Shown here: one piece after another, positions 1 to 53,221 of the stretch | Position numbering within the stretch: position 1 is the first letter of the stretch | Layout: every line of letters begins with the position of its first letter | Origin: Chloroflexota bacterium | Lineage (GTDB): Bacteria > Chloroflexota > Dehalococcoidia > Lucifugimonadales > Lucifugimonadaceae | Direction of reading: 5' to 3' | NCBI GenBank assembly: GCA_002721675.1 | Contig: PBLC01000013.1 | Location: forward strand, 1-53,221 | Length of the DNA: 53,221 nt | Translations under genes and position numbers: made by a program | The notes under the pieces: model-generated | The model's input: the letters and a program-made list of their open reading frames with translations, nothing else | Told to the model about the DNA's origin: nothing | The model's database searches: none

Positions 1-778
1 AATCTAAAGCAACAATTACTCTATCTTCTGTGTCATCTTCTATCCCTGTAACAAACAATGGTCCAGCATAACAATTAGATTCTTGGGTTCCGAAGACTAA
101 AATACCTTTATATTTTTTATCATCAGTTTGTTTTCTAGCCATTGACATCATATATTTTTCAGCAGATTCTTTGTCGGCATATTCAGCTTTTCCATTACCG
201 TATATTCCTGAATTCCATTCTTCCATTGTGGTAAATTTTTCTTCTGTGCTATGAGCACCACTTGTATTGACAGGAAAGTAAGGGCTTATATATGAAGTAT
301 ATCCACCCTTATTCCACGTCGTTGTTTTCAGGTCTTCTCTATCTTCTTGCGTGGTGCCATCTCTAATATCACAAGCGTGCTTTCTGTCTTGATCTGGAAT
401 GTAATGGCCTCTCACTCTTAACCCATAATTATCCATATATAGTCTCGCCCATTGGTTATCCCTATTATAAGAATCCCAACTCATTTCTAACCCACCTAAA
501 TTAAATTTTCCTGCGGCTATAGTTAAATGACCATGGTCTCCGGAAAACATGTTTTGTATTGGTTTTTGACTGTTCCCTGATTCTATTTCATGGACGGTAT
601 TAACTTGAAATGCATTTTTAGGGCTTTGCCATGATTTATTATAGGGATTCCATATCTGGTCTATGCTGGGCGCTATAAATAAAGATTGAGGAGGAGGGAA
701 CCGATTGTATTCGTCAGCACTTATTATAGAAGGCGAAAAAATAACTAAAGTGAGTATAAAAAATAATATTTTTCGCAT
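1..778 (-). CDS. Secreted protein of unknown function, 3' end cut by the window
   Basis: An open frame runs from an ATG at 778 to the window edge with no stop, so at least 259 residues are present and the C-terminus is missing. The N-terminus is a typical Sec signal peptide: MRK, then a hydrophobic run, then a likely cleavage after IISA before DEYN. AAGGA lies about 4 nt before the ATG. The gene starts 18 nt downstream of the lipoprotein gene ending at 797, so the two are probably co-transcribed. The mature part is rich in Trp, Tyr, Asp and Asn (e.g. MSWDSYNRDNQWARLYMDNYG) and has few Cys. I recognise no family. Confidence 0.7.
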   Translation of the reverse strand, partial: MRKILFFILTLVIFSPSIISADEYNRFPPPQSLFIAPSIDQIWNPYNKSWQSPKNAFQVNTVHEIESGNSQKPIQNMFSGDHGHLTIAAGKFNLGGLEMSWDSYNRDNQWARLYMDNYGLRVRGHYIPDQDRKHACDIRDGTTQEDREDLKTTTWNKGGYTSYISPYFPVNTSGAHSTEEKFTTMEEWNSGIYGNGKAEYADKESAEKYMMSMARKQTDDKKYKGILVFGTQESNCYAGPLFVTGIEDDTEDRVIVALD

Positions 779-796
779 ATATCCTTAACTTATTAA

Positions 797-1342
797 CTAC
801 TTCCTATAACTCTCATTTAGCAAAATTAGAAGCTCTTTCAGTCTTTGAGCAGCTAAATCATTGTCTTCAGATCTTAGAGGCTCAAACATTACTAATGCGT
901 TCCCGTCTATTTGAAATACTGTATACAAAGGTTCTCTTCTTGGACATTCACCTCTGAAAACTGCGGCTCCTGAAAAACCTCTACAACCTGTTTTTTCAAC
1001 CTTAGGACCATAGAATGAGCCTGAATCTCCGCTATCAGAATCAGTTTCAGCATGTTCAATAATCTCTGTCTGCCCCTCTCCTGCTATTTGCCCAAAATTA
1101 TTAGCTGCTTCAGGGGTGTCATATAGGATAATTGCTACTTCCCTGCCCTTGATATAACCCCATCTAGCAAAATTGGACTCGGGGAAATTTGTTTCAAATC
1201 CTCCCTTATTTTTCCATCCAATTGAACTTAAGTCACCTTCTACATAAATATTTTCAAATTTCTGATCATTTCCACAAGAAAAAATGAGGGTACCCAGAAG
1301 CAAAATCAGATAAATATGTAAACTTTTCATTTGATTAAACAT
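797..1342 (-). CDS. Small lipoprotein, paralogue of the 17115-17729 protein
   Basis: This 181-residue protein has a lipoprotein signal peptide with lipobox LIFSC (Cys23), so it is probably lipidated and membrane-anchored. It shares a clear motif set with the protein at 17115-17729: FP-S-A-[RK]WG, KGR-VA, TE-IE, GPKVE-T-CRG, RREP-YT and EPL-ED. Function is unknown. The ATG at 1342 has TATGAT 8 nt upstream and no Shine-Dalgarno, which supports a leaderless start there. An internal ATG at 1330 is the alternative. It lies head-to-head with the binding-protein gene at 1373 and leads into the truncated secreted protein. Confidence 0.8.
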   Translation of the reverse strand: MFNQMKSLHIYLILLLGTLIFSCGNDQKFENIYVEGDLSSIGWKNKGGFETNFPESNFARWGYIKGREVAIILYDTPEAANNFGQIAGEGQTEIIEHAETDSDSGDSGSFYGPKVEKTGCRGFSGAAVFRGECPRREPLYTVFQIDGNALVMFEPLRSEDNDLAAQRLKELLILLNESYRK

Positions 1343-1348
1343 AAGTTA

Positions 1349-1357
1349 GTATCATAC
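1349..1357. promoter_or_regulatory. Palindromic -10 shared by two divergent genes
   Basis: GTATCATAC is a 9-bp palindrome around a central base. Read on + it gives TATCAT (1350-1355) for the gene at 1373. Read on - it gives TATGAT (1351-1356), 8 nt before the ATG at 1342. Shared symmetrical -10 boxes are a known cause of divergent transcription. Use as a promoter here is inferred; no convincing -35 was seen on either side. Confidence 0.45.
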
Positions 1358-1372
1358 TCGCATTTTTATATT

Positions 1373-2353
1373 ATGAATAACTATGAAGAAAACCCAATAA
1401 AAGTAATTGCATCTCGGCATTCTGCTTTCTATACCCCTTTATTGTTAACAGTAGATTTAGGTTCATCAGATGCAAATTTTATGAAAACGTTGTCAGAAGG
1501 CTTCAATTGTGACTATTCAGTTGCCGAAAACAACCAAAATGTATATGAAATGATTATGAATAATGAGATAGATATTGCCCAATCATCAGTAGGTGGTAGT
1601 TGGAATAATGAATATTCTAGTGAAATTATTCATTTTGCAGAGATAAACAAAACTGATGGCTTTTATATAGTAAGAAAAGACAGCATTACTGATAAGGAAT
1701 TTGAATGGAGTGATCTTATTGGTTCTAAAGTTTTAGTTGATCATTCAAAGCAGCCTAATTATATGTTTAAATATGCTTGCCATAAAAAGAATATTGAATA
1801 TTCAAAAATAGATGTTATAGATGGCGGAAGCCCAGAAGAAATGGTGAATGAATTTAGAAATGGCAATGCAGACTACGTCCATCTTCAAGCACCCCAATCA
1901 ACAGACCTTACATATAATGTCTACGATGAAGATAAAGAAAGTAAAACATATGGAGAAATAACAAGGCATAAAGTAGGAGATGTTGTTGCTTCTATAGGGA
2001 AAGCAGTAGGCCCACTCTCTTTTAGTTCTCTAATATGCAAAAAATCGTATACTGATACCCCAGAATTCCATAAGTTTATTGAAATATTTCATACGACTAA
2101 ATTATTTGCTCAAACTGAAAGTTCTTTAAAAATTGCTGAAATTACTAACGAGTTTTTCCCAGATACTGAACTAGAATATCTTGATAAAACAATTAAAAAT
2201 TATCAGGACTTGAACTGCTGGAATGGAGACCTAACTATCTCTGAAGACCATTACGATAAATCGCTTGAAGTATTTAAGTTTAATGGGCTAGAAGGGATAT
2301 TTCCTTACTCTGAGGTTGTCTTAAAAAGCAACTTGGACAACAATCAAAATTAA
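1373..2353 (+). CDS. NMT1/SsuA-like substrate-binding-fold protein without signal peptide
   Basis: A 326-residue protein whose pattern resembles periplasmic-binding-fold proteins of the NMT1/THI5/SsuA type. It opens with PIKVIASRHSAFYTPLLLTV, has an internal EIDIAQSSVGGSW segment where an aromatic or amine ligand is usually held, then WSDLIGSKVLVD and a helical C-terminal part. No signal peptide or lipobox is present, so it should be cytosolic unless the start is wrong, and no ABC permease or ATPase adjoins it. The frame opens at a TTG (1331), but the ATG at 1373 is preferred. It could be a Thi5-like enzyme, a sensor or an orphan binding protein. Fold is moderately sure, role unknown. Confidence 0.6.
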   Translation: MNNYEENPIKVIASRHSAFYTPLLLTVDLGSSDANFMKTLSEGFNCDYSVAENNQNVYEMIMNNEIDIAQSSVGGSWNNEYSSEIIHFAEINKTDGFYIVRKDSITDKEFEWSDLIGSKVLVDHSKQPNYMFKYACHKKNIEYSKIDVIDGGSPEEMVNEFRNGNADYVHLQAPQSTDLTYNVYDEDKESKTYGEITRHKVGDVVASIGKAVGPLSFSSLICKKSYTDTPEFHKFIEIFHTTKLFAQTESSLKIAEITNEFFPDTELEYLDKTIKNYQDLNCWNGDLTISEDHYDKSLEVFKFNGLEGIFPYSEVVLKSNLDNNQN

Positions 2354-2362
2354 TTTATGAAA

Positions 2363-2941
2363 TCAAAAATTAACTGGCTTAATCACTATGCCGTATTTTG
2401 GATATTTGTTTGACCATTCTTGCCTTTCCCTGTCCCATATCATAAAAAAGAAGTCAAAATCATAATAATTAGAATGCCTTTCAAAGTCATAATCAATGGC
2501 AAGCGTAAAAGTGGCGGTTTGTTTTAATAATATTCTCTTGTTTGCAAAGAATATTTTAGAATCTACTTCTCCAATTATTTCTTTCATTTGATCAACAGAA
2601 CGATTACCTTCAGCAGTATTAGTGCTGCTAATAACCTCAAACATTTGTTCTGGATTATCTATATAGACCTTTGTCCCAAATCGTATATCAGATTCAAGTA
2701 CACTATCTATATCAATAATCTGGCCTTCAACACCTGAAAACCTGTATTTATGAATTTCTTTATTTTGTGAAAAATTATTCAACTCATTTATTCCAATTTC
2801 AATTGCTCCTTTATACTCAATGATTGGTGTATTTCTTGGAGAAAACCCTGCATAAACCCATAATAAGATAGCGCCTGCAATAGCTAGTCCCAATGTAGAA
2901 AATAGAAATATCCAAACAAAGAAAAATCCAGGCGCATTCAT
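2363..2941 (-). CDS. Single-pass membrane protein of unknown function
   Basis: About 192 residues with one N-terminal transmembrane helix (FFFVWIFLFSTLGLAIAGAIL) and an extracytoplasmic domain of mostly beta-strand character ending in IWDRERQEW and YGIVIKPVNF. I recognise no family. The frame extends upstream to 2995, which would overlap the SDR gene by 26 nt. I chose the ATG at 2941 because AAAGAAG lies just before it and it leaves a 28-nt gap after the SDR stop. It is probably transcribed with that SDR. Confidence 0.65.
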   Translation of the reverse strand: MNAPGFFFVWIFLFSTLGLAIAGAILLWVYAGFSPRNTPIIEYKGAIEIGINELNNFSQNKEIHKYRFSGVEGQIIDIDSVLESDIRFGTKVYIDNPEQMFEVISSTNTAEGNRSVDQMKEIIGEVDSKIFFANKRILLKQTATFTLAIDYDFERHSNYYDFDFFFMIWDRERQEWSNKYPKYGIVIKPVNF

Positions 2942-2969
2942 AACTTCTTTAAATGTAGTAAACCTTTTT

Positions 2970-3728
2970 TTACTGAGCAAGATAACCACCATCAATTACT
3001 AATTCAGAACCTGTAACCCATGAACTTTCTTCAGACGCTAAATAAAGTATCCCATAAGCAACATCAATTGGGTTTCCAATTCTTCCTAATGGAGTAGATT
3101 CATTTCGCTTTTCCCTGACGCCAGGCTTGCTGTGTAATTTTTTGGTCATATTTGTCTCTAAAAATCCTGGGTGCACAGAATTTACTCTTACATTATTTGA
3201 TGCATACTGAATTGCTGCTGCTTTTGTAAGGGTAGTTATAGAGCCTTTCGCTGCATGATAAACAGCTCCCATTTCGCTACCAACTTTACCAAATATTGAT
3301 GATACATTTATAACCGAGCCTTGCTTATTTTTTATCATCTCTGGAATAATATTTTTCATTCCTAAAAAAACTCCAGTTGAATTTACACTCATTGCTAAAT
3401 TCCATATTTCTTCAGATGTATTAACTAAATCCCATCTTGTTTCAGGATTAGATAATGCAGCATTATTTACAAGAATACTTACATCTCTTTTATCTGCTTT
3501 AAGGACAGCCAAAATTTCTTCCCACCCTAACGAATCTGATACATCAAGTATAATTTCTTTAAATTTACCTTCATAGCCACTACTTAAAAGATCTCTTGTA
3601 TCAATAGGGTTAATATCGCACATATATACAAAGGATCCTTCTGATAAAAAAAGTTTGCTAGTCTCATACCCTAAACCTGATCCTGCACCTGTAATTAAAG
3701 AAATTTTATTTTCGAGTCTATTATTCAT
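2970..3728 (-). CDS. SDR-family NAD(P)-dependent oxidoreductase
   Basis: A 252-residue classical short-chain dehydrogenase. The Rossmann glycine motif TGAGSGLG is near residue 14, MCDIN follows beta-strand 2 (favouring NAD), NNAALS is near residue 87, the catalytic Ser is in NVSSIFG, and the Tyr-Lys pair is in YHAAK near residue 157. The C-terminus has the usual WVTGSELVIDGG. The substrate cannot be told; such enzymes interconvert alcohols and ketones. TATAAT (3738-3743) lies 9 nt before the ATG with no Shine-Dalgarno, so the mRNA may be leaderless. Confidence 0.92.
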   Translation of the reverse strand: MNNRLENKISLITGAGSGLGYETSKLFLSEGSFVYMCDINPIDTRDLLSSGYEGKFKEIILDVSDSLGWEEILAVLKADKRDVSILVNNAALSNPETRWDLVNTSEEIWNLAMSVNSTGVFLGMKNIIPEMIKNKQGSVINVSSIFGKVGSEMGAVYHAAKGSITTLTKAAAIQYASNNVRVNSVHPGFLETNMTKKLHSKPGVREKRNESTPLGRIGNPIDVAYGILYLASEESSWVTGSELVIDGGYLAQ

Positions 3729-3737
3729 ACTAAGAAA

Positions 3738-3743
3738 ATTATA
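3738..3743 (-). promoter_or_regulatory. -10 box of the SDR gene, leaderless type
   Basis: On the minus strand this reads TATAAT, with 9 nt to the ATG at 3728. That puts the expected transcription start within about 2 nt of the start codon. The terminator of the upstream small gene (3760-3795) lies immediately beyond it, so the two transcription units are separate. No good -35 is visible. Confidence 0.5.
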
Positions 3744-3759
3744 TTAAAATATTATACAC

Positions 3760-3795
3760 AAAAAAAAGGGCGCAATGGTTAAAAACAAAGCGCCC
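3760..3795 (-). terminator. Rho-independent terminator after the 48-residue gene
   Basis: On the minus strand GGGCGC (3795-3790) can pair with GCGCCC (3773-3768) across a 16-nt loop, and eight T follow (3767-3760). It lies 20 nt after the stop of the small gene at 3816-3962. It is the clearest intrinsic terminator in the window. Confidence 0.8.
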
Positions 3796-3815
3796 AATAA
3801 TATTTCTTATATTAA

Positions 3816-3962
3816 CTAATTAAAATAATATAAATATTTCATGCAACTCAATTCATTTTTTAAGTATTGTGACTTTGAATAGTAATCATCTTCAATGTGC
3901 ATCAATTTATCATTTAAATTAAATTTAGAGTCTCCATCTAGCCAATTAAACAGCCTTAGCAT
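3816..3962 (-). CDS. 48-residue protein of unknown function
   Basis: A short frame (MLRLFNWLDG...YLYYFN) fills part of an otherwise empty 328-base gap. AAGGAG sits 7 nt before its ATG, one of the best ribosome-binding sites in the window, and a rho-independent terminator follows 20 nt after the stop. The protein is soluble, with N-terminal basic-hydrophobic LRLFNWL, an acidic DD in the middle and a Tyr-rich C-terminus. It has one Cys and no signal or membrane segment. No family is recognised. Signals on both sides make a real gene likely. Confidence 0.65.
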   Translation of the reverse strand: MLRLFNWLDGDSKFNLNDKLMHIEDDYYSKSQYLKNELSCMKYLYYFN

Positions 3963-4056
3963 TAACAATCTCCTTAGTTATTTATTTTCAAAACTATATT
4001 AATAAAAATAATTACTAAATTCGTAACATAATAGTGAATAATTTATTACAGAACTG

Positions 4057-4983
4057 TTAATTAGTAGTTAAATCGTTATTTCTAATGTCTTCTAATTTAG
4101 GAAATGATTGAGAGGCACCTTGATTAATTGTGCTTAATGCAGATGCAAAAATAGAAAAATTTAACGCATCATTAAAAGATGATTTTTCATAAATCTTCAC
4201 TGCTAATGCCCCATTAAAACAGTCACCACTACCTACTGGATCAACAGAATTTACATTATACGAAGGTAGCCTTCCAACTTTTTCTCCTGCAAAAACAATC
4301 CCATCTTTTCCGAGAGTAATAATTACATTCTTAGGTCCCATATTCCTAATTTCTTTAGCTGCTTCCAACTCTTTCCCATTAATTTTTTTACCTAAAATAT
4401 ATTCAGCTTCATGTTTATTAGGTGTTAAAAAATCTACGAGTTTCAAATAATCTGTAAAATTCCTAAACTCCTCCTTTGGTGGTCCTGGGTCAAGAATAGT
4501 TATAATTTTTTTGTTCTTAGCAACTTTTAATATCTTGTAATTTGTTTCAATTGGAATTTCTTGTTGAAGCATAACTATAGAAACTTTTTCAGATATATTG
4601 GAAAAAACTTCTACTTCTGAGTCACCATTTTTTGAGTTTGCTCCAGGATAGACACTAATTTGATTATTATTATCTGAGTCTATATAAATAATCGCATTGC
4701 CTGTCATATCTTCATTAGTTGTATTTAAGTCAGAAATATCAAGTTTTTCATTTAATAAGTCATTTTTGATTTTTTCACCAAATGCATCCTCCCCTACCGA
4801 ACCAATAAACTTTACAATCTTTTTATTGCTTAGTCTTGACGCAGCAATAGATTGGTTCAAACCTTTGCCTCCAAGAGAGATATATGAGTTATCGCTAGGT
4901 AAAGTTTCTCCAGGGCTGGGAAATCTGTTACCTCTGTGTGTTATATCAATATTTGCAGACCCGACAATTACTATATGACTCAT
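4057..4983 (-). CDS. PfkB-family sugar kinase, ribokinase-like
   Basis: A 308-residue kinase of the ribokinase fold. The N-terminal substrate motif GGKGLNQSIAA (near residue 38) matches ribokinase (GGKGANQA). The C-terminal signature DPVGSGDCFNGA holds the catalytic Asp and the anion hole, though the usual TGAGD reads VGSGD. NPNK-like text appears as LTPNKHEAEYI. Expected reaction is ATP-dependent phosphorylation of ribose or a related sugar or nucleoside. No ribose transporter or repressor is next to it, so the substrate is open. Confidence 0.88.
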   Translation of the reverse strand: MSHIVIVGSANIDITHRGNRFPSPGETLPSDNSYISLGGKGLNQSIAASRLSNKKIVKFIGSVGEDAFGEKIKNDLLNEKLDISDLNTTNEDMTGNAIIYIDSDNNNQISVYPGANSKNGDSEVEVFSNISEKVSIVMLQQEIPIETNYKILKVAKNKKIITILDPGPPKEEFRNFTDYLKLVDFLTPNKHEAEYILGKKINGKELEAAKEIRNMGPKNVIITLGKDGIVFAGEKVGRLPSYNVNSVDPVGSGDCFNGALAVKIYEKSSFNDALNFSIFASALSTINQGASQSFPKLEDIRNNDLTTN

Positions 4984-5009
4984 TTTTCTTGTTAGAATTT
5001 AAAATATCT

Positions 5010-5018
5010 GTATTATAC
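5010..5018. promoter_or_regulatory. Palindromic -10 shared by two divergent genes
   Basis: GTATTATAC lies between the kinase gene (start 4983, minus) and the small membrane gene (start 5026, plus). On + TATTAT ends 9 nt before the ATG, giving an almost leaderless mRNA. On - it reads TATAAT, giving a leader of about 22 nt. The arrangement matches 1349-1357. Confidence 0.5.
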
Positions 5019-5025
5019 ATTTTTA

Positions 5026-5355
5026 ATGAGTACTCAAGAAAAAAAACTTATTGACTACATATTGTTATACTCGGTGATTATTTCTCACCATGTGTACATA
5101 TTATTGTTCATTGCCTCACTGCCAGTAATGATTGTGAAGGCGCCATGGTACATAAGCGTCCCATTAATCAGTTGGTTTTTAAATGCTTCAATAGGTCAAG
5201 GATGGATTTGTCCTTGGACAACCATTGAAAATAAACTGAGAAAAAAAGTAGGGTATCCACAAATAGATGCATTCGTTAAGCATTACTATATAAAGCCTTA
5301 TATTAGATATAAAATTAGATCTAAAATTAGATCTGCAAAAAAAGATAGTATTTAA
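5026..5355 (+). CDS. Small membrane protein, DUF2784-like
   Basis: A 109-residue protein with two hydrophobic segments (IDYILLYSVIISHHVYILLFIASLPVMIV and WYISVPLISWFLNASIG), then a CPWTTIENKLRKK motif and a basic C-terminal tail. The CPxTxxEN signature and size resemble DUF2784 proteins, whose function is unknown; I hold this loosely. The tail KIRSKIRS is encoded by a perfect 12-bp tandem repeat (5311-5334). Confidence 0.6.
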   Translation: MSTQEKKLIDYILLYSVIISHHVYILLFIASLPVMIVKAPWYISVPLISWFLNASIGQGWICPWTTIENKLRKKVGYPQIDAFVKHYYIKPYIRYKIRSKIRSAKKDSI

Positions 5356-5366
5356 TATAGATTAAC

Positions 5367-6215
5367 TCAGGAATTAATTAACTGATTTAAAAGTTTTGTA
5401 TACTCTTCTGGTTTTTCAAATCTAATATTGTGGCCAGTATCGAATCTATAAATATCGCATTTATCTATATTATTTGAAACTTTATCAGCTATAACATCCA
5501 ACATAATGCCCCCTTTTTGATTATTTCCTCCCACTAAATAAGTTTTAGCTGAAATATTTTTTGAAATTTCTGGAGCATCATGCCAAACCCAATCATTATT
5601 TTCTCCAGCATTCTGCCAAATTTTTATATCATGATGAAAAGCTAAAGATGCACGAATCGCTCCCCAGAATGGATTCGTTTTAAATATTTCTGGATCAAAA
5701 TTTTGGTAAGAAAATATTGCATCTAGGACCGTCCTCCAATTAGGTTTATATTCAGAGAAAAATTTACTACCTTTTTCGTACTTAATGAGTTGGTCATTAA
5801 TAAGTTTGTCAGATACTTCTCCACTTGCCACCTTTCCTCTTTCTTCAGAAAACCAAGGTGGGTCTTCTAAAAGTTGGTGGGTAATTTTAGATCCAAGCTT
5901 GGATGATACCTGAAGACTTATAGATGCTCCTAATGAATGCCCAACAATTATTAATTGACCATTTATAGATTCCACAAATTCAAGTATAGGGGCGTAATAA
6001 GTATTAATATTATAGTTTTTTAGGTGACCACTCTTATTATGCCCTGGCAGATCTACAGCATAAATTTTATAAGAACCAAATTGATCAATTAAATTTTTCC
6101 ATACTTCCCAGCCTCCTTGCCATCCATGAATAAAAAGTAGAGTTTTTTTACTCTCAACGCCGTTATGAAAGTAATTTATATCTACATCCGAGGCTTTAAA
6201 AATATTTTCTGGCAT
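5367..6215 (-). CDS. Alpha/beta-fold hydrolase
   Basis: About 282 residues of alpha/beta hydrolase fold. The oxyanion-region motif is LLFIHGWQGGWEVW near residue 27, the nucleophile elbow is GHSLGA, and the catalytic His is in TGHNIRFEKPEEY near the C-terminus. It acts on an ester, lactone or C-C bond; no substrate can be assigned. The frame extends upstream to 6260, but the ATG at 6215 has AGGAG 3-4 nt before it and begins a normal family N-terminus. Confidence 0.85.
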   Translation of the reverse strand: MPENIFKASDVDINYFHNGVESKKTLLFIHGWQGGWEVWKNLIDQFGSYKIYAVDLPGHNKSGHLKNYNINTYYAPILEFVESINGQLIIVGHSLGASISLQVSSKLGSKITHQLLEDPPWFSEERGKVASGEVSDKLINDQLIKYEKGSKFFSEYKPNWRTVLDAIFSYQNFDPEIFKTNPFWGAIRASLAFHHDIKIWQNAGENNDWVWHDAPEISKNISAKTYLVGGNNQKGGIMLDVIADKVSNNIDKCDIYRFDTGHNIRFEKPEEYTKLLNQLINS

Positions 6216-6273
6216 TATCTCCTTTTTTATAAAAATACTGTAACATTCATTTATTACCAAATTATTAATAATT

Positions 6274-6591
6274 ATGAAGCCAGTTATAAAAAATATTGAT
6301 AATTTCAGTAACCCTATTTTAGGATCTGAAGATGGAGTTCCAACTGTAGTATCTCTATATCATGATCATGAGCCTGGAGAATCTAGCAAACATCATTCCC
6401 ATGATTGGGAGCATCAGGTTTTTATAACAAGAGGGCAAGGTATAATTTGGGTTGATGATATAGAATACCCAATCAAGAAAGGAGATTTTGTGCTAGTCCC
6501 ACCAAATTGCACTCATCATTTTAAAAACACTGGTACTACAACACTAAGCAGAGTAACTTTTAATCCTAAAGCAAGTGAAAAATACCTATGA
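6274..6591 (+). CDS. Cupin-domain protein
   Basis: A 105-residue single-domain cupin. Cupin motif 1 is HHSHDWEHQVFITRGQG with metal-binding His and Glu; motif 2 is PPNCTHHFKNTG with the last His ligand. Such small cupins bind a divalent metal and act as isomerases, dioxygenases or small-molecule sensors. The next gene overlaps its stop by 4 nt (ATGA), forming an operon with a small membrane protein and an MFS carrier, so it may process or sense the imported substrate. Confidence 0.88.
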   Translation: MKPVIKNIDNFSNPILGSEDGVPTVVSLYHDHEPGESSKHHSHDWEHQVFITRGQGIIWVDDIEYPIKKGDFVLVPPNCTHHFKNTGTTTLSRVTFNPKASEKYL

Positions 6592-6821
6592 GTGAACTAA
6601 TTATTAATCTAATTATTGCATTTATAATTATATGGACAACAATAGAGTTTTGTCTTAGCTTTGCTAACAAGTTATCTGTATCCGCACCTAGTATATCTCA
6701 TAAAGATTTTATGAATAAATTAAGAATATTTTCATTTTCTCTTTTCTTAATAACTTTAGTAACTGTTCAAATTAATTTAGATATTTTTGTCACAAAAATT
6801 AAATTTATATGTAATTTATAA
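6588..6821 (+). CDS. Small two-helix membrane protein between cupin and MFS genes
   Basis: 77 residues with a first transmembrane helix (LIINLIIAFIIIWTTIEFCL), a short polar loop and a second helix (LRIFSFSLFLITLVTVQI). It begins in the ATGA overlap with the cupin gene and its stop abuts the MFS start at 6822. No family is recognised. The position suggests an accessory subunit of the carrier, which is inference only. Confidence 0.7.
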   Translation: MSELIINLIIAFIIIWTTIEFCLSFANKLSVSAPSISHKDFMNKLRIFSFSLFLITLVTVQINLDIFVTKIKFICNL

Positions 6822-8051
6822 ATGACAAAACTATCTCAATACACATTATTAATTTCGGCAGCTTCATGTGTTTTTATTTCGCTAGGGCTTAACCATTCGC
6901 AAGGTTTGTTTCTGCTTCCAATGAGCGAAAAGTTAAATACCGGGCGAGAATTATTTAGTTTAGCTGGTGGCCTTGGAGTACTATTTTCAGGATTGTTTGC
7001 TCCAATTTTTGGAGGTTTGGCTGATAAGTATGGCCCTGGCAAATCATTATCTATTCTATGTTTTCTTCAGATAATAAGTTGGATTTGGCTTGGAAACATA
7101 GCCAATAATACAGACTTATTAGGAGCCAGGATATTATTAGGAATTGGATCTTCTGCAATACTAGGAATTGCTTTGTCGGTAACAGGAAAATCAGTATCTG
7201 CTCAAAACAAATCATTATTTCTAGGGCTTATCATGGCATCAGGGTCTCTAGGTCAATTTGTGGTTGTCCCGATTATAAATATAATCATACAAAATTATAG
7301 TTGGCAGACAGCAACATTTGTATCTGCATTTATTGTATCTTTAATTTTTTTATTCTCTTTTTTAATAGCTAAAAATTCATCTAATCAAAATAATGACCCT
7401 CTAAAAAGCCAAAATACAAAAGTTGAAGAAGAACAAAATCAATCATTGACTGGCTCTCTTAGAGAAGCTTCAAAAAATAAAAGTTATATCTTATTAACTT
7501 CTGGTTTTTTTGTCTGTGGTTTTCATGTCACTTTTGTAGGAACGCATCTACCTGCGTTTTTGAACGATAATAATCTTCAACCATGGGTAGGAGCATCTGC
7601 TTTATCTTTTATAGGGCTATTTAATATTGTCGGAACATTATCATTCGGATATTTGGGTTCTAAATTATCTAAGAAAAATCTATTATCAACTCTTTATAGC
7701 ATGAGGTCACTACTTTTTTTGATATTTATAATTTCCCCAAAAAATGAATTAACAGTTTTAATTTTTGCTTCTATTCTTGGGATTTTATGGCTTTCAACAG
7801 TGCCATTAACAAATGGAATCATTTCTGACATTTTCGGTCAAGGTTATGTCACAACTCTATTTGGAATAACAATTCTATCTCATAACATTGGATCTTTTTT
7901 GGGATCATGGATTGGCGGCAGAATATACGACCTGTACGGTTCATATGATCCCGTGTGGTGGATATGTGTTTTGCTAGGATTTGTATCTGCTGCAATCAAT
8001 TACCCAATTAATATAAAACCGGTAAATAGATTGCAACAGACAGAATCTTAA
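6822..8051 (+). CDS. MFS transporter, monocarboxylate-porter-like
   Basis: 409 residues with 12 predicted membrane segments in two halves joined by a polar central loop (residues about 185-225). The conserved loop 2-3 motif appears as GGLADKYGPGKS. The N-terminal layout (HSQGLFLLPMSEKL, then GGLGVLFSGLFAPIFGG) resembles the monocarboxylate/oxalate-formate branch. Substrate is probably an organic anion. It is translated immediately after the small membrane protein, and its stop interlocks with the convergent csp gene in TTAA at 8048-8051. Confidence 0.88.
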   Translation: MTKLSQYTLLISAASCVFISLGLNHSQGLFLLPMSEKLNTGRELFSLAGGLGVLFSGLFAPIFGGLADKYGPGKSLSILCFLQIISWIWLGNIANNTDLLGARILLGIGSSAILGIALSVTGKSVSAQNKSLFLGLIMASGSLGQFVVVPIINIIIQNYSWQTATFVSAFIVSLIFLFSFLIAKNSSNQNNDPLKSQNTKVEEEQNQSLTGSLREASKNKSYILLTSGFFVCGFHVTFVGTHLPAFLNDNNLQPWVGASALSFIGLFNIVGTLSFGYLGSKLSKKNLLSTLYSMRSLLFLIFIISPKNELTVLIFASILGILWLSTVPLTNGIISDIFGQGYVTTLFGITILSHNIGSFLGSWIGGRIYDLYGSYDPVWWICVLLGFVSAAINYPINIKPVNRLQQTES

Positions 8052-8251
8052 CTTTTTGAAAGATTTATAGCGTTAGTTTTTCCGTTATTTTCTTCTATTT
8101 CGAAGGATACTTGATCACCTTCGTCTAAACTTTCAATTCCAGCTGATTTCATTGCAGAAATATGAACAAAAACATCTTTGCTTGATTCATCATCAACAAT
8201 GAAGCCATACCCCTTGGTTGAATTAAACCATTTAATTTTTCCTGAACTCAT
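8048..8251 (-). CDS. cspA: Cold-shock domain protein
   Basis: 67 residues forming one cold-shock OB fold. RNP1 is KGYGFIV and RNP2 is DVFVHISAM, both intact. It binds single-stranded RNA or DNA and acts as an RNA chaperone. The ATG at 8251 has AAGGAGG 5 nt upstream, which decides the start against a frame that opens at 8272. The 194-base divergent region upstream (8252-8445) contains a short GGCG/CGCC hairpin (8294-8304) in what would be the csp leader, and nothing else I can name. Confidence 0.93.
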   Translation of the reverse strand: MSSGKIKWFNSTKGYGFIVDDESSKDVFVHISAMKSAGIESLDEGDQVSFEIEENNGKTNAINLSKS

Positions 8252-8445
8252 ACCATCCTCCTTTGTAACCAAAATAATTTGGGGGTGAGTAGTAGGCGAG
8301 ACGCCATTTTATTTATTTAACAGGAAGGATTATATATTGCTCCCGGAAATAAATATAGGTATTTTTAAAAACAATTTAATTAAATTCAAATAATTTGCTT
8401 TTGTATTATAATTTTTTTTATATTTAGCGCACTCAAATATTTGAA

Positions 8446-8907
8446 ATGGATTATATGTATTATTTTGCCTACGGTAGCAATCTTAATTTAAAACAAATGA
8501 AATCTAGATGCCCAGATCATAAAGTAATAATGATTTATGCATTAGATAACTTTAGGTTAATATTTAGGTCTGTAGCAGATGTAGAAAAACATCACAACTC
8601 AAAAGTTTATGGGTTAATTTTTTTGATTTCTGCTAAAGATGAGAAAAATTTAGATACATTTGAAGGCGTGCCTAATATATATAAAAAAGAATACTTTTAT
8701 GCCAAGATAGGCAATAATGATGAGAAGGTTCTGTATTACAAAATGAACAAAGAAGGCATAGGAAAGCCAACTAACAAGTACTACAATGCAATTCATGAAG
8801 GATATTTGCAAAACGATTTGGATGTATCATTGTTAGAAGAAGCGCTTAAATACTCTATAAAAAACAAAAAAGAGCCAATATTCTTTTCTAGTAGGTGGAA
8901 AGACTAA
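8446..8907 (+). CDS. Gamma-glutamylcyclotransferase-like (GGCT/AIG2 fold) protein
   Basis: 153 residues with the hallmark YFAYGSNLN at the N-terminus, which forms the substrate loop of the GGCT fold. The expected catalytic Glu is in LDTFEGVPNIY near residue 73, followed by the YKKEYF strand. The family releases 5-oxoproline from gamma-glutamyl amines or dipeptides. It stands 2 nt before an enolase-superfamily gene. A start at Met4 is possible. Confidence 0.85.
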   Translation: MDYMYYFAYGSNLNLKQMKSRCPDHKVIMIYALDNFRLIFRSVADVEKHHNSKVYGLIFLISAKDEKNLDTFEGVPNIYKKEYFYAKIGNNDEKVLYYKMNKEGIGKPTNKYYNAIHEGYLQNDLDVSLLEEALKYSIKNKKEPIFFSSRWKD

Positions 8908-8909
8908 AT

Positions 8910-10061
8910 ATGAAAATTACTGACATAAAAACATACCAAATTGAAGCAAAACTTAAGGAGCCATTCTGGTGGGGAAATGGAGGAAATGATAAAAGGTCGG
9001 CAACATTAGTAAAAATAGAAACTGATGAAGGTATACACGGCTGGGGAGAAGGATGGGGAGGCGTAGGTCTATTTAAAGAAATGTTTCAAAATACAGTGAT
9101 AGGAGAAGATCCATTTGAAAGAGAAAAAGTTTGGAAAAACATGTTTGATGAACTTAATAATCCTATTATTTACCCTGGCATAGGGGGAAGCGCTATGAGC
9201 GCGATTGATATCGCATTGTGGGATATTGTAGGTAAAAAACTTAAGGTTCCTATTTCTGTTTTGCTTGGGGGAAAAGTCAAAAATAAAGTTCATGTTTATG
9301 CAACAGGACTTTACTACACTAGAAAAGATTTTAAAGAAGAAATTAATGAAAGAGTTATAGAAGCTACAAATTATGAAAAAATGGGTTTTAATTCAATGAA
9401 AATTAAAATTGGAGCTCTACCAATTGATCAAGATTTAGAAAGAATCAAAAAAGTAAAATCATCTCTCAAAAAAGATACAAAATTATTTGTGGATGCAAAT
9501 CAAGCTTATGATTTAAGATCTGCTAAATATATATCAGACAAACTATATGAAATGGACATTTTTTTCTTCGAAGAGCCTATTATGGGCCTAGACGTTGAAG
9601 GCTATAAAGAATTAGTTAGGTATTCAAAAATCCGAATAAGTGGCGGAGAAAGTTTAAGGACTAGATATCAGTTTAAAGATTTTATAAACCAAAAGGCCTT
9701 CGATATAATTCAGCCAGATGTTGGCAATGTTGGGGGAATCACAGAATTCAAACATGTCCAATCTTTAGCTTATGCTAATGGGATTCATGTCTATCCCCAT
9801 GTATGGGGAACATCAATTATGATTGCTGCCTCATTGCATCTCGCATCCACTTTTACTAATCTTCCAATCTCTTCTTCTCCAAGCCAATTTACACAGGAGC
9901 CTATTATGGAGTTTGATCAATCTGAAAATCCCATAAGATACTCCATTGGTATTGATAATTCATTTAAATTTAAGGATGGATACCTATATGTACCTGAAAA
10001 ACCTGGCCTTGGAGTTGAAATTGATGAGAACAAAGTGAAGAAGTTTTCTATAGATGGATAA
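8910..10061 (+). CDS. Enolase-superfamily enzyme, mandelate racemase/muconate lactonizing type
   Basis: 383 residues with N-terminal capping domain and TIM barrel. K164 and K166 (MKIKIG) are the catalytic KxK pair. Metal ligands are D195 (FVDANQ), E221 (EEP) and E247 (GGE), followed by D270 (QPD), and H297 (YPH) is the second general base. This is the mandelate racemase-like layout, typical of racemases and sugar-acid dehydratases. The substrate cannot be read from sequence. The ATG at 8910 gives the usual MKITDIKTY start; a GTG at 8895 inside the previous gene is less likely. It overlaps the helicase gene by 8 nt. Confidence 0.9.
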   Translation: MKITDIKTYQIEAKLKEPFWWGNGGNDKRSATLVKIETDEGIHGWGEGWGGVGLFKEMFQNTVIGEDPFEREKVWKNMFDELNNPIIYPGIGGSAMSAIDIALWDIVGKKLKVPISVLLGGKVKNKVHVYATGLYYTRKDFKEEINERVIEATNYEKMGFNSMKIKIGALPIDQDLERIKKVKSSLKKDTKLFVDANQAYDLRSAKYISDKLYEMDIFFFEEPIMGLDVEGYKELVRYSKIRISGGESLRTRYQFKDFINQKAFDIIQPDVGNVGGITEFKHVQSLAYANGIHVYPHVWGTSIMIAASLHLASTFTNLPISSSPSQFTQEPIMEFDQSENPIRYSIGIDNSFKFKDGYLYVPEKPGLGVEIDENKVKKFSIDG

Positions 10062-11181
10062 TTTTTCAAGATTTAAGTTATCAAATGAATCTCTTAAAGC
10101 TTTAGATGGCCTTGGATTTAAATATCCAACTCCAATTCAATCAAAAGCAATCCCTATAGGATTAACTGGCCGCGATATTTTAGCAAATGCACAAACTGGA
10201 TCAGGAAAAACACTCGCCTTTACTCTACCTTTAATTGAAAAGATAAAAAATAATAACAATTCCTCTGGATTGATACTTACACCTACAAGAGAATTGGCTA
10301 AGCAAATATATTCAGTAGTAAATATTATTCTCAGTTATCACACTAATATTAAAAGTATACTTTTGATTGGAGGTGAAGGTATATATTCTCAATCAAACAA
10401 TCTTAAAAAATTACCCCAAATAATTATTGGTACACCTGGAAGAATAAATGATCATCTAGATCGAGGTTCATTAAATCTTAATAGGTGTGAATTAGTGGTT
10501 TTAGATGAAACAGATAAAATGCTCGAGATGGGATTCGAATTCCAAGTAAGAGATATCCTCAAAGCAATAAATAATAAAAGGCAAATGCTAATGTTTTCTG
10601 CAACACTTCCAAATCAAATTATTAAATTATCTTCAAAATATTCAAACAGGCCCGAAAGAATCTCTATACAAGAAAATGAAGTTTTAAATTTCAATATAAA
10701 GCAAGATGTAATTAATGTTTTCCCAAAAGATAAATTCAAAGAACTTTCTAAACAAATTGAAAAAAGAGACGGATCAATTTTAGTTTTTGTAAAAACAAAG
10801 TATGGAACTGAAAAGTTATCTAAAAGACTTAAAAGAGAAGGGATTAAATCTACTGCACTACATGGCGGATTAAGACAAAATAAAAGAAGCAGGATAATGG
10901 ATAATTTTAGAGATGAGAAGTTCAGGATAATGATTGCTACTGATATTGCTTCTAGAGGAATTGATGTGCCTCATATTGAACATGTCATCAATTATGATTT
11001 ACCTCAAGCGCCTGAAGATTTTGTTCACAGAATTGGAAGAACTGCAAGGGCTGGATCAATAGGAGAAGCCGTGAGTTTCGTAACACCTAATGATTCAAAA
11101 ATTTGGAAATCAATTGAAATTACTGTTAAAAGAATATCTAAAAATAAATCCTCTAAAAAAAAGAAAAGTAAAAATCTTTAA
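10054..11181 (+). CDS. DEAD-box-type ATP-dependent RNA helicase
   Basis: 375 residues with both RecA-like domains. Q motif is YPTPIQ (residues 24-29), motif I AQTGSGKT (46-53), Ia PTRELA, Ib TPGR, motif II DETD (151-154), III SAT, then HGG, DIASRGID and HRIGRTARAG. Motif II has Thr where the family normally has Ala. The protein is near the minimal core, with only a short Lys/Ser tail, so it lacks accessory RNA-binding domains. Expected roles are ribosome assembly or mRNA turnover. Its stop interlocks with the convergent gene in TTAA (11178-11181). Confidence 0.93.
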   Translation: MDNFSRFKLSNESLKALDGLGFKYPTPIQSKAIPIGLTGRDILANAQTGSGKTLAFTLPLIEKIKNNNNSSGLILTPTRELAKQIYSVVNIILSYHTNIKSILLIGGEGIYSQSNNLKKLPQIIIGTPGRINDHLDRGSLNLNRCELVVLDETDKMLEMGFEFQVRDILKAINNKRQMLMFSATLPNQIIKLSSKYSNRPERISIQENEVLNFNIKQDVINVFPKDKFKELSKQIEKRDGSILVFVKTKYGTEKLSKRLKREGIKSTALHGGLRQNKRSRIMDNFRDEKFRIMIATDIASRGIDVPHIEHVINYDLPQAPEDFVHRIGRTARAGSIGEAVSFVTPNDSKIWKSIEITVKRISKNKSSKKKKSKNL

Positions 11182-12425
11182 TCAAAAAAATCTTTATCTT
11201 CTTCTTTAAGATATTTTTTTGCGCCATCATTAAAAGATATACCTAACCCTGGTGAATCCCAAACATCTATATAACTATCTTTTACAATAGGGCTTGGAAG
11301 GCCATCTATAATATCGTACCACCACTTATGGCAAGGTACGCAGTATTCGAAAGCAATATAATTTTTTGGTAATGTTGCAGCCAATTGAACATGAGCCGCT
11401 AACCCAATTAACCCGTCAATAGTTCCGTGAGGGGCTATGCTTATCCCGTTCATATCAGCATATTCTGCAATCCATTTAGTTTCAGCCAAACCTCCTACAT
11501 CCAATGGGTCAGGACCTACTACGTTAACAGCCCTTTTATCTATTAAATCCTTAAAATTATGTCTTAAATATATTTGTTCGCCTGTATGGATAGGGGTAGT
11601 TGTGTTTATTGTAACGTCTCGATAAAGGTCGGCTAGCACATATGGCGTGTAGTCGCCAGTTATCATATCTTCTAACCACATTATATTTAAATCTTCAACC
11701 GCTTTTGCAATTTTTAGTGCGTCGCTCGGATTGATACCTGGGCCCAAATCAAGAGCCAAACCAACTTCATCTCCTAGGACCTCTTTCATAGCTTTAATGC
11801 ATTCAATAGTATAATTAAATCCCTTCTCAGTTATTTGTCCACCGCCCGGAATATATTGACTTAATGCCCATGGTTTTTGGTCTGATTCGTCCTCATAAAC
11901 AATGCTATTATTTTCATCCCAATGGACGTCACCATAAAAATAATCATCGAAATTTGATGCAAATTCTCCATGGACAGCAATCCCTTGCTTAATTATTGAA
12001 AAACCTTCATCTAAGTTTTTCATTTTTAGAGTATTTTCTGCAAAACTTTCTGGGCTATCTTTACCTTCAATAGGAAACCTTATTCCTCCGTTATAGACCA
12101 ATACCCTATCCCTGACTTTTCCACCAAGTAATTTATATATTGGCAAATTAGATGCCTTGCCAGCAATGTCCCATAATGCAACTTCAATAGCACTTACAGC
12201 AGAACCGTATGGCTTGAAACCACCAAGCCTTCTAATCTTTCTCATTACTCTTTCAACATTGGTAGGATCCTCACCAAGAAGTTGAGGCTTATAAAATAAT
12301 ACAAAAGGTTTCAAGTATGGTTTTGCCCATTCTGCCTGACCAAAGCCAGAAATTCCTTCATCAGTTAATATTCTGACTACAGGAGTCTTTCCAATTATTG
12401 CACATTTTAAATCAGTAATTTTCAT
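11178..12425 (-). CDS. Second enolase-superfamily enzyme (mandelate racemase-like)
   Basis: 415 residues of the same superfamily as the protein at 8910 but a distinct subgroup. K146 is followed by QG rather than a second Lys (IIKQGIAV). D226 (LDLGPG), E252 (WLED) and E283 (TGEQ) are the metal ligands, and H333 (APH) the general base. A polar insertion of about 45 residues (155-200) follows the Lys strand and may cover the active site. A sugar-acid dehydratase or cycloisomerase role fits the family. It begins 4 nt after the M28 peptidase stop, so the two form an operon. Confidence 0.88.
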   Translation of the reverse strand: MKITDLKCAIIGKTPVVRILTDEGISGFGQAEWAKPYLKPFVLFYKPQLLGEDPTNVERVMRKIRRLGGFKPYGSAVSAIEVALWDIAGKASNLPIYKLLGGKVRDRVLVYNGGIRFPIEGKDSPESFAENTLKMKNLDEGFSIIKQGIAVHGEFASNFDDYFYGDVHWDENNSIVYEDESDQKPWALSQYIPGGGQITEKGFNYTIECIKAMKEVLGDEVGLALDLGPGINPSDALKIAKAVEDLNIMWLEDMITGDYTPYVLADLYRDVTINTTTPIHTGEQIYLRHNFKDLIDKRAVNVVGPDPLDVGGLAETKWIAEYADMNGISIAPHGTIDGLIGLAAHVQLAATLPKNYIAFEYCVPCHKWWYDIIDGLPSPIVKDSYIDVWDSPGLGISFNDGAKKYLKEEDKDFFD

Positions 12426-12429
12426 TTAC

Positions 12430-13824
12430 TCATCCTGTTCTTATTTCAAAATTTTTTTCTTCATCAAGCCTTGTCCTTACTATCTCCTTAGTTAATGGAT
12501 TTTTTGGCCACTGTTCAATTGGTATTAAGGATAATCTAATAAGTAATCTTGAAAAAGTAGAAATATAATACTTAAGATCTTTTACATTTAATTTGTCAAA
12601 AGTATCTGGAGGCTCATGATGATATTCACAAGAAGGATATCTACCAAAAAATCTCCACCTCCAAGGATGAGAAGCATCAATTCCAGCTTCTAAAAAGGGG
12701 AAGTGATCTGAATGTCCATCTATTTGAGACATTACATGTACTTTCAGATCTTCATTTAAAGTATCAAGTTGTCCTTGTAAAAAATTTCTTAAATGCGAAA
12801 AACCCAAGACAATTCCTTTTAAATTCCCTGTAGACAATTCATCACAATTAAGCACATATTTTGGCTTATTTTTAGAATCATAATTATTATTAACGTGAAA
12901 AAATGACCCTTGTAGCCTTTGCTCTTCTGCACTTAATGTAATAAATCTTAAACCGATAATTGGTTTAAGTTTGAATTCATCTATAGCTTTCTTTACTGTC
13001 CTTGCAGTTTCAATTACAGCAATCGCTCCTGAGGTATTATCATTCCCCCCTGGCGTATCAAATACAGTATCATGGTGTCCACACATAACAATATATTCAC
13101 CTTTTATTTCCCCAGGTATTTCAGCAACAACATTTGATGTTTCTGCGTTATAAAATTCTGTTGTTACTTTTAATTTTGCTTTATGATTTTTTTGAGCATA
13201 TCTCTTCAATAACAATAGGTGCTCGCTAGATGTATTAACTATTGGTAATGGCGGATATACTGATTCGGGATCTCTAGTATCCCATACTGAAGAATATTCC
13301 ATCCTTCTACCTGATTTAGGATCTCCTACAATTATTGCAGAAGCGCCCATATTTGAAATAAAAGCAACTCTATTGCTTATTGGCTCTTGTTCTGTAAATG
13401 GTTCGTGATTTCTATAAATTAATGCAATCTTATCTTTGATATTTTCTGATTTTTCACTAACTTCACGATAAGTCCCATGACCTAAATCAATCATATCTGA
13501 ATCTAAATCAACAGATGGACATCTGTGATAAGGCTTAACATCAAGTTGCTTTCCTTCAACCTCTAGGGTGCTATTAATAAACTTATAAGTTTCAATATCA
13601 AAATTTTCATGATAAGTCTGAAGTCCCTCGTTTTTCCAAAATTCATGTATATATTTTGCTGCGTTTCTCTCATTTTGAGATGTTGCCCACCTTGATCCAA
13701 TATCTATACCCAACTTTTCATTGAGGTTTACAATTTCAGAATTTATCCAAGAATTACCCACAATCCACTTATCAATATCTTTAAAATTATATATATTCAT
13801 ATTTAAATTCTTATTTAATTCCAT
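12430..13824 (-). CDS. M28-family zinc metallopeptidase with PA-like insert
   Basis: 464 residues. The C-terminal peptidase domain has co-catalytic zinc ligands in order: His and Asp (CGHHDTV), the bridging Asp (GGNDNTSGA), Glu-Glu (SAEEQ), Asp (NCDELS) and a late His (EYHHEPPDTFD). A region near residues 100-210 resembles the protease-associated insert of M28 aminopeptidases. No signal peptide is seen, so it is probably cytosolic. TATATT lies 6 nt before the ATG, with no Shine-Dalgarno. It leads the operon with the downstream enolase-superfamily gene; joint action on an N-acyl or peptide conjugate is possible but unproven. Confidence 0.85.
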   Translation of the reverse strand: MELNKNLNMNIYNFKDIDKWIVGNSWINSEIVNLNEKLGIDIGSRWATSQNERNAAKYIHEFWKNEGLQTYHENFDIETYKFINSTLEVEGKQLDVKPYHRCPSVDLDSDMIDLGHGTYREVSEKSENIKDKIALIYRNHEPFTEQEPISNRVAFISNMGASAIIVGDPKSGRRMEYSSVWDTRDPESVYPPLPIVNTSSEHLLLLKRYAQKNHKAKLKVTTEFYNAETSNVVAEIPGEIKGEYIVMCGHHDTVFDTPGGNDNTSGAIAVIETARTVKKAIDEFKLKPIIGLRFITLSAEEQRLQGSFFHVNNNYDSKNKPKYVLNCDELSTGNLKGIVLGFSHLRNFLQGQLDTLNEDLKVHVMSQIDGHSDHFPFLEAGIDASHPWRWRFFGRYPSCEYHHEPPDTFDKLNVKDLKYYISTFSRLLIRLSLIPIEQWPKNPLTKEIVRTRLDEEKNFEIRTG

Positions 13825-13862
13825 TAATAGGTCAATATAACTTCCACTAAATTAAGTTTTTT

Positions 13863-13868
13863 TATAAT
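13863..13868 (+). promoter_or_regulatory. -10 box, leaderless type, for the 13877 gene
   Basis: A perfect TATAAT followed by 8 nt and then the ATG at 13877. No Shine-Dalgarno is present and no clear -35. The predicted transcription start falls on or next to the ATG. Confidence 0.5.
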
Positions 13869-13876
13869 CTGATTTT

Positions 13877-14227
13877 ATGATGATGACATCCGACAGAGAA
13901 AAAATAGAAATAATCATTAGGGATATATCTCAGTTAGAAGTAAATGATGAATATTCAAGAGATAGGAATATTTCGAATATTGAAAAACTTATCCAATTAA
14001 AAAAAGATCTTCAAGAAATAAAACCAGATTCTAGGCTTGCATCAACCCCTTCAATTCAAGAATTAAGTTCTAAAATGAAAAAACTTTTAGTCCAAAAAAA
14101 ATTTCATGATATGGAATGGCAAGATCCCAACAAATTGCTCATGGCAATAACTCCTGGATTTGTATTGATTTGTCTAGTTGCTCCTCCTGCTGTGCTGGCT
14201 CTATTAACCCTTAGTTATATCTTATAA
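13877..14227 (+). CDS. Small protein with C-terminal membrane anchor
   Basis: 116 residues. The first 90 are charged and helical (REKIEIIIRDISQLEV, then EKLIQLKKDLQEI), consistent with a coiled coil. The C-terminus is a hydrophobic helix (LLMAITPGFVLICLVAPPAVLALLTL), so it is probably tail-anchored. Its TAA is followed directly by the ATG of the SMP-30 gene. No family is recognised. Confidence 0.65.
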   Translation: MMMTSDREKIEIIIRDISQLEVNDEYSRDRNISNIEKLIQLKKDLQEIKPDSRLASTPSIQELSSKMKKLLVQKKFHDMEWQDPNKLLMAITPGFVLICLVAPPAVLALLTLSYIL

Positions 14228-15091
14228 ATGCAACTTGAAACTTTCGCAGACAATTTAATATTTCCAGAGGGCTCAAGATGGAAAGATAATAAGTTAATTT
14301 GTTCAGATATTTTTTCTAACGAGGTTATTAGTTTCACAGAAGCAGGAAATAAAGAAACAGTTGTAAAAATAGACGGGCTTCCAGTTGGATTAGGATGGAA
14401 TAAAAATGATGACCTTCTAATAAACTCACTACAGGATAAAAAAGTTTTAGTATATGATGGCAAATCAACTAAAGAGTATGCAGACATTGGGGTTCATGAA
14501 AATAATTTTATAAATGATATGACTACTGATTCTTCTGGAAGGGCTTACGTAGGTACAGTTGCATTAGAATCATTCAATGAAAATATTCCCATTGCCCCAG
14601 ATAATATGCCTACTTTTAGTTCAATAATGCTTGTTGATGTAGATGGATCTGTCAGAAGAGTTGCAGATAGGATGACATTTACAAATGGAATGGCTATAAG
14701 TCCTGATGGTAAAAAATTGGTTGTTGCAGAGACATTTGCATATCGATTATCAATATTCGACATAAAATCTAATGGAGATTTAGATAATAGAAGAATATTT
14801 GCTGACTTAGGCGCCCCTACTGATGGAATTACTATGGATGTCGAAGGGAGGGTTTGGGTAGCAATACCTTATTATAAATTTGGTGGCCCTGGAGGCTGGG
14901 TAAGGGTTGCAGAGGGAGGAGAAATATCAGGGAAAATTGATTCTAATACGCATGGAGCATTTGACTGTGTCCTTGGAGGAAAAAATATGGATAACTTGTA
15001 TCTTCTTGAGGGGTCAATACTAGGGAAAGAGAGAGCCAAAGGGGATGGAAGAATTAGAGTCTGCAATGTTGACAGCCCTGGGTTTAATTAG
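14228..15091 (+). CDS. SMP-30/gluconolactonase-family protein
   Basis: 287 residues of a six-bladed beta-propeller. The metal-binding Glu is in FPEGSRW (residues 12-18), with the NDMTTDSSGRAYVGT and NGMAISPDGKKLVVAE blades and the catalytic Asp region TDGITMDVEGRVWVA. The family hydrolyses sugar lactones and other lactones using Ca2+ or Zn2+. Two enolase-superfamily enzymes within 6 kb make a lactone/sugar-acid pathway plausible. It abuts the preceding membrane-anchored gene without spacing. Confidence 0.88.
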   Translation: MQLETFADNLIFPEGSRWKDNKLICSDIFSNEVISFTEAGNKETVVKIDGLPVGLGWNKNDDLLINSLQDKKVLVYDGKSTKEYADIGVHENNFINDMTTDSSGRAYVGTVALESFNENIPIAPDNMPTFSSIMLVDVDGSVRRVADRMTFTNGMAISPDGKKLVVAETFAYRLSIFDIKSNGDLDNRRIFADLGAPTDGITMDVEGRVWVAIPYYKFGGPGGWVRVAEGGEISGKIDSNTHGAFDCVLGGKNMDNLYLLEGSILGKERAKGDGRIRVCNVDSPGFN

Positions 15092-15093
15092 AA

Positions 15094-15672
15094 TTAATTA
15101 AGTAAAAACCAAATTACAAACAATATAGTAATAATTAGTATAGATCTGTTAGTCCAAATATTATTATCAAAAGCTTTACCTAATATCGACCCTGCAATCC
15201 CCCAAGAGGAGTGAAATATTACTTGTCCTATTGTAAAAATTACCCGAATTATTAGTGATCTTTGGATTTGAGATAAATTAATATCTGAAATTTGTGATTG
15301 AGCAAGAATTATCATGCTCCAAGTCTTAGGACTTAAAGGGTGGACTAATAACCCATTTTTAAAAGTAAATTTTGATAAATCGGTCTTATAGTTTTTATTT
15401 CTTAAAGATGAAATAGAAAGGTAAATAATAAATGCAGACGATATGTATTTTAATGATTCAAATATAATTTTATTCTCAACAACAAAAACACCTAAACCAA
15501 TTGCAATTGCAAAGTTAACAAAAGTTTTTCCTGTCACTAATCCCAATAAAAAATGTATAGACTTTCTAAATCCTAAAGAAGAGCCGCCTGCCATCATCAA
15601 AAGGTTGCCTGGGCCTGGGCTTCCAGTCATAAACATAGCAAAAAATATTAAGCTAAGAACTGTACTAATCAT
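15094..15672 (-). CDS. LysE/RhtB-family amino-acid exporter
   Basis: 192 residues with about six hydrophobic segments. The N-terminal signature TGSPGPGNLLMMAGGSSLGFRKS is diagnostic of the LysE/RhtB superfamily, and PLSPKTW is the conserved central motif. It exports an amino acid or related small amine. Its start overlaps the stop of the DUF1295 gene by 8 nt, so they are translationally coupled. It ends 2 nt from the convergent SMP-30 gene. Confidence 0.88.
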   Translation of the reverse strand: MISTVLSLIFFAMFMTGSPGPGNLLMMAGGSSLGFRKSIHFLLGLVTGKTFVNFAIAIGLGVFVVENKIIFESLKYISSAFIIYLSISSLRNKNYKTDLSKFTFKNGLLVHPLSPKTWSMIILAQSQISDINLSQIQRSLIIRVIFTIGQVIFHSSWGIAGSILGKAFDNNIWTNRSILIITILFVIWFLLN

Positions 15673-16531
15673 TAAATAATTTTGGAAACAATAATCCTAC
15701 TTTATTCTTATATTCTGTATATCTATCATCTCCTCCCCATCTATCATTAGCAATTGATTCAAGCTGAGGTACTCCAGAAATATATCTTAATAATACAAAA
15801 ACAAATAATGGAGTAATTAGTGCTATATATCCAAATCCAGAAAGATATTTAAATGACATGACTGTTATACCAAGCCAAATTAGTATTTCGCCTAAATAAT
15901 TAGGATGCCTTGAATAGGCCCAAAGACCTGAATTTATAAATGAAGAGGAATTGATTATTTTAAAATTTCTTTTTTGGTTATCTGCTATTACTTCAACTAA
16001 AAAACCAATTAACCAAATCGAAAAACCACCCCATTCTAGTAAGCCGAAATCGTGTTCTAATTTAGAGGACAAAACTACAATTAACGGAAGAGAGGAAAAT
16101 ATTATCCAAATACCTTGAATATTCCATAAAAGAAACAACCTAGAAGGAGGTCTCAAAAAACTTTGCAATCTGACATCTTTTTTTGCCTTGATCCTTCTGA
16201 ATAATAAAAATATTCCCAGTCTAGATGCCCACAAAAATAACAAAAAGGAAATAAAAATTTTATTAAAATCAGGATTGACCATAAACACAAATCCTATTGT
16301 TACCAAAGTTATAAAAGTCAAACTACCAATGAAATCGAAAAGTAGATCCGTTTTGAAAATAAGTGAATGAAAATAAAAAATAATTTGAATTAATACGACA
16401 GTTAAAATCATAATATGAGGGGTTGCAAATCCTTCATATGAAGTAGAATTGAAACTTAAAAAATATGAGACAATAAATAAAATAGCCCATATTGATAAAA
16501 CACTAATTATATTTTTAATAAACCCTTTCAT
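15665..16531 (-). CDS. DUF1295 membrane protein, steroid 5-alpha-reductase/ICMT-like
   Basis: 288 residues with six or more membrane helices. The C-terminal signature GLWAYSRHPNYLGEILIW is typical of DUF1295 and related membrane methyltransferase/reductase folds, where the RHPNY region binds the cofactor. Substrate is unknown. It is coupled to the downstream LysE exporter by an 8-nt overlap. TATTCT lies 6 nt before the ATG. Confidence 0.85.
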   Translation of the reverse strand: MKGFIKNIISVLSIWAILFIVSYFLSFNSTSYEGFATPHIMILTVVLIQIIFYFHSLIFKTDLLFDFIGSLTFITLVTIGFVFMVNPDFNKIFISFLLFLWASRLGIFLLFRRIKAKKDVRLQSFLRPPSRLFLLWNIQGIWIIFSSLPLIVVLSSKLEHDFGLLEWGGFSIWLIGFLVEVIADNQKRNFKIINSSSFINSGLWAYSRHPNYLGEILIWLGITVMSFKYLSGFGYIALITPLFVFVLLRYISGVPQLESIANDRWGGDDRYTEYKNKVGLLFPKLFND

Positions 16532-16626
16532 AACAAGAGAATACCTTTTACAAATTATCTTTTCTAAACATTAATATACAGTATGAATTAAAAATTCGAA
16601 TGTAAAAATAAATTAAGGGGATAATA

Positions 16627-16755
16627 ATTAAACAATTCAAATGGAAAAATATTCCTGTTAATGTACCAGAAACAAGAAACGAATGGATCTTTTGGGTAAT
16701 ATTTCCATTGATTTCCCCTTTTTTTATATTCCTAATTATTTGGATTTACAACTAA
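16627..16755 (+). CDS. 42-residue single-pass membrane protein, probable ATT start
   Basis: An open frame with no ATG, GTG or TTG near its beginning. AAGGGG (16615-16620) stands 6 nt before an ATT at 16627, which would start IKQFKWKNIPVNVPETRN, then a hydrophobic Trp/Phe-rich helix (WIFWVIFPLISPFFIFLIIW) and YN. ATA at 16621 or 16624 are alternatives. It fits exactly between a divergent gene and the convergent gene ending at 16759. The amphipathic head plus membrane helix looks like a real protein. ATT starts are rare (infC is the known case), so confidence is limited. Confidence 0.45.
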   Translation: MKQFKWKNIPVNVPETRNEWIFWVIFPLISPFFIFLIIWIYN

Positions 16756-16758
16756 ACT

Positions 16759-17043
16759 TTATATAAATTCTCCGACAACAAAAGAACCATCATTCCAAGA
16801 AGGTTCTTCTTCTAAGAATTCCATCATTTCCAAGAAATTCTGGTGAGTTTCTTCTTTTTCAGCATTTACCTTATATGACTCTTTATCTTTAAAAATAGCT
16901 ACACCCATTAAATCACCATCATCATCTGGATTCATTACAAACCAAGCAACCATTCTACTGTTGTTAGGGCTTCCCTGAAGTAACTCGATTAGTGCTTCTT
17001 TTTGGCCTTCTTTAGGTTTCATGCTAAATATACTTCCGTACAT
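16759..17043 (-). CDS. ABM-like dimeric alpha/beta-barrel protein
   Basis: 94 residues matching the small ferredoxin-like fold of antibiotic-biosynthesis-monooxygenase/EthD-type proteins: MYGSIFSMKPKEGQKEALIELL, then VAWFVMNPDDDGDLMGVAIFKDKESY and ETHQNFLEMMEFL. The exact reaction is unknown. AAAGGAG 6 nt before the ATG at 17043 fixes the start; a longer frame to 17073 has no such site. Confidence 0.7.
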   Translation of the reverse strand: MYGSIFSMKPKEGQKEALIELLQGSPNNSRMVAWFVMNPDDDGDLMGVAIFKDKESYKVNAEKEETHQNFLEMMEFLEEEPSWNDGSFVVGEFI

Positions 17044-17114
17044 AAATATCTCCTTTTCTCTAATTTTTATCACATAAATGTTTCAAAACTGTTATTATAA
17101 TTTTTGAGGTTTTT

Positions 17115-17729
17115 ATGAGAGTTATAATTTTATTTTCATTAATTTTATTAATTTTTGCTTGCTCGCAAGAAGAAGAAATTACAGAAGTAACTAAAATTTT
17201 TTCAATGGATGAAGTTTCGACCGCAGGCTTCAAAGTAAAAAAAGATTTTAATACTGAGTTCCCTGATTCAACAGATGCAAAGTGGGGGTTCTATAAAGGT
17301 AGAGATGTTGCTGTTTTAAGATATGCTTCATTGGAATTAGCCAATTCTGCAGGTGCACTTGCAGGCAGAGAACAAACAGAGCAAATTGAGGTTGTTGAAA
17401 AAAATATAGCCCATGGGCCAAAAGTTGAAAGAACAGAATGTAGAGGACACAAACAAAATAAACCAAACTCTTCTTCTGTTTATTACAAATCTTTTAGGAA
17501 TAATTTAGGGTTTGAAAACTCACTTATAGTAAATAAAAATGCATTTATTGAAGAATTTGATAATTCAGAGCCCATGAAACCTAGTTGGATGGCATGTGTT
17601 CGAAGAGAGCCTATGTATACAGAATTCAAAATACATGGAAATCTAATTATTCTAATGGAACCATTAGCAACTGAGGATCAAAACGATACTAGAAAATTCT
17701 TAGATAAAGCGGCTAGCAGTATAAAGTAG
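17115..17729 (+). CDS. Small lipoprotein, paralogue of the 797-1342 protein
   Basis: 204 residues with lipobox LIFAC (Cys16). It shares with the 797-1342 protein the motifs FP-S-A-[RK]WG, KGR-VA, a TE-IE pair, GPKVE-T-CRG and RREP-YT, then a C-terminal GN..I-MEPLATED. It carries about 45 extra residues between CRG and RREP. TATAAT (17096-17101) and GAGG precede the ATG. It stands tail-to-tail with a third, more distant family member at 17730. Function is unknown. Confidence 0.8.
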   Translation: MRVIILFSLILLIFACSQEEEITEVTKIFSMDEVSTAGFKVKKDFNTEFPDSTDAKWGFYKGRDVAVLRYASLELANSAGALAGREQTEQIEVVEKNIAHGPKVERTECRGHKQNKPNSSSVYYKSFRNNLGFENSLIVNKNAFIEEFDNSEPMKPSWMACVRREPMYTEFKIHGNLIILMEPLATEDQNDTRKFLDKAASSIK

Positions 17730-18299
17730 TTACTCTGCTACAGGCATTGCACTCGGAACTACATCATATAAAGTTTTAGAGCATCTTATTTTTGAATCTT
17801 CCATGTTATAGCCAGGGCACATCATTATCATATTTCCATAGATTACATATGTAAGGTATTTTGGTTTTGGTTGACCATTGCCTGCATGTGTATTCCCTAG
17901 CCTTTCTGCTAGAAACTGCCGATGCTTTAAATCTGGTGTCCACAAAGCACAGTCTTTTGTAATACACCCATCCTCCCCTGTTGCATTTTCAACATATTCT
18001 GTACCTATTTGAACAGCATCAGAGTGATTTGCATAAAATCTTATTTCGTAATCAATCTTTTGGTCGTCAGGATCTAACTTATTTTTTATGAATCCATAAA
18101 ATGCAGATGTAGCGCCTGGAAGATCATCAACTTTATATTCTTTGCTCTTTTTAAAACCAACTGTTTTAAAATCTTCTATAGAAAAGGTTTGATCTACATT
18201 GGTTACTTGATCAACAATAGGAATATCCTCTGATTCATCACTAGAACCACAACCTAACAACAAAATTAAACTTATAAAACTTAAAATAATTTTTTTCAT
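17730..18299 (-). CDS. Small lipoprotein, distant member of the same family
   Basis: 189 residues with lipobox LLLGC (Cys17). It resembles the two other lipoproteins more weakly: FSIEDFKTVGFKKSKEY matches FSMDEVSTAGFKVKKDF, YGFIKNK matches WGFYKGR, and YVIYGNMIMM matches FKIHGNLIIL. It has extra Cys residues (GEDGCITKDCALW, CPGYN, IRCSK) that may form disulfides outside the membrane. Its stop abuts the stop of the 17115-17729 gene with no base between. Confidence 0.75.
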   Translation of the reverse strand: MKKIILSFISLILLLGCGSSDESEDIPIVDQVTNVDQTFSIEDFKTVGFKKSKEYKVDDLPGATSAFYGFIKNKLDPDDQKIDYEIRFYANHSDAVQIGTEYVENATGEDGCITKDCALWTPDLKHRQFLAERLGNTHAGNGQPKPKYLTYVIYGNMIMMCPGYNMEDSKIRCSKTLYDVVPSAMPVAE

Positions 18300-18341
18300 A
18301 ATAAATATATATTATCGTAAAAATTAAATTATGTGGAACTT

Positions 18342-18416
18342 TGGTGACCCGCCTCGGGCTCGAACCGAGAACCTATTGATTAAGAGTCAATTGCTCTACC
18401 ATTGAGCTAGCGGGCC
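18342..18416 (-). tRNA. tRNA-Lys (anticodon CTT)
   Basis: A full cloverleaf on the minus strand. The acceptor pairs GGCCCGC with GCGGGTC, the D arm is GCTC-AATGGTA-GAGC, the anticodon stem is ATTGA/TCAAT with loop CTCTTAA, and the T arm has TTCGAGC. The anticodon CTT reads AAG. The 3' CCA is encoded. TATAAT lies 10 nt upstream (18427-18432), although read-through from the MFS operon is also possible. Confidence 0.95.
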
Positions 18417-18446
18417 ATGATGAAGAATTATATATATAAAATTAAA

Positions 18447-19718
18447 TTATGTTGAGTATTCAACAATCATTTCTTTTGTACTGCTAAGCATCAAAACTAT
18501 CAATGCCCCCCAAAGACTTGATAAAGCTGAAACCCAAATTGCAAAAACATATCCGCCGGTTATATCAAAAACAATTCCTGGGATTACACCTCCAATAGCC
18601 ATTCCTATCCCTGCACCAAATAACTGCCATCCATAAGTTGTCCCCATAGGGAATCTGCCATAATACTGTTTATTTATTATAGGAACTACTGTACCTTCAC
18701 CTCCATAGGGAAGGCCAAATAATATAGCAAATAAATAAAAATCAAATATAGTACTTGCATTTAAAAGTAATAAAACCGATAAACCTTGACCTAAAAATGA
18801 AATAAAAATTATAGGCTTGCTTCCATATTTGTCACCAATTATGGGGGCAGTAAATCTTGAAAAAATACTAGCTATAGCAATGATACTCAGCACGCCAGAA
18901 GCAGCAACAAGACTTATTCCTTGGTTTACAGCCATTGGTATTACTGCAACCAAAATCACCGCATGACCAACACATCCCCAAAAATGAATATTTACCAAAT
19001 GCCAAAAACTATCAGTTTTAAAAATTAATTTCTGGCTCTTAGAATTCCACAGGATTCCTTTGATTTCTGATTTATTATCAGTACTCATCCAGCCATAAGG
19101 AAGAGTAGATTTTTTTTCTGGAGAGTCATAAAAAAACAATAAGCATACTGCTATAATTATAGATCCAAAAATTCCAAATATAAGAAAGGTATTTTGCCAT
19201 CCAAAGTATTCAAAACATATAGCTAATGCTTGAATAGAAAGAGCTGGCCCAATGCTCCATGCAACCATCATAGCACCCGTGCCTATCCCAGTTCCTCTCT
19301 TAAACCAACTAACGACAGCAGGCACAATTGGCACTAAGTAGATTGATTGGGCTATACCTAAAACTACCCCGTATGCAATATAAAACTCTATTATTGAAGA
19401 TGCAGTAGCTGTCCAAACCATGCCTACCAAAAAGAGAACTGTACCAATTGCCATAGTTTTCCTGGCTCCTATTAAATCTCCTATGATTCCTGAGACAGGA
19501 CTAAATAGGGCTGTACATAGTGCGGCAATTGCGTAACCTAAGCCTATTTGTCCCTGAGACCATCCAAAAGTTTCTGACATTGGATCCACCATCACTCCAA
19601 AAACGTTTCTTATAGTGCTGCCCACCATTTGGATTATTGAAGCAATTATTACTATCACCCAAGCAAAATGACGCAAGTGATATTTCTCATCTATTTTTTT
19701 GATCAATGAAGTGGGCAT
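18447..19718 (-). CDS. MFS transporter
   Basis: 423 residues with 12 predicted membrane helices. The loop 2-3 motif is GIIGDLIGARKTM, and the second half has the matching APIIGDKYGSKP. The N-terminus (FGVMVDPMSETFGWSQGQIG) is of the monocarboxylate/oxalate-formate kind. The frame opens at a TTG at 19745, but the ATG at 19718 is the natural start. It overlaps the small membrane protein gene by 16 nt and follows a tautomerase, so the operon may import and convert an unsaturated or keto acid. Confidence 0.88.
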   Translation of the reverse strand: MPTSLIKKIDEKYHLRHFAWVIVIIASIIQMVGSTIRNVFGVMVDPMSETFGWSQGQIGLGYAIAALCTALFSPVSGIIGDLIGARKTMAIGTVLFLVGMVWTATASSIIEFYIAYGVVLGIAQSIYLVPIVPAVVSWFKRGTGIGTGAMMVAWSIGPALSIQALAICFEYFGWQNTFLIFGIFGSIIIAVCLLFFYDSPEKKSTLPYGWMSTDNKSEIKGILWNSKSQKLIFKTDSFWHLVNIHFWGCVGHAVILVAVIPMAVNQGISLVAASGVLSIIAIASIFSRFTAPIIGDKYGSKPIIFISFLGQGLSVLLLLNASTIFDFYLFAILFGLPYGGEGTVVPIINKQYYGRFPMGTTYGWQLFGAGIGMAIGGVIPGIVFDITGGYVFAIWVSALSSLWGALIVLMLSSTKEMIVEYST

Positions 19719-19885
19719 ACTAAAATAAAACTCCTCTCCCACCAAACATCTGTTGAGTTTCCATGGCTAACCCTATTTTTAATTCGACTTTCTGAATAAT
19801 CAGCACCTATATAAATCAATAAAGCCAAAGAAACTAAAACTGTAATTATAACCATTCCAAGGCCTTTATAAGGAATTTCACCCAT
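19703..19885 (-). CDS. 60-residue single-pass membrane protein upstream of MFS gene
   Basis: Starts 2 nt after the tautomerase stop (TAATAATG) and overlaps the MFS gene by 16 nt. It has a short polar head, one transmembrane helix (GMVIITVLVSLALLIYIG), then a polar tail with WWER. A longer frame to 19924 would overlap the tautomerase, so the ATG at 19885 is chosen. The tight packing suggests coupling with the carrier. It could also be a spurious frame in a short gap. Confidence 0.55.
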   Translation of the reverse strand: MGEIPYKGLGMVIITVLVSLALLIYIGADYSESRIKNRVSHGNSTDVWWERSFILVCPLH

Positions 19886-19887
19886 TA

Positions 19888-20073
19888 TTAAGAATCTGAT
19901 ACTAATTTTCCTGACTGAGCCCAATCAGACTTTTTAATGTCATGATAAATTATATGTGTTGCATCTGAAGTGGTCTCCCCTATCTCAACTACTGCATCAG
20001 TAATAGCCTTGGCTAACTTTGCTTTTTGCTCAGGGGATCTTCCCTCAAACCATTTAACTTCAATTGTAGGCAT
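19888..20073 (-). CDS. 4-oxalocrotonate tautomerase-family enzyme
   Basis: 61 residues. Pro directly after the initiator Met is the catalytic base of the tautomerase superfamily, and the body (PTIEVKWFEGRSPEQKAKLAKAITDAV) matches 4-OT. GGAG precedes the ATG by 7 nt. It tautomerises 2-hydroxymuconate-like or other enol/keto acids. It leads an operon with the small membrane protein and the MFS carrier. Confidence 0.88.
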   Translation of the reverse strand: MPTIEVKWFEGRSPEQKAKLAKAITDAVVEIGETTSDATHIIYHDIKKSDWAQSGKLVSDS

Positions 20074-20132
20074 TTTTATCTCCTATTTAAGTATAATTAA
20101 ATTAAATTCTAATATATCTTATAAATTAATAA

Positions 20133-21098
20133 ATGGATAAAGAAAAAGAATTCATAAATATTATAAAAAATATTATAGATCCAAATTTTGATGCTGGTGG
20201 TTTTGGTATTGGCATTGGCGATGATGCTGCCATTGTAAAGGGGAATATAGACGGAGGCCCTTTAGTATTTTGTTCAGATGCAATAGTAGAAGATGTTCAT
20301 TTTAATCGTGAACATTATTCATTCAATAATATCGGATGGAAGAGCATAGCAATTAACGTAAGTGACATCATATCTATGGGCGCAATTCCAAATTACTTTA
20401 CAGTATCAATAGGGATAAATAGAGAATTCAGCATAGAAGATTTTAAGGAACTAATAACTGGAATGAAAGAATGCTCTGATGAGTTTAAAGCAACAATAGT
20501 TGGAGGAGATATTGTTAGGGCAGAAAAATTATTCATAAACGTCTCTGCTGTTGGTTTTTTTGATTATGACACTTCTTCTATGAGAAGAGGCATGATGAGA
20601 AATAGCGCTCAGCCAGGAGATAAGATTGGAGTGAGCGGATTTTTGGGAGATTCATTAGGCGGATTTTTGAGTTTACAAAAAAATAATAAAGCAGATTTGC
20701 ATCTTACCTCTAAACACTTTAAGCCATATCCTAATCTATCTTTAGCCAGAAAATTGTACTTTAATAACGTAATTTGTTGCACAGATATTAGCGATGGATT
20801 AAATACAGAGTTAATTAATATTTGTGAATCTAGCAATGTTTCTGCTCAAATAGATGTAACCAAATTGCCAATATCAAAAAATTTAAAAAAATCTTTCCCG
20901 GAAGACTATTATGACATGGCTATCAATGGAGGAGAAGACTTTGAACTTTTATTTACATTTAATAGTTTGCCCAATGATATTATGGATAAAATAATTGTTA
21001 TAGGCGAAGTAAAAGAGATAGGCGAAAATCAGATTATTTACAACTTAAATGGGGGAAAATATTCACCAAAATTAAGTGCATGGAGGCATTTTGAATAG
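20133..21098 (+). CDS. thiL: Thiamine-monophosphate kinase
   Basis: 321 residues of the PurM/AIR-synthase-like kinase family. The glycine-acid loop GIGDDAAIV is near residue 27, with SDAIVEDVHF, the central VGGDIVRAEKL, and CCTDISDGL and NGGEDFELLFTF in the C-terminal half. It makes thiamine diphosphate from the monophosphate. The upstream gap is only 59 bases, too short for a TPP riboswitch. TATAAA lies 7 nt before the ATG. It heads the run thiL-tsaE-tsaB-ndk; thiE lies 4 kb further on. Confidence 0.93.
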   Translation: MDKEKEFINIIKNIIDPNFDAGGFGIGIGDDAAIVKGNIDGGPLVFCSDAIVEDVHFNREHYSFNNIGWKSIAINVSDIISMGAIPNYFTVSIGINREFSIEDFKELITGMKECSDEFKATIVGGDIVRAEKLFINVSAVGFFDYDTSSMRRGMMRNSAQPGDKIGVSGFLGDSLGGFLSLQKNNKADLHLTSKHFKPYPNLSLARKLYFNNVICCTDISDGLNTELINICESSNVSAQIDVTKLPISKNLKKSFPEDYYDMAINGGEDFELLFTFNSLPNDIMDKIIVIGEVKEIGENQIIYNLNGGKYSPKLSAWRHFE

Positions 21099-21546
21099 TT
21101 TTTCTAAGGAAATAATAACTAATTCTTCTGAAGAAACATTAGGGTTAGGGATGAAACTTGCTCCTTTTATTGGAATAGGGAAAATTGCTTACTTAAAAGG
21201 TCCATTAGGAGCTGGAAAAACTACCTTAGTCAAAGGTATAACAGAATTTTATAAGTGTTCACAACCAGCTAAAAGCCCCACTTTCATATTAGTAACCTCT
21301 TATTTTGGAGATATTTCAATTAATCATTGTGATTTTTTTAGGCTAAATAATTCAGAAGAGATATTTGACCTAGCCCTTGAAGAATATCTCGAAGATGGAA
21401 ACTTAATTATTGAGTGGCCTGAAATAGGTGAAAAATATCTCCCAGAGCCAGACTTGGAGATAATACTTGAGCACACTGATTTGAGCAGCAAAAGAAAAAT
21501 TATAATTAGATCAAATAAAAAAGAAAATTTGGAAAAATTAATATGA
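21091..21546 (+). CDS. tsaE: tRNA t6A threonylcarbamoylation ATPase
   Basis: About 152 residues. The P-loop is GPLGAGKTTL, followed by the TsaE signature SPTF, HCDFFRL and IIEWPE. TsaE works with TsaB and TsaD to make t6A at A37 of ANN-decoding tRNAs. No ATG is available. GGAGG lies 4 nt before a TTG at 21091, and a GTG at 21076 is the alternative. Either start overlaps thiL, and the stop overlaps tsaB by 4 nt. Confidence 0.9.
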   Translation: MNSFSKEIITNSSEETLGLGMKLAPFIGIGKIAYLKGPLGAGKTTLVKGITEFYKCSQPAKSPTFILVTSYFGDISINHCDFFRLNNSEEIFDLALEEYLEDGNLIIEWPEIGEKYLPEPDLEIILEHTDLSSKRKIIIRSNKKENLEKLI

Positions 21547-22196
21547 AAAATATTCTATCTATAGATACATCTACTAAGAATGTATCAGTTTCTATTTTTT
21601 CGGAAAATGAAATATTGCACGAAGATTGCTGGACATCAAAAAATAACCATAGCATTGAATTAATTGATTCAATAAAAAAAGGATTTGAAGAGACCAATTT
21701 AAATCAAGAAGATTTTGATTGCATTTCAGTTGCGATTGGTCCCGGCGGTTTTAGTTCGATAAGAGTTGGTATGAGCCTATCTTTAGGTATTGCAAAAAAT
21801 AATAACCTCAAAATAATCGGAATTCCAACTTTTGAAATTGAGTTAGAAGGGCATAAAGATTCAAATTATTTAAATAATTTAGTCGCATTAATACCTGCCG
21901 GATTTGATGCTTTTTGCTGGAAAGATATTAATAATATAGATAATAGAGAGCCTGATGGAATAGTAAACTTAAAAGACATCGAGAAAGTTTTTGCCAAAGA
22001 TACGTTTTTTTGCGGAGAAAATTTATCTTCAATTTTTGAAAATTTTTCTGGTTTCAAATATGCTGATCGAAGTTATAGGAAACCTGAACATATTTTAAAG
22101 TTAATTAGAAGGCTTGAGTCAGAAAGCGACATAGAAAAATATTCTGATCTTCGCCCAATTTATTCAAGGTCACCGAATATAACAAAGAAAAAATAG
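21543..22196 (+). CDS. tsaB: tRNA t6A biosynthesis protein TsaB
   Basis: 217 residues of the ASKHA fold. The N-terminus LSIDTSTKNVSVSIF and the signature IGPGGFSSIRVGMSLSLG are typical of TsaB, the TsaD partner in t6A synthesis. ATGA overlap with tsaE gives coupled translation. tsaD itself is not in the window. Confidence 0.92.
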   Translation: MKNILSIDTSTKNVSVSIFSENEILHEDCWTSKNNHSIELIDSIKKGFEETNLNQEDFDCISVAIGPGGFSSIRVGMSLSLGIAKNNNLKIIGIPTFEIELEGHKDSNYLNNLVALIPAGFDAFCWKDINNIDNREPDGIVNLKDIEKVFAKDTFFCGENLSSIFENFSGFKYADRSYRKPEHILKLIRRLESESDIEKYSDLRPIYSRSPNITKKK

Positions 22197-22204
22197 GAGA
22201 GATA

Positions 22205-22657
22205 ATGGGAAGTGAATCAACTTTAGTTTTAGTAAAGCCTGACGGTGTAAATCGAGGGATTATAGGAGATGTAATTTCTAGGCTTGAATCAAGCGGTTTA
22301 AAAATTTCAGGTCTGAAACTGATACAAATGGACAGCGAATTGGCAGGTAAACATTACCAAGAACATAAAGAAAAACCTTTTTTTGGAAGCTTAATTGAAT
22401 TTATTACCTCATCGCCTGTCGTTGCTATTGTGATAACCGGGAATGATGCGATTCAAAAGACAAGAACATTAATGGGGTCTACAAATCCCTTGGAATCCGC
22501 GCCAGGAACAATACGAGGTGACTTAGGTCTAACAGTTGAAAAAAATATTATCCATGGGTCTGCAAATAGCGAAGATGCTAAAAGAGAAATATCACTTTAC
22601 TTTGAGAATGATGAAATTATTGAATACTCTAGAACCATAGACAAGTGGATTGAATAA
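22205..22657 (+). CDS. ndk: Nucleoside-diphosphate kinase
   Basis: 150 residues. The catalytic His is in NIIHGSANSEDAKREI, and TLVLVKPDGVNRGIIG and GTIRGDLG are family hallmarks. It passes phosphate among nucleoside di- and triphosphates. GGAG stands 6 nt before the ATG. It ends 2 nt before the convergent rsfS gene. Confidence 0.96.
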   Translation: MGSESTLVLVKPDGVNRGIIGDVISRLESSGLKISGLKLIQMDSELAGKHYQEHKEKPFFGSLIEFITSSPVVAIVITGNDAIQKTRTLMGSTNPLESAPGTIRGDLGLTVEKNIIHGSANSEDAKREISLYFENDEIIEYSRTIDKWIE

Positions 22658-22659
22658 TC

Positions 22660-23016
22660 CTATTGAATTCTGACAATTTCTTTCGCAGTAGACCATAAAT
22701 TCTCTAAATCGTAATTCTCTCTACTTCTTTCTGAAAGTATATGAACACTAAGTCCAAAAAAATCAAGTAAAATCCAACCTGTCTTTCCTGTGCCTTCCTT
22801 ATGATGAATTTTATTACCATCTTTTTTCATAGCACGCATTATTTTTTGCGCTAAGTTTTCAAGGTGCCTATCTGTTTGACCAGTCACAAGAATCGAAAAA
22901 TCAGAAAAAACTGAAATTTTACTAGTATCTAGCAAAATTACTTCTTCTCCTAAATTTTCTGATGCTAAATCTGCAATTTTTCTTGCACAATTTTCTAATA
23001 ACATTGACTTACCCAT
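22660..23016 (-). CDS. rsfS: Ribosomal silencing factor RsfS
   Basis: 118 residues of the Iojap/RsfS family: DTSKISVFSDFSILVTGQTDRHLENLAQKI, then GTGKTGWILLDFFGLSVHILS. It binds uL14 of the large subunit and blocks subunit joining in stress. TATAAT at 23025-23030 stands 8 nt before the ATG without a Shine-Dalgarno, indicating a leaderless mRNA. Confidence 0.92.
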   Translation of the reverse strand: MGKSMLLENCARKIADLASENLGEEVILLDTSKISVFSDFSILVTGQTDRHLENLAQKIMRAMKKDGNKIHHKEGTGKTGWILLDFFGLSVHILSERSRENYDLENLWSTAKEIVRIQ

Positions 23017-23024
23017 ATATATAA

Positions 23025-23030
23025 ATTATA
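23025..23030 (-). promoter_or_regulatory. -10 box of rsfS, leaderless type
   Basis: Reads TATAAT on the minus strand, 8 nt from the ATG at 23016. It lies in the 48-base divergent gap shared with mnmA. No matching -35 hexamer was seen at 16-18 nt. Confidence 0.5.
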
Positions 23031-23064
23031 AACCTTTCGTGTATATTAATTAAAATTGTATAAA

Positions 23065-24201
23065 ATGTCTGATTTAAATAATAAAAAAACTGTTGTGGTA
23101 GCAATGAGCGGAGGAGTTGATTCCTCGGTAGCTGCTGTATTACTACATAAGCAAGGATTTAATGTCATTGGAGTAACAATGCGATTATTCCCGTATGAAG
23201 ACAACACTGCTTCAAAATTAAATAAAAGTTGCTGCTCTCTAGATGATGTGGAGGATGCCAGATCAGTTTGCAGGCAAATAGGATCAAAACATTACTTCTT
23301 AAACTTTGAAAAAGAATTCAACAAACATGTAATTGATTATTTTGTATCTGAATACCAAAAAGGAAGGACACCTTTTCCCTGCTTAGCATGCAATGACCGA
23401 CTTAAATTCGACTTCTTGCTTAAAAGAGCTGAATTCTTAAAAGCTGACTTTATAGCAACTGGTCACTATGCAACCATTATAAAAAACGATAACAATTTTG
23501 AACTTATAAAAGGTATAGATGAGACAAAGGATCAAAGTTATGTGCTCTTTAATCTAAATCAAAAAATTATGAGCAAACTAAAACTTCCTGTCGGAGGTTA
23601 CTCAAAAACTGAAATTCGAGAAATAGCTACGGAATTCGGATTAATTAATGCTGATAAACCTGATTCTCAAGACATATGCTTTATTCCAGATAGGGATTAT
23701 AAAAAATATATCAACAACAAAGTAAAAAGTACTAAGGGCAATATTATCAATTCATCTGGAAAAAAACTTGGAGAGCATGATGGAATACATAATTTCACTA
23801 TAGGTCAAAGAAAAGGTTTGGGGATTGAAAGCAAAGGAAAACCATTATTCGTGACTAACATATACTCTGACAGTAATAATGTTGAAGTAGGGCCACCACA
23901 GGATCTAATGAAAAAGAATGTTCTTATGTCATCAGTTAATTTTATTTCCGGGCAAAAACTACCTGATAGTATGGAATTAAAAGCAAAAATTAGGTACAAG
24001 AGTTTTCCTGCATCCGGCAAGTTAGTCTATCTAGAAAATGGGGATATTAATTTTATTTTTGATGAACCTCAAAGAGCAATTACACCTGGGCAAGCTCTTG
24101 TGCTTTATAAAGAAAATATGGTTGTAGGAGGAGGATTTATAGAATTTGATAAATTCTCAAATAAAAATATACCAACTGAAGCCATCAAATTATCATTATA
24201 G
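23065..24201 (+). CDS. mnmA: tRNA-specific 2-thiouridylase
   Basis: 378 residues. The PP-loop SGGVDSSVAA is near residue 16. The two catalytic Cys are in FPCLACNDRLKF and QDICFIPD. ATGHYA and TIGQRKGLGI are further family motifs. It makes 2-thiouridine at U34 of Lys, Glu and Gln tRNAs using sulfur from a cysteine desulfurase, such as the one at 28744. The ATG at 23065 is preferred over a TTG three codons earlier. Confidence 0.95.
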   Translation: MSDLNNKKTVVVAMSGGVDSSVAAVLLHKQGFNVIGVTMRLFPYEDNTASKLNKSCCSLDDVEDARSVCRQIGSKHYFLNFEKEFNKHVIDYFVSEYQKGRTPFPCLACNDRLKFDFLLKRAEFLKADFIATGHYATIIKNDNNFELIKGIDETKDQSYVLFNLNQKIMSKLKLPVGGYSKTEIREIATEFGLINADKPDSQDICFIPDRDYKKYINNKVKSTKGNIINSSGKKLGEHDGIHNFTIGQRKGLGIESKGKPLFVTNIYSDSNNVEVGPPQDLMKKNVLMSSVNFISGQKLPDSMELKAKIRYKSFPASGKLVYLENGDINFIFDEPQRAITPGQALVLYKENMVVGGGFIEFDKFSNKNIPTEAIKLSL

Positions 24202-24233
24202 AGAATATAAAAAAATACATTTCGACCCTAGAT

Positions 24234-24857
24234 GTGCCTGATTATCCAAATTCATCAATTGAAGAGAAGGCATTTAATAAAGGTATAAAAAGCATTATAG
24301 GCATAGACGAAGTAGGAAGAGGAACGATCGCTGGCCCGGTAGTCTCTGCTTCTGTGAAACTTAGCAAAGGTTTAATAATGGGCAATCCTATGAAATTTAA
24401 TGACAGCAAAAAATTATCTGAAACGGAAAGGGTGAGGCTTTTCAATGAAATTGTTTATTCTAGATCAGAGTTTTCAATTGGCATTGCAACACATACAGAA
24501 ATTGATATGTATGGAATATTAGAATCAACAAAACTATCCATGAAAAGATCAATATCTAACTTAAAAACAAATATAGATCTTATTTTAATTGATGCTATAA
24601 ATTTAGATATCCCCCATAACAACGTTGGATTCAACAAGGCTGATACAATATCTGTTTCAGTTGCAGCTGCATCAATCATCGCTAAAGTATCGAGAGATAC
24701 TATGATGTCTAGAATATATGAAAATTTATTCCCAGGTTATTATTTTAAAGATAACAAAGGGTATGGATCAAAAGTTCATATCGATTCACTTAATTCAAAA
24801 GGGGCTACTAAAATACATAGAAAATCTTTTAGCCCAATAAATAAGATGGAGTTATGA
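24234..24857 (+). CDS. rnhB: Ribonuclease HII
   Basis: 207 residues with catalytic motif IGIDEVGRGTIAGPV near residue 22, the second Asp in LILIDAINL, and ASIIAKVSRD with the last Asp. It removes RNA from RNA-DNA hybrids and misinserted ribonucleotides. The start is GTG at 24234. It overlaps thiE by 4 nt. Confidence 0.93.
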   Translation: MPDYPNSSIEEKAFNKGIKSIIGIDEVGRGTIAGPVVSASVKLSKGLIMGNPMKFNDSKKLSETERVRLFNEIVYSRSEFSIGIATHTEIDMYGILESTKLSMKRSISNLKTNIDLILIDAINLDIPHNNVGFNKADTISVSVAAASIIAKVSRDTMMSRIYENLFPGYYFKDNKGYGSKVHIDSLNSKGATKIHRKSFSPINKMEL

Positions 24858-25483
24858 AAAATTTAGGCTTATATATAATTATAGATCCCAACAATATAAG
24901 AAATGCAGGCCTTTATAATCTTGCAAAAGAAATTATAGAAGCTGGCGCAGATACAATTCAACTAAGAAACAAGGAATCTAATGACCAAGAAATGATAGCG
25001 CAAGCAAATTTGGTCAAAACATTATGCCGTGCCAATGACACCTTGTTTATAATAAATGACAGGATTAATGTGGCTCTAGAAACCAAGCCGGATGGTATTC
25101 ATTTAGGAAGAGAAGATATGGATGTAAATCAATGCAGAAAAATATTCGGAGATGATTTTATAATAGGAAATTCAAATGCAACTAAACAGGAAGCAATATT
25201 ATCAAGCAAACTTAATCTTAATTATGTAGCAATAGGAAGTTTGTTTGAAACAACCACTAAAAAAGATACAATACCCTCGTCAATAAATGTTATAAAAGAT
25301 CTTAAGGACAATAAATTTATATTACCCATTGTTGGTATAGGCGGTATAAATAAAGAAAGGGCAAGAAAGGTTCTTGAGTTTGGAGCTGACTCTTTATGTA
25401 TTTCAAGTGCAGTGACCTTATCAGGCAATCCTAGAAAAGAAGTTCTAGATATAAAAAAAATAATGAGAGAATATGGAAAATAA
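24854..25483 (+). CDS. thiE: Thiamine-phosphate synthase
   Basis: 209 residues forming a TIM barrel. Signatures are AGADTIQLRNK, FIINDRINVAL, DGIHLGREDMD and the C-terminal VGIGGINKERARKVLEFGADSLCISSAV. It joins HMP-PP with the thiazole phosphate to give thiamine phosphate, the substrate of ThiL (20133). The GTTTKK-type loop reads ETTTKKD. It overlaps both neighbours. Confidence 0.93.
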   Translation: MKNLGLYIIIDPNNIRNAGLYNLAKEIIEAGADTIQLRNKESNDQEMIAQANLVKTLCRANDTLFIINDRINVALETKPDGIHLGREDMDVNQCRKIFGDDFIIGNSNATKQEAILSSKLNLNYVAIGSLFETTTKKDTIPSSINVIKDLKDNKFILPIVGIGGINKERARKVLEFGADSLCISSAVTLSGNPRKEVLDIKKIMREYGK

Positions 25484-26123
25484 ATCACTAACTTCAATAA
25501 AAAAAGTTACTACATTGAGCAATTCAATGTTCAAGGATATCCATAAATCTAGAGAAATAGGACTAAAAATATCTAGAGAGATAATTGGAATTTCATCAAG
25601 ATCAATAAGGGCGGCTCATAGAGGTGAATTTAAAGAATCTCAAAAGTTGATTGATGAAGGAATCAGAAAATTAAAATCAGTAAAACCAAAAGTGATTAAA
25701 TATTCATCCGACATTAATTCTACATTTATGCTAGACGGAGAAAAAGAATTATGTGAGGCAATATTTTTTATATGTTTTACTTCTAATAAAGTTGTTCCTT
25801 CAAAATACTTCAACATTTTCTCCCCTAGCTCCTTGTTGAAAGGAATGGCTGAAGCAGCAAGCGAATTAAGAAGGTCAGCTTTAGATAAAATTAGAGATAA
25901 CGAAGTAATAGAATCTGAAAAATACCTAGAAATTATGAATGGGGTTGTAGATGTCCTAGAATCAGTTGATTTCCCTGAAGGTGTAACTGCCGGACTAAGA
26001 AGGACAACAGACCAACTGAGAAGTGTGGTGGAAAGAACACGGGGAGACATTACAATTGCTTTAGAAAGAAAAGAACTAGAAATAAGTATCAATTCTCTTA
26101 AAGAAGAATTGAAAAAAAATTAG
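25473..26123 (+). CDS. Translin-family protein
   Basis: 216 residues, nearly all alpha-helical. The C-terminal half carries the translin signature: FPEGVTAGLRRTTDQLRSVVERTRGDITIAL. SSRSIRAAHRGEF in the N-terminal half also matches the family. Translins form octameric shells that bind single-stranded nucleic acid; in eukaryotes the complex with TRAX cleaves RNA. Bacterial members are few and their role is not known. The catalytic Glu/Asp set of TRAX cannot be confirmed by eye. It overlaps thiE by 11 nt and precedes hppA by 12 nt. Confidence 0.75.
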   Translation: MENKSLTSIKKVTTLSNSMFKDIHKSREIGLKISREIIGISSRSIRAAHRGEFKESQKLIDEGIRKLKSVKPKVIKYSSDINSTFMLDGEKELCEAIFFICFTSNKVVPSKYFNIFSPSSLLKGMAEAASELRRSALDKIRDNEVIESEKYLEIMNGVVDVLESVDFPEGVTAGLRRTTDQLRSVVERTRGDITIALERKELEISINSLKEELKKN

Positions 26124-26135
26124 CGAGGAAAAATT

Positions 26136-28202
26136 ATGGATAATTTAGTTTTGGTTGTATTGGCATCTTCTGGAATAGCATTGTTGTCAGCTATTTATTT
26201 TTTCTGGAATGTTGTTAAGAGGAAAGTTAAAAATAAAGAATTATCTGAAATAGCTGGCCTTATTCAAGAAGGGTCTTACGCTTTCCTTAAAAAAGAATAT
26301 ACAATACTTTCATTTTTTGTAGCCATTATGTTTGCAATTCTTTGGATTGTAGTTGACATGAATATTTTTGGTGCCGAAGGCTTTAAAACAAATTCTGGCC
26401 CATGGACAGCAATATCTTATTTAGCAGGGGCAATAGGCTCTTCAATAGCAGGGTTAGTAGGAATGAATATTGCTGTAAGAGGGAATTCTAGGACTGCTGA
26501 GGCTGCTGAAGGGGGGCTTAATCAGGCTTTGAGGGTTGCATTCAATACAGGAAGTGTGATGGGTCTAACAGTAGTAGGAGTTGGCTTACTGGGAGTATCT
26601 TTGCTTTGGGTAATATTTGATAGCAACAGTGCTGCCACAAGTATAATTGCCGGCTTTGGTTTTGGTGCCTCTTCTATAGCATTATTTGCGAGAGTTGGTG
26701 GTGGTATATATACAAAAGCGGCTGATGTGGGTGCCGATTTGGTTGGAAAAGTGGAAGCAGGTATCCCAGAAGATGATCCTAGAAATCCCGCAACCATAGC
26801 CGATAATGTTGGAGATAATGTTGGAGATGTAGCAGGCATGGGTGCCGATTTATTTGAATCATATGCTGGATCATTAATTGCAACAATATCTTTAGCCGTA
26901 ATTGCTACCAATACACCAAATTTTCCAGACGCTTCTACAGGTAATTTAATAATGCTTCCTTTAATTATTAGCGCAATTGGAATAATTGCTTCAATTATTG
27001 GTACGTTTTTGGTTAGAACCAAACCTGATGCATCTATGAATTCATTATTGTGGTCTTTTAGGATTGGAATTTTCGGTGCTGCTATTCTTGCGCTTGCAGG
27101 AATTTATTTTGCAAACTCCTTCATGTTTGATGTAGCCCTACCAGTTGAATTATTTTTTGTTGTACTAACCGGACTTGCTGTAGGTCAAGTTATTGGAACC
27201 GCAACTGAATATTTCACATCATATGAGTACTTTCCTGTTAAATGGATTTCAAAACAATCTTTAACAGGTCATCCATCAAACATTATTGCGGGTATATCTG
27301 TAGGTCTATACAGTACGGCTATTCCTGCCTTATCTGTTGTAGTTGGAATACTGATTGCATACAATCTTGCTGGACTATACGGGGTTGGGTTGGCTGCAGT
27401 AGGCATGCTATCCACTTTAGGAATAACCTTATCTACTGATGCTTATGGTCCAGTAGCTGATAATGCGGGAGGTTTAGCAGAGCAAGCAGGACTTAAACCT
27501 GAGGTAAGGGAAAGAACAGATGCTTTAGATGCTTTAGGGAATACAACTGCTGCTACAGGAAAAGGATTTGCAATTGGATCAGCAATTTTGACTGCATTAG
27601 CACTTTTAGCTGCATACGGAGTAGTAACAAATGTTACCACTATAAATATTATGAACCCAAAGGTTTTAAGTGGGGTCCTTATAGGCGCGTTGCTTCCCTT
27701 CCTGTTTTCTGGGATGACTATGCAGGCAGTAGGAACTGCTGCCGGGGCAATGATTGAGGAAGTAAGGCGGCAATTCAGAGAAATAAAAGGTCTAAAGGCA
27801 GGGAAAAAAGGGGTTAAGCCTGATGCTGCCAGAGCTGTTGCAATTAGTACTGCTGGATCACTTAAAGCCATGATACTGCCTAGTATTTTAGCTATTATCT
27901 CTCCTATTCTTGTTGGGCTATTTTTAAAAGCTGAAGCTCTTGGAGGAATGCTAGCTGGATCAATAGTCTCTGGATTTCTTCTGGCTATTTTTATGGCAAA
28001 TTCTGGAGGAGCCTGGGACAATGCAAAAAAGTATGTTGAACTAGGAAATCATGGAGGAAAAGGGTCAGACGCACATAAAGCCGCAGTAACAGGAGATACA
28101 GTAGGGGATCCATTCAAAGATACCTCGGGCCCTTCGATAAATATATTACTTAAATTAATGACTATCGTAGCTTTAGTATTTGGGCCACTATTTATAGGTT
28201 AA
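26136..28202 (+). CDS. hppA: Membrane-bound ion-pumping pyrophosphatase, K+-dependent type
   Basis: 688 residues with about 16 membrane helices. The active-site segment [19 protein letters not shown] and the acid cluster [21 protein letters not shown] bind Mg-pyrophosphate, and the C-terminal [15 protein letters not shown] closes the site. Near residue 468 [10 protein letters not shown] has Ala and Gly at the two positions that mark K+-dependent enzymes; K+-independent ones have Lys and Thr. It couples PPi hydrolysis to H+ or Na+ export; which ion cannot be decided by eye. GAGGA stands 6 nt before the ATG. Confidence 0.95.
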
Positions 28203-28207
28203 AATTG

Positions 28208-28741
28208 CTAATCAAAAGAAATTAAAACCCTATCAGAGGCATTCCATGCGAATTTGCTTGGCTTGAATGAATCTTTAACAATAAATAATAAAAAGCCTTC
28301 TGCCCTCTCTAGGTTATTTAAAGTAAAAGGTCCCCATATTGGGTAAGTCAAATCTTCATTATTTTTTGTAGTATTTTGACTAATTGAAAATGGATTTGTA
28401 GGTTTATAAGTAAATCCATCTGTTGATATAAATTCACTAGAATTTTCATTAAAAATTATTCTTATCTCGGCAGAAGCAGCATTAGTAACTTCAAGATTTA
28501 ATATAGCCAAACTTTTGCCTTCTGGCGCAAATAAAGTTTTGGGTGAACTATCTAAATCTTGGTAATCATATTCTTTAGTAATCACAGGATCATATGCTTT
28601 TATATATAAGGTCCTTCCAGATACATATAATGGATAATAATTTTCAAATGGCTTAAATATTAACAATGAAGTAACTACAGCCGAAAGTAAAACTGCAGCA
28701 ATTGCTATTAACATTAAAAATCTATTCGAAAGTGATCTCAT
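28208..28741 (-). CDS. Membrane-anchored beta-sandwich-like protein
   Basis: 177 residues with one N-terminal helix (FLMLIAIAAVLLSAVVTSLLIF) and an outside domain that looks like an Ig-type sandwich of the DUF4352 sort: LNLEVTNAASAEIRIIF, then a final FIVKDSFKPSKFAW. Function is unknown. It starts 2 nt after the cysteine desulfurase stop and is probably in its operon. The family guess is weak. Confidence 0.65.
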   Translation of the reverse strand: MRSLSNRFLMLIAIAAVLLSAVVTSLLIFKPFENYYPLYVSGRTLYIKAYDPVITKEYDYQDLDSSPKTLFAPEGKSLAILNLEVTNAASAEIRIIFNENSSEFISTDGFTYKPTNPFSISQNTTKNNEDLTYPIWGPFTLNNLERAEGFLLFIVKDSFKPSKFAWNASDRVLISFD

Positions 28742-28743
28742 TT

Positions 28744-29928
28744 TTATGTTTGAGTTAATATATGCAATTCAGATAAAACATTTTTCAATGATTCAATTAA
28801 AACATCTACCTCTTCAGAGGTATTATCTAAAGAAAAGCTAAATCTTATTGACCCCACAGCTAATTTAGGATCTATACCCATGCTTACTAAAACATGAGAA
28901 GGCTCTAAGGATGCCGAGCTGCATGCACTCCCACTTGAAGCAAAAATCCCCTTCATATCTAAGCCAATTAATATGGGTTCACCTTCAAATCCTTTAAAGC
29001 AGACATTTAAAATATTAGATAAAGAGTTTTTATCAGGAGTTACAATAATATGAGGATATTCTAAATTTTGTAACTTCAATTTCAGAATATCAACTAATTT
29101 TTTGCAATGAACATTAAATTTATCTTTCTCTTCATTAGCCAAGGTAAGTGCTTTAGAAAAGCCGACAATTCCAGGAACATTTTCTGTTCCTGACCTTCTT
29201 TGTCGTTCTTGGCCTCCTCCTACAATTATTGGGGCAATAGGTATTCCTCTCTTTAAATATAAACACCCCACGCCTTTAGGTCCTCTAATTTTATGGCCTG
29301 AAAGGCTCATTAGGTCAATTCCAAGTTTTTTTGTATCTAAGTCTAATTTGCCCGAAGCCTGAACTGCATCGCTATGAATATAAATTTCCTTTTGCAAATT
29401 CTTAGCTCTTCTTTTAACTATCTGACTTATTTTTGGTAAATCCTGAATAACACCAGTTTCATTATTGGCGAACATAATTGAAACTAAAGAGGTATCATTG
29501 CTTATTTCAGATTCCAGTTCATCTAAATTAATAAGTCCAGCCTCATCTACATTTAAATAAGAAATCCTAAATCCAATTGATTCCAATTCCTCCATAGCAT
29601 GAATTACTGCATGGTGCTCTATTTTAGTTGTTATTATATGACCCCCCATCTCCTTTAATGCTTTAGCAACACCTATGATAGCCATATTGTCAGACTCAGT
29701 TCCGCCACTAGTAAATATGATCTCGCTAGGCTTGCAATTTAGTATTTTTGCTACATTTTCTCTAGATCCATCTACAGCATCTCTTGCAATTTGGGCTATG
29801 CTATAAAGACTAGAGGGATTGCCATAATTTTCAGTAAAATATGGCATCATCTCATCGAGAACTTCTTGTCTCATAGAAGTCGTAGCAGCATTATCTAAAT
29901 ATATTTCTTTTGGTGAATATAAAGTCAT
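28744..29928 (-). CDS. iscS: Cysteine desulfurase, IscS/NifS type
   Basis: 394 residues of a PLP fold-type I enzyme. YLDNAATT is at the N-terminus, the PLP Lys is in SLSGHKIRGPKGVG, and the catalytic Cys is in SSGSACSSASLEPSHV. Cys activity supplies persulfide sulfur for Fe-S clusters and for MnmA, MiaB and MoaD-type routes, all present in the window. No iscU or other isc/suf genes adjoin. TAAAAT stands 9 nt before the ATG. Confidence 0.92.
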   Translation of the reverse strand: MTLYSPKEIYLDNAATTSMRQEVLDEMMPYFTENYGNPSSLYSIAQIARDAVDGSRENVAKILNCKPSEIIFTSGGTESDNMAIIGVAKALKEMGGHIITTKIEHHAVIHAMEELESIGFRISYLNVDEAGLINLDELESEISNDTSLVSIMFANNETGVIQDLPKISQIVKRRAKNLQKEIYIHSDAVQASGKLDLDTKKLGIDLMSLSGHKIRGPKGVGCLYLKRGIPIAPIIVGGGQERQRRSGTENVPGIVGFSKALTLANEEKDKFNVHCKKLVDILKLKLQNLEYPHIIVTPDKNSLSNILNVCFKGFEGEPILIGLDMKGIFASSGSACSSASLEPSHVLVSMGIDPKLAVGSIRFSFSLDNTSEEVDVLIESLKNVLSELHILTQT

Positions 29929-30033
29929 ATTAAGATTATTTTATCAAAACAATCCAAGTATTGTTGAATATAACAATTTAATTGGCTATCATTTCCATTT
30001 AGAAGTTCTAGCACACACAAAATATTAATTAAA

Positions 30034-30966
30034 ATGATTAAGATTTCAAATATGTCTAAATATTACGGGGATTATCCTGCTGTATTAGATGTTTCCTTCT
30101 CTATTGAAAAAGGCGAAACAGTTGGTTTGCTGGGCCCAAATGGGGCAGGAAAATCAACAACAATGAAAGTTATGACAGGATACACTCCGCCTACCAATGG
30201 AAAAGTATCTGTTGGGGGTTATGATATTGTTGATAAATCTCTTGAAGCAAGAAAGCAAATTGGATATCTTCCAGAAAACGTCCCTTTGTATTTAGATATG
30301 ACTGTAAAGGAATATCTAAATTTTATGGCTTCTATAAGAGGAATGAAAAGCGGAATATCAAAAAGAACTGATGAAGTTATAGATATAACGGGTTTAGAAA
30401 CTTACAGAGATACTATTATCGGAAAACTTTCAAAAGGCTACAGGCAGAGAACCGGTATAGCTCAATCTATAATTCACAAACCTAAAATTTTAATTATGGA
30501 TGAGCCAACTATTGGAATAGATCCTGTCCAAGTTGTAGAAACAAGGAAACTTATTCAAAGTTTAGGGGGAGAACACACTTTGATTCTTAGTTCTCATATT
30601 CTTCCTGAAGTAACAACTATATGTAAAAGAGTTTTAGTAATTCATGATGGAAAAATTGTTGCTGATGATACACCTAATAATTTATCTAAGAGACTCCAAT
30701 CAACTCAAGTATGTGAAGTTTCTATTAAAGAAAATAATGGTGTGAATTTCATTAAATTATTAAGAAACGAGAGTTATGTAGTGGATGTAAGGAGTAAATT
30801 TGATAATAATAGTGAATATAAAAATTATATTATTGAAATGTCATCCAATCATGGTGTAGAAGAAAATATTGCAAGGCTCATTGTAGAAAATGGCATCGGC
30901 CTTCATAAACTGAATTCATTGCCGCTAACCCTTGAAGAAATATTTTTACAGTTAACATCTGAATAA
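30034..30966 (+). CDS. ABC transporter ATP-binding protein, GldA-like
   Basis: 310 residues. Walker A GPNGAGKST, the signature-like LSKGYRQRTGIAQ, Walker B ILIMDEP and the H-loop ILSSHIL are intact. The C-terminal about 80 residues form the accessory domain of GldA/NatA-type ATPases. It powers the permease at 30966. The stop and next ATG share one base. Confidence 0.92.
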   Translation: MIKISNMSKYYGDYPAVLDVSFSIEKGETVGLLGPNGAGKSTTMKVMTGYTPPTNGKVSVGGYDIVDKSLEARKQIGYLPENVPLYLDMTVKEYLNFMASIRGMKSGISKRTDEVIDITGLETYRDTIIGKLSKGYRQRTGIAQSIIHKPKILIMDEPTIGIDPVQVVETRKLIQSLGGEHTLILSSHILPEVTTICKRVLVIHDGKIVADDTPNNLSKRLQSTQVCEVSIKENNGVNFIKLLRNESYVVDVRSKFDNNSEYKNYIIEMSSNHGVEENIARLIVENGIGLHKLNSLPLTLEEIFLQLTSE

Positions 30967-31727
30967 TGATTAATATATATACAATATTCAAAAAAGAACT
31001 TCTAAGTTATATCAAATCTCCAATGGCATATATTGTTGCGGCATCTTTTTTTACTGTAACAGGCTTTTTCTTTATTGCTTCTGTTTCTGATGCCTTTTCG
31101 GAAGCTAGTATTAGAGGATTTTTAGCGGGAGCTGTTTTCTTTTTGATTTTCTTATCCCCTGCACTAACTATGAGACTTATTGCTGAGGAACAAAAATTGG
31201 GTACTATGGAACTTTTAATGACTTCTCCACTAAAGGAACATGAAATTGTAGTTGGAAAATTTTTAGCTTCTTTTTCAATAGTTTTATTTATGCTCGCTGG
31301 GACTCTTTTTTATCCAATAATATTGTTTATTTTTGGTGTGCCTGATTTAGGCCCAATTTTCACAGGATACTTGGGCTTAATTCTTTACAGTTGCTCAACG
31401 TTATCTATAGGGATTTTTGCTTCTTCATTAAGTTCAAATCAGTTAGTTTCGTTAGTAGTTGGGTCAGGCATATTAACTCTACTTACATTTATTAATTTTG
31501 TTTCGGAAAGAGTTCCAGGAATTCTAGGAACTATTTTAAATGAATTGCAACTAGGAGGTTCATTCTCAGTATTTGATACAAGCAGTTTTGGAATAGCAGA
31601 AAAGGGGCATTTTGCTGATTTTGCTAGAGGGATAATATCTGTGTATGACATTATATTTTACTTGTCTATTTCAATTATATTTTTGTTATCCACGATTCTT
31701 ATACTAGAGACGAGGAGGTGGAAGTGA
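30966..31727 (+). CDS. ABC-2-type permease, GldF-like
   Basis: 253 residues with six hydrophobic segments. The N-terminus IFKKELLSYIKSPMAYIVAASF and the segment LIAEEQKLGTMELLMTSPLKEHEIVVGKF are hallmarks of the GldF/NosY-like ABC-2 family. It forms the membrane part for the ATPase at 30034. Its stop overlaps the next gene's GTG (GTGA). Confidence 0.9.
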   Translation: MINIYTIFKKELLSYIKSPMAYIVAASFFTVTGFFFIASVSDAFSEASIRGFLAGAVFFLIFLSPALTMRLIAEEQKLGTMELLMTSPLKEHEIVVGKFLASFSIVLFMLAGTLFYPIILFIFGVPDLGPIFTGYLGLILYSCSTLSIGIFASSLSSNQLVSLVVGSGILTLLTFINFVSERVPGILGTILNELQLGGSFSVFDTSSFGIAEKGHFADFARGIISVYDIIFYLSISIIFLLSTILILETRRWK

Positions 31728-33475
31728 AAAATAATAGGGGTGAAATTAATAATGAATCAAAGAAAATTATTGATTTAATAAAAAATTATTCATATTCGAT
31801 TCAGTACATATCTTTTGCATTCGGGGTCCTTGCAACATTCCTTGGGTTAATAATTATTATTTTTTTAAGAGATATACAGTTTTCTGGATTCCTAGTTTTA
31901 TTCATAGGAATTCTATCATTTATATTATCTTTTCTGCTTAACATAACTAATATTAAAAAAGTTGTTTTTTCTTCAAAAGGTGCTTATGGAGCAAATACAA
32001 TATTCATACTAATCGCTACTATTTTCATTCTAATAGTTACAAATTCGGTAATCTATACACTTAATGATAGAGGTGCTTCTCCATCATGGTTTAGATCTGA
32101 TCTTACTGCTTCTAAAGAATATCAATTGTCAAGTCAAGCATTAAATGCGTTAGATAGCCTTAAAGAAGACTTAGAAGTTTTTATTTTCTTAAGATCTGAT
32201 TCAAGTCAAGATAAGCTATCAATAAGTCGAACTGAAGATCTATTGAGTGAGTTTTCAAAAAATTCAAACAAATACAAACTGACTTACAAGCACGTGGATC
32301 CTGATATAGACCCCAACTTAGCCAGCAGTTTAAATGTTGACAGATATCTTGCTGGCAGAGATTTGCCAGTATTAATTTTGAAACTCAAAGAAAGTCAGAG
32401 AATTTCGCACATAGTTGGAAAAGATCCTAACGAAACAATTGATGCCTTTAATGAAAAAGATCTTATTTCAGCGTTATTAGTTGTAAATCAAATTCAGCAA
32501 AAAATCGTATTATTCTTATCTGGACATGAAGAAAGAGATATAACTAACATAGACAAGGCATCTGAATCTTTTGGTCAAGCAAAAATTTCTTTAGAAAGAG
32601 ACAATTATTTTGTGACATCTACAACCTCTGATGAATTATCAAGAATACTTCTTTCTGGGAGCAAAGAGTCATTCCCTTCTGCTCTTGTAATCGCAGATGC
32701 GAAAGACGAAATTTTAACTTCAGAACAAAAATTGATTCAAGAGTACCTTAGGCTCGGAGGGAATTTAATGCTTCTATTAGAGCCCGAATCTCCTTCGGGG
32801 TTATCAAATTTAGTTGCCCCTTGGGGTGTAGTAACTGGAAAAGGTACATTAGTTGATACAGCTAGTTATGTTGCTCCAAATATAGAGTTTTTACAAATTA
32901 AAGACTCTAATCTTCAAATTCCTGAGCACCCAATTACTCATAATTTTGATGTAATGTATTTTCCTGGGTCAAGGTTTATTGGACTTTCACTAAGACCAGA
33001 TGAAATACCACTAACTGAAAATGGAGTGCCCTATATTAGTGCAGAGCCAATAGCCTATACTACCTTAAATAGCTGGGAAGAAACTTCAAAAGAATCAATT
33101 AGTTTTGATAGTGAAAATGAACTTGCAGGCCCATTGCCAATAATACTAGCAGTAGAATCTATATCTACTATTAATGAAACTCCTCTAAAAAATGAAAGAG
33201 GTGAATATGTATCTTCAAAAATAATAATTTCTGGAGATGCAGATTTTGCGAGCAATAAGTTCTTATTTTCAGCAAAGAATGAAGATCTTTTTGCTAATTC
33301 AATAAACTGGCTTACTAGTGATGTTGAGTTAATTTCCATAAGGCCTAAAGTTAAAGTTTTCAGAGAATTAGTATTAACCCAGGATGAAAGAAATTTTGTT
33401 AGATGGAGTGGGTGGATTTTCTTGCCTGGCATATCTGTATTTTTAGCCTTTTGGTCTTGGTGGCGCAGAAGATAA
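31724..33475 (+). CDS. GldG-family ABC-2 auxiliary protein
   Basis: 583 residues. Two or three N-terminal helices lead into a large extracytoplasmic domain: LTASKEYQLSSQALNALDSL, EVFIFLRSD, FLSGHEERDI, and the GNLMLLLEPESPSGLSNL segment of the GldG/IFT52-like domain. A C-terminal helix (WIFLPGISVFLAFWSWWRRR) closes the chain. GAGGAGG stands 5 nt before GTG at 31724, preferred to GTG at 31718. In Bacteroidota GldAFG is tied to gliding and secretion; in other phyla its role is unknown. Confidence 0.88.
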   Translation: MKNNRGEINNESKKIIDLIKNYSYSIQYISFAFGVLATFLGLIIIIFLRDIQFSGFLVLFIGILSFILSFLLNITNIKKVVFSSKGAYGANTIFILIATIFILIVTNSVIYTLNDRGASPSWFRSDLTASKEYQLSSQALNALDSLKEDLEVFIFLRSDSSQDKLSISRTEDLLSEFSKNSNKYKLTYKHVDPDIDPNLASSLNVDRYLAGRDLPVLILKLKESQRISHIVGKDPNETIDAFNEKDLISALLVVNQIQQKIVLFLSGHEERDITNIDKASESFGQAKISLERDNYFVTSTTSDELSRILLSGSKESFPSALVIADAKDEILTSEQKLIQEYLRLGGNLMLLLEPESPSGLSNLVAPWGVVTGKGTLVDTASYVAPNIEFLQIKDSNLQIPEHPITHNFDVMYFPGSRFIGLSLRPDEIPLTENGVPYISAEPIAYTTLNSWEETSKESISFDSENELAGPLPIILAVESISTINETPLKNERGEYVSSKIIISGDADFASNKFLFSAKNEDLFANSINWLTSDVELISIRPKVKVFRELVLTQDERNFVRWSGWIFLPGISVFLAFWSWWRRR

Positions 33476-34614
33476 TGAATTTTAAACTTTCCTTAATTCT
33501 TATTGTATTTATTTCTATTGCTATTCCTTCAACTGTATTTTTATTACAAGAACCAAAAGTATCTAATGATGTTAGTCAATCTAAAAAATCAAGTAAATCA
33601 TTTTTATATACTGCGCCTGAAGATCAAATAATTTCAATAGATTTTACTGGAGCTGATAATAAAATAAGGTTTGAAAAATTTAACAATTCATGGAATATTA
33701 TTGAAGGTGATAGAACTTTCCCAGTTAATCCAACTCGTTGGTCAGGAATCACATATCTTCTCAAAGGCCCTTTAATCCAAAGAACATTAGATGAAGAAAA
33801 TTCGAAGAATTTAGACCAATTTGGCTTAAAAAACCCATTTTTTAAAGTTAAATTAGAGTTTAATGATGTTGATCCAATAATTATAGAATTTGGAATTTTA
33901 AGTTCAGATCAATCATATCAGTTTGTTAAATTGGAAAACCAAAATTTTGTTCATACCTTGAATGCATCTTATGGAAATGCGCTTGAAAACTTATTAAATA
34001 ATCCCCCTAGACCTACTTGGATTTACGACTTCGAAAAGGAAAATATCAACGAAATACTAATTTATCATTCTGGCATTCTATATAAAGCACTTGGAAGAGA
34101 TATATTTACAAAAGATAGTAAAGTAGAGCCTCCTTGGAAAATATGTGAGATTTTAATTGATGATCTTACTGGAAATCCCTATATAGAAAAAGAACCTTGT
34201 GACGGCAAAGAGGTGGCCAGAATCAACTATCCAAATTCAATATTAGATCATATGAAAAACCCGCAAATTGTTAGTGTTGTAGCAACTGGATTAGAAACAG
34301 AACAGGAGTTCTTAGAATATGGAATTGATAACAATAGTACTTATATTTATCTAAGAAATAACACATTTACTGAAAACGGAACCTTGTTGATAAAACCAAT
34401 TACTGTTAGTTTAAGCAATATTAAACCAACGTATAATCAAACAGGCGAAACCAATGCTGTTTTTCAAGATTCTAAGGATGTGGTTCTAGTATCAGAAGGT
34501 TGGATAGATGATATAGCTAAATTAATGTTTTGCACTACCCCTCATAATGAAAAACCTTACCTTCAAGAAGAAGGACCCTCCGAGGAATGCCCTGCATTCG
34601 ATTATCAGCCCTAA
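33475..34614 (+). CDS. DUF4340-domain protein
   Basis: 379 residues with an N-terminal anchor (FKLSLILIVFISIAIPSTVFLL) and a long periplasmic beta-rich part typical of DUF4340: ISIDFTGADNKIRFEKFNNSWNI, then RTLDEENSKNLDQFGLKNP and FGILSSDQSYQFVKLEN. DUF4340 proteins commonly sit next to GldG-like genes. The ATG at 33475 shares its A with the preceding TAA. Several Cys near the C-terminus may form disulfides. Confidence 0.85.
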   Translation: MNFKLSLILIVFISIAIPSTVFLLQEPKVSNDVSQSKKSSKSFLYTAPEDQIISIDFTGADNKIRFEKFNNSWNIIEGDRTFPVNPTRWSGITYLLKGPLIQRTLDEENSKNLDQFGLKNPFFKVKLEFNDVDPIIIEFGILSSDQSYQFVKLENQNFVHTLNASYGNALENLLNNPPRPTWIYDFEKENINEILIYHSGILYKALGRDIFTKDSKVEPPWKICEILIDDLTGNPYIEKEPCDGKEVARINYPNSILDHMKNPQIVSVVATGLETEQEFLEYGIDNNSTYIYLRNNTFTENGTLLIKPITVSLSNIKPTYNQTGETNAVFQDSKDVVLVSEGWIDDIAKLMFCTTPHNEKPYLQEEGPSEECPAFDYQP

Positions 34615-34617
34615 CCT

Positions 34618-34640
34618 ATCGATTATTCACAATAATTGAT
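34618..34640. terminator. Inverted repeat between convergent genes, possible bidirectional terminator
   Basis: ATCGATTATT pairs with AATAATTGAT around a CAC loop, giving a 10-bp stem with one G-T pair. It lies exactly in the 29-base gap between the DUF4340 stop (34614) and the VWA gene stop (34644). The stem is AT-rich and there is no strong T run, so termination is uncertain. Confidence 0.35.
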
Positions 34641-34643
34641 ATA

Positions 34644-37600
34644 TTAACTTGAAGTTAAATTCCTATAAAGTTGTGGAATTCTTAGTGGCAATGACGCAAT
34701 ATCATCTAATACTTCATAACTTAAATCTTCCATCATGCTCTTCATGTAATCATGGCCTTCCTTATCAACTGTTAGGCAAAATGTTGTTATACCTTCACTC
34801 TTGGCTTCCAGTAGGGCTTTTTTTGTATCATTTACTGCATACTCTTTCTCTACACCTTCTCTGCTGTAACCTCTGTCTTGAGGCCTGCCATCACTAATTA
34901 AAAATATAAATTTTGACTTCTCTTCAGTTTTTAAAAGTTTTTGAGTGCAATGCCTAACTGCTGGGCCCATTCTAGTTGCATGCAATGGGCTTATGCGATC
35001 AATTCTTTTTGGAATTGTTGGCGAAAAGTTTTCATCAAGATCTTTAATTGTAAAATATTCTACATTTTCTCTTCCATATCCTGAGAAACCAAATATACCA
35101 TATGTGTCTCCTAAATCCTCAAGAGCATCTAAGAGTAAAATTAATCCCTCTTTTTCAAGATCAACTATCCTTTTATAGGACCTTCTAAATCCCTGAGATC
35201 TTCTTTTTCTAAGCCACTCCATATATTTTTCAGGATTATCAGGGGCAGACCATTCATCTCTAGAAGAATCTGTATCATCAATAGCCTCAGCGGTAGAAGC
35301 ACTCATATCAAGCAAAAAAGCGACCGCTATACTTCTCTCTACTTTATTTCTTCTCCAATAGAGCTTCTCTGAAGGACTTATGCCGGCCCTTAAATCAACC
35401 ATAGCCTCAACAGTTAAATCTAAGTCTTGCTCCTCGCCTTCTTCAAGTCTTTTAATTTTTCTATATGTTTCGGGATTCATTAATTCAAATTGCTTTTTTA
35501 TATCAGCAACTATATCTGCGTATTTTTCTAATGTTTCATCATAATACTGAAGGTCTCCCTCTCCAATCTTTTTTTCATTAACCAAGCACCAATTTTTTTT
35601 ATAAGTTTCATCTCTAAAGTCCCATTCATCATATAAAAATTGGTTCTCTTCAATTGCTTCAAGTGATTTTCCATCTTCATCAAAATGATCAAATCTATCA
35701 GCAAATTTTGATTGATCTTCTTCTATTTTTTCAGTTTGCATTTCATTTAGTGCTTCCTCAAGATTTTGAGTTATTTCAGATTCAACTATATTTTCCGTGT
35801 TTTCATCTAAGGTTTCATCGACTGACTCTTTTAGCATTTCTTCAATTTGCTCTGTTGTAAGATCTGACAAATCTCCATCTTCTGAAAATTCTGCTTCTCC
35901 TAGGCTCATTTCAAGCATCAACTGAGATAGTTCTGGTTTAAATTCACCCCAATACTCTACTTCTTGCGGTGAAGAATAATCGTCCATTTTTAATTCATCA
36001 TTAACTTCTTCATCAATATTATCTGATTGATTTTCTAATAATTCTGATTCAGAAGAAAAGGAGTAAAATTCTAATAGATCATTATAAGAATCTTCAAACT
36101 CTTCAATACTTTCATTTTCTTGAAAATTATATTCTTCTAATTCTTCCTGCAATTCGTTTTTTACATTAATTAAAATCTTATAAGCCCTTAAGGTTGCTTC
36201 AGCAGTATCTTCTATTAGAGAATTTGGATTACCTAAAATTACTAAAAGATTTAAAAGTTTATTAAGTGATGATTGTAATTTTTTTGGTACCTTTAATTTT
36301 TGTGGACTAAGACTATATCTTATAATTGATTCCATTAATAGTTCCCTAGCAGGCAAACTCTCAATATCAGGTCTTGATTCTAATGCGTTCTCTTTAACGT
36401 CATTATAAGAGCTAGCTATTCCTCTGTATTTCAGCAAAACTTTTTCATCTACTCGATAGGCCTCTAAAATTGAAAAAATATCTTGTGCTAATTTTGTATC
36501 TTCAAATAACTTAAAAAACTTTGTCATGTCAGTTATTTCTGTCATATTTTTTGATAATGTTTTTTCAAATTTCTTGATTAGTGAATGCCTCAAATCTTTA
36601 AAATTTGAAGATGGAGATTCTAAACTTAACTTAAATGTTCCAAATTCAACATGACCTACCTGATGAGTAGCTATAACTTTTAACCATGAAAAATTCTTTT
36701 CCTTTTCAGGAAATTTCTTTATTGACTCTGGCAGGTAAATTGTGGATCCTTCAGTTGTAGCTAAATTAGAATTAAACCATCCAATTTCTTTGTCAACCAT
36801 TATATTGGAGCTTTGGACTCCTAAATCTTGGCCACTTAAAGCACAACAATAAAACTTCAGAATATCTTTTTCAACATCTAAATCTACCGAAAATGTCAAC
36901 TCGTTAAATAATAACTTAGATTCAATGCTATCAAGTGAAAAATAACCTTCAATACTATCACCAGAATTAATAATCGATATTCCATTATTAAACCAAATAA
37001 TAAATTTTTCTCTAGAAAGTCCTCGTCTTAAACTTTGAAAATTTAACGAATAGCCTTTCAGTTCATCAATATAACTATTGGAGAGAATAATAAACATTTT
37101 TTCATACTCATCAGAATAATTAGAAGAGATATCTGAAAATATCTCAATTGATTTTATTATTGTCATGTGAAAATCTTGAGGGTTAGAATCTAAAATTCTA
37201 ATTAGGGCCTTCATAAAATCTTTTTTCTGATTTATTAAATCAGCATTTTCAGCTAAGAGTTGAAATATCTTTTCAAAATCTTTAATCAAAATTTTAGAAA
37301 CTTTATTAATTATTTCATTCCAAGCTTTAAGATCATTAGGGCTAAATTGTGAAATTTTATAAACCCAATCAATAATTTTTAGAGAATAGTTAATATTTCT
37401 AGCAGAGATTCTTCTGCAAGTGTCTACTAATTTTTCAAGATCATCATAAGAAGATACTGCATTAATTGAAGGAGATAATTCATAAAATTTTTTAGTTAAA
37501 AGTGAAGAATTTTTTGATGATTTAAATAAACTTAAGCCTAAATTGCCCCAGTCAAGTAAATGCCTTGGCCTTAAGGTCTTGAGTATTTCAGGGGAACTCT

Positions 37601-37904
37601 TAACATAAACTTCTCCTAAGCCTGCACCTGCAAAAGCAATTCTATTCGACTGCTTCGCCCATTCAATGAATTGAGTCTGAGGCAAAGATCTAAAAACATT
37701 TGATGATTCAGAGATAAAACTTAATATATATTCATGTTGTTGGTTAGATGCAATAGAATCACTTTCAAGAGCAGAATAAATTATTTCAGCCCATTCATTT
37801 AAAGCCGATTCGTTAAGGCCTTCAGACAAAATATTTAGACTCTCGTCTAACTCTGTCACATTTATCCAACTATATTTTTTTAATTTACTGCTTATATCTA
37901 TCAT
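34644..37904 (-). CDS. CbbO/NorD-like VWA-domain protein
   Basis: 1086 residues. A long helical N-terminal part (about 1-580) is followed by a strongly acidic Glu/Asp stretch (about 590-770) and a C-terminal VWA domain (about 865-1086). The MIDAS is intact: DMSAS, the Thr loop ATRMGPA, and ISDGRP. This is the plan of CbbO and NorD, partners of CbbQ/NorQ MoxR ATPases that activate Rubisco or nitric-oxide reductase. The usual family length is well below this. The frame opens at TTG 37916, but the ATG at 37904 is preferred. It overlaps the NUDIX gene by 20 nt. Confidence 0.85.
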   Translation of the reverse strand: MIDISSKLKKYSWINVTELDESLNILSEGLNESALNEWAEIIYSALESDSIASNQQHEYILSFISESSNVFRSLPQTQFIEWAKQSNRIAFAGAGLGEVYVKSSPEILKTLRPRHLLDWGNLGLSLFKSSKNSSLLTKKFYELSPSINAVSSYDDLEKLVDTCRRISARNINYSLKIIDWVYKISQFSPNDLKAWNEIINKVSKILIKDFEKIFQLLAENADLINQKKDFMKALIRILDSNPQDFHMTIIKSIEIFSDISSNYSDEYEKMFIILSNSYIDELKGYSLNFQSLRRGLSREKFIIWFNNGISIINSGDSIEGYFSLDSIESKLLFNELTFSVDLDVEKDILKFYCCALSGQDLGVQSSNIMVDKEIGWFNSNLATTEGSTIYLPESIKKFPEKEKNFSWLKVIATHQVGHVEFGTFKLSLESPSSNFKDLRHSLIKKFEKTLSKNMTEITDMTKFFKLFEDTKLAQDIFSILEAYRVDEKVLLKYRGIASSYNDVKENALESRPDIESLPARELLMESIIRYSLSPQKLKVPKKLQSSLNKLLNLLVILGNPNSLIEDTAEATLRAYKILINVKNELQEELEEYNFQENESIEEFEDSYNDLLEFYSFSSESELLENQSDNIDEEVNDELKMDDYSSPQEVEYWGEFKPELSQLMLEMSLGEAEFSEDGDLSDLTTEQIEEMLKESVDETLDENTENIVESEITQNLEEALNEMQTEKIEEDQSKFADRFDHFDEDGKSLEAIEENQFLYDEWDFRDETYKKNWCLVNEKKIGEGDLQYYDETLEKYADIVADIKKQFELMNPETYRKIKRLEEGEEQDLDLTVEAMVDLRAGISPSEKLYWRRNKVERSIAVAFLLDMSASTAEAIDDTDSSRDEWSAPDNPEKYMEWLRKRRSQGFRRSYKRIVDLEKEGLILLLDALEDLGDTYGIFGFSGYGRENVEYFTIKDLDENFSPTIPKRIDRISPLHATRMGPAVRHCTQKLLKTEEKSKFIFLISDGRPQDRGYSREGVEKEYAVNDTKKALLEAKSEGITTFCLTVDKEGHDYMKSMMEDLSYEVLDDIASLPLRIPQLYRNLTSS

Positions 37905-38469
37905 CTTCTGAGACAATTATTTTTAAAAATTCTTCAAGTATGCTTGCTGTTGCGCCCCATATTAATTGATAATTTATTATATATGCTGGCTTATTAATTA
38001 ATAATTCATTAGATAAAAAATAATATTTCCTTTTATTTTTCATAGACATTAAATCTGAGATAGATATGAATGAGTAATCAACAATCTCTTCTCCATCAAC
38101 CTTTATTTCAGTTTCTTCTTTAATCAAAACTATAAAGGGCTGAATAATATATCCTGTTCTTGTTTTTTCCTTACTTAAAGGAGAAATTAGTTGAATATTT
38201 TCTTGCTTTACACCTACTTCTTCTTTCATTTCTCTATAAGCGGTATTCAACAAATTGACATCATTATTTTCAAATGAACCACCAGGAAAGCAAATCTCAC
38301 CGCTGTGAGAATATAGATTTTTAGATCTTTCTAGAAATAAAATTGAATAGTCTTGGTTTTTTATAGAAATCGGCAAGAAAACTGCAGCACTTTTGTAACC
38401 TTGAAAATTTGTAATATTTTCATATTCAAATACAGGTTTTTTAGTTAATAACTCCCTTAATTTATGCAT
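37885..38469 (-). CDS. NUDIX hydrolase, CoA-pyrophosphatase (NudL)-like
   Basis: 194 residues. The NUDIX box is FPGGSFENNDVNLLNTAYREMKEEVG, with the REMKEE metal core, and the upstream layout follows NudL/NUDT7-type CoA diphosphatases rather than the plain NUDIX pattern. These cleave CoA to 4'-phosphopantetheine and 3',5'-ADP. It lies between the MoxR-like and VWA genes, and coaE is two genes upstream. Substrate is by similarity only. Confidence 0.82.
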   Translation of the reverse strand: MHKLRELLTKKPVFEYENITNFQGYKSAAVFLPISIKNQDYSILFLERSKNLYSHSGEICFPGGSFENNDVNLLNTAYREMKEEVGVKQENIQLISPLSKEKTRTGYIIQPFIVLIKEETEIKVDGEEIVDYSFISISDLMSMKNKRKYYFLSNELLINKPAYIINYQLIWGATASILEEFLKIIVSEDDRYKQ

Positions 38470-38472
38470 AAT

Positions 38473-39321
38473 TTACGGGAATATCGCACTTATAATTTCT
38501 TCTATGCTTCTATACAATTTTTTATCATCAGTTATGCCCCAAGTAACGGCTACTTGGCAAGCCCTTCTTGGTTCTATTCCATCTTTAATTAATTTGCCAG
38601 CATATATAAGCACTCTTGTACTTGCAGCCTCGGCTAAACCATGATCAGTTAGATTCCTAATTTTCTCACCTAAAGATGCTAAAGATTCTGCAATTGAATC
38701 ATCTATCCCTGCCTCCTCTTTTAAAACTTTTGTTTCTAATTCAGCAGATGGAAAATCAAATTCAATCGCGACAAATCTTTGCCTAGTGCTTTGCTTCAAA
38801 TCTTTTAGTGCATTTTGATACCCGGGGTTGTATGAGACAACCATTAAGAAGCCATCTGCTGCCTCTACAACTTCCCCTAACTTATCAATTGTTAATATTC
38901 TTCTGTGGTCTGTTAAAGGGTGGACAATAACAGTAGTGTCTTTCCTTGCTTCAACAATTTCATCTAAATAACAAATCCCTCCACTTTTTACCGCTCTTGT
39001 AAGTGGTCCATCTATCCATTTAGTTCCGGACGAATCAATCAAATATCTTCCCACAAGATCACTTGCGGTCAGATCTTCATGGCATGCAACTGTAATTAAA
39101 GGTACAGATTTTTTTACGTTATTGGATATATACCATGACATATATTCAACAAATCTTGTTTTACCAGTCCCGGTAGGGCCTTTTAATAAAATCGGAACTT
39201 TTTGATTATATGCTGACTCAAATACTTGAACTTCATCACTAACGGGTATGTAAAATGGCTCTTTTTGTATTGAATAATCTTCAATTTTATAATTCTTAGA
39301 ATCTGAGGATTTAGTTGCCAT
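38473..39321 (-). CDS. MoxR-family AAA+ ATPase, CbbQ/NorQ-like
   Basis: 282 residues. Walker A is GPTGTGKTRFVEYMS near residue 44, Walker B is GGICYLDEIVEAR, sensor 1 is MVVSYNPGYQN, and the arginine finger region is STRQRFVAIEF. The C-terminal lid follows CbbQ/NirQ/NorQ. It should form a hexameric ring that remodels a client with the VWA protein. Its ATG shares a base with the coaE stop. Confidence 0.92.
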   Translation of the reverse strand: MATKSSDSKNYKIEDYSIQKEPFYIPVSDEVQVFESAYNQKVPILLKGPTGTGKTRFVEYMSWYISNNVKKSVPLITVACHEDLTASDLVGRYLIDSSGTKWIDGPLTRAVKSGGICYLDEIVEARKDTTVIVHPLTDHRRILTIDKLGEVVEAADGFLMVVSYNPGYQNALKDLKQSTRQRFVAIEFDFPSAELETKVLKEEAGIDDSIAESLASLGEKIRNLTDHGLAEAASTRVLIYAGKLIKDGIEPRRACQVAVTWGITDDKKLYRSIEEIISAIFP

Positions 39322-39932
39322 TAGGTTTCCTTTCTTATTCTTTCCAATAGAAATTGTACATTATTATTTAGTTCTTGTTTCGTTGAATCATTATATATAA
39401 ATTCATCTATATTATTTAATTGTGCATAGTCTTCAATTTGAATCTTTAATCTTCCTAAAATATTTACGTGCCTATAATCAAGTCTTGATTTAATATTCTC
39501 AATAGAAGAAACAATACACCATAATTTATCACAATATTTATTAAAACCACTTTTAACAATTTGGGCGCCTTCAATAAATAATAATTCTTCACTTTTATGA
39601 CTACTAAGTTCTTTAGTTAATAATTCCTCAAGTTTTGGCCAAACTATTAACTCTAAGTTTTCTAATCCTGATCTTTTCAAGTCATCAATCGAGATTGATT
39701 CATAAGAATTACTAAAAACTTTTTTTGATAATTTAGATCTATTTATCTGTAAATCTTCATTTAAAATATCATTACCCCAAATTTCTAAAATTTTATAGTA
39801 TTCACTAGTACCATGATTATAGACCTCGTGACTTAGTGCATCTAAATCTATAACTGCCATATTCTTTGACCTTAGATATTCTGCTACCGTAGATTTCCCC
39901 GAACCCATAAGTCCAATTAGGCCTACAATCAT
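39321..39932 (-). CDS. coaE: Dephospho-CoA kinase
   Basis: 203 residues. P-loop GLMGSGKSTVAEYL is at residues 6-19, then AVIDLDALSHEVY, the typical CoaE segment that binds dephospho-CoA. It carries out the last step of CoA synthesis. The remaining sequence is divergent but of family length. It overlaps ltaE by 4 nt and the MoxR-like gene by 1 nt. Confidence 0.88.
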   Translation of the reverse strand: MIVGLIGLMGSGKSTVAEYLRSKNMAVIDLDALSHEVYNHGTSEYYKILEIWGNDILNEDLQINRSKLSKKVFSNSYESISIDDLKRSGLENLELIVWPKLEELLTKELSSHKSEELLFIEGAQIVKSGFNKYCDKLWCIVSSIENIKSRLDYRHVNILGRLKIQIEDYAQLNNIDEFIYNDSTKQELNNNVQFLLERIRKET

Positions 39933-40963
39933 TTTAGTTCTTGGATTGATTTTGATACGGCTCTTAAAACAAGCCCAACATCATTAGTAGAAACCTCGCG
40001 ATGGGTAACCATTCTAACGGTATCACCAGATGGAGATATATTTACTCCATTATCAGATAGACAATTTTTGAATTTATTCATATCAAATGATTTATCTTTT
40101 AGAGTAAATCGAATTATATTGGTCTTTATATAATTAACATCAATTTCAATCCCATCGATATCTGCTAAACCATTTCCAATTTTTTTAGCATTTTCATGAT
40201 CTTCATGCAATCTGTCTACCATATTATTTAATGCTACAATACCAGCCGCTGCAAATACTCCAGCTTGTCTCATTCCTCCCCCTATAGCTTTTCTCCACCT
40301 TTTTGCCTCCAATATGGTATCTTTTGATCCACAAATAATGCTCCCAACTGGACAAGACAACCCTTTAGAAAGACAAAACGTTACTGTATCTAAATATTTA
40401 GTTAGATTTGAAACATTAGTATTTAATGCAGTTGCAGCATTAAAAAGCCTAGCGCCGTCCATGTGGATTTTTAATTTTTTTTCATCACATAAAATTTTTA
40501 AATTTCTAATATATTCTTCATCAACAGGATGTCCTCCGCATTGATTATGAGTATTCTCAATACTCACTACAGAAGTAGTAGGCTTATGATCATCTATTGG
40601 GTTAATAGAATTACTAACTTCATCTAGGTCCATAGTTCCATTTTCTTCATTCTTTACAACATTTAGACTTACTCCTCCAAAAATAGGAACACCTGCTCCT
40701 TCCCAAGCATAAACATGGCATTGATCCCCTAAAATAATCTCCTCACCCCTTTTGGTTAGGGTAAGTAATGAAACTAGGTTCCCCATAGTGCCAGAAGACA
40801 CTAACAAAGCGCTTTCTTTCCCAGTAATTTCTGCAGCCATATTTTGAAGCTCATTGACCGTTGGGTCTTCTCCATGAACATCATCGCCAACCTCAGCATC
40901 ATACATAGCTTTTCTCATTTCGTTAGTTGGCCTTGTGACCGTATCACTTCTCAAATCAATCAA
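39929..40963 (-). CDS. ltaE: L-threonine aldolase (beta-eliminating-lyase family)
   Basis: 344 residues. The N-terminus IDLRSDTVTRPTNEMRKAM and VGDDVHGEDPTV are diagnostic. The PLP-pocket HMDGARLFNA and the PLP Lys in FCLSKGLSCPVGS are present. It splits L-threonine or L-allo-threonine to glycine and acetaldehyde. It is the first gene of the minus-strand operon running to 34644. Confidence 0.93.
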   Translation of the reverse strand: MIDLRSDTVTRPTNEMRKAMYDAEVGDDVHGEDPTVNELQNMAAEITGKESALLVSSGTMGNLVSLLTLTKRGEEIILGDQCHVYAWEGAGVPIFGGVSLNVVKNEENGTMDLDEVSNSINPIDDHKPTTSVVSIENTHNQCGGHPVDEEYIRNLKILCDEKKLKIHMDGARLFNAATALNTNVSNLTKYLDTVTFCLSKGLSCPVGSIICGSKDTILEAKRWRKAIGGGMRQAGVFAAAGIVALNNMVDRLHEDHENAKKIGNGLADIDGIEIDVNYIKTNIIRFTLKDKSFDMNKFKNCLSDNGVNISPSGDTVRMVTHREVSTNDVGLVLRAVSKSIQELK

Positions 40964-41045
40964 AATTCTTTCCTTTTAATTATTTCTGTTTAAAAATATA
41001 AAATTACTTATAGAAGTTTATTAGTTTATCAAATTAAGCTATACC

Positions 41046-41540
41046 ATGAAAAAAATGTTATTGAAATATAAAAAATTTTATATACCTCTTGTAGTTTTAG
41101 TATTCTTTTTATTAGATCAAATTTCAAAAGAGATAATTTTAAGAACCCTTAAAGTTGGCGAATCAGTGCCTGAAGAAGGGTTTTTTAGGTTTACACATGT
41201 CAGAAATTTTGGAAGTGCTTTTAGTATAATTCAAGACGCTAATCTTTTTTTAATGATCGTTGGAATATTAGCAATAATATTGATTATATATTTTCTAATT
41301 TTTGTTGCTAAAGACTCGGTTGCTCTGCAATTATCCATCTCACTTCAACTTAGTGGGGCATTTGGAAATATCATGGACAGAATTAGGCTTGGCTCAGTCA
41401 CAGACTTCATAGATGTAGGTTCATGGCCTGTTTTCAATATCGCTGATTCATGCATAAGTGTTGGAATGGCAATGCTTGCTTTTTATCTTTATATAAACTG
41501 GAAGGAAGAGAGAAAAGCAAATGAAAAAAATAATTTATAA
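41046..41540 (+). CDS. lspA: Lipoprotein signal peptidase II
   Basis: 164 residues with four membrane helices. Catalytic Asp residues are in NIMDRIRLGSVTDFIDV and FNIADSCISVG, and the substrate motif is VRNFGSAFS. It cleaves the signal peptide of lipoproteins such as the three in this window. It overlaps rluD by 20 nt. Confidence 0.94.
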   Translation: MKKMLLKYKKFYIPLVVLVFFLLDQISKEIILRTLKVGESVPEEGFFRFTHVRNFGSAFSIIQDANLFLMIVGILAIILIIYFLIFVAKDSVALQLSISLQLSGAFGNIMDRIRLGSVTDFIDVGSWPVFNIADSCISVGMAMLAFYLYINWKEERKANEKNNL

Positions 41541-42414
41541 GGATGGCAAAGATATCCGAATTGACCAGTTCATAAGTAATAATACCCTCTATTCTAGAAG
41601 CCAAGCTTCAAAACTAATAAATAAAGGGTTGGTTAAAAAGAATGGGTCGCCTGTTTCAAGAAGTTCAGAAAAAATTATTCGCAACGATGAAATTAAAATT
41701 TCTGAGTTAATATCTAATACAAGTATAAGGCCAATTAAACTCAATTTAAATATTAAATACGAAGATGAAGATCTTATTGTTTTGTCTAAGGATGAAGGTA
41801 TTATAGTTCACCCCTCAGAGACGTATAACGGGCCAACTCTAGTTTCTGGAATTATAGAAAAATATCCTGAAATCTCAGATGTTGGTGAAGCCCAAAGACC
41901 TGGAATAGTGCATAGATTAGATAAAGAAACGTCTGGACTAATGGTAATAGCAAAAAATCCTAAATCGTATAATGACTTAAAACTAAAATTTAAAAACAGA
42001 AAGGTTACTAAGGAATATATAGCAATAGTAAATGGACCAATTAAAAATAAAGGAATCATTGAAGCTCCAATAGGAAGGCATCCAACAAATAAAATTAAAA
42101 GGGCTTTAGTAGAAAATGGGAAAGCTGCTTATACTTCTTACGAAAAAATAGGTGAAAATAATGATATTTCTATGGTAAAAGTAAACATTTTAACAGGCAG
42201 GACTCATCAAATTAGAGTTCATCTAAGTTCAATTGGTTGTCCAGTAGTTGGAGATAATTTGTACTCAAAGACTGAAAATAAAATTCCTAGATTGTTTTTG
42301 CACTCAATTAGAATAAAATTTAATCACCCTTCAAATAATAAAGAAGTAGAAATTCAAGACAATATCCCGAAAGAATTTCTTGATCTCATAGAATTGAAAG
42401 AAATTGATGAATAA
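41521..42414 (+). CDS. rluD: RluD/RluA-family pseudouridine synthase
   Basis: 297 residues. An N-terminal S4 domain (IRIDQFISNNTLYSRSQASKLINKGLV) is followed by the RluA catalytic motif GIVHRLDKETSGLMVIAK with the catalytic Asp, then LTGRTHQIRVHLSSIGCPVVGD. It makes pseudouridines in 23S rRNA helix 69 if it is RluD proper. It is coupled to lspA and overlaps gltX by 8 nt. Confidence 0.92.
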   Translation: MKKIIYKDGKDIRIDQFISNNTLYSRSQASKLINKGLVKKNGSPVSRSSEKIIRNDEIKISELISNTSIRPIKLNLNIKYEDEDLIVLSKDEGIIVHPSETYNGPTLVSGIIEKYPEISDVGEAQRPGIVHRLDKETSGLMVIAKNPKSYNDLKLKFKNRKVTKEYIAIVNGPIKNKGIIEAPIGRHPTNKIKRALVENGKAAYTSYEKIGENNDISMVKVNILTGRTHQIRVHLSSIGCPVVGDNLYSKTENKIPRLFLHSIRIKFNHPSNNKEVEIQDNIPKEFLDLIELKEIDE

Positions 42415-43879
42415 AAAAATATCACAAGAAGTAAGAGTTAGGTTTGCCCCAAGCCCTACAGGTGATCCTCATTTAGGCGCAATGAGGACAGCTTTATTTA
42501 ATTGGGCGTTTGCAAGGAAAAATGGAGGAAAGTTTATTTTAAGAATTGAAGATACTGATAAAAAACGACAGATAGAAGGGTCTATAGAAAACATAATTGA
42601 AGGACTTAATTGGCTAGGATTGAATTATGATGAAGGGCCTGATGCCAGAGGGGATTATGGTCCCTATATTCAGTCTCAAAGAAAAAAGCACTATGTAGAT
42701 GCGGTCAACAAGTTGCTAGATGATGGAAATGCGTATATGTGCGACCTCTCGCCAGAAGAGTTAGAAAAAATGAAAGAAGATCAAAAACTTCAAGGTAAGC
42801 CCCCCGGATACAATGGATATTCTAGAAATCGATCAAGAGAAGATTTAGAGGAATCTAAAAAGAAAGGATTGCCTATTGTTGTTAGACTAAAAGTACCTCT
42901 TTCAGGCAACATTGAATTTAATGACCTCAGGAGAGGTTCAATGAAATTTGATCTCTCAAAGATAGATGATTTTGTTATTTTAAAAGCTGACGGACTCCCT
43001 ACTTACCATTTAGCAAATGTAGTTGATGATTCCAGTATGCTTATTAGTCATGTGCTTAGAGGAGAAGAATGGATTTCTAGTACTCCCAAGCACCTTCTTT
43101 TATATAAATTTCTAGGATTAGAGCCACCATCTTTTGTTCATCTGCCCCTTATTTTTGGAAAAGATAAAACTAAACTAAGTAAAAGGCATGGAGCAAGTTC
43201 TATAATCGAATACAAAAAAAGTGGATTGCTACCAGAAGCCTTAGTAAATTATATTGCCCTATTAGGTTGGTCACCTAGAAATGATAAAGAGGTTCTAAGT
43301 TATAAAGATATTATCGATAATTTTGATTTTCAAGGACTAAGTGTAAGCCCTTCTATATTTGATCCAGAAAAACTTAGTTGGCTCAATGGAGTGCATATCA
43401 GATCAATGGACAATGAAACCTTGATCAAATTAACACAAAATAAATTATTTGAGGAACCTGATGATACGTATAAATTAGATAGCAATAAACTATCAAAAAT
43501 TATTCCTTTGGTAAAAGAAAGAATTAAATCTATTGATGAAATTTTGCCATCAATTCGGTTTTTCTTTATTTATACAAAACCCAAGAGAAGTATTATTAAA
43601 TGCGGATCTTTAAGTAGTGAAGAAATAAAAGAAATATTAAACAAACTAGTCACTGATTTAACTGTGTTATTGAAAAAAAATAACATAACACATTCTGATA
43701 TAGAAAAATTACTGAGAGATAATTGTGAAAACTTGGGATTAAAACTTAGAGATTACCTTGGACTAATCAGGAATTGTATTACTGGTGCTGAGGTTTCGCC
43801 CCCATTATTTGAATCAATTGAAGTGCTTGGAATAGAAGAGTCTGTTTCAAGAATTCAAGATTGCATAAACATTCTCTGA
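42407..43879 (+). CDS. gltX: Glutamyl-tRNA synthetase
   Basis: 490 residues of class I synthetase. The HIGH motif reads PSPTGDPHLGAMRTALFNW and the KMSKS motif reads KLSKRHG. LRGEEWISSTPKH is the family middle motif, and the helical anticodon-binding domain fills the C-terminal third. No glnS or gatCAB is in view, so whether it also charges tRNA-Gln is open. The ATG at 42407 is preferred to TTG at 42404. Confidence 0.94.
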   Translation: MNKKISQEVRVRFAPSPTGDPHLGAMRTALFNWAFARKNGGKFILRIEDTDKKRQIEGSIENIIEGLNWLGLNYDEGPDARGDYGPYIQSQRKKHYVDAVNKLLDDGNAYMCDLSPEELEKMKEDQKLQGKPPGYNGYSRNRSREDLEESKKKGLPIVVRLKVPLSGNIEFNDLRRGSMKFDLSKIDDFVILKADGLPTYHLANVVDDSSMLISHVLRGEEWISSTPKHLLLYKFLGLEPPSFVHLPLIFGKDKTKLSKRHGASSIIEYKKSGLLPEALVNYIALLGWSPRNDKEVLSYKDIIDNFDFQGLSVSPSIFDPEKLSWLNGVHIRSMDNETLIKLTQNKLFEEPDDTYKLDSNKLSKIIPLVKERIKSIDEILPSIRFFFIYTKPKRSIIKCGSLSSEEIKEILNKLVTDLTVLLKKNNITHSDIEKLLRDNCENLGLKLRDYLGLIRNCITGAEVSPPLFESIEVLGIEESVSRIQDCINIL

Positions 43880-43886
43880 TATATTA

Positions 43887-43915
43887 TTGAACCTTCAGTA
43901 AACAACATGTATAAT
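43887..43915 (+). promoter_or_regulatory. Sigma-70-type promoter of rpsU
   Basis: TTGAAC (43887-43892) and TATAAT (43910-43915) are separated by 17 nt, close to the vegetative consensus. The predicted transcription start is near 43922, leaving about 22 nt before the rpsU ATG at 43944. Confidence 0.7.
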
Positions 43916-43943
43916 TTCACAGTTGATTTATTAGAAAACAAAT

Positions 43944-44123
43944 ATGACAGAAGTAAAACAAAGAGACGGCGAAGCTTTTGATAGCATGCTTAGGCGCTTT
44001 AATAGAAGGGTCCAGCAGAATGGCATTCTTTCTGAAACCAGGAAAAGGCAGGCATTTGAGCCACCTAGTGCTTTAAAAAAGAAAAAAATGGCCAACAAAA
44101 AAAGAAAAAGCAAAGAGACTTAG
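43944..44123 (+). CDS. rpsU: Ribosomal protein bS21
   Basis: 59 residues, highly basic. MTEVKQRDGEAFDSMLRRFNRRVQQNGILSE matches the bS21 core, and the C-terminus ends in a Lys/Arg run. It is a small-subunit protein near the mRNA 3' anti-Shine-Dalgarno region. A good promoter lies upstream. Its length and spacing confirm a real gene although it is very short. No terminator hairpin follows in the 86 bases before purQ. Confidence 0.92.
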   Translation: MTEVKQRDGEAFDSMLRRFNRRVQQNGILSETRKRQAFEPPSALKKKKMANKKRKSKET

Positions 44124-44195
44124 TTTTTTCCCTTTTCCTTTCCCTGATATTATCCCTAATATTTCAAAATAAACTTACCATTTGCTCCTTTCAGG

Positions 44196-44201
44196 TATAA
44201 G
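44196..44201 (+). promoter_or_regulatory. -10 box of purQ, leaderless type
   Basis: TATAAG followed by 8 nt and the purQ ATG at 44210. There is no Shine-Dalgarno in those 8 nt. TTACCA further upstream has poor spacing as a -35. Confidence 0.4.
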
Positions 44202-44209
44202 ATTCTTAT

Positions 44210-44893
44210 ATGAATATTGGAATAATAGTTTTTCCTGGGACTTGGAGCGACAGAGATTGCGAATTCGCTCTATCTTCTTTTAAAAATGTTAAAACTTCCT
44301 TTATTTGGCACAAAGAGTCTATACCTAAAAATATTGATGCTGTTATTCTTCCAGGCGGATTTTCACACGGAGATCATTTAAGGGCAGGAGCAATCGCTCA
44401 ATTTTCTGTAGTGATGAAAGATGTTTTTCAATTAAATGAAAAAGGTAAGCCCATAATAGGAATATGTAACGGATTTCAAATCTTGTGTGAGGCTGGAATC
44501 CTGCCTGGCGCATTAATTAGGAATAAAGACTTAAAGTTCAACTGTAGTTTTGTAAATCTCAAATTTAATGATTCTAAAAAATTTACCTCTTTAATTCCTA
44601 ACAATAAAATTCTAAAAATTCCAATATCTCACGGAGAAGGAAATTATCAGGCAGACTTGAGCACCTTAAATATGCTTCAAGAAAATGATCAAATTGCATT
44701 TCAATACTGTTCTGAATCTGGAATGATTAGTGATGATGTAAATCCAAATGGATCTCTGAACAATATTGCTGGAATTTATAATAAAAATGGAAATGTCCTG
44801 GGAATGATGCCTCACCCAGAAAGGTCATGTTCTCCAGATTTGGGGAGCGAAGACGGAAATTTAATTTTTAAATCAATGATCAAATCTTTTTAA
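44210..44893 (+). CDS. purQ: FGAM synthase glutaminase subunit
   Basis: 227 residues of class I glutamine amidotransferase. The nucleophile Cys is in GICNGFQILCEAG and the catalytic His-Glu in MPHPERSC; PGGFSHGDHLRAG is PurQ-specific. It feeds ammonia to PurL for formylglycinamidine ribotide synthesis. It precedes purL by 3 nt. Confidence 0.96.
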   Translation: MNIGIIVFPGTWSDRDCEFALSSFKNVKTSFIWHKESIPKNIDAVILPGGFSHGDHLRAGAIAQFSVVMKDVFQLNEKGKPIIGICNGFQILCEAGILPGALIRNKDLKFNCSFVNLKFNDSKKFTSLIPNNKILKIPISHGEGNYQADLSTLNMLQENDQIAFQYCSESGMISDDVNPNGSLNNIAGIYNKNGNVLGMMPHPERSCSPDLGSEDGNLIFKSMIKSF

Positions 44894-44896
44894 AAC

Positions 44897-47086
44897 ATGA
44901 TAGATAGAAAATTATTAAAAGAAATAGCACTTTCTGAATCTGAATATCTCGATATATGTGAACTATTAAATCGAGAGCCCTCATCGCTTGAGTTAGGTCT
45001 GTTTGGGGCCCTATGGAGTGAACATTGTGGATATAAACACACAAAACTTTTACTAAAAAAGTTGCCTAACAAAAGTTCAAAAGTATTGTCTGAGATGGGT
45101 AAGGAAAATGCAGGCGTACTTGATGTAGGAAATGGAATAAAAATTGTAATGAAGGTGGAGTCTCATAATCACCCATCTGCCATTGAGCCAAAAGAAGGTG
45201 CTGCTACCGGGGTAGGAGGGATTGTAAGAGATATATTTGCGATGGGGGCTTATCCTATTGCTATATTAAATTCACTTAGATTTGGGCCTCAAAATATCCC
45301 AAGAAACAAATATCTGTTAAATGGAGTTGTGGAAGGGATATCTACATATGGAAATTGTCTAGGAATACCCGATGTTGGAGGTGAGATAGAATTCGAAGAA
45401 TGCTACACAACAAACCCTTTGGTTAATGCTATGTGCGTCGGAATTATAGAAAATAAGTCGCCAATATTAAATGCTAAGGCTGATAAGGCAGGAGATCTAG
45501 CAATATTGGTAGGGTCAGACACAGGAAGAGATGGGATTCATGGTGCCTCTGGACTAGCCTCACAATCATTAGAAGAGGGTTCTGATTCTAGATCAGCGGT
45601 TCAAGTAGGAAATCCTTTTTTAGAAAAAGTTCTTTTAGAGTCTTGCCTGATATCTGCAAAAATGGAAGGAATTATTGGAATGCAAGATCTTGGTGCTGCC
45701 GGACTAACTAGCTCAGTAATTGAAGTTGCTGAAAAAAGTAACTTAGGGATTGAATTAAACCTAGACAAAGTCCATTTAAAAGAAAATGCTATGACTCCAT
45801 ACGAAATAATGCTTTCAGAGTCTCAAGAAAGGATGTTAATCATAGTTGACCCTGTAAAGGAAGAGAGGTTCTTAAAATTCTTCAAAGATAGGGATCTTAA
45901 GGCAAATACAATTGGTGAATTTATCAAACCAAAGATAGTAAAAATTAAATATAAGGGCAATGAAATACTTAATACGCCTGTAAAGATTCTTACTGATGCT
46001 CCAGCATATGAACTATCAGACAAAAAACCAAGATGGATAGATAATGTTCAGAGGTACATTCCAGTTAAAAATAAAATTAGTGATATGAATAAAATTTTAG
46101 AGAGTCTTTTAAAATCACCTAACATATCATCAAAGAAAGAAGTCTACAGCCAATTTGATCATCAAGTTCAATTAAATACTATTATCTTGCCTGGAGAAGC
46201 AGATGCTGCTGTATTAAGGTTAAAAAAAGATAATCAAGCAATTTCTATTAGCATAGATTGTGATTCAAAAAAATGTTATTTAGACCCTGAAGTAGGCGCA
46301 TCTATGGCAGTTGCAGAAGCTTGTAGAAATATAGTATGCACAGGAGCAAGACCCATCGGTCTTACAGACGGGCTTAATATGGGTAATCCAGAAAAAATGG
46401 ATGTTCAGTATCAAATAACCAGAACTATAGAGGGATTAAGAAAGGCATGTTTAAAATTTGAAATTCCTATCATTAGCGGAAATGTAAGTCTTTATAACGA
46501 ATCAAATGAAAAGCCGATCTTCCCTACCCCGATCATAGGAGCAATTGGACATATTGATGATTACTCAAAAGTTGTTACTGCGTCTTTCAAGAGTTCAGGG
46601 GATAAGATAATTGTTATAGGGGAAAAGTTAATTAAAGACGATGAAAATTTACTGTCTGGATCAGAATATCAAAAAATTTTTGAAAATAAACTTTCTGGAT
46701 CACCTTATGTTGATCTAAATAAAGAGTTTAATCTACAAAATTCCTTAATAGAAATAATTGATAATGAACTAATTAATTCTGCTCATGATGTTTCAACAGG
46801 CGGTATCTCTATAGCTATTGCCGAAAGTTGCATATTAGGTAATATTGGATCTGATATATTATTAGATGGAATTAATAAAAAATCTATATATTTTGGAGAA
46901 AATAGATCTGCTATTATTGTAAGTTGCAACCCGAAAAAATCTGCCGAGATAATCAAAATTGCAAAAAAACACAATATTAATTCAAAAGAAATAGGGGTGG
47001 TTACCGGAAATAAATTGATTATCAATGGAGATATATGTATTAAAGTTGAGAGATTAAAGTCAATTTTTTATAATCAGTCTGATTAA
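44897..47086 (+). CDS. purL: FGAM synthase large subunit, short type
   Basis: 729 residues, the short PurL that works with separate PurQ and PurS. It has WSEHCGYKHTK, VESHNHPSAIEPKEGAATGVGGIVRD and HDVSTGGISIAIAES. It turns FGAR, ATP and glutamine-derived ammonia into FGAM. purS is not seen upstream of purQ, where it often lies, so it must be elsewhere if present. Confidence 0.96.
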   Translation: MIDRKLLKEIALSESEYLDICELLNREPSSLELGLFGALWSEHCGYKHTKLLLKKLPNKSSKVLSEMGKENAGVLDVGNGIKIVMKVESHNHPSAIEPKEGAATGVGGIVRDIFAMGAYPIAILNSLRFGPQNIPRNKYLLNGVVEGISTYGNCLGIPDVGGEIEFEECYTTNPLVNAMCVGIIENKSPILNAKADKAGDLAILVGSDTGRDGIHGASGLASQSLEEGSDSRSAVQVGNPFLEKVLLESCLISAKMEGIIGMQDLGAAGLTSSVIEVAEKSNLGIELNLDKVHLKENAMTPYEIMLSESQERMLIIVDPVKEERFLKFFKDRDLKANTIGEFIKPKIVKIKYKGNEILNTPVKILTDAPAYELSDKKPRWIDNVQRYIPVKNKISDMNKILESLLKSPNISSKKEVYSQFDHQVQLNTIILPGEADAAVLRLKKDNQAISISIDCDSKKCYLDPEVGASMAVAEACRNIVCTGARPIGLTDGLNMGNPEKMDVQYQITRTIEGLRKACLKFEIPIISGNVSLYNESNEKPIFPTPIIGAIGHIDDYSKVVTASFKSSGDKIIVIGEKLIKDDENLLSGSEYQKIFENKLSGSPYVDLNKEFNLQNSLIEIIDNELINSAHDVSTGGISIAIAESCILGNIGSDILLDGINKKSIYFGENRSAIIVSCNPKKSAEIIKIAKKHNINSKEIGVVTGNKLIINGDICIKVERLKSIFYNQSD

Positions 47087-47106
47087 ATTCTATTATTCTA
47101 ATTAAT

Positions 47107-47394
47107 ATGCCTATTTACGAGTACAAATGTTTGAATAAAAATTGCGATACTGAAATATTTGAAATAATTCAAAATTTCAGCGATAAACCTATTGCCAAGT
47201 GCCCAGATTGTGTAAAAAATGGAGAAAGGATAATCAGCGCATTTTCTGTTCATTTTAAAGGGTCAGGTTGGTATTCAACATCTAACAGATCATCAACTAG
47301 TCAAGTTAAATCAAAATCTACTAAGAATAATTCTAAATCTGACAATAAAAGCGTTAAAAAAAATAAGTCTAGTAAATCTAAAAAACCTGAGTAA
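47107..47394 (+). CDS. FmdB-family zinc-ribbon protein
   Basis: 95 residues. The N-terminus MPIYEYKC is the FmdB hallmark. The first Cys pair is spaced CLNKNC (C-x4-C, usually C-x2-C), and the second is CPDC. A Lys/Ser-rich tail of about 35 residues follows. It probably binds Zn and may regulate transcription. It overlaps dtd by 1 nt. Confidence 0.88.
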   Translation: MPIYEYKCLNKNCDTEIFEIIQNFSDKPIAKCPDCVKNGERIISAFSVHFKGSGWYSTSNRSSTSQVKSKSTKNNSKSDNKSVKKNKSSKSKKPE

Positions 47395-47861
47395 TGATAG
47401 CACTTGTCCAGAGAGTCAAAGTTGCGTCTGTATCAATAAATTCTAAAATTTATTCAAATATAAATGAAGGAATTCTAGTTTTTTTAGGAATAGTTAATTC
47501 TGACACAGCAACAGATTCAGAATACATCATAAAGAAATTAATTAATTTACGATTATTCCCCAGCAATTCTTCCAATTTTGAACTATCTGTGCAAAGTGGA
47601 AAAAAGTCTATATTAGTAATTAGCAATTTTACTTTGGCGAGTATTACTAGAATTGGAAATAGACCTGATTTTAGAAATGCATTAGACCCTAAAAATGCGG
47701 AAATTATTTATGAAAAATTTATTAGTAAATTAAAAAATAATCACGCAATGACTGAAACAGGTATTTTTGGAGAAGAAATGAATATAGAGTCTAAAAATTG
47801 GGGCCCGGTAACTTTAATTATTGACTCAAATGACAGGAAAATTCCTAGAAGTAATTTTTAA
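47394..47861 (+). CDS. dtd: D-aminoacyl-tRNA deacylase
   Basis: 155 residues. The family starts with ALVQRVKVASV. The usual SQFTL reads SNFTLAS, and the cross-subunit motif is NWGPVTLII (usually N-x-GPVT). It frees tRNAs mischarged with D-amino acids or glycine. The Gln to Asn change in the substrate motif is unusual. It overlaps the convergent nadC stop in TTAA (47858-47861). Confidence 0.92.
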   Translation: MIALVQRVKVASVSINSKIYSNINEGILVFLGIVNSDTATDSEYIIKKLINLRLFPSNSSNFELSVQSGKKSILVISNFTLASITRIGNRPDFRNALDPKNAEIIYEKFISKLKNNHAMTETGIFGEEMNIESKNWGPVTLIIDSNDRKIPRSNF

Positions 47862-48694
47862 AGTAATTCTAAACTAATATCCAATGCTCTTGCAGAATGT
47901 GTAACTGATCCTAATGATATTATGTCGGGTAAGCATAAAGCATAGTTCCTAATAGTTTCTTTATTTATACCACCTGATATTTCTATCAATAAATCTTTAT
48001 TTTTTGATCTTATTTTTTTTACTGCCTTTGATGCTTTTTCAGGATCCCAATTATCCAACATTATTCTATCTATAGGCAAAAAAAGTACCTCATCCAACTG
48101 CTTCTCATTTTCAACTTCTACCTCAATTTTAAGTTTAGGAAAATTAGATTTTGACCTATTAACTATTTCTTCTAAATTTCCTGTATTTAGATGGTTATCT
48201 TTTATCATAATCATTTCACCCAAATCAATTCTGTGATTAGATCCTCCACCAACTAAAACAGAATACTTATCTAAAATTCTCCAACCAGGGATTGTTTTTC
48301 TTGTATCAGTTATGTCTACATCAAGGTCTTGGATAAGTTTTTTATACTCATATACTGTAGTAGCCACGCCACTCATTCTTTGGATAAAATTTAATACTGT
48401 CCTCTCAGCAGTAAGGATTGATCTTGTAGGGCCATTTATTTTGGCAAACACTCTTGGCTCTGAATATTTATCTTCAACTAGTGAATCAAAATTTATCCTT
48501 GGGTCAAATTTTTTAAATACGAATTCAGCAAGATCTATACCAGATAAAACTCCTGGCTCCTTTAAAATCAATATAAAATCTGAAACTGAAGATTGTCCAA
48601 TTGAAACTTCAGTGCTTGGATCTCCATTGGCAAAGTCTTCGTTAATTGCAATATCAATTAATTTTTCAATAGATTCAAAGTTCTTGAACTTCAT
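47858..48694 (-). CDS. nadC: Nicotinate-nucleotide pyrophosphorylase
   Basis: 278 residues. Signatures are RTVLNFIQRMSGVAT, DTRKTIPGWRILDKYSVLVGGGSNHR and MIMIKDNHL. The last strand has EISGGINKETI. It makes NaMN from quinolinate and PRPP. It follows nadA by 2 nt. Confidence 0.95.
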   Translation of the reverse strand: MKFKNFESIEKLIDIAINEDFANGDPSTEVSIGQSSVSDFILILKEPGVLSGIDLAEFVFKKFDPRINFDSLVEDKYSEPRVFAKINGPTRSILTAERTVLNFIQRMSGVATTVYEYKKLIQDLDVDITDTRKTIPGWRILDKYSVLVGGGSNHRIDLGEMIMIKDNHLNTGNLEEIVNRSKSNFPKLKIEVEVENEKQLDEVLFLPIDRIMLDNWDPEKASKAVKKIRSKNKDLLIEISGGINKETIRNYALCLPDIISLGSVTHSARALDISLELL

Positions 48695-48696
48695 TA

Positions 48697-49899
48697 TTAA
48701 AGCTCTAACATTCTATCCAAGGCTACCTTTGAGTTTATTCTAGTTTCAAAATCTACTTCCACCTGATTTATAACTAAACCAGCACCAATTCCATCTAAAA
48801 CCCAAAGCAAGTAGGCAGGGTGAATTCTGTACATTGTTGCACACGGACATACAATTGGATCTAAGCAAAAAATATCTTTATCAGGGTTTTTCAGCGCCAA
48901 TCTCTTTACCAAATTAATCTCTGTGCCAATTCCCCATACAGACCCTGATTCTGAATTGCTCACTACATCAATAATATATTCTGTAGAACCAACATAATCA
49001 GAATTACTTACAACTTCATTAGTGCACTCAGGATGAACTATTATTTTTGCATTCTTATCGTTCTTCGCCATTTCTATTTGATCGACAGTAAATCTAGTAT
49101 GAACGGAGCAGTGGCCTTGCCATACCAAAACTTTTGCTATTTTTATTTCTGTATCTGAAAGACCTCCGTTTAACTTAAATGGATTCCATAACTTAATCTC
49201 ACCTAAATCAATACCAAGAGAAAGAGCAGTATTTCTGCCTAAATGTTGATCAGGAAAGAAAAATATTTTCTTACCAGATTCGAAATACTTTGTGAATGCT
49301 TTGTCTGCATTGCTTGATGTGCAAACAAGACCTTCATTTTCTCCGCATAGAGATTTTATTGCAGCAGTCGAGTTCATATAAGTTATAGGAACATAATTAT
49401 CTGAAACTGAAGTAACATAATCCCATGCATCTTGAACATCTTCTGAAGGCGCCATATCTGCCATAGAGCAGCCTGCAGCCATATTTGGGAGAATTACTTT
49501 TTGGTCCTTAGAAGTTAATATATCAGCTGTTTCTGCCATAAAATGAACTCCACAGAAAACAATAAATTCTGCCTCTTTTTCTCTAGATGCCTCCAAGGAT
49601 AATTTAAAAGAATCTCCAGTTATATCTGCAAACTTAATTACTTCTTCTCTCTGATAATGGTGACCCAGAATATATAATTTAGAGCCTATAATTGATTTCA
49701 TTCTATTTATCTCAAAATCAATTTCCTCTGGGCTCATTTTTAGATACCTATTAGGAACTTTTTGCCATTTAACGCCAGACTTAAACTCTTCTTCAAGAGT
49801 CTTGCTTCTTAAATTGTCATCTAATTGACAAAAAGAGGCCTGCTCCAGTTCTGTGACTGGTATAGACAACTTTCTTGGTTGATAAGATTTAATGTTCAA
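48697..49899 (-). CDS. nadA: Quinolinate synthase
   Basis: 400 residues. The three Fe-S Cys are in VFCGVHFMAETADIL, GLVCTSSNADKAF and CPCATMYRIHPAYL. GHHYQREEV and HPECTNEV line the active site. It condenses iminoaspartate and DHAP to quinolinate with a 4Fe-4S cluster. No nadB is next to it. It overlaps miaB by 11 nt. Confidence 0.95.
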   Translation of the reverse strand: MNIKSYQPRKLSIPVTELEQASFCQLDDNLRSKTLEEEFKSGVKWQKVPNRYLKMSPEEIDFEINRMKSIIGSKLYILGHHYQREEVIKFADITGDSFKLSLEASREKEAEFIVFCGVHFMAETADILTSKDQKVILPNMAAGCSMADMAPSEDVQDAWDYVTSVSDNYVPITYMNSTAAIKSLCGENEGLVCTSSNADKAFTKYFESGKKIFFFPDQHLGRNTALSLGIDLGEIKLWNPFKLNGGLSDTEIKIAKVLVWQGHCSVHTRFTVDQIEMAKNDKNAKIIVHPECTNEVVSNSDYVGSTEYIIDVVSNSESGSVWGIGTEINLVKRLALKNPDKDIFCLDPIVCPCATMYRIHPAYLLWVLDGIGAGLVINQVEVDFETRINSKVALDRMLEL

Positions 49900-51202
49900 T
49901 TAATTGACCTTCTATCTCATTATTAATTTTTTTCTGCACTTCGCCTGTTAGCGACCATGTTCTTGTCTCAGTAATTTTTACCTCTACAAAATCTCCAATT
50001 TCTATATCTTCACCATCTAAGTATACTAATTTATCCAATCTTGATCGCCCAGAATATACCCCATCAGAATTATTTTCAACTAGAACCACTTGAGTAGCCC
50101 CCTGATATTCTGAATTAAGTTCCATACTAATTTTTTTCTGCAACTCTACTATTTCAGCCATCCTTTTCTTTTTTTCTTCTCTGCCAACATCATCACCCAT
50201 TTTTCGAGACGCAATTGTGCCTGGCCTATCTGAATATATAGATGCGTGAACTTTATCAAACCTTACTCTTTCGACTATATCTACGCTTTCTTTAAACTGA
50301 TCCTTGGTTTCTCCAGGAAACCCAATAATAAGGTCAGTTGTCACAGAAACATTAGGTATTGTTTCTCTAATTTCTTGCACTTTTTCTAAATACTCTTCCC
50401 TTGTGTAACCTCTCCTCATATTCTCTAAAACATCGTTATTTCCTGCTTGAAAAGGTAAGTTAATTGTTTCACATACTTTTGGTAAATCTCTAATGGCTCT
50501 AATGATTTTCGATGACATATCGTTAGGGTGAGAAGTTAAGAACCTCAACCTGTTTAATCCTTCTAGAGAATTAATTTCTGACAAAAGGTCTGCCAAGTCA
50601 GTTTTTGGGTTTAGGTCATGACCATAAGAATCTACATTTTGACCCAATAAAGTTACCTCTTTTACACCTCTCCTTATAAGCTTGGATACCTCGTCCTTGA
50701 TTTCCAAAATGGTCTTACTTATCTCTCTACCTCTTCTGTAAGGAATAATACAAAATGAACAAAATTTATTACACCCATGAATTATTGGAACAAAGCTTGC
50801 AATCTTTGGCTGTAATGGGATTAAGTCAGGCATACATCCGTCTAGTTTATTATTTAATTTTTCTGAAACTGGTTCTAAAATTCTTTCAAATTTCTGAGGA
50901 GCAGCCCAAATATCTACTTGAGGGAACCTTTTTTCAAGATCAATAGTTTTTGGGCCAACCATACATCCCATTACACATATCATCATGGAGGGATTATTTT
51001 TCTTTATGTTTTTTAACTTTCCTAGAAGTCCTGTAGCTGTATCCTCTGCGGTCTGCCTCACAACACACGTATTTAAAATAACTAAATCAGAATAAACATC
51101 ATTATTTTCTTCAAGCCCAAGTTCTTTTAATCCGCTTGCTAGCCTTTCAGAATCAGATACATTCATCTGGCATCCAACAGTTGAAACATGAAAATTCTTC
51201 AT
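49889..51202 (-). CDS. miaB: tRNA-2-methylthio-N6-dimethylallyladenosine synthase
   Basis: 437 residues. The N-terminal MTTase domain has STVGCQMNVSDSERL, NTCVVRQTAE and MGCMVG cysteines. The radical-SAM triad is GCNKFCSFCIIPYRRGRE, and a TRAM domain ends the chain. It adds a methylthio group to i6A37. GGAAG precedes the ATG. It leads miaB-nadA-nadC, 23 nt after tRNA-Ser. Confidence 0.93.
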   Translation of the reverse strand: MKNFHVSTVGCQMNVSDSERLASGLKELGLEENNDVYSDLVILNTCVVRQTAEDTATGLLGKLKNIKKNNPSMMICVMGCMVGPKTIDLEKRFPQVDIWAAPQKFERILEPVSEKLNNKLDGCMPDLIPLQPKIASFVPIIHGCNKFCSFCIIPYRRGREISKTILEIKDEVSKLIRRGVKEVTLLGQNVDSYGHDLNPKTDLADLLSEINSLEGLNRLRFLTSHPNDMSSKIIRAIRDLPKVCETINLPFQAGNNDVLENMRRGYTREEYLEKVQEIRETIPNVSVTTDLIIGFPGETKDQFKESVDIVERVRFDKVHASIYSDRPGTIASRKMGDDVGREEKKKRMAEIVELQKKISMELNSEYQGATQVVLVENNSDGVYSGRSRLDKLVYLDGEDIEIGDFVEVKITETRTWSLTGEVQKKINNEIEGQLIEH

Positions 51203-51225
51203 ATATTAATATCTTCCTTTTTTAA

Positions 51226-51317
51226 TGGCGGAGAGTATGGGATTCGAACCCATGGTCGGAATTACTTCCGACATCGGTTTAGCAAACCGACGCACTAGGC
51301 CTCTATGCGAACTCTCC
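51226..51317 (-). tRNA. tRNA-Ser (anticodon GCT)
   Basis: A class II tRNA on the minus strand. The acceptor pairs GGAGAGT with ACTCTCC, the anticodon stem-loop is TCGGT-TTGCTAA-ACCGA, and there is a long variable arm (GTCGGAAGTAATTCCGAC) and T arm with TTCGAAT. Anticodon GCT reads AGC/AGT. Discriminator G and CCA are encoded. TAAAAT lies about 10 nt upstream. The 102 bases before it (51318-51419) hold only this promoter-like sequence. Confidence 0.95.
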
Positions 51318-51419
51318 GCTAGTTTAATTTTAGGTTCAAATTTTACTATTTTTAGTAGTTAGATGTCTATAAATTAAGTAGTTCTAGAAAGAATTGGAGT
51401 GTATTTATGATTTTATAAA

Positions 51420-51953
51420 TTAATCAGAAGTAAATTCTTGAATATTTTTAATAGGAATGTGATCACTCAAATCTTTAGCATATTTCACTTGGGAAACGAT
51501 TCCTTCTTCATTAATTAGTACATCGACAGGAAGAGTAGAAATGTATCCATTAAACGCCCATGGAATATAACCTTTAAGCATAGCCTTAATTTGCCTATTA
51601 ACTCTGATAATTTGGCTCCAAAGAAAAACTAGGAATGATCTCTTTACATCATATTTTTTAAAGTACTGGAATTTGTCATCAGCTAAAATTGGGAATGGAG
51701 CATTGTGCCTATTCGTAAACCTTTTTAGATTATCTAGAGAAGAATCAAAAATTGCTATATGAGTAAAATTATCTCCAAAAGAATCATAACTTTTAATTAA
51801 TTCATTTATTCTGAGATTGCACATTGGGCATGCTGCAAACCGATAAAAAGTAAGTAGAATCTTTTTTCCCTTAACAGATTTATATTCAAAAATAGAATCA
51901 TCAATAGAAGGCAAGGTTATATTTTCAATCTTGTCGCCAACTTTAATTTGCAT
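51420..51953 (-). CDS. Peroxiredoxin-like (AhpC/TSA) thioredoxin-fold protein
   Basis: 177 residues. The thioredoxin-like fold has a CxxC at C42-C45 (ACPMCNLRIN), where a peroxiredoxin would have a single Cys. The N-terminus VGDKIENITLPSIDDS and the strand ILLTFYRF are typical of the AhpC/TSA group. No signal peptide is seen. It may reduce peroxides or disulfides; the pair of Cys in place of the classic PxxxTxxC makes the reaction uncertain. Confidence 0.75.
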   Translation of the reverse strand: MQIKVGDKIENITLPSIDDSIFEYKSVKGKKILLTFYRFAACPMCNLRINELIKSYDSFGDNFTHIAIFDSSLDNLKRFTNRHNAPFPILADDKFQYFKKYDVKRSFLVFLWSQIIRVNRQIKAMLKGYIPWAFNGYISTLPVDVLINEEGIVSQVKYAKDLSDHIPIKNIQEFTSD

Positions 51954-51993
51954 ATATTAAGATTAGCTTAAAAATGTTTCTTCTATGTTAAGT

Positions 51994-52635
51994 TCATGAT
52001 TCCAGCCACCTTGACCCATCTGAATATATTTCTTTTTTCCATATAGGGATAATTTTCTTAAATTTATCTAAAAAATAACTCATGCAATCTAGTGACTCTC
52101 TTCTGTGGGCAGAACTAATTATTACAAGTAGGCTAATATTGCTTGGGCTAACTTCACCAATTCTATGCACTACCCTTATGTAGCCAACATCATATTCTGT
52201 TTTTGATTTATTGATTAAATTCAAAATTTCTTTTTTTGCCATTTGCTCATAACATTCATAAAAAAGTTTCTCTACTTTCTTGCCTTCATTATGATCTCTA
52301 GAGATGCCGAGAAAAGTTAGTTCAGCGCCATAAGATGATAATTTAGAAATAGAATATTCTGATGGAACAATTTCATTATTGATTATTTCTACCAAATCAT
52401 TAGAAGATCCGCCGCTAACTGGTGGTATAAAAGATATTTCATCATCATCATTTATCTTAAAATTATCCTCTGCATATTCGAGATTTACTGCTGTCATGCA
52501 ATTTTTTGTTTTTAGATTAAAATTTGTCTCTAAGTATTCTCTTAAATCACGTATATCAATAATTTTGGGATCATTAATTTCTATTATCCCAGATCCAAAA
52601 TCTTCTTTTAATGAGGCGAATAGTCTAATTTTCAT
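51994..52635 (-). CDS. Fused MoaD-MoaE molybdopterin synthase
   Basis: 213 residues. Residues 1-76 are a MoaD/ThiS ubiquitin-like domain ending in Gly-Gly (PPVSGGS, G75-G76). Residues about 81-213 are MoaE: HRIGEVSPSNISLLV, SSAHRRESLD and PIWKKE, which carries the catalytic Lys region. Together they insert the dithiolene sulfurs into cPMP for molybdenum cofactor. The MoaD Gly-Gly must become a free thiocarboxylate, so cleavage after Gly76 is expected. TATATT stands 6 nt before the ATG. Confidence 0.88.
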   Translation of the reverse strand: MKIRLFASLKEDFGSGIIEINDPKIIDIRDLREYLETNFNLKTKNCMTAVNLEYAEDNFKINDDDEISFIPPVSGGSSNDLVEIINNEIVPSEYSISKLSSYGAELTFLGISRDHNEGKKVEKLFYECYEQMAKKEILNLINKSKTEYDVGYIRVVHRIGEVSPSNISLLVIISSAHRRESLDCMSYFLDKFKKIIPIWKKEIYSDGSRWLES

Positions 52636-52677
52636 AGTATAAATATATTAACATTCTTAAATTTACTTATAAATTAA

Positions 52678-52707
52678 TTGACATTATCTGTTTTACCCAA
52701 ATAAAAT
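52678..52707 (+). promoter_or_regulatory. Sigma-70-type promoter of rpsP
   Basis: A perfect TTGACA (52678-52683) and TAAAAT (52702-52707) are separated by 18 nt. The predicted start is near 52714, leaving a leader of about 39 nt before the rpsP ATG at 52753. Confidence 0.65.
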
Positions 52708-52752
52708 CATCTAGTTCAAAATTATTAGACAAGATTTGAGTTCAAATTATTT

Positions 52753-53221
52753 ATGGTACGAATTAGGTTAAGAAAAATTGGCTCTAAAGGAAGAGCTGTT
52801 TATAAAATAGTTGTTGCTGACCAAAGGAAGCCGCAAGGCGGGAAATATCTTGAAGAGGTAGGTACTTATGATCCTCATACAAGCCCAGCAACAGTACAAA
52901 TAGTAGAAGATAGAGTATCTGAATGGATAACTAAGGGTGCGCAGCCATCAGAATCTGTATTGAAACTATTCCATATTATTGGTTTTGATAATAACGGAAA
53001 AATAAAACCTCTGGAGTTAACAAAGAAGAAGAAGAAGAAATCAGAAGATAAATCATCTGTAGCATCTGAAACTGGTGCTGCAGAGGAAGCTCCAGTGGCT
53101 GAGGAAACTCCTGCTACGGAAGCTCCAGAAGAGGAAACTCCTGCTGCGGAAGCTCCAGAAGAGGAAGCTCCAGTGGCTGAGGAAACTCCTGCTGCGGAAG
53201 CTCCAGAAGAGGAAGCTCCAG
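52753..53221 (+). CDS. rpsP: Ribosomal protein bS16 with acidic repeat tail, cut by the window
   Basis: At least 156 residues, running off the right edge. Residues 1 to about 86 are bS16: MVRIRLRKIGSKGRAVYKIVVAD, YLEEVGTYDPH and PSESVLKLF. A KKKKKK stretch follows, then a low-complexity tail of Glu, Ala, Pro and Thr from residue 111 on. The core alone is the usual bS16 length, so the tail is an added extension. A strong promoter lies upstream. Confidence 0.93.
   Translation, partial: MVRIRLRKIGSKGRAVYKIVVADQRKPQGGKYLEEVGTYDPHTSPATVQIVEDRVSEWITKGAQPSESVLKLFHIIGFDNNGKIKPLELTKKKKKKSEDKSSVASETGAAEEAPVAEETPATEAPEEETPAAEAPEEEAPVAEETPAAEAPEEEAP
53083..53221 (+). repeat. In-frame modular repeat inside rpsP
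   Basis: Two modules alternate in frame: A, 18 bp (EEAPVA), and B, 30 bp (EETPA[T/A]EAPE). Order is A 53083-53100, B 53101-53130, B 53131-53160, A 53161-53178, B 53179-53208 and the start of A 53209-53221. Copies are near identical in DNA, so the array is young or kept uniform by slippage. Its end lies outside the window. Confidence 0.85.

Follow-up and report, generated by a model that had tools for sequence, protein, structure and literature searches.

DUF6810 lipoproteins form an expanded family in SAR202 Chloroflexota whose genes are linked to an Opp/Dpp-type importer

Bacteria of the SAR202 clade are abundant in the ocean and are thought to consume hard-to-degrade dissolved organic matter, and attention has so far been directed to their enzyme expansions. 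On the uptake side, importers of the Opp/Dpp type are marked by SBP_bac_5, BPD_transp_1 and oligo_HPY domains, with SBP_bac_5 in the binding protein; to our knowledge, no standard system of this type comes with an array of small accessory lipoproteins. The Pfam family DUF6810 (PF20650) carries no assigned function, and no paper naming it by either term was found in the literature searched (subscription papers and supplements aside). In SAR202 group I, the enolase superfamily (COG4948) forms large paralog sets and accounts for about 2.8% of coding sequences (PMC10444878); in searches of the main texts of two papers on SAR202, lipoproteins are nowhere mentioned. Further, in another phylum, the PknH-type domain (PF14032; LppH, LprH, LpqA, LpqQ and TiME) occurs in mycobacterial lipoproteins that are likewise secreted, disulfide-bonded and expanded, and it has a cleft in which a small molecule is believed to bind (PMC4118811, PMC3601408). 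Here, we describe a family of DUF6810 lipoproteins in SAR202 whose expansion appears to be unreported in the literature searched; the new observations are its linkage to one orthologous importer in seven genera and its co-occurrence with that importer.

The window, by which we mean the whole 53,221-nt stretch of contig PBLC01000013.1 that was analysed (assembly GCA_002721675.1), contains three genes of the family (Table 1), named here by their first coordinates (797, 17115 and 17730). Genes 17115 and 17730 run towards each other and leave zero bases between their stop codons, where the TAG at 17727-17729 (+) abuts the TAA at 17730-17732 (-). The open reading frames, the sequence motifs and the tail-to-tail pair described in the first-pass annotation are all confirmed, as are its three lipoboxes: each signal peptide is closed by a lipobox-like cysteine (IFS-C, IFA-C and LLG-C), with Cys16 as the predicted lipidation site of the 17115 protein and Cys17 as the lipobox cysteine of the 17730 protein. 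More broadly, a home-made lipobox pattern matched 129 of the 135 family genes, against 47 of 583 other genes. A tRNA-Lys (CTT) gene lies at 18342-18416 (-), between the 17730 gene and an MFS transporter gene; in the relative G008, an additional DUF6810 gene (L105:8225-8788) is found between flanks orthologous to those of this tRNA-Lys region.

Table 1. Coordinates of the DUF6810-family features in the window and of the DUF368-type loci.
Feature	Coordinates	Strand	Basis
CRG/RREP (S) subfamily lipoprotein, 204 aa	17115..17729	+	ORF, motifs, DUF6810 1.8e-6, conserved columns, model, tree
Canonical DUF6810 lipoprotein, 189 aa	17730..18299	-	DUF6810 3.2e-40, model, synteny, dN/dS
DUF6810 domain inside the 17730-18299 gene	17772..18182	-	Pfam
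Short S-subfamily lipoprotein, 181 aa	797..1342	-	pairwise match, conserved columns, synteny, dN/dS
Lipobox Cys codon of the 17115 gene	17160..17162	+	sequence
Lipobox Cys codon of the 17730 gene	18249..18251	-	sequence
DUF368-type/DUF6810 loci	L030:3674-5078, L110:6181-7609, L138:6116-7549		

The three proteins are one family. The 797 and 17115 proteins match each other over 170 aa (E = 2e-29) and the 17115 and 17730 proteins match across the N-terminal half (E = 8e-7), while a direct comparison of 797 with 17730 gives only E = 0.035. Pfam DUF6810 covers its whole domain in the 17730 protein (3e-40, 137.7 bits) and matches the 17115 protein weakly, above the curated gathering cut-off of 25 bits (1.8e-6, 28.3 bits); the 797 protein has no Pfam match and so falls below the cut-off. 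When a profile of 24 relatives of the 17115 protein was compared with a profile of 35 canonical DUF6810 proteins, the two aligned over their full length (99.6%, E = 1.2e-23). The pairwise, Pfam and profile matches therefore define a single family with two subfamilies, the canonical one (C) and the CRG/RREP one (S), the latter at or beyond the edge of the Pfam model's reach. Because it is joined only through the 17115 subfamily and the profile comparison, the 797 protein is placed in the wider family but is not counted as a hit of Pfam DUF6810. These results, together with the matching order of predicted secondary structure in both subfamilies, bear out the earlier proposal of a single family; the statement that no named family shares these motifs does not stand, given the Pfam matches of the second and third proteins. 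NCBIfam matches were signal-peptide noise.

AlphaFold models of the mature 17730 protein (pLDDT 86) and the mature 17115 protein (pLDDT 76, low across the insert at 97-143) place their elements in the same order, namely a helix, three strands, a helix, a long loop, two strands and a helix. The structure comparison proposed earlier thus supports the kinship of these two proteins. The S-subfamily alignment has an invariant C109 and a C161 that is nearly invariant (in A3), which probably form a disulfide closing the variable loop; the 797 protein does not have the insert of about 40 residues found in this subfamily. In canonical proteins, C144 and C156 (mature 17730 numbering) are nearly invariant. 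Further conserved residues are E68, R70, Y72 and N139 (mature numbering). Overall, 98 of 107 mature canonical proteins contain either two (62) or four (36) cysteines, and 21 of 22 mature S proteins contain two. Foldseek searches against the PDB and viral models returned nothing with E below 0.001, and a sequence search of solved structures gave only signal-peptide or chance matches.

The family is expanded within a single bacterial lineage. The window's own genome (0.98 Mb, 77% complete) has about 12 family genes, so that the three copies in 18 kb noted at first are present but understate the total. This count leaves out contig C13, a strain duplicate in the assembly that would inflate it; C13 (L029) repeats the window's 10-18.3 kb region in reverse with 99-100% protein identity, including a 100% copy of the gene pair. 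In the relative G008 (1.3 Mb), merging two hit lists by hand yields 37 family genes, or roughly 2-3% of its genes if one gene per kb is assumed; the enolase expansion of the same clade concerns enzymes, whereas this one concerns lipoproteins. Of 61 genomes from the window's own taxonomic family, 36 carry DUF6810, and outside that family it was not matched among the 301 phylum genomes or 59 order genomes sampled, both of which contained same-family members without DUF6810. Those relatives that carry a name are MAGs labelled SAR202, Dehalococcoidia or Chloroflexi, and no relative was found in phages, plasmids or viral contigs. In the samples searched, the family is therefore confined to one bacterial family (SAR202, Chloroflexota), in agreement with the first-pass proposal of a lineage-specific expansion. 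In a tree of 188 proteins, which comes from a quick search and has SH-aLRT values as its sole support, one branch (SH-aLRT 80) sets apart the S subfamily of the window's genus together with three distant members from genus g11, and the 17730 protein belongs to a clade restricted to its genus. One clade of importer-array members covers g1, g3, g4, g10, g11 and g12, and this part of the array is therefore old.

The importer beside these arrays is a complete member of the Opp/Dpp type, with an SBP_bac_5 lipoprotein gene divergent from two permease and two ATPase genes, and it is orthologous across genera. Its binding protein, of about 630 aa, carries the SBP_bac_5 domain (PF00496); in contrast, DUF6810 proteins are about 185 aa long without that domain, and PF00496 has no Pfam match in the three window proteins. 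DUF6810 genes abut the importer in seven genera: g1 (the window's genus, in its relatives), g3, g4, g8, g10, g11 and g12. In particular, the first gene to follow the binding-protein gene on the same strand is a DUF6810 gene, at a distance of 99-203 bp, in L143, L154, L160, L163, L169, L180 and L182, and the same arrangement occurs in L187 at 68 bp. Across six loci from six genera, few genes are common beyond DUF6810 and the importer, and the linkage has therefore persisted while its surroundings changed. In the window's own genome, the importer is on another contig (C18) that ends inside the binding-protein gene; in G003, the stretch examined holds the binding-protein gene without a DUF6810 gene.

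The two also co-occur. When a match at least roughly 60% identical to the G008 copy is taken as presence, the binding protein is found in 12 of 19 DUF6810-positive genomes and in 1 of 16 DUF6810-negative genomes (p = 0.001); when only genomes at least 80% complete are considered, the counts are 7 of 10 and 0 of 14 (p = 3.5e-4), all p values here being from Fisher tests that ignore shared ancestry. In G053, the lone exception, the first part of a DUF6810-like lipoprotein gene lies at a contig end, and moving this genome to the positives, a step taken after the data were seen, changes the counts to 13 of 20 and 0 of 15 (p = 6e-5). Moreover, in genus g8, and in G018 of g10, genomes without the importer or without DUF6810 are also without the other. 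Linkage could render co-loss partly mechanical. Three genomes (G012, G015 and G028) have two to four DUF6810 genes each and no importer ortholog.

The linkage to the importer suggests that these proteins catch or sense nutrients on the surface of the cell. As our tentative best explanation, which we hold with somewhat less than even confidence, the family would consist of surface lipoproteins that assist an Opp/Dpp-type importer by capturing or sensing its ligand and that were later dispersed. According to this mechanism, the three genes would produce small, disulfide-bonded DUF6810 lipoproteins, which are probably anchored on the outside of the SAR202 cell's single membrane. Its probable origin is a tandem array of lipoprotein genes next to an importer of the Opp/Dpp class, whose ligands the array proteins may capture, present or sense. 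In the window's genus, the family would then have grown in number and scattered, and the CRG/RREP subfamily would have radiated there; each paralog may serve a separate ligand. The first-pass suggestion of possible ligand binders is made more concrete by the importer linkage and is still conjecture. A bolder extension, which we consider doubtful, is that these proteins represent a new class of ABC-importer accessory, in which small surface lipoproteins without the SBP fold feed or gate an Opp-type importer and provide several dozen ligand receptors on one fold. If tied to the importer, this surface-protein expansion, similar in size to the enzyme expansions, would supply the uptake side of the SAR202 story; importer-linked DUF6810 genes offer a testable handle on what SAR202 cells take up, and they give a domain of unknown function its first concrete genomic context.

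Several other explanations were weighed against partnership with the importer. The lipoproteins could be stand-alone extracellular sensors, each binding a small molecule and signalling through a membrane partner, as has been put forward for the mycobacterial PknH-type sensor domain and for lipoproteins containing it, which we regard as unlikely. The two families are alike in being secreted, disulfide-bonded and multiplied as lipoproteins, and the PknH cleft is itself a candidate small-molecule site (PMC4118811, PMC3601408). When PDB hits were re-aligned, the PknH ectodomain (4esq; Z 4.8, rmsd 6.0, 124 residues) spanned almost all of the canonical model, and TiME (7cu8; Z 4.4) aligned over 109 residues; however, Z values under 5 are in the noise range, and kinase N-lobes, rejected as candidates because they share only a common strand-helix order, score equally (Z up to 5). 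A profile comparison with 11 PknH-type sequences from mycobacterial plasmids, with M. ulcerans and M. marinum records left out, was not significant (hhalign E 0.04-0.44) and scored just somewhat better than a reversed-column decoy (0.37-0.84); PF14032 (PknH_C) had no match in the own genome, and no kinase partner gene was seen adjoining the arrays. Homology to PknH_C is thus unproven, and the fold resemblance is a weak lead on a possible mode of action, not on membership. It is also quite unlikely, in our estimate, that these are ordinary lipoproteins of the envelope whose task is structural or one of protein protection, linked to the importer by history and not by function. Adjacency by itself can persist, and in the window's genus most copies are away from the importer, adjoining varied genes; yet the linkage outlasts the rearrangement of nearly all surroundings in seven genera, and the family is usually absent where the importer is absent.

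A further proposal, that the proteins are surface components diversifying under pressure from phages or grazers, as a variable coat or decoy receptors, would account for many copies with predicted surface exposure, for a long variable loop between two conserved halves and for orthologs that are slightly more divergent than those of other genes (median identity 68.5% versus 78%). We judge it improbable, since the paralogues are mostly stable in place and under purifying selection, and no phage or plasmid relative was found. Of 47 directed tests in regions picked for containing family genes, 39 found the ortholog in place, compared with 265 of 302 tests of other genes, and gene mobility was set aside for this reason. 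Eight of nine ortholog pairs with G008 have dN/dS of 0.04-0.19, all rough ratios with dS near or above 1; no ratio is given for the 17115 pair, where dS is saturated. For example, the G008 ortholog of the 17730 gene is 91% identical in the same tail-to-tail place (dN/dS 0.04), and that of the 797 gene is 75.6% identical in the same place. Finally, it is very improbable that each lipoprotein scavenges for one enolase-type pathway of SAR202 group I sugar-acid catabolism. The literature documents the enolase expansion of this clade well (PMC6946804, PMC10444878), and in places a DUF6810 copy overlaps with an enolase-superfamily gene or lies ahead of it (L026:1190-1756 + 1753-2880; L027:4161-4745 + 4726-6075); against this, enolases are no commoner beside DUF6810 (5 of 63 neighbours versus 6 of 120 background genes), and genera without DUF6810 are also rich in them. 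Indeed, no partner of any kind was enriched among these 63 close same-strand neighbours, drawn from g1 and two other genera, relative to the 120 background genes.

The window and G008 share their gene order, with the tail-to-tail pair preserved, and the G008 span holds two more DUF6810 genes. One of them (L107:4413-4916) splits a pair whose window orthologs (11178-12425 and 12430-13824) are separated by 4 bp, which amounts to the clean gain or loss of one gene. Among other neighbours, a protein of about 1,080 aa that combines FG-GAP/UnbV repeats with a permease region of the ArsP type (L163:7972-11226, in G022) adjoins a DUF6810 array, and a 65% identical relative in G037 (L164 gene 2) is likewise beside an array. 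In G020 (L146:6304-7479) and G045 (L161:6826-8004), proteins of about 390 aa carry DUF6810 at the C-terminus behind an N-terminal region of about 250 residues, which has no Pfam domain in the L146 protein, the one searched. In two genomes, a DUF368-type gene (undecaprenyl phosphate translocase-like) overlaps the downstream DUF6810 gene by about 20 bp, and in a third the two read as a single 477-aa open reading frame.
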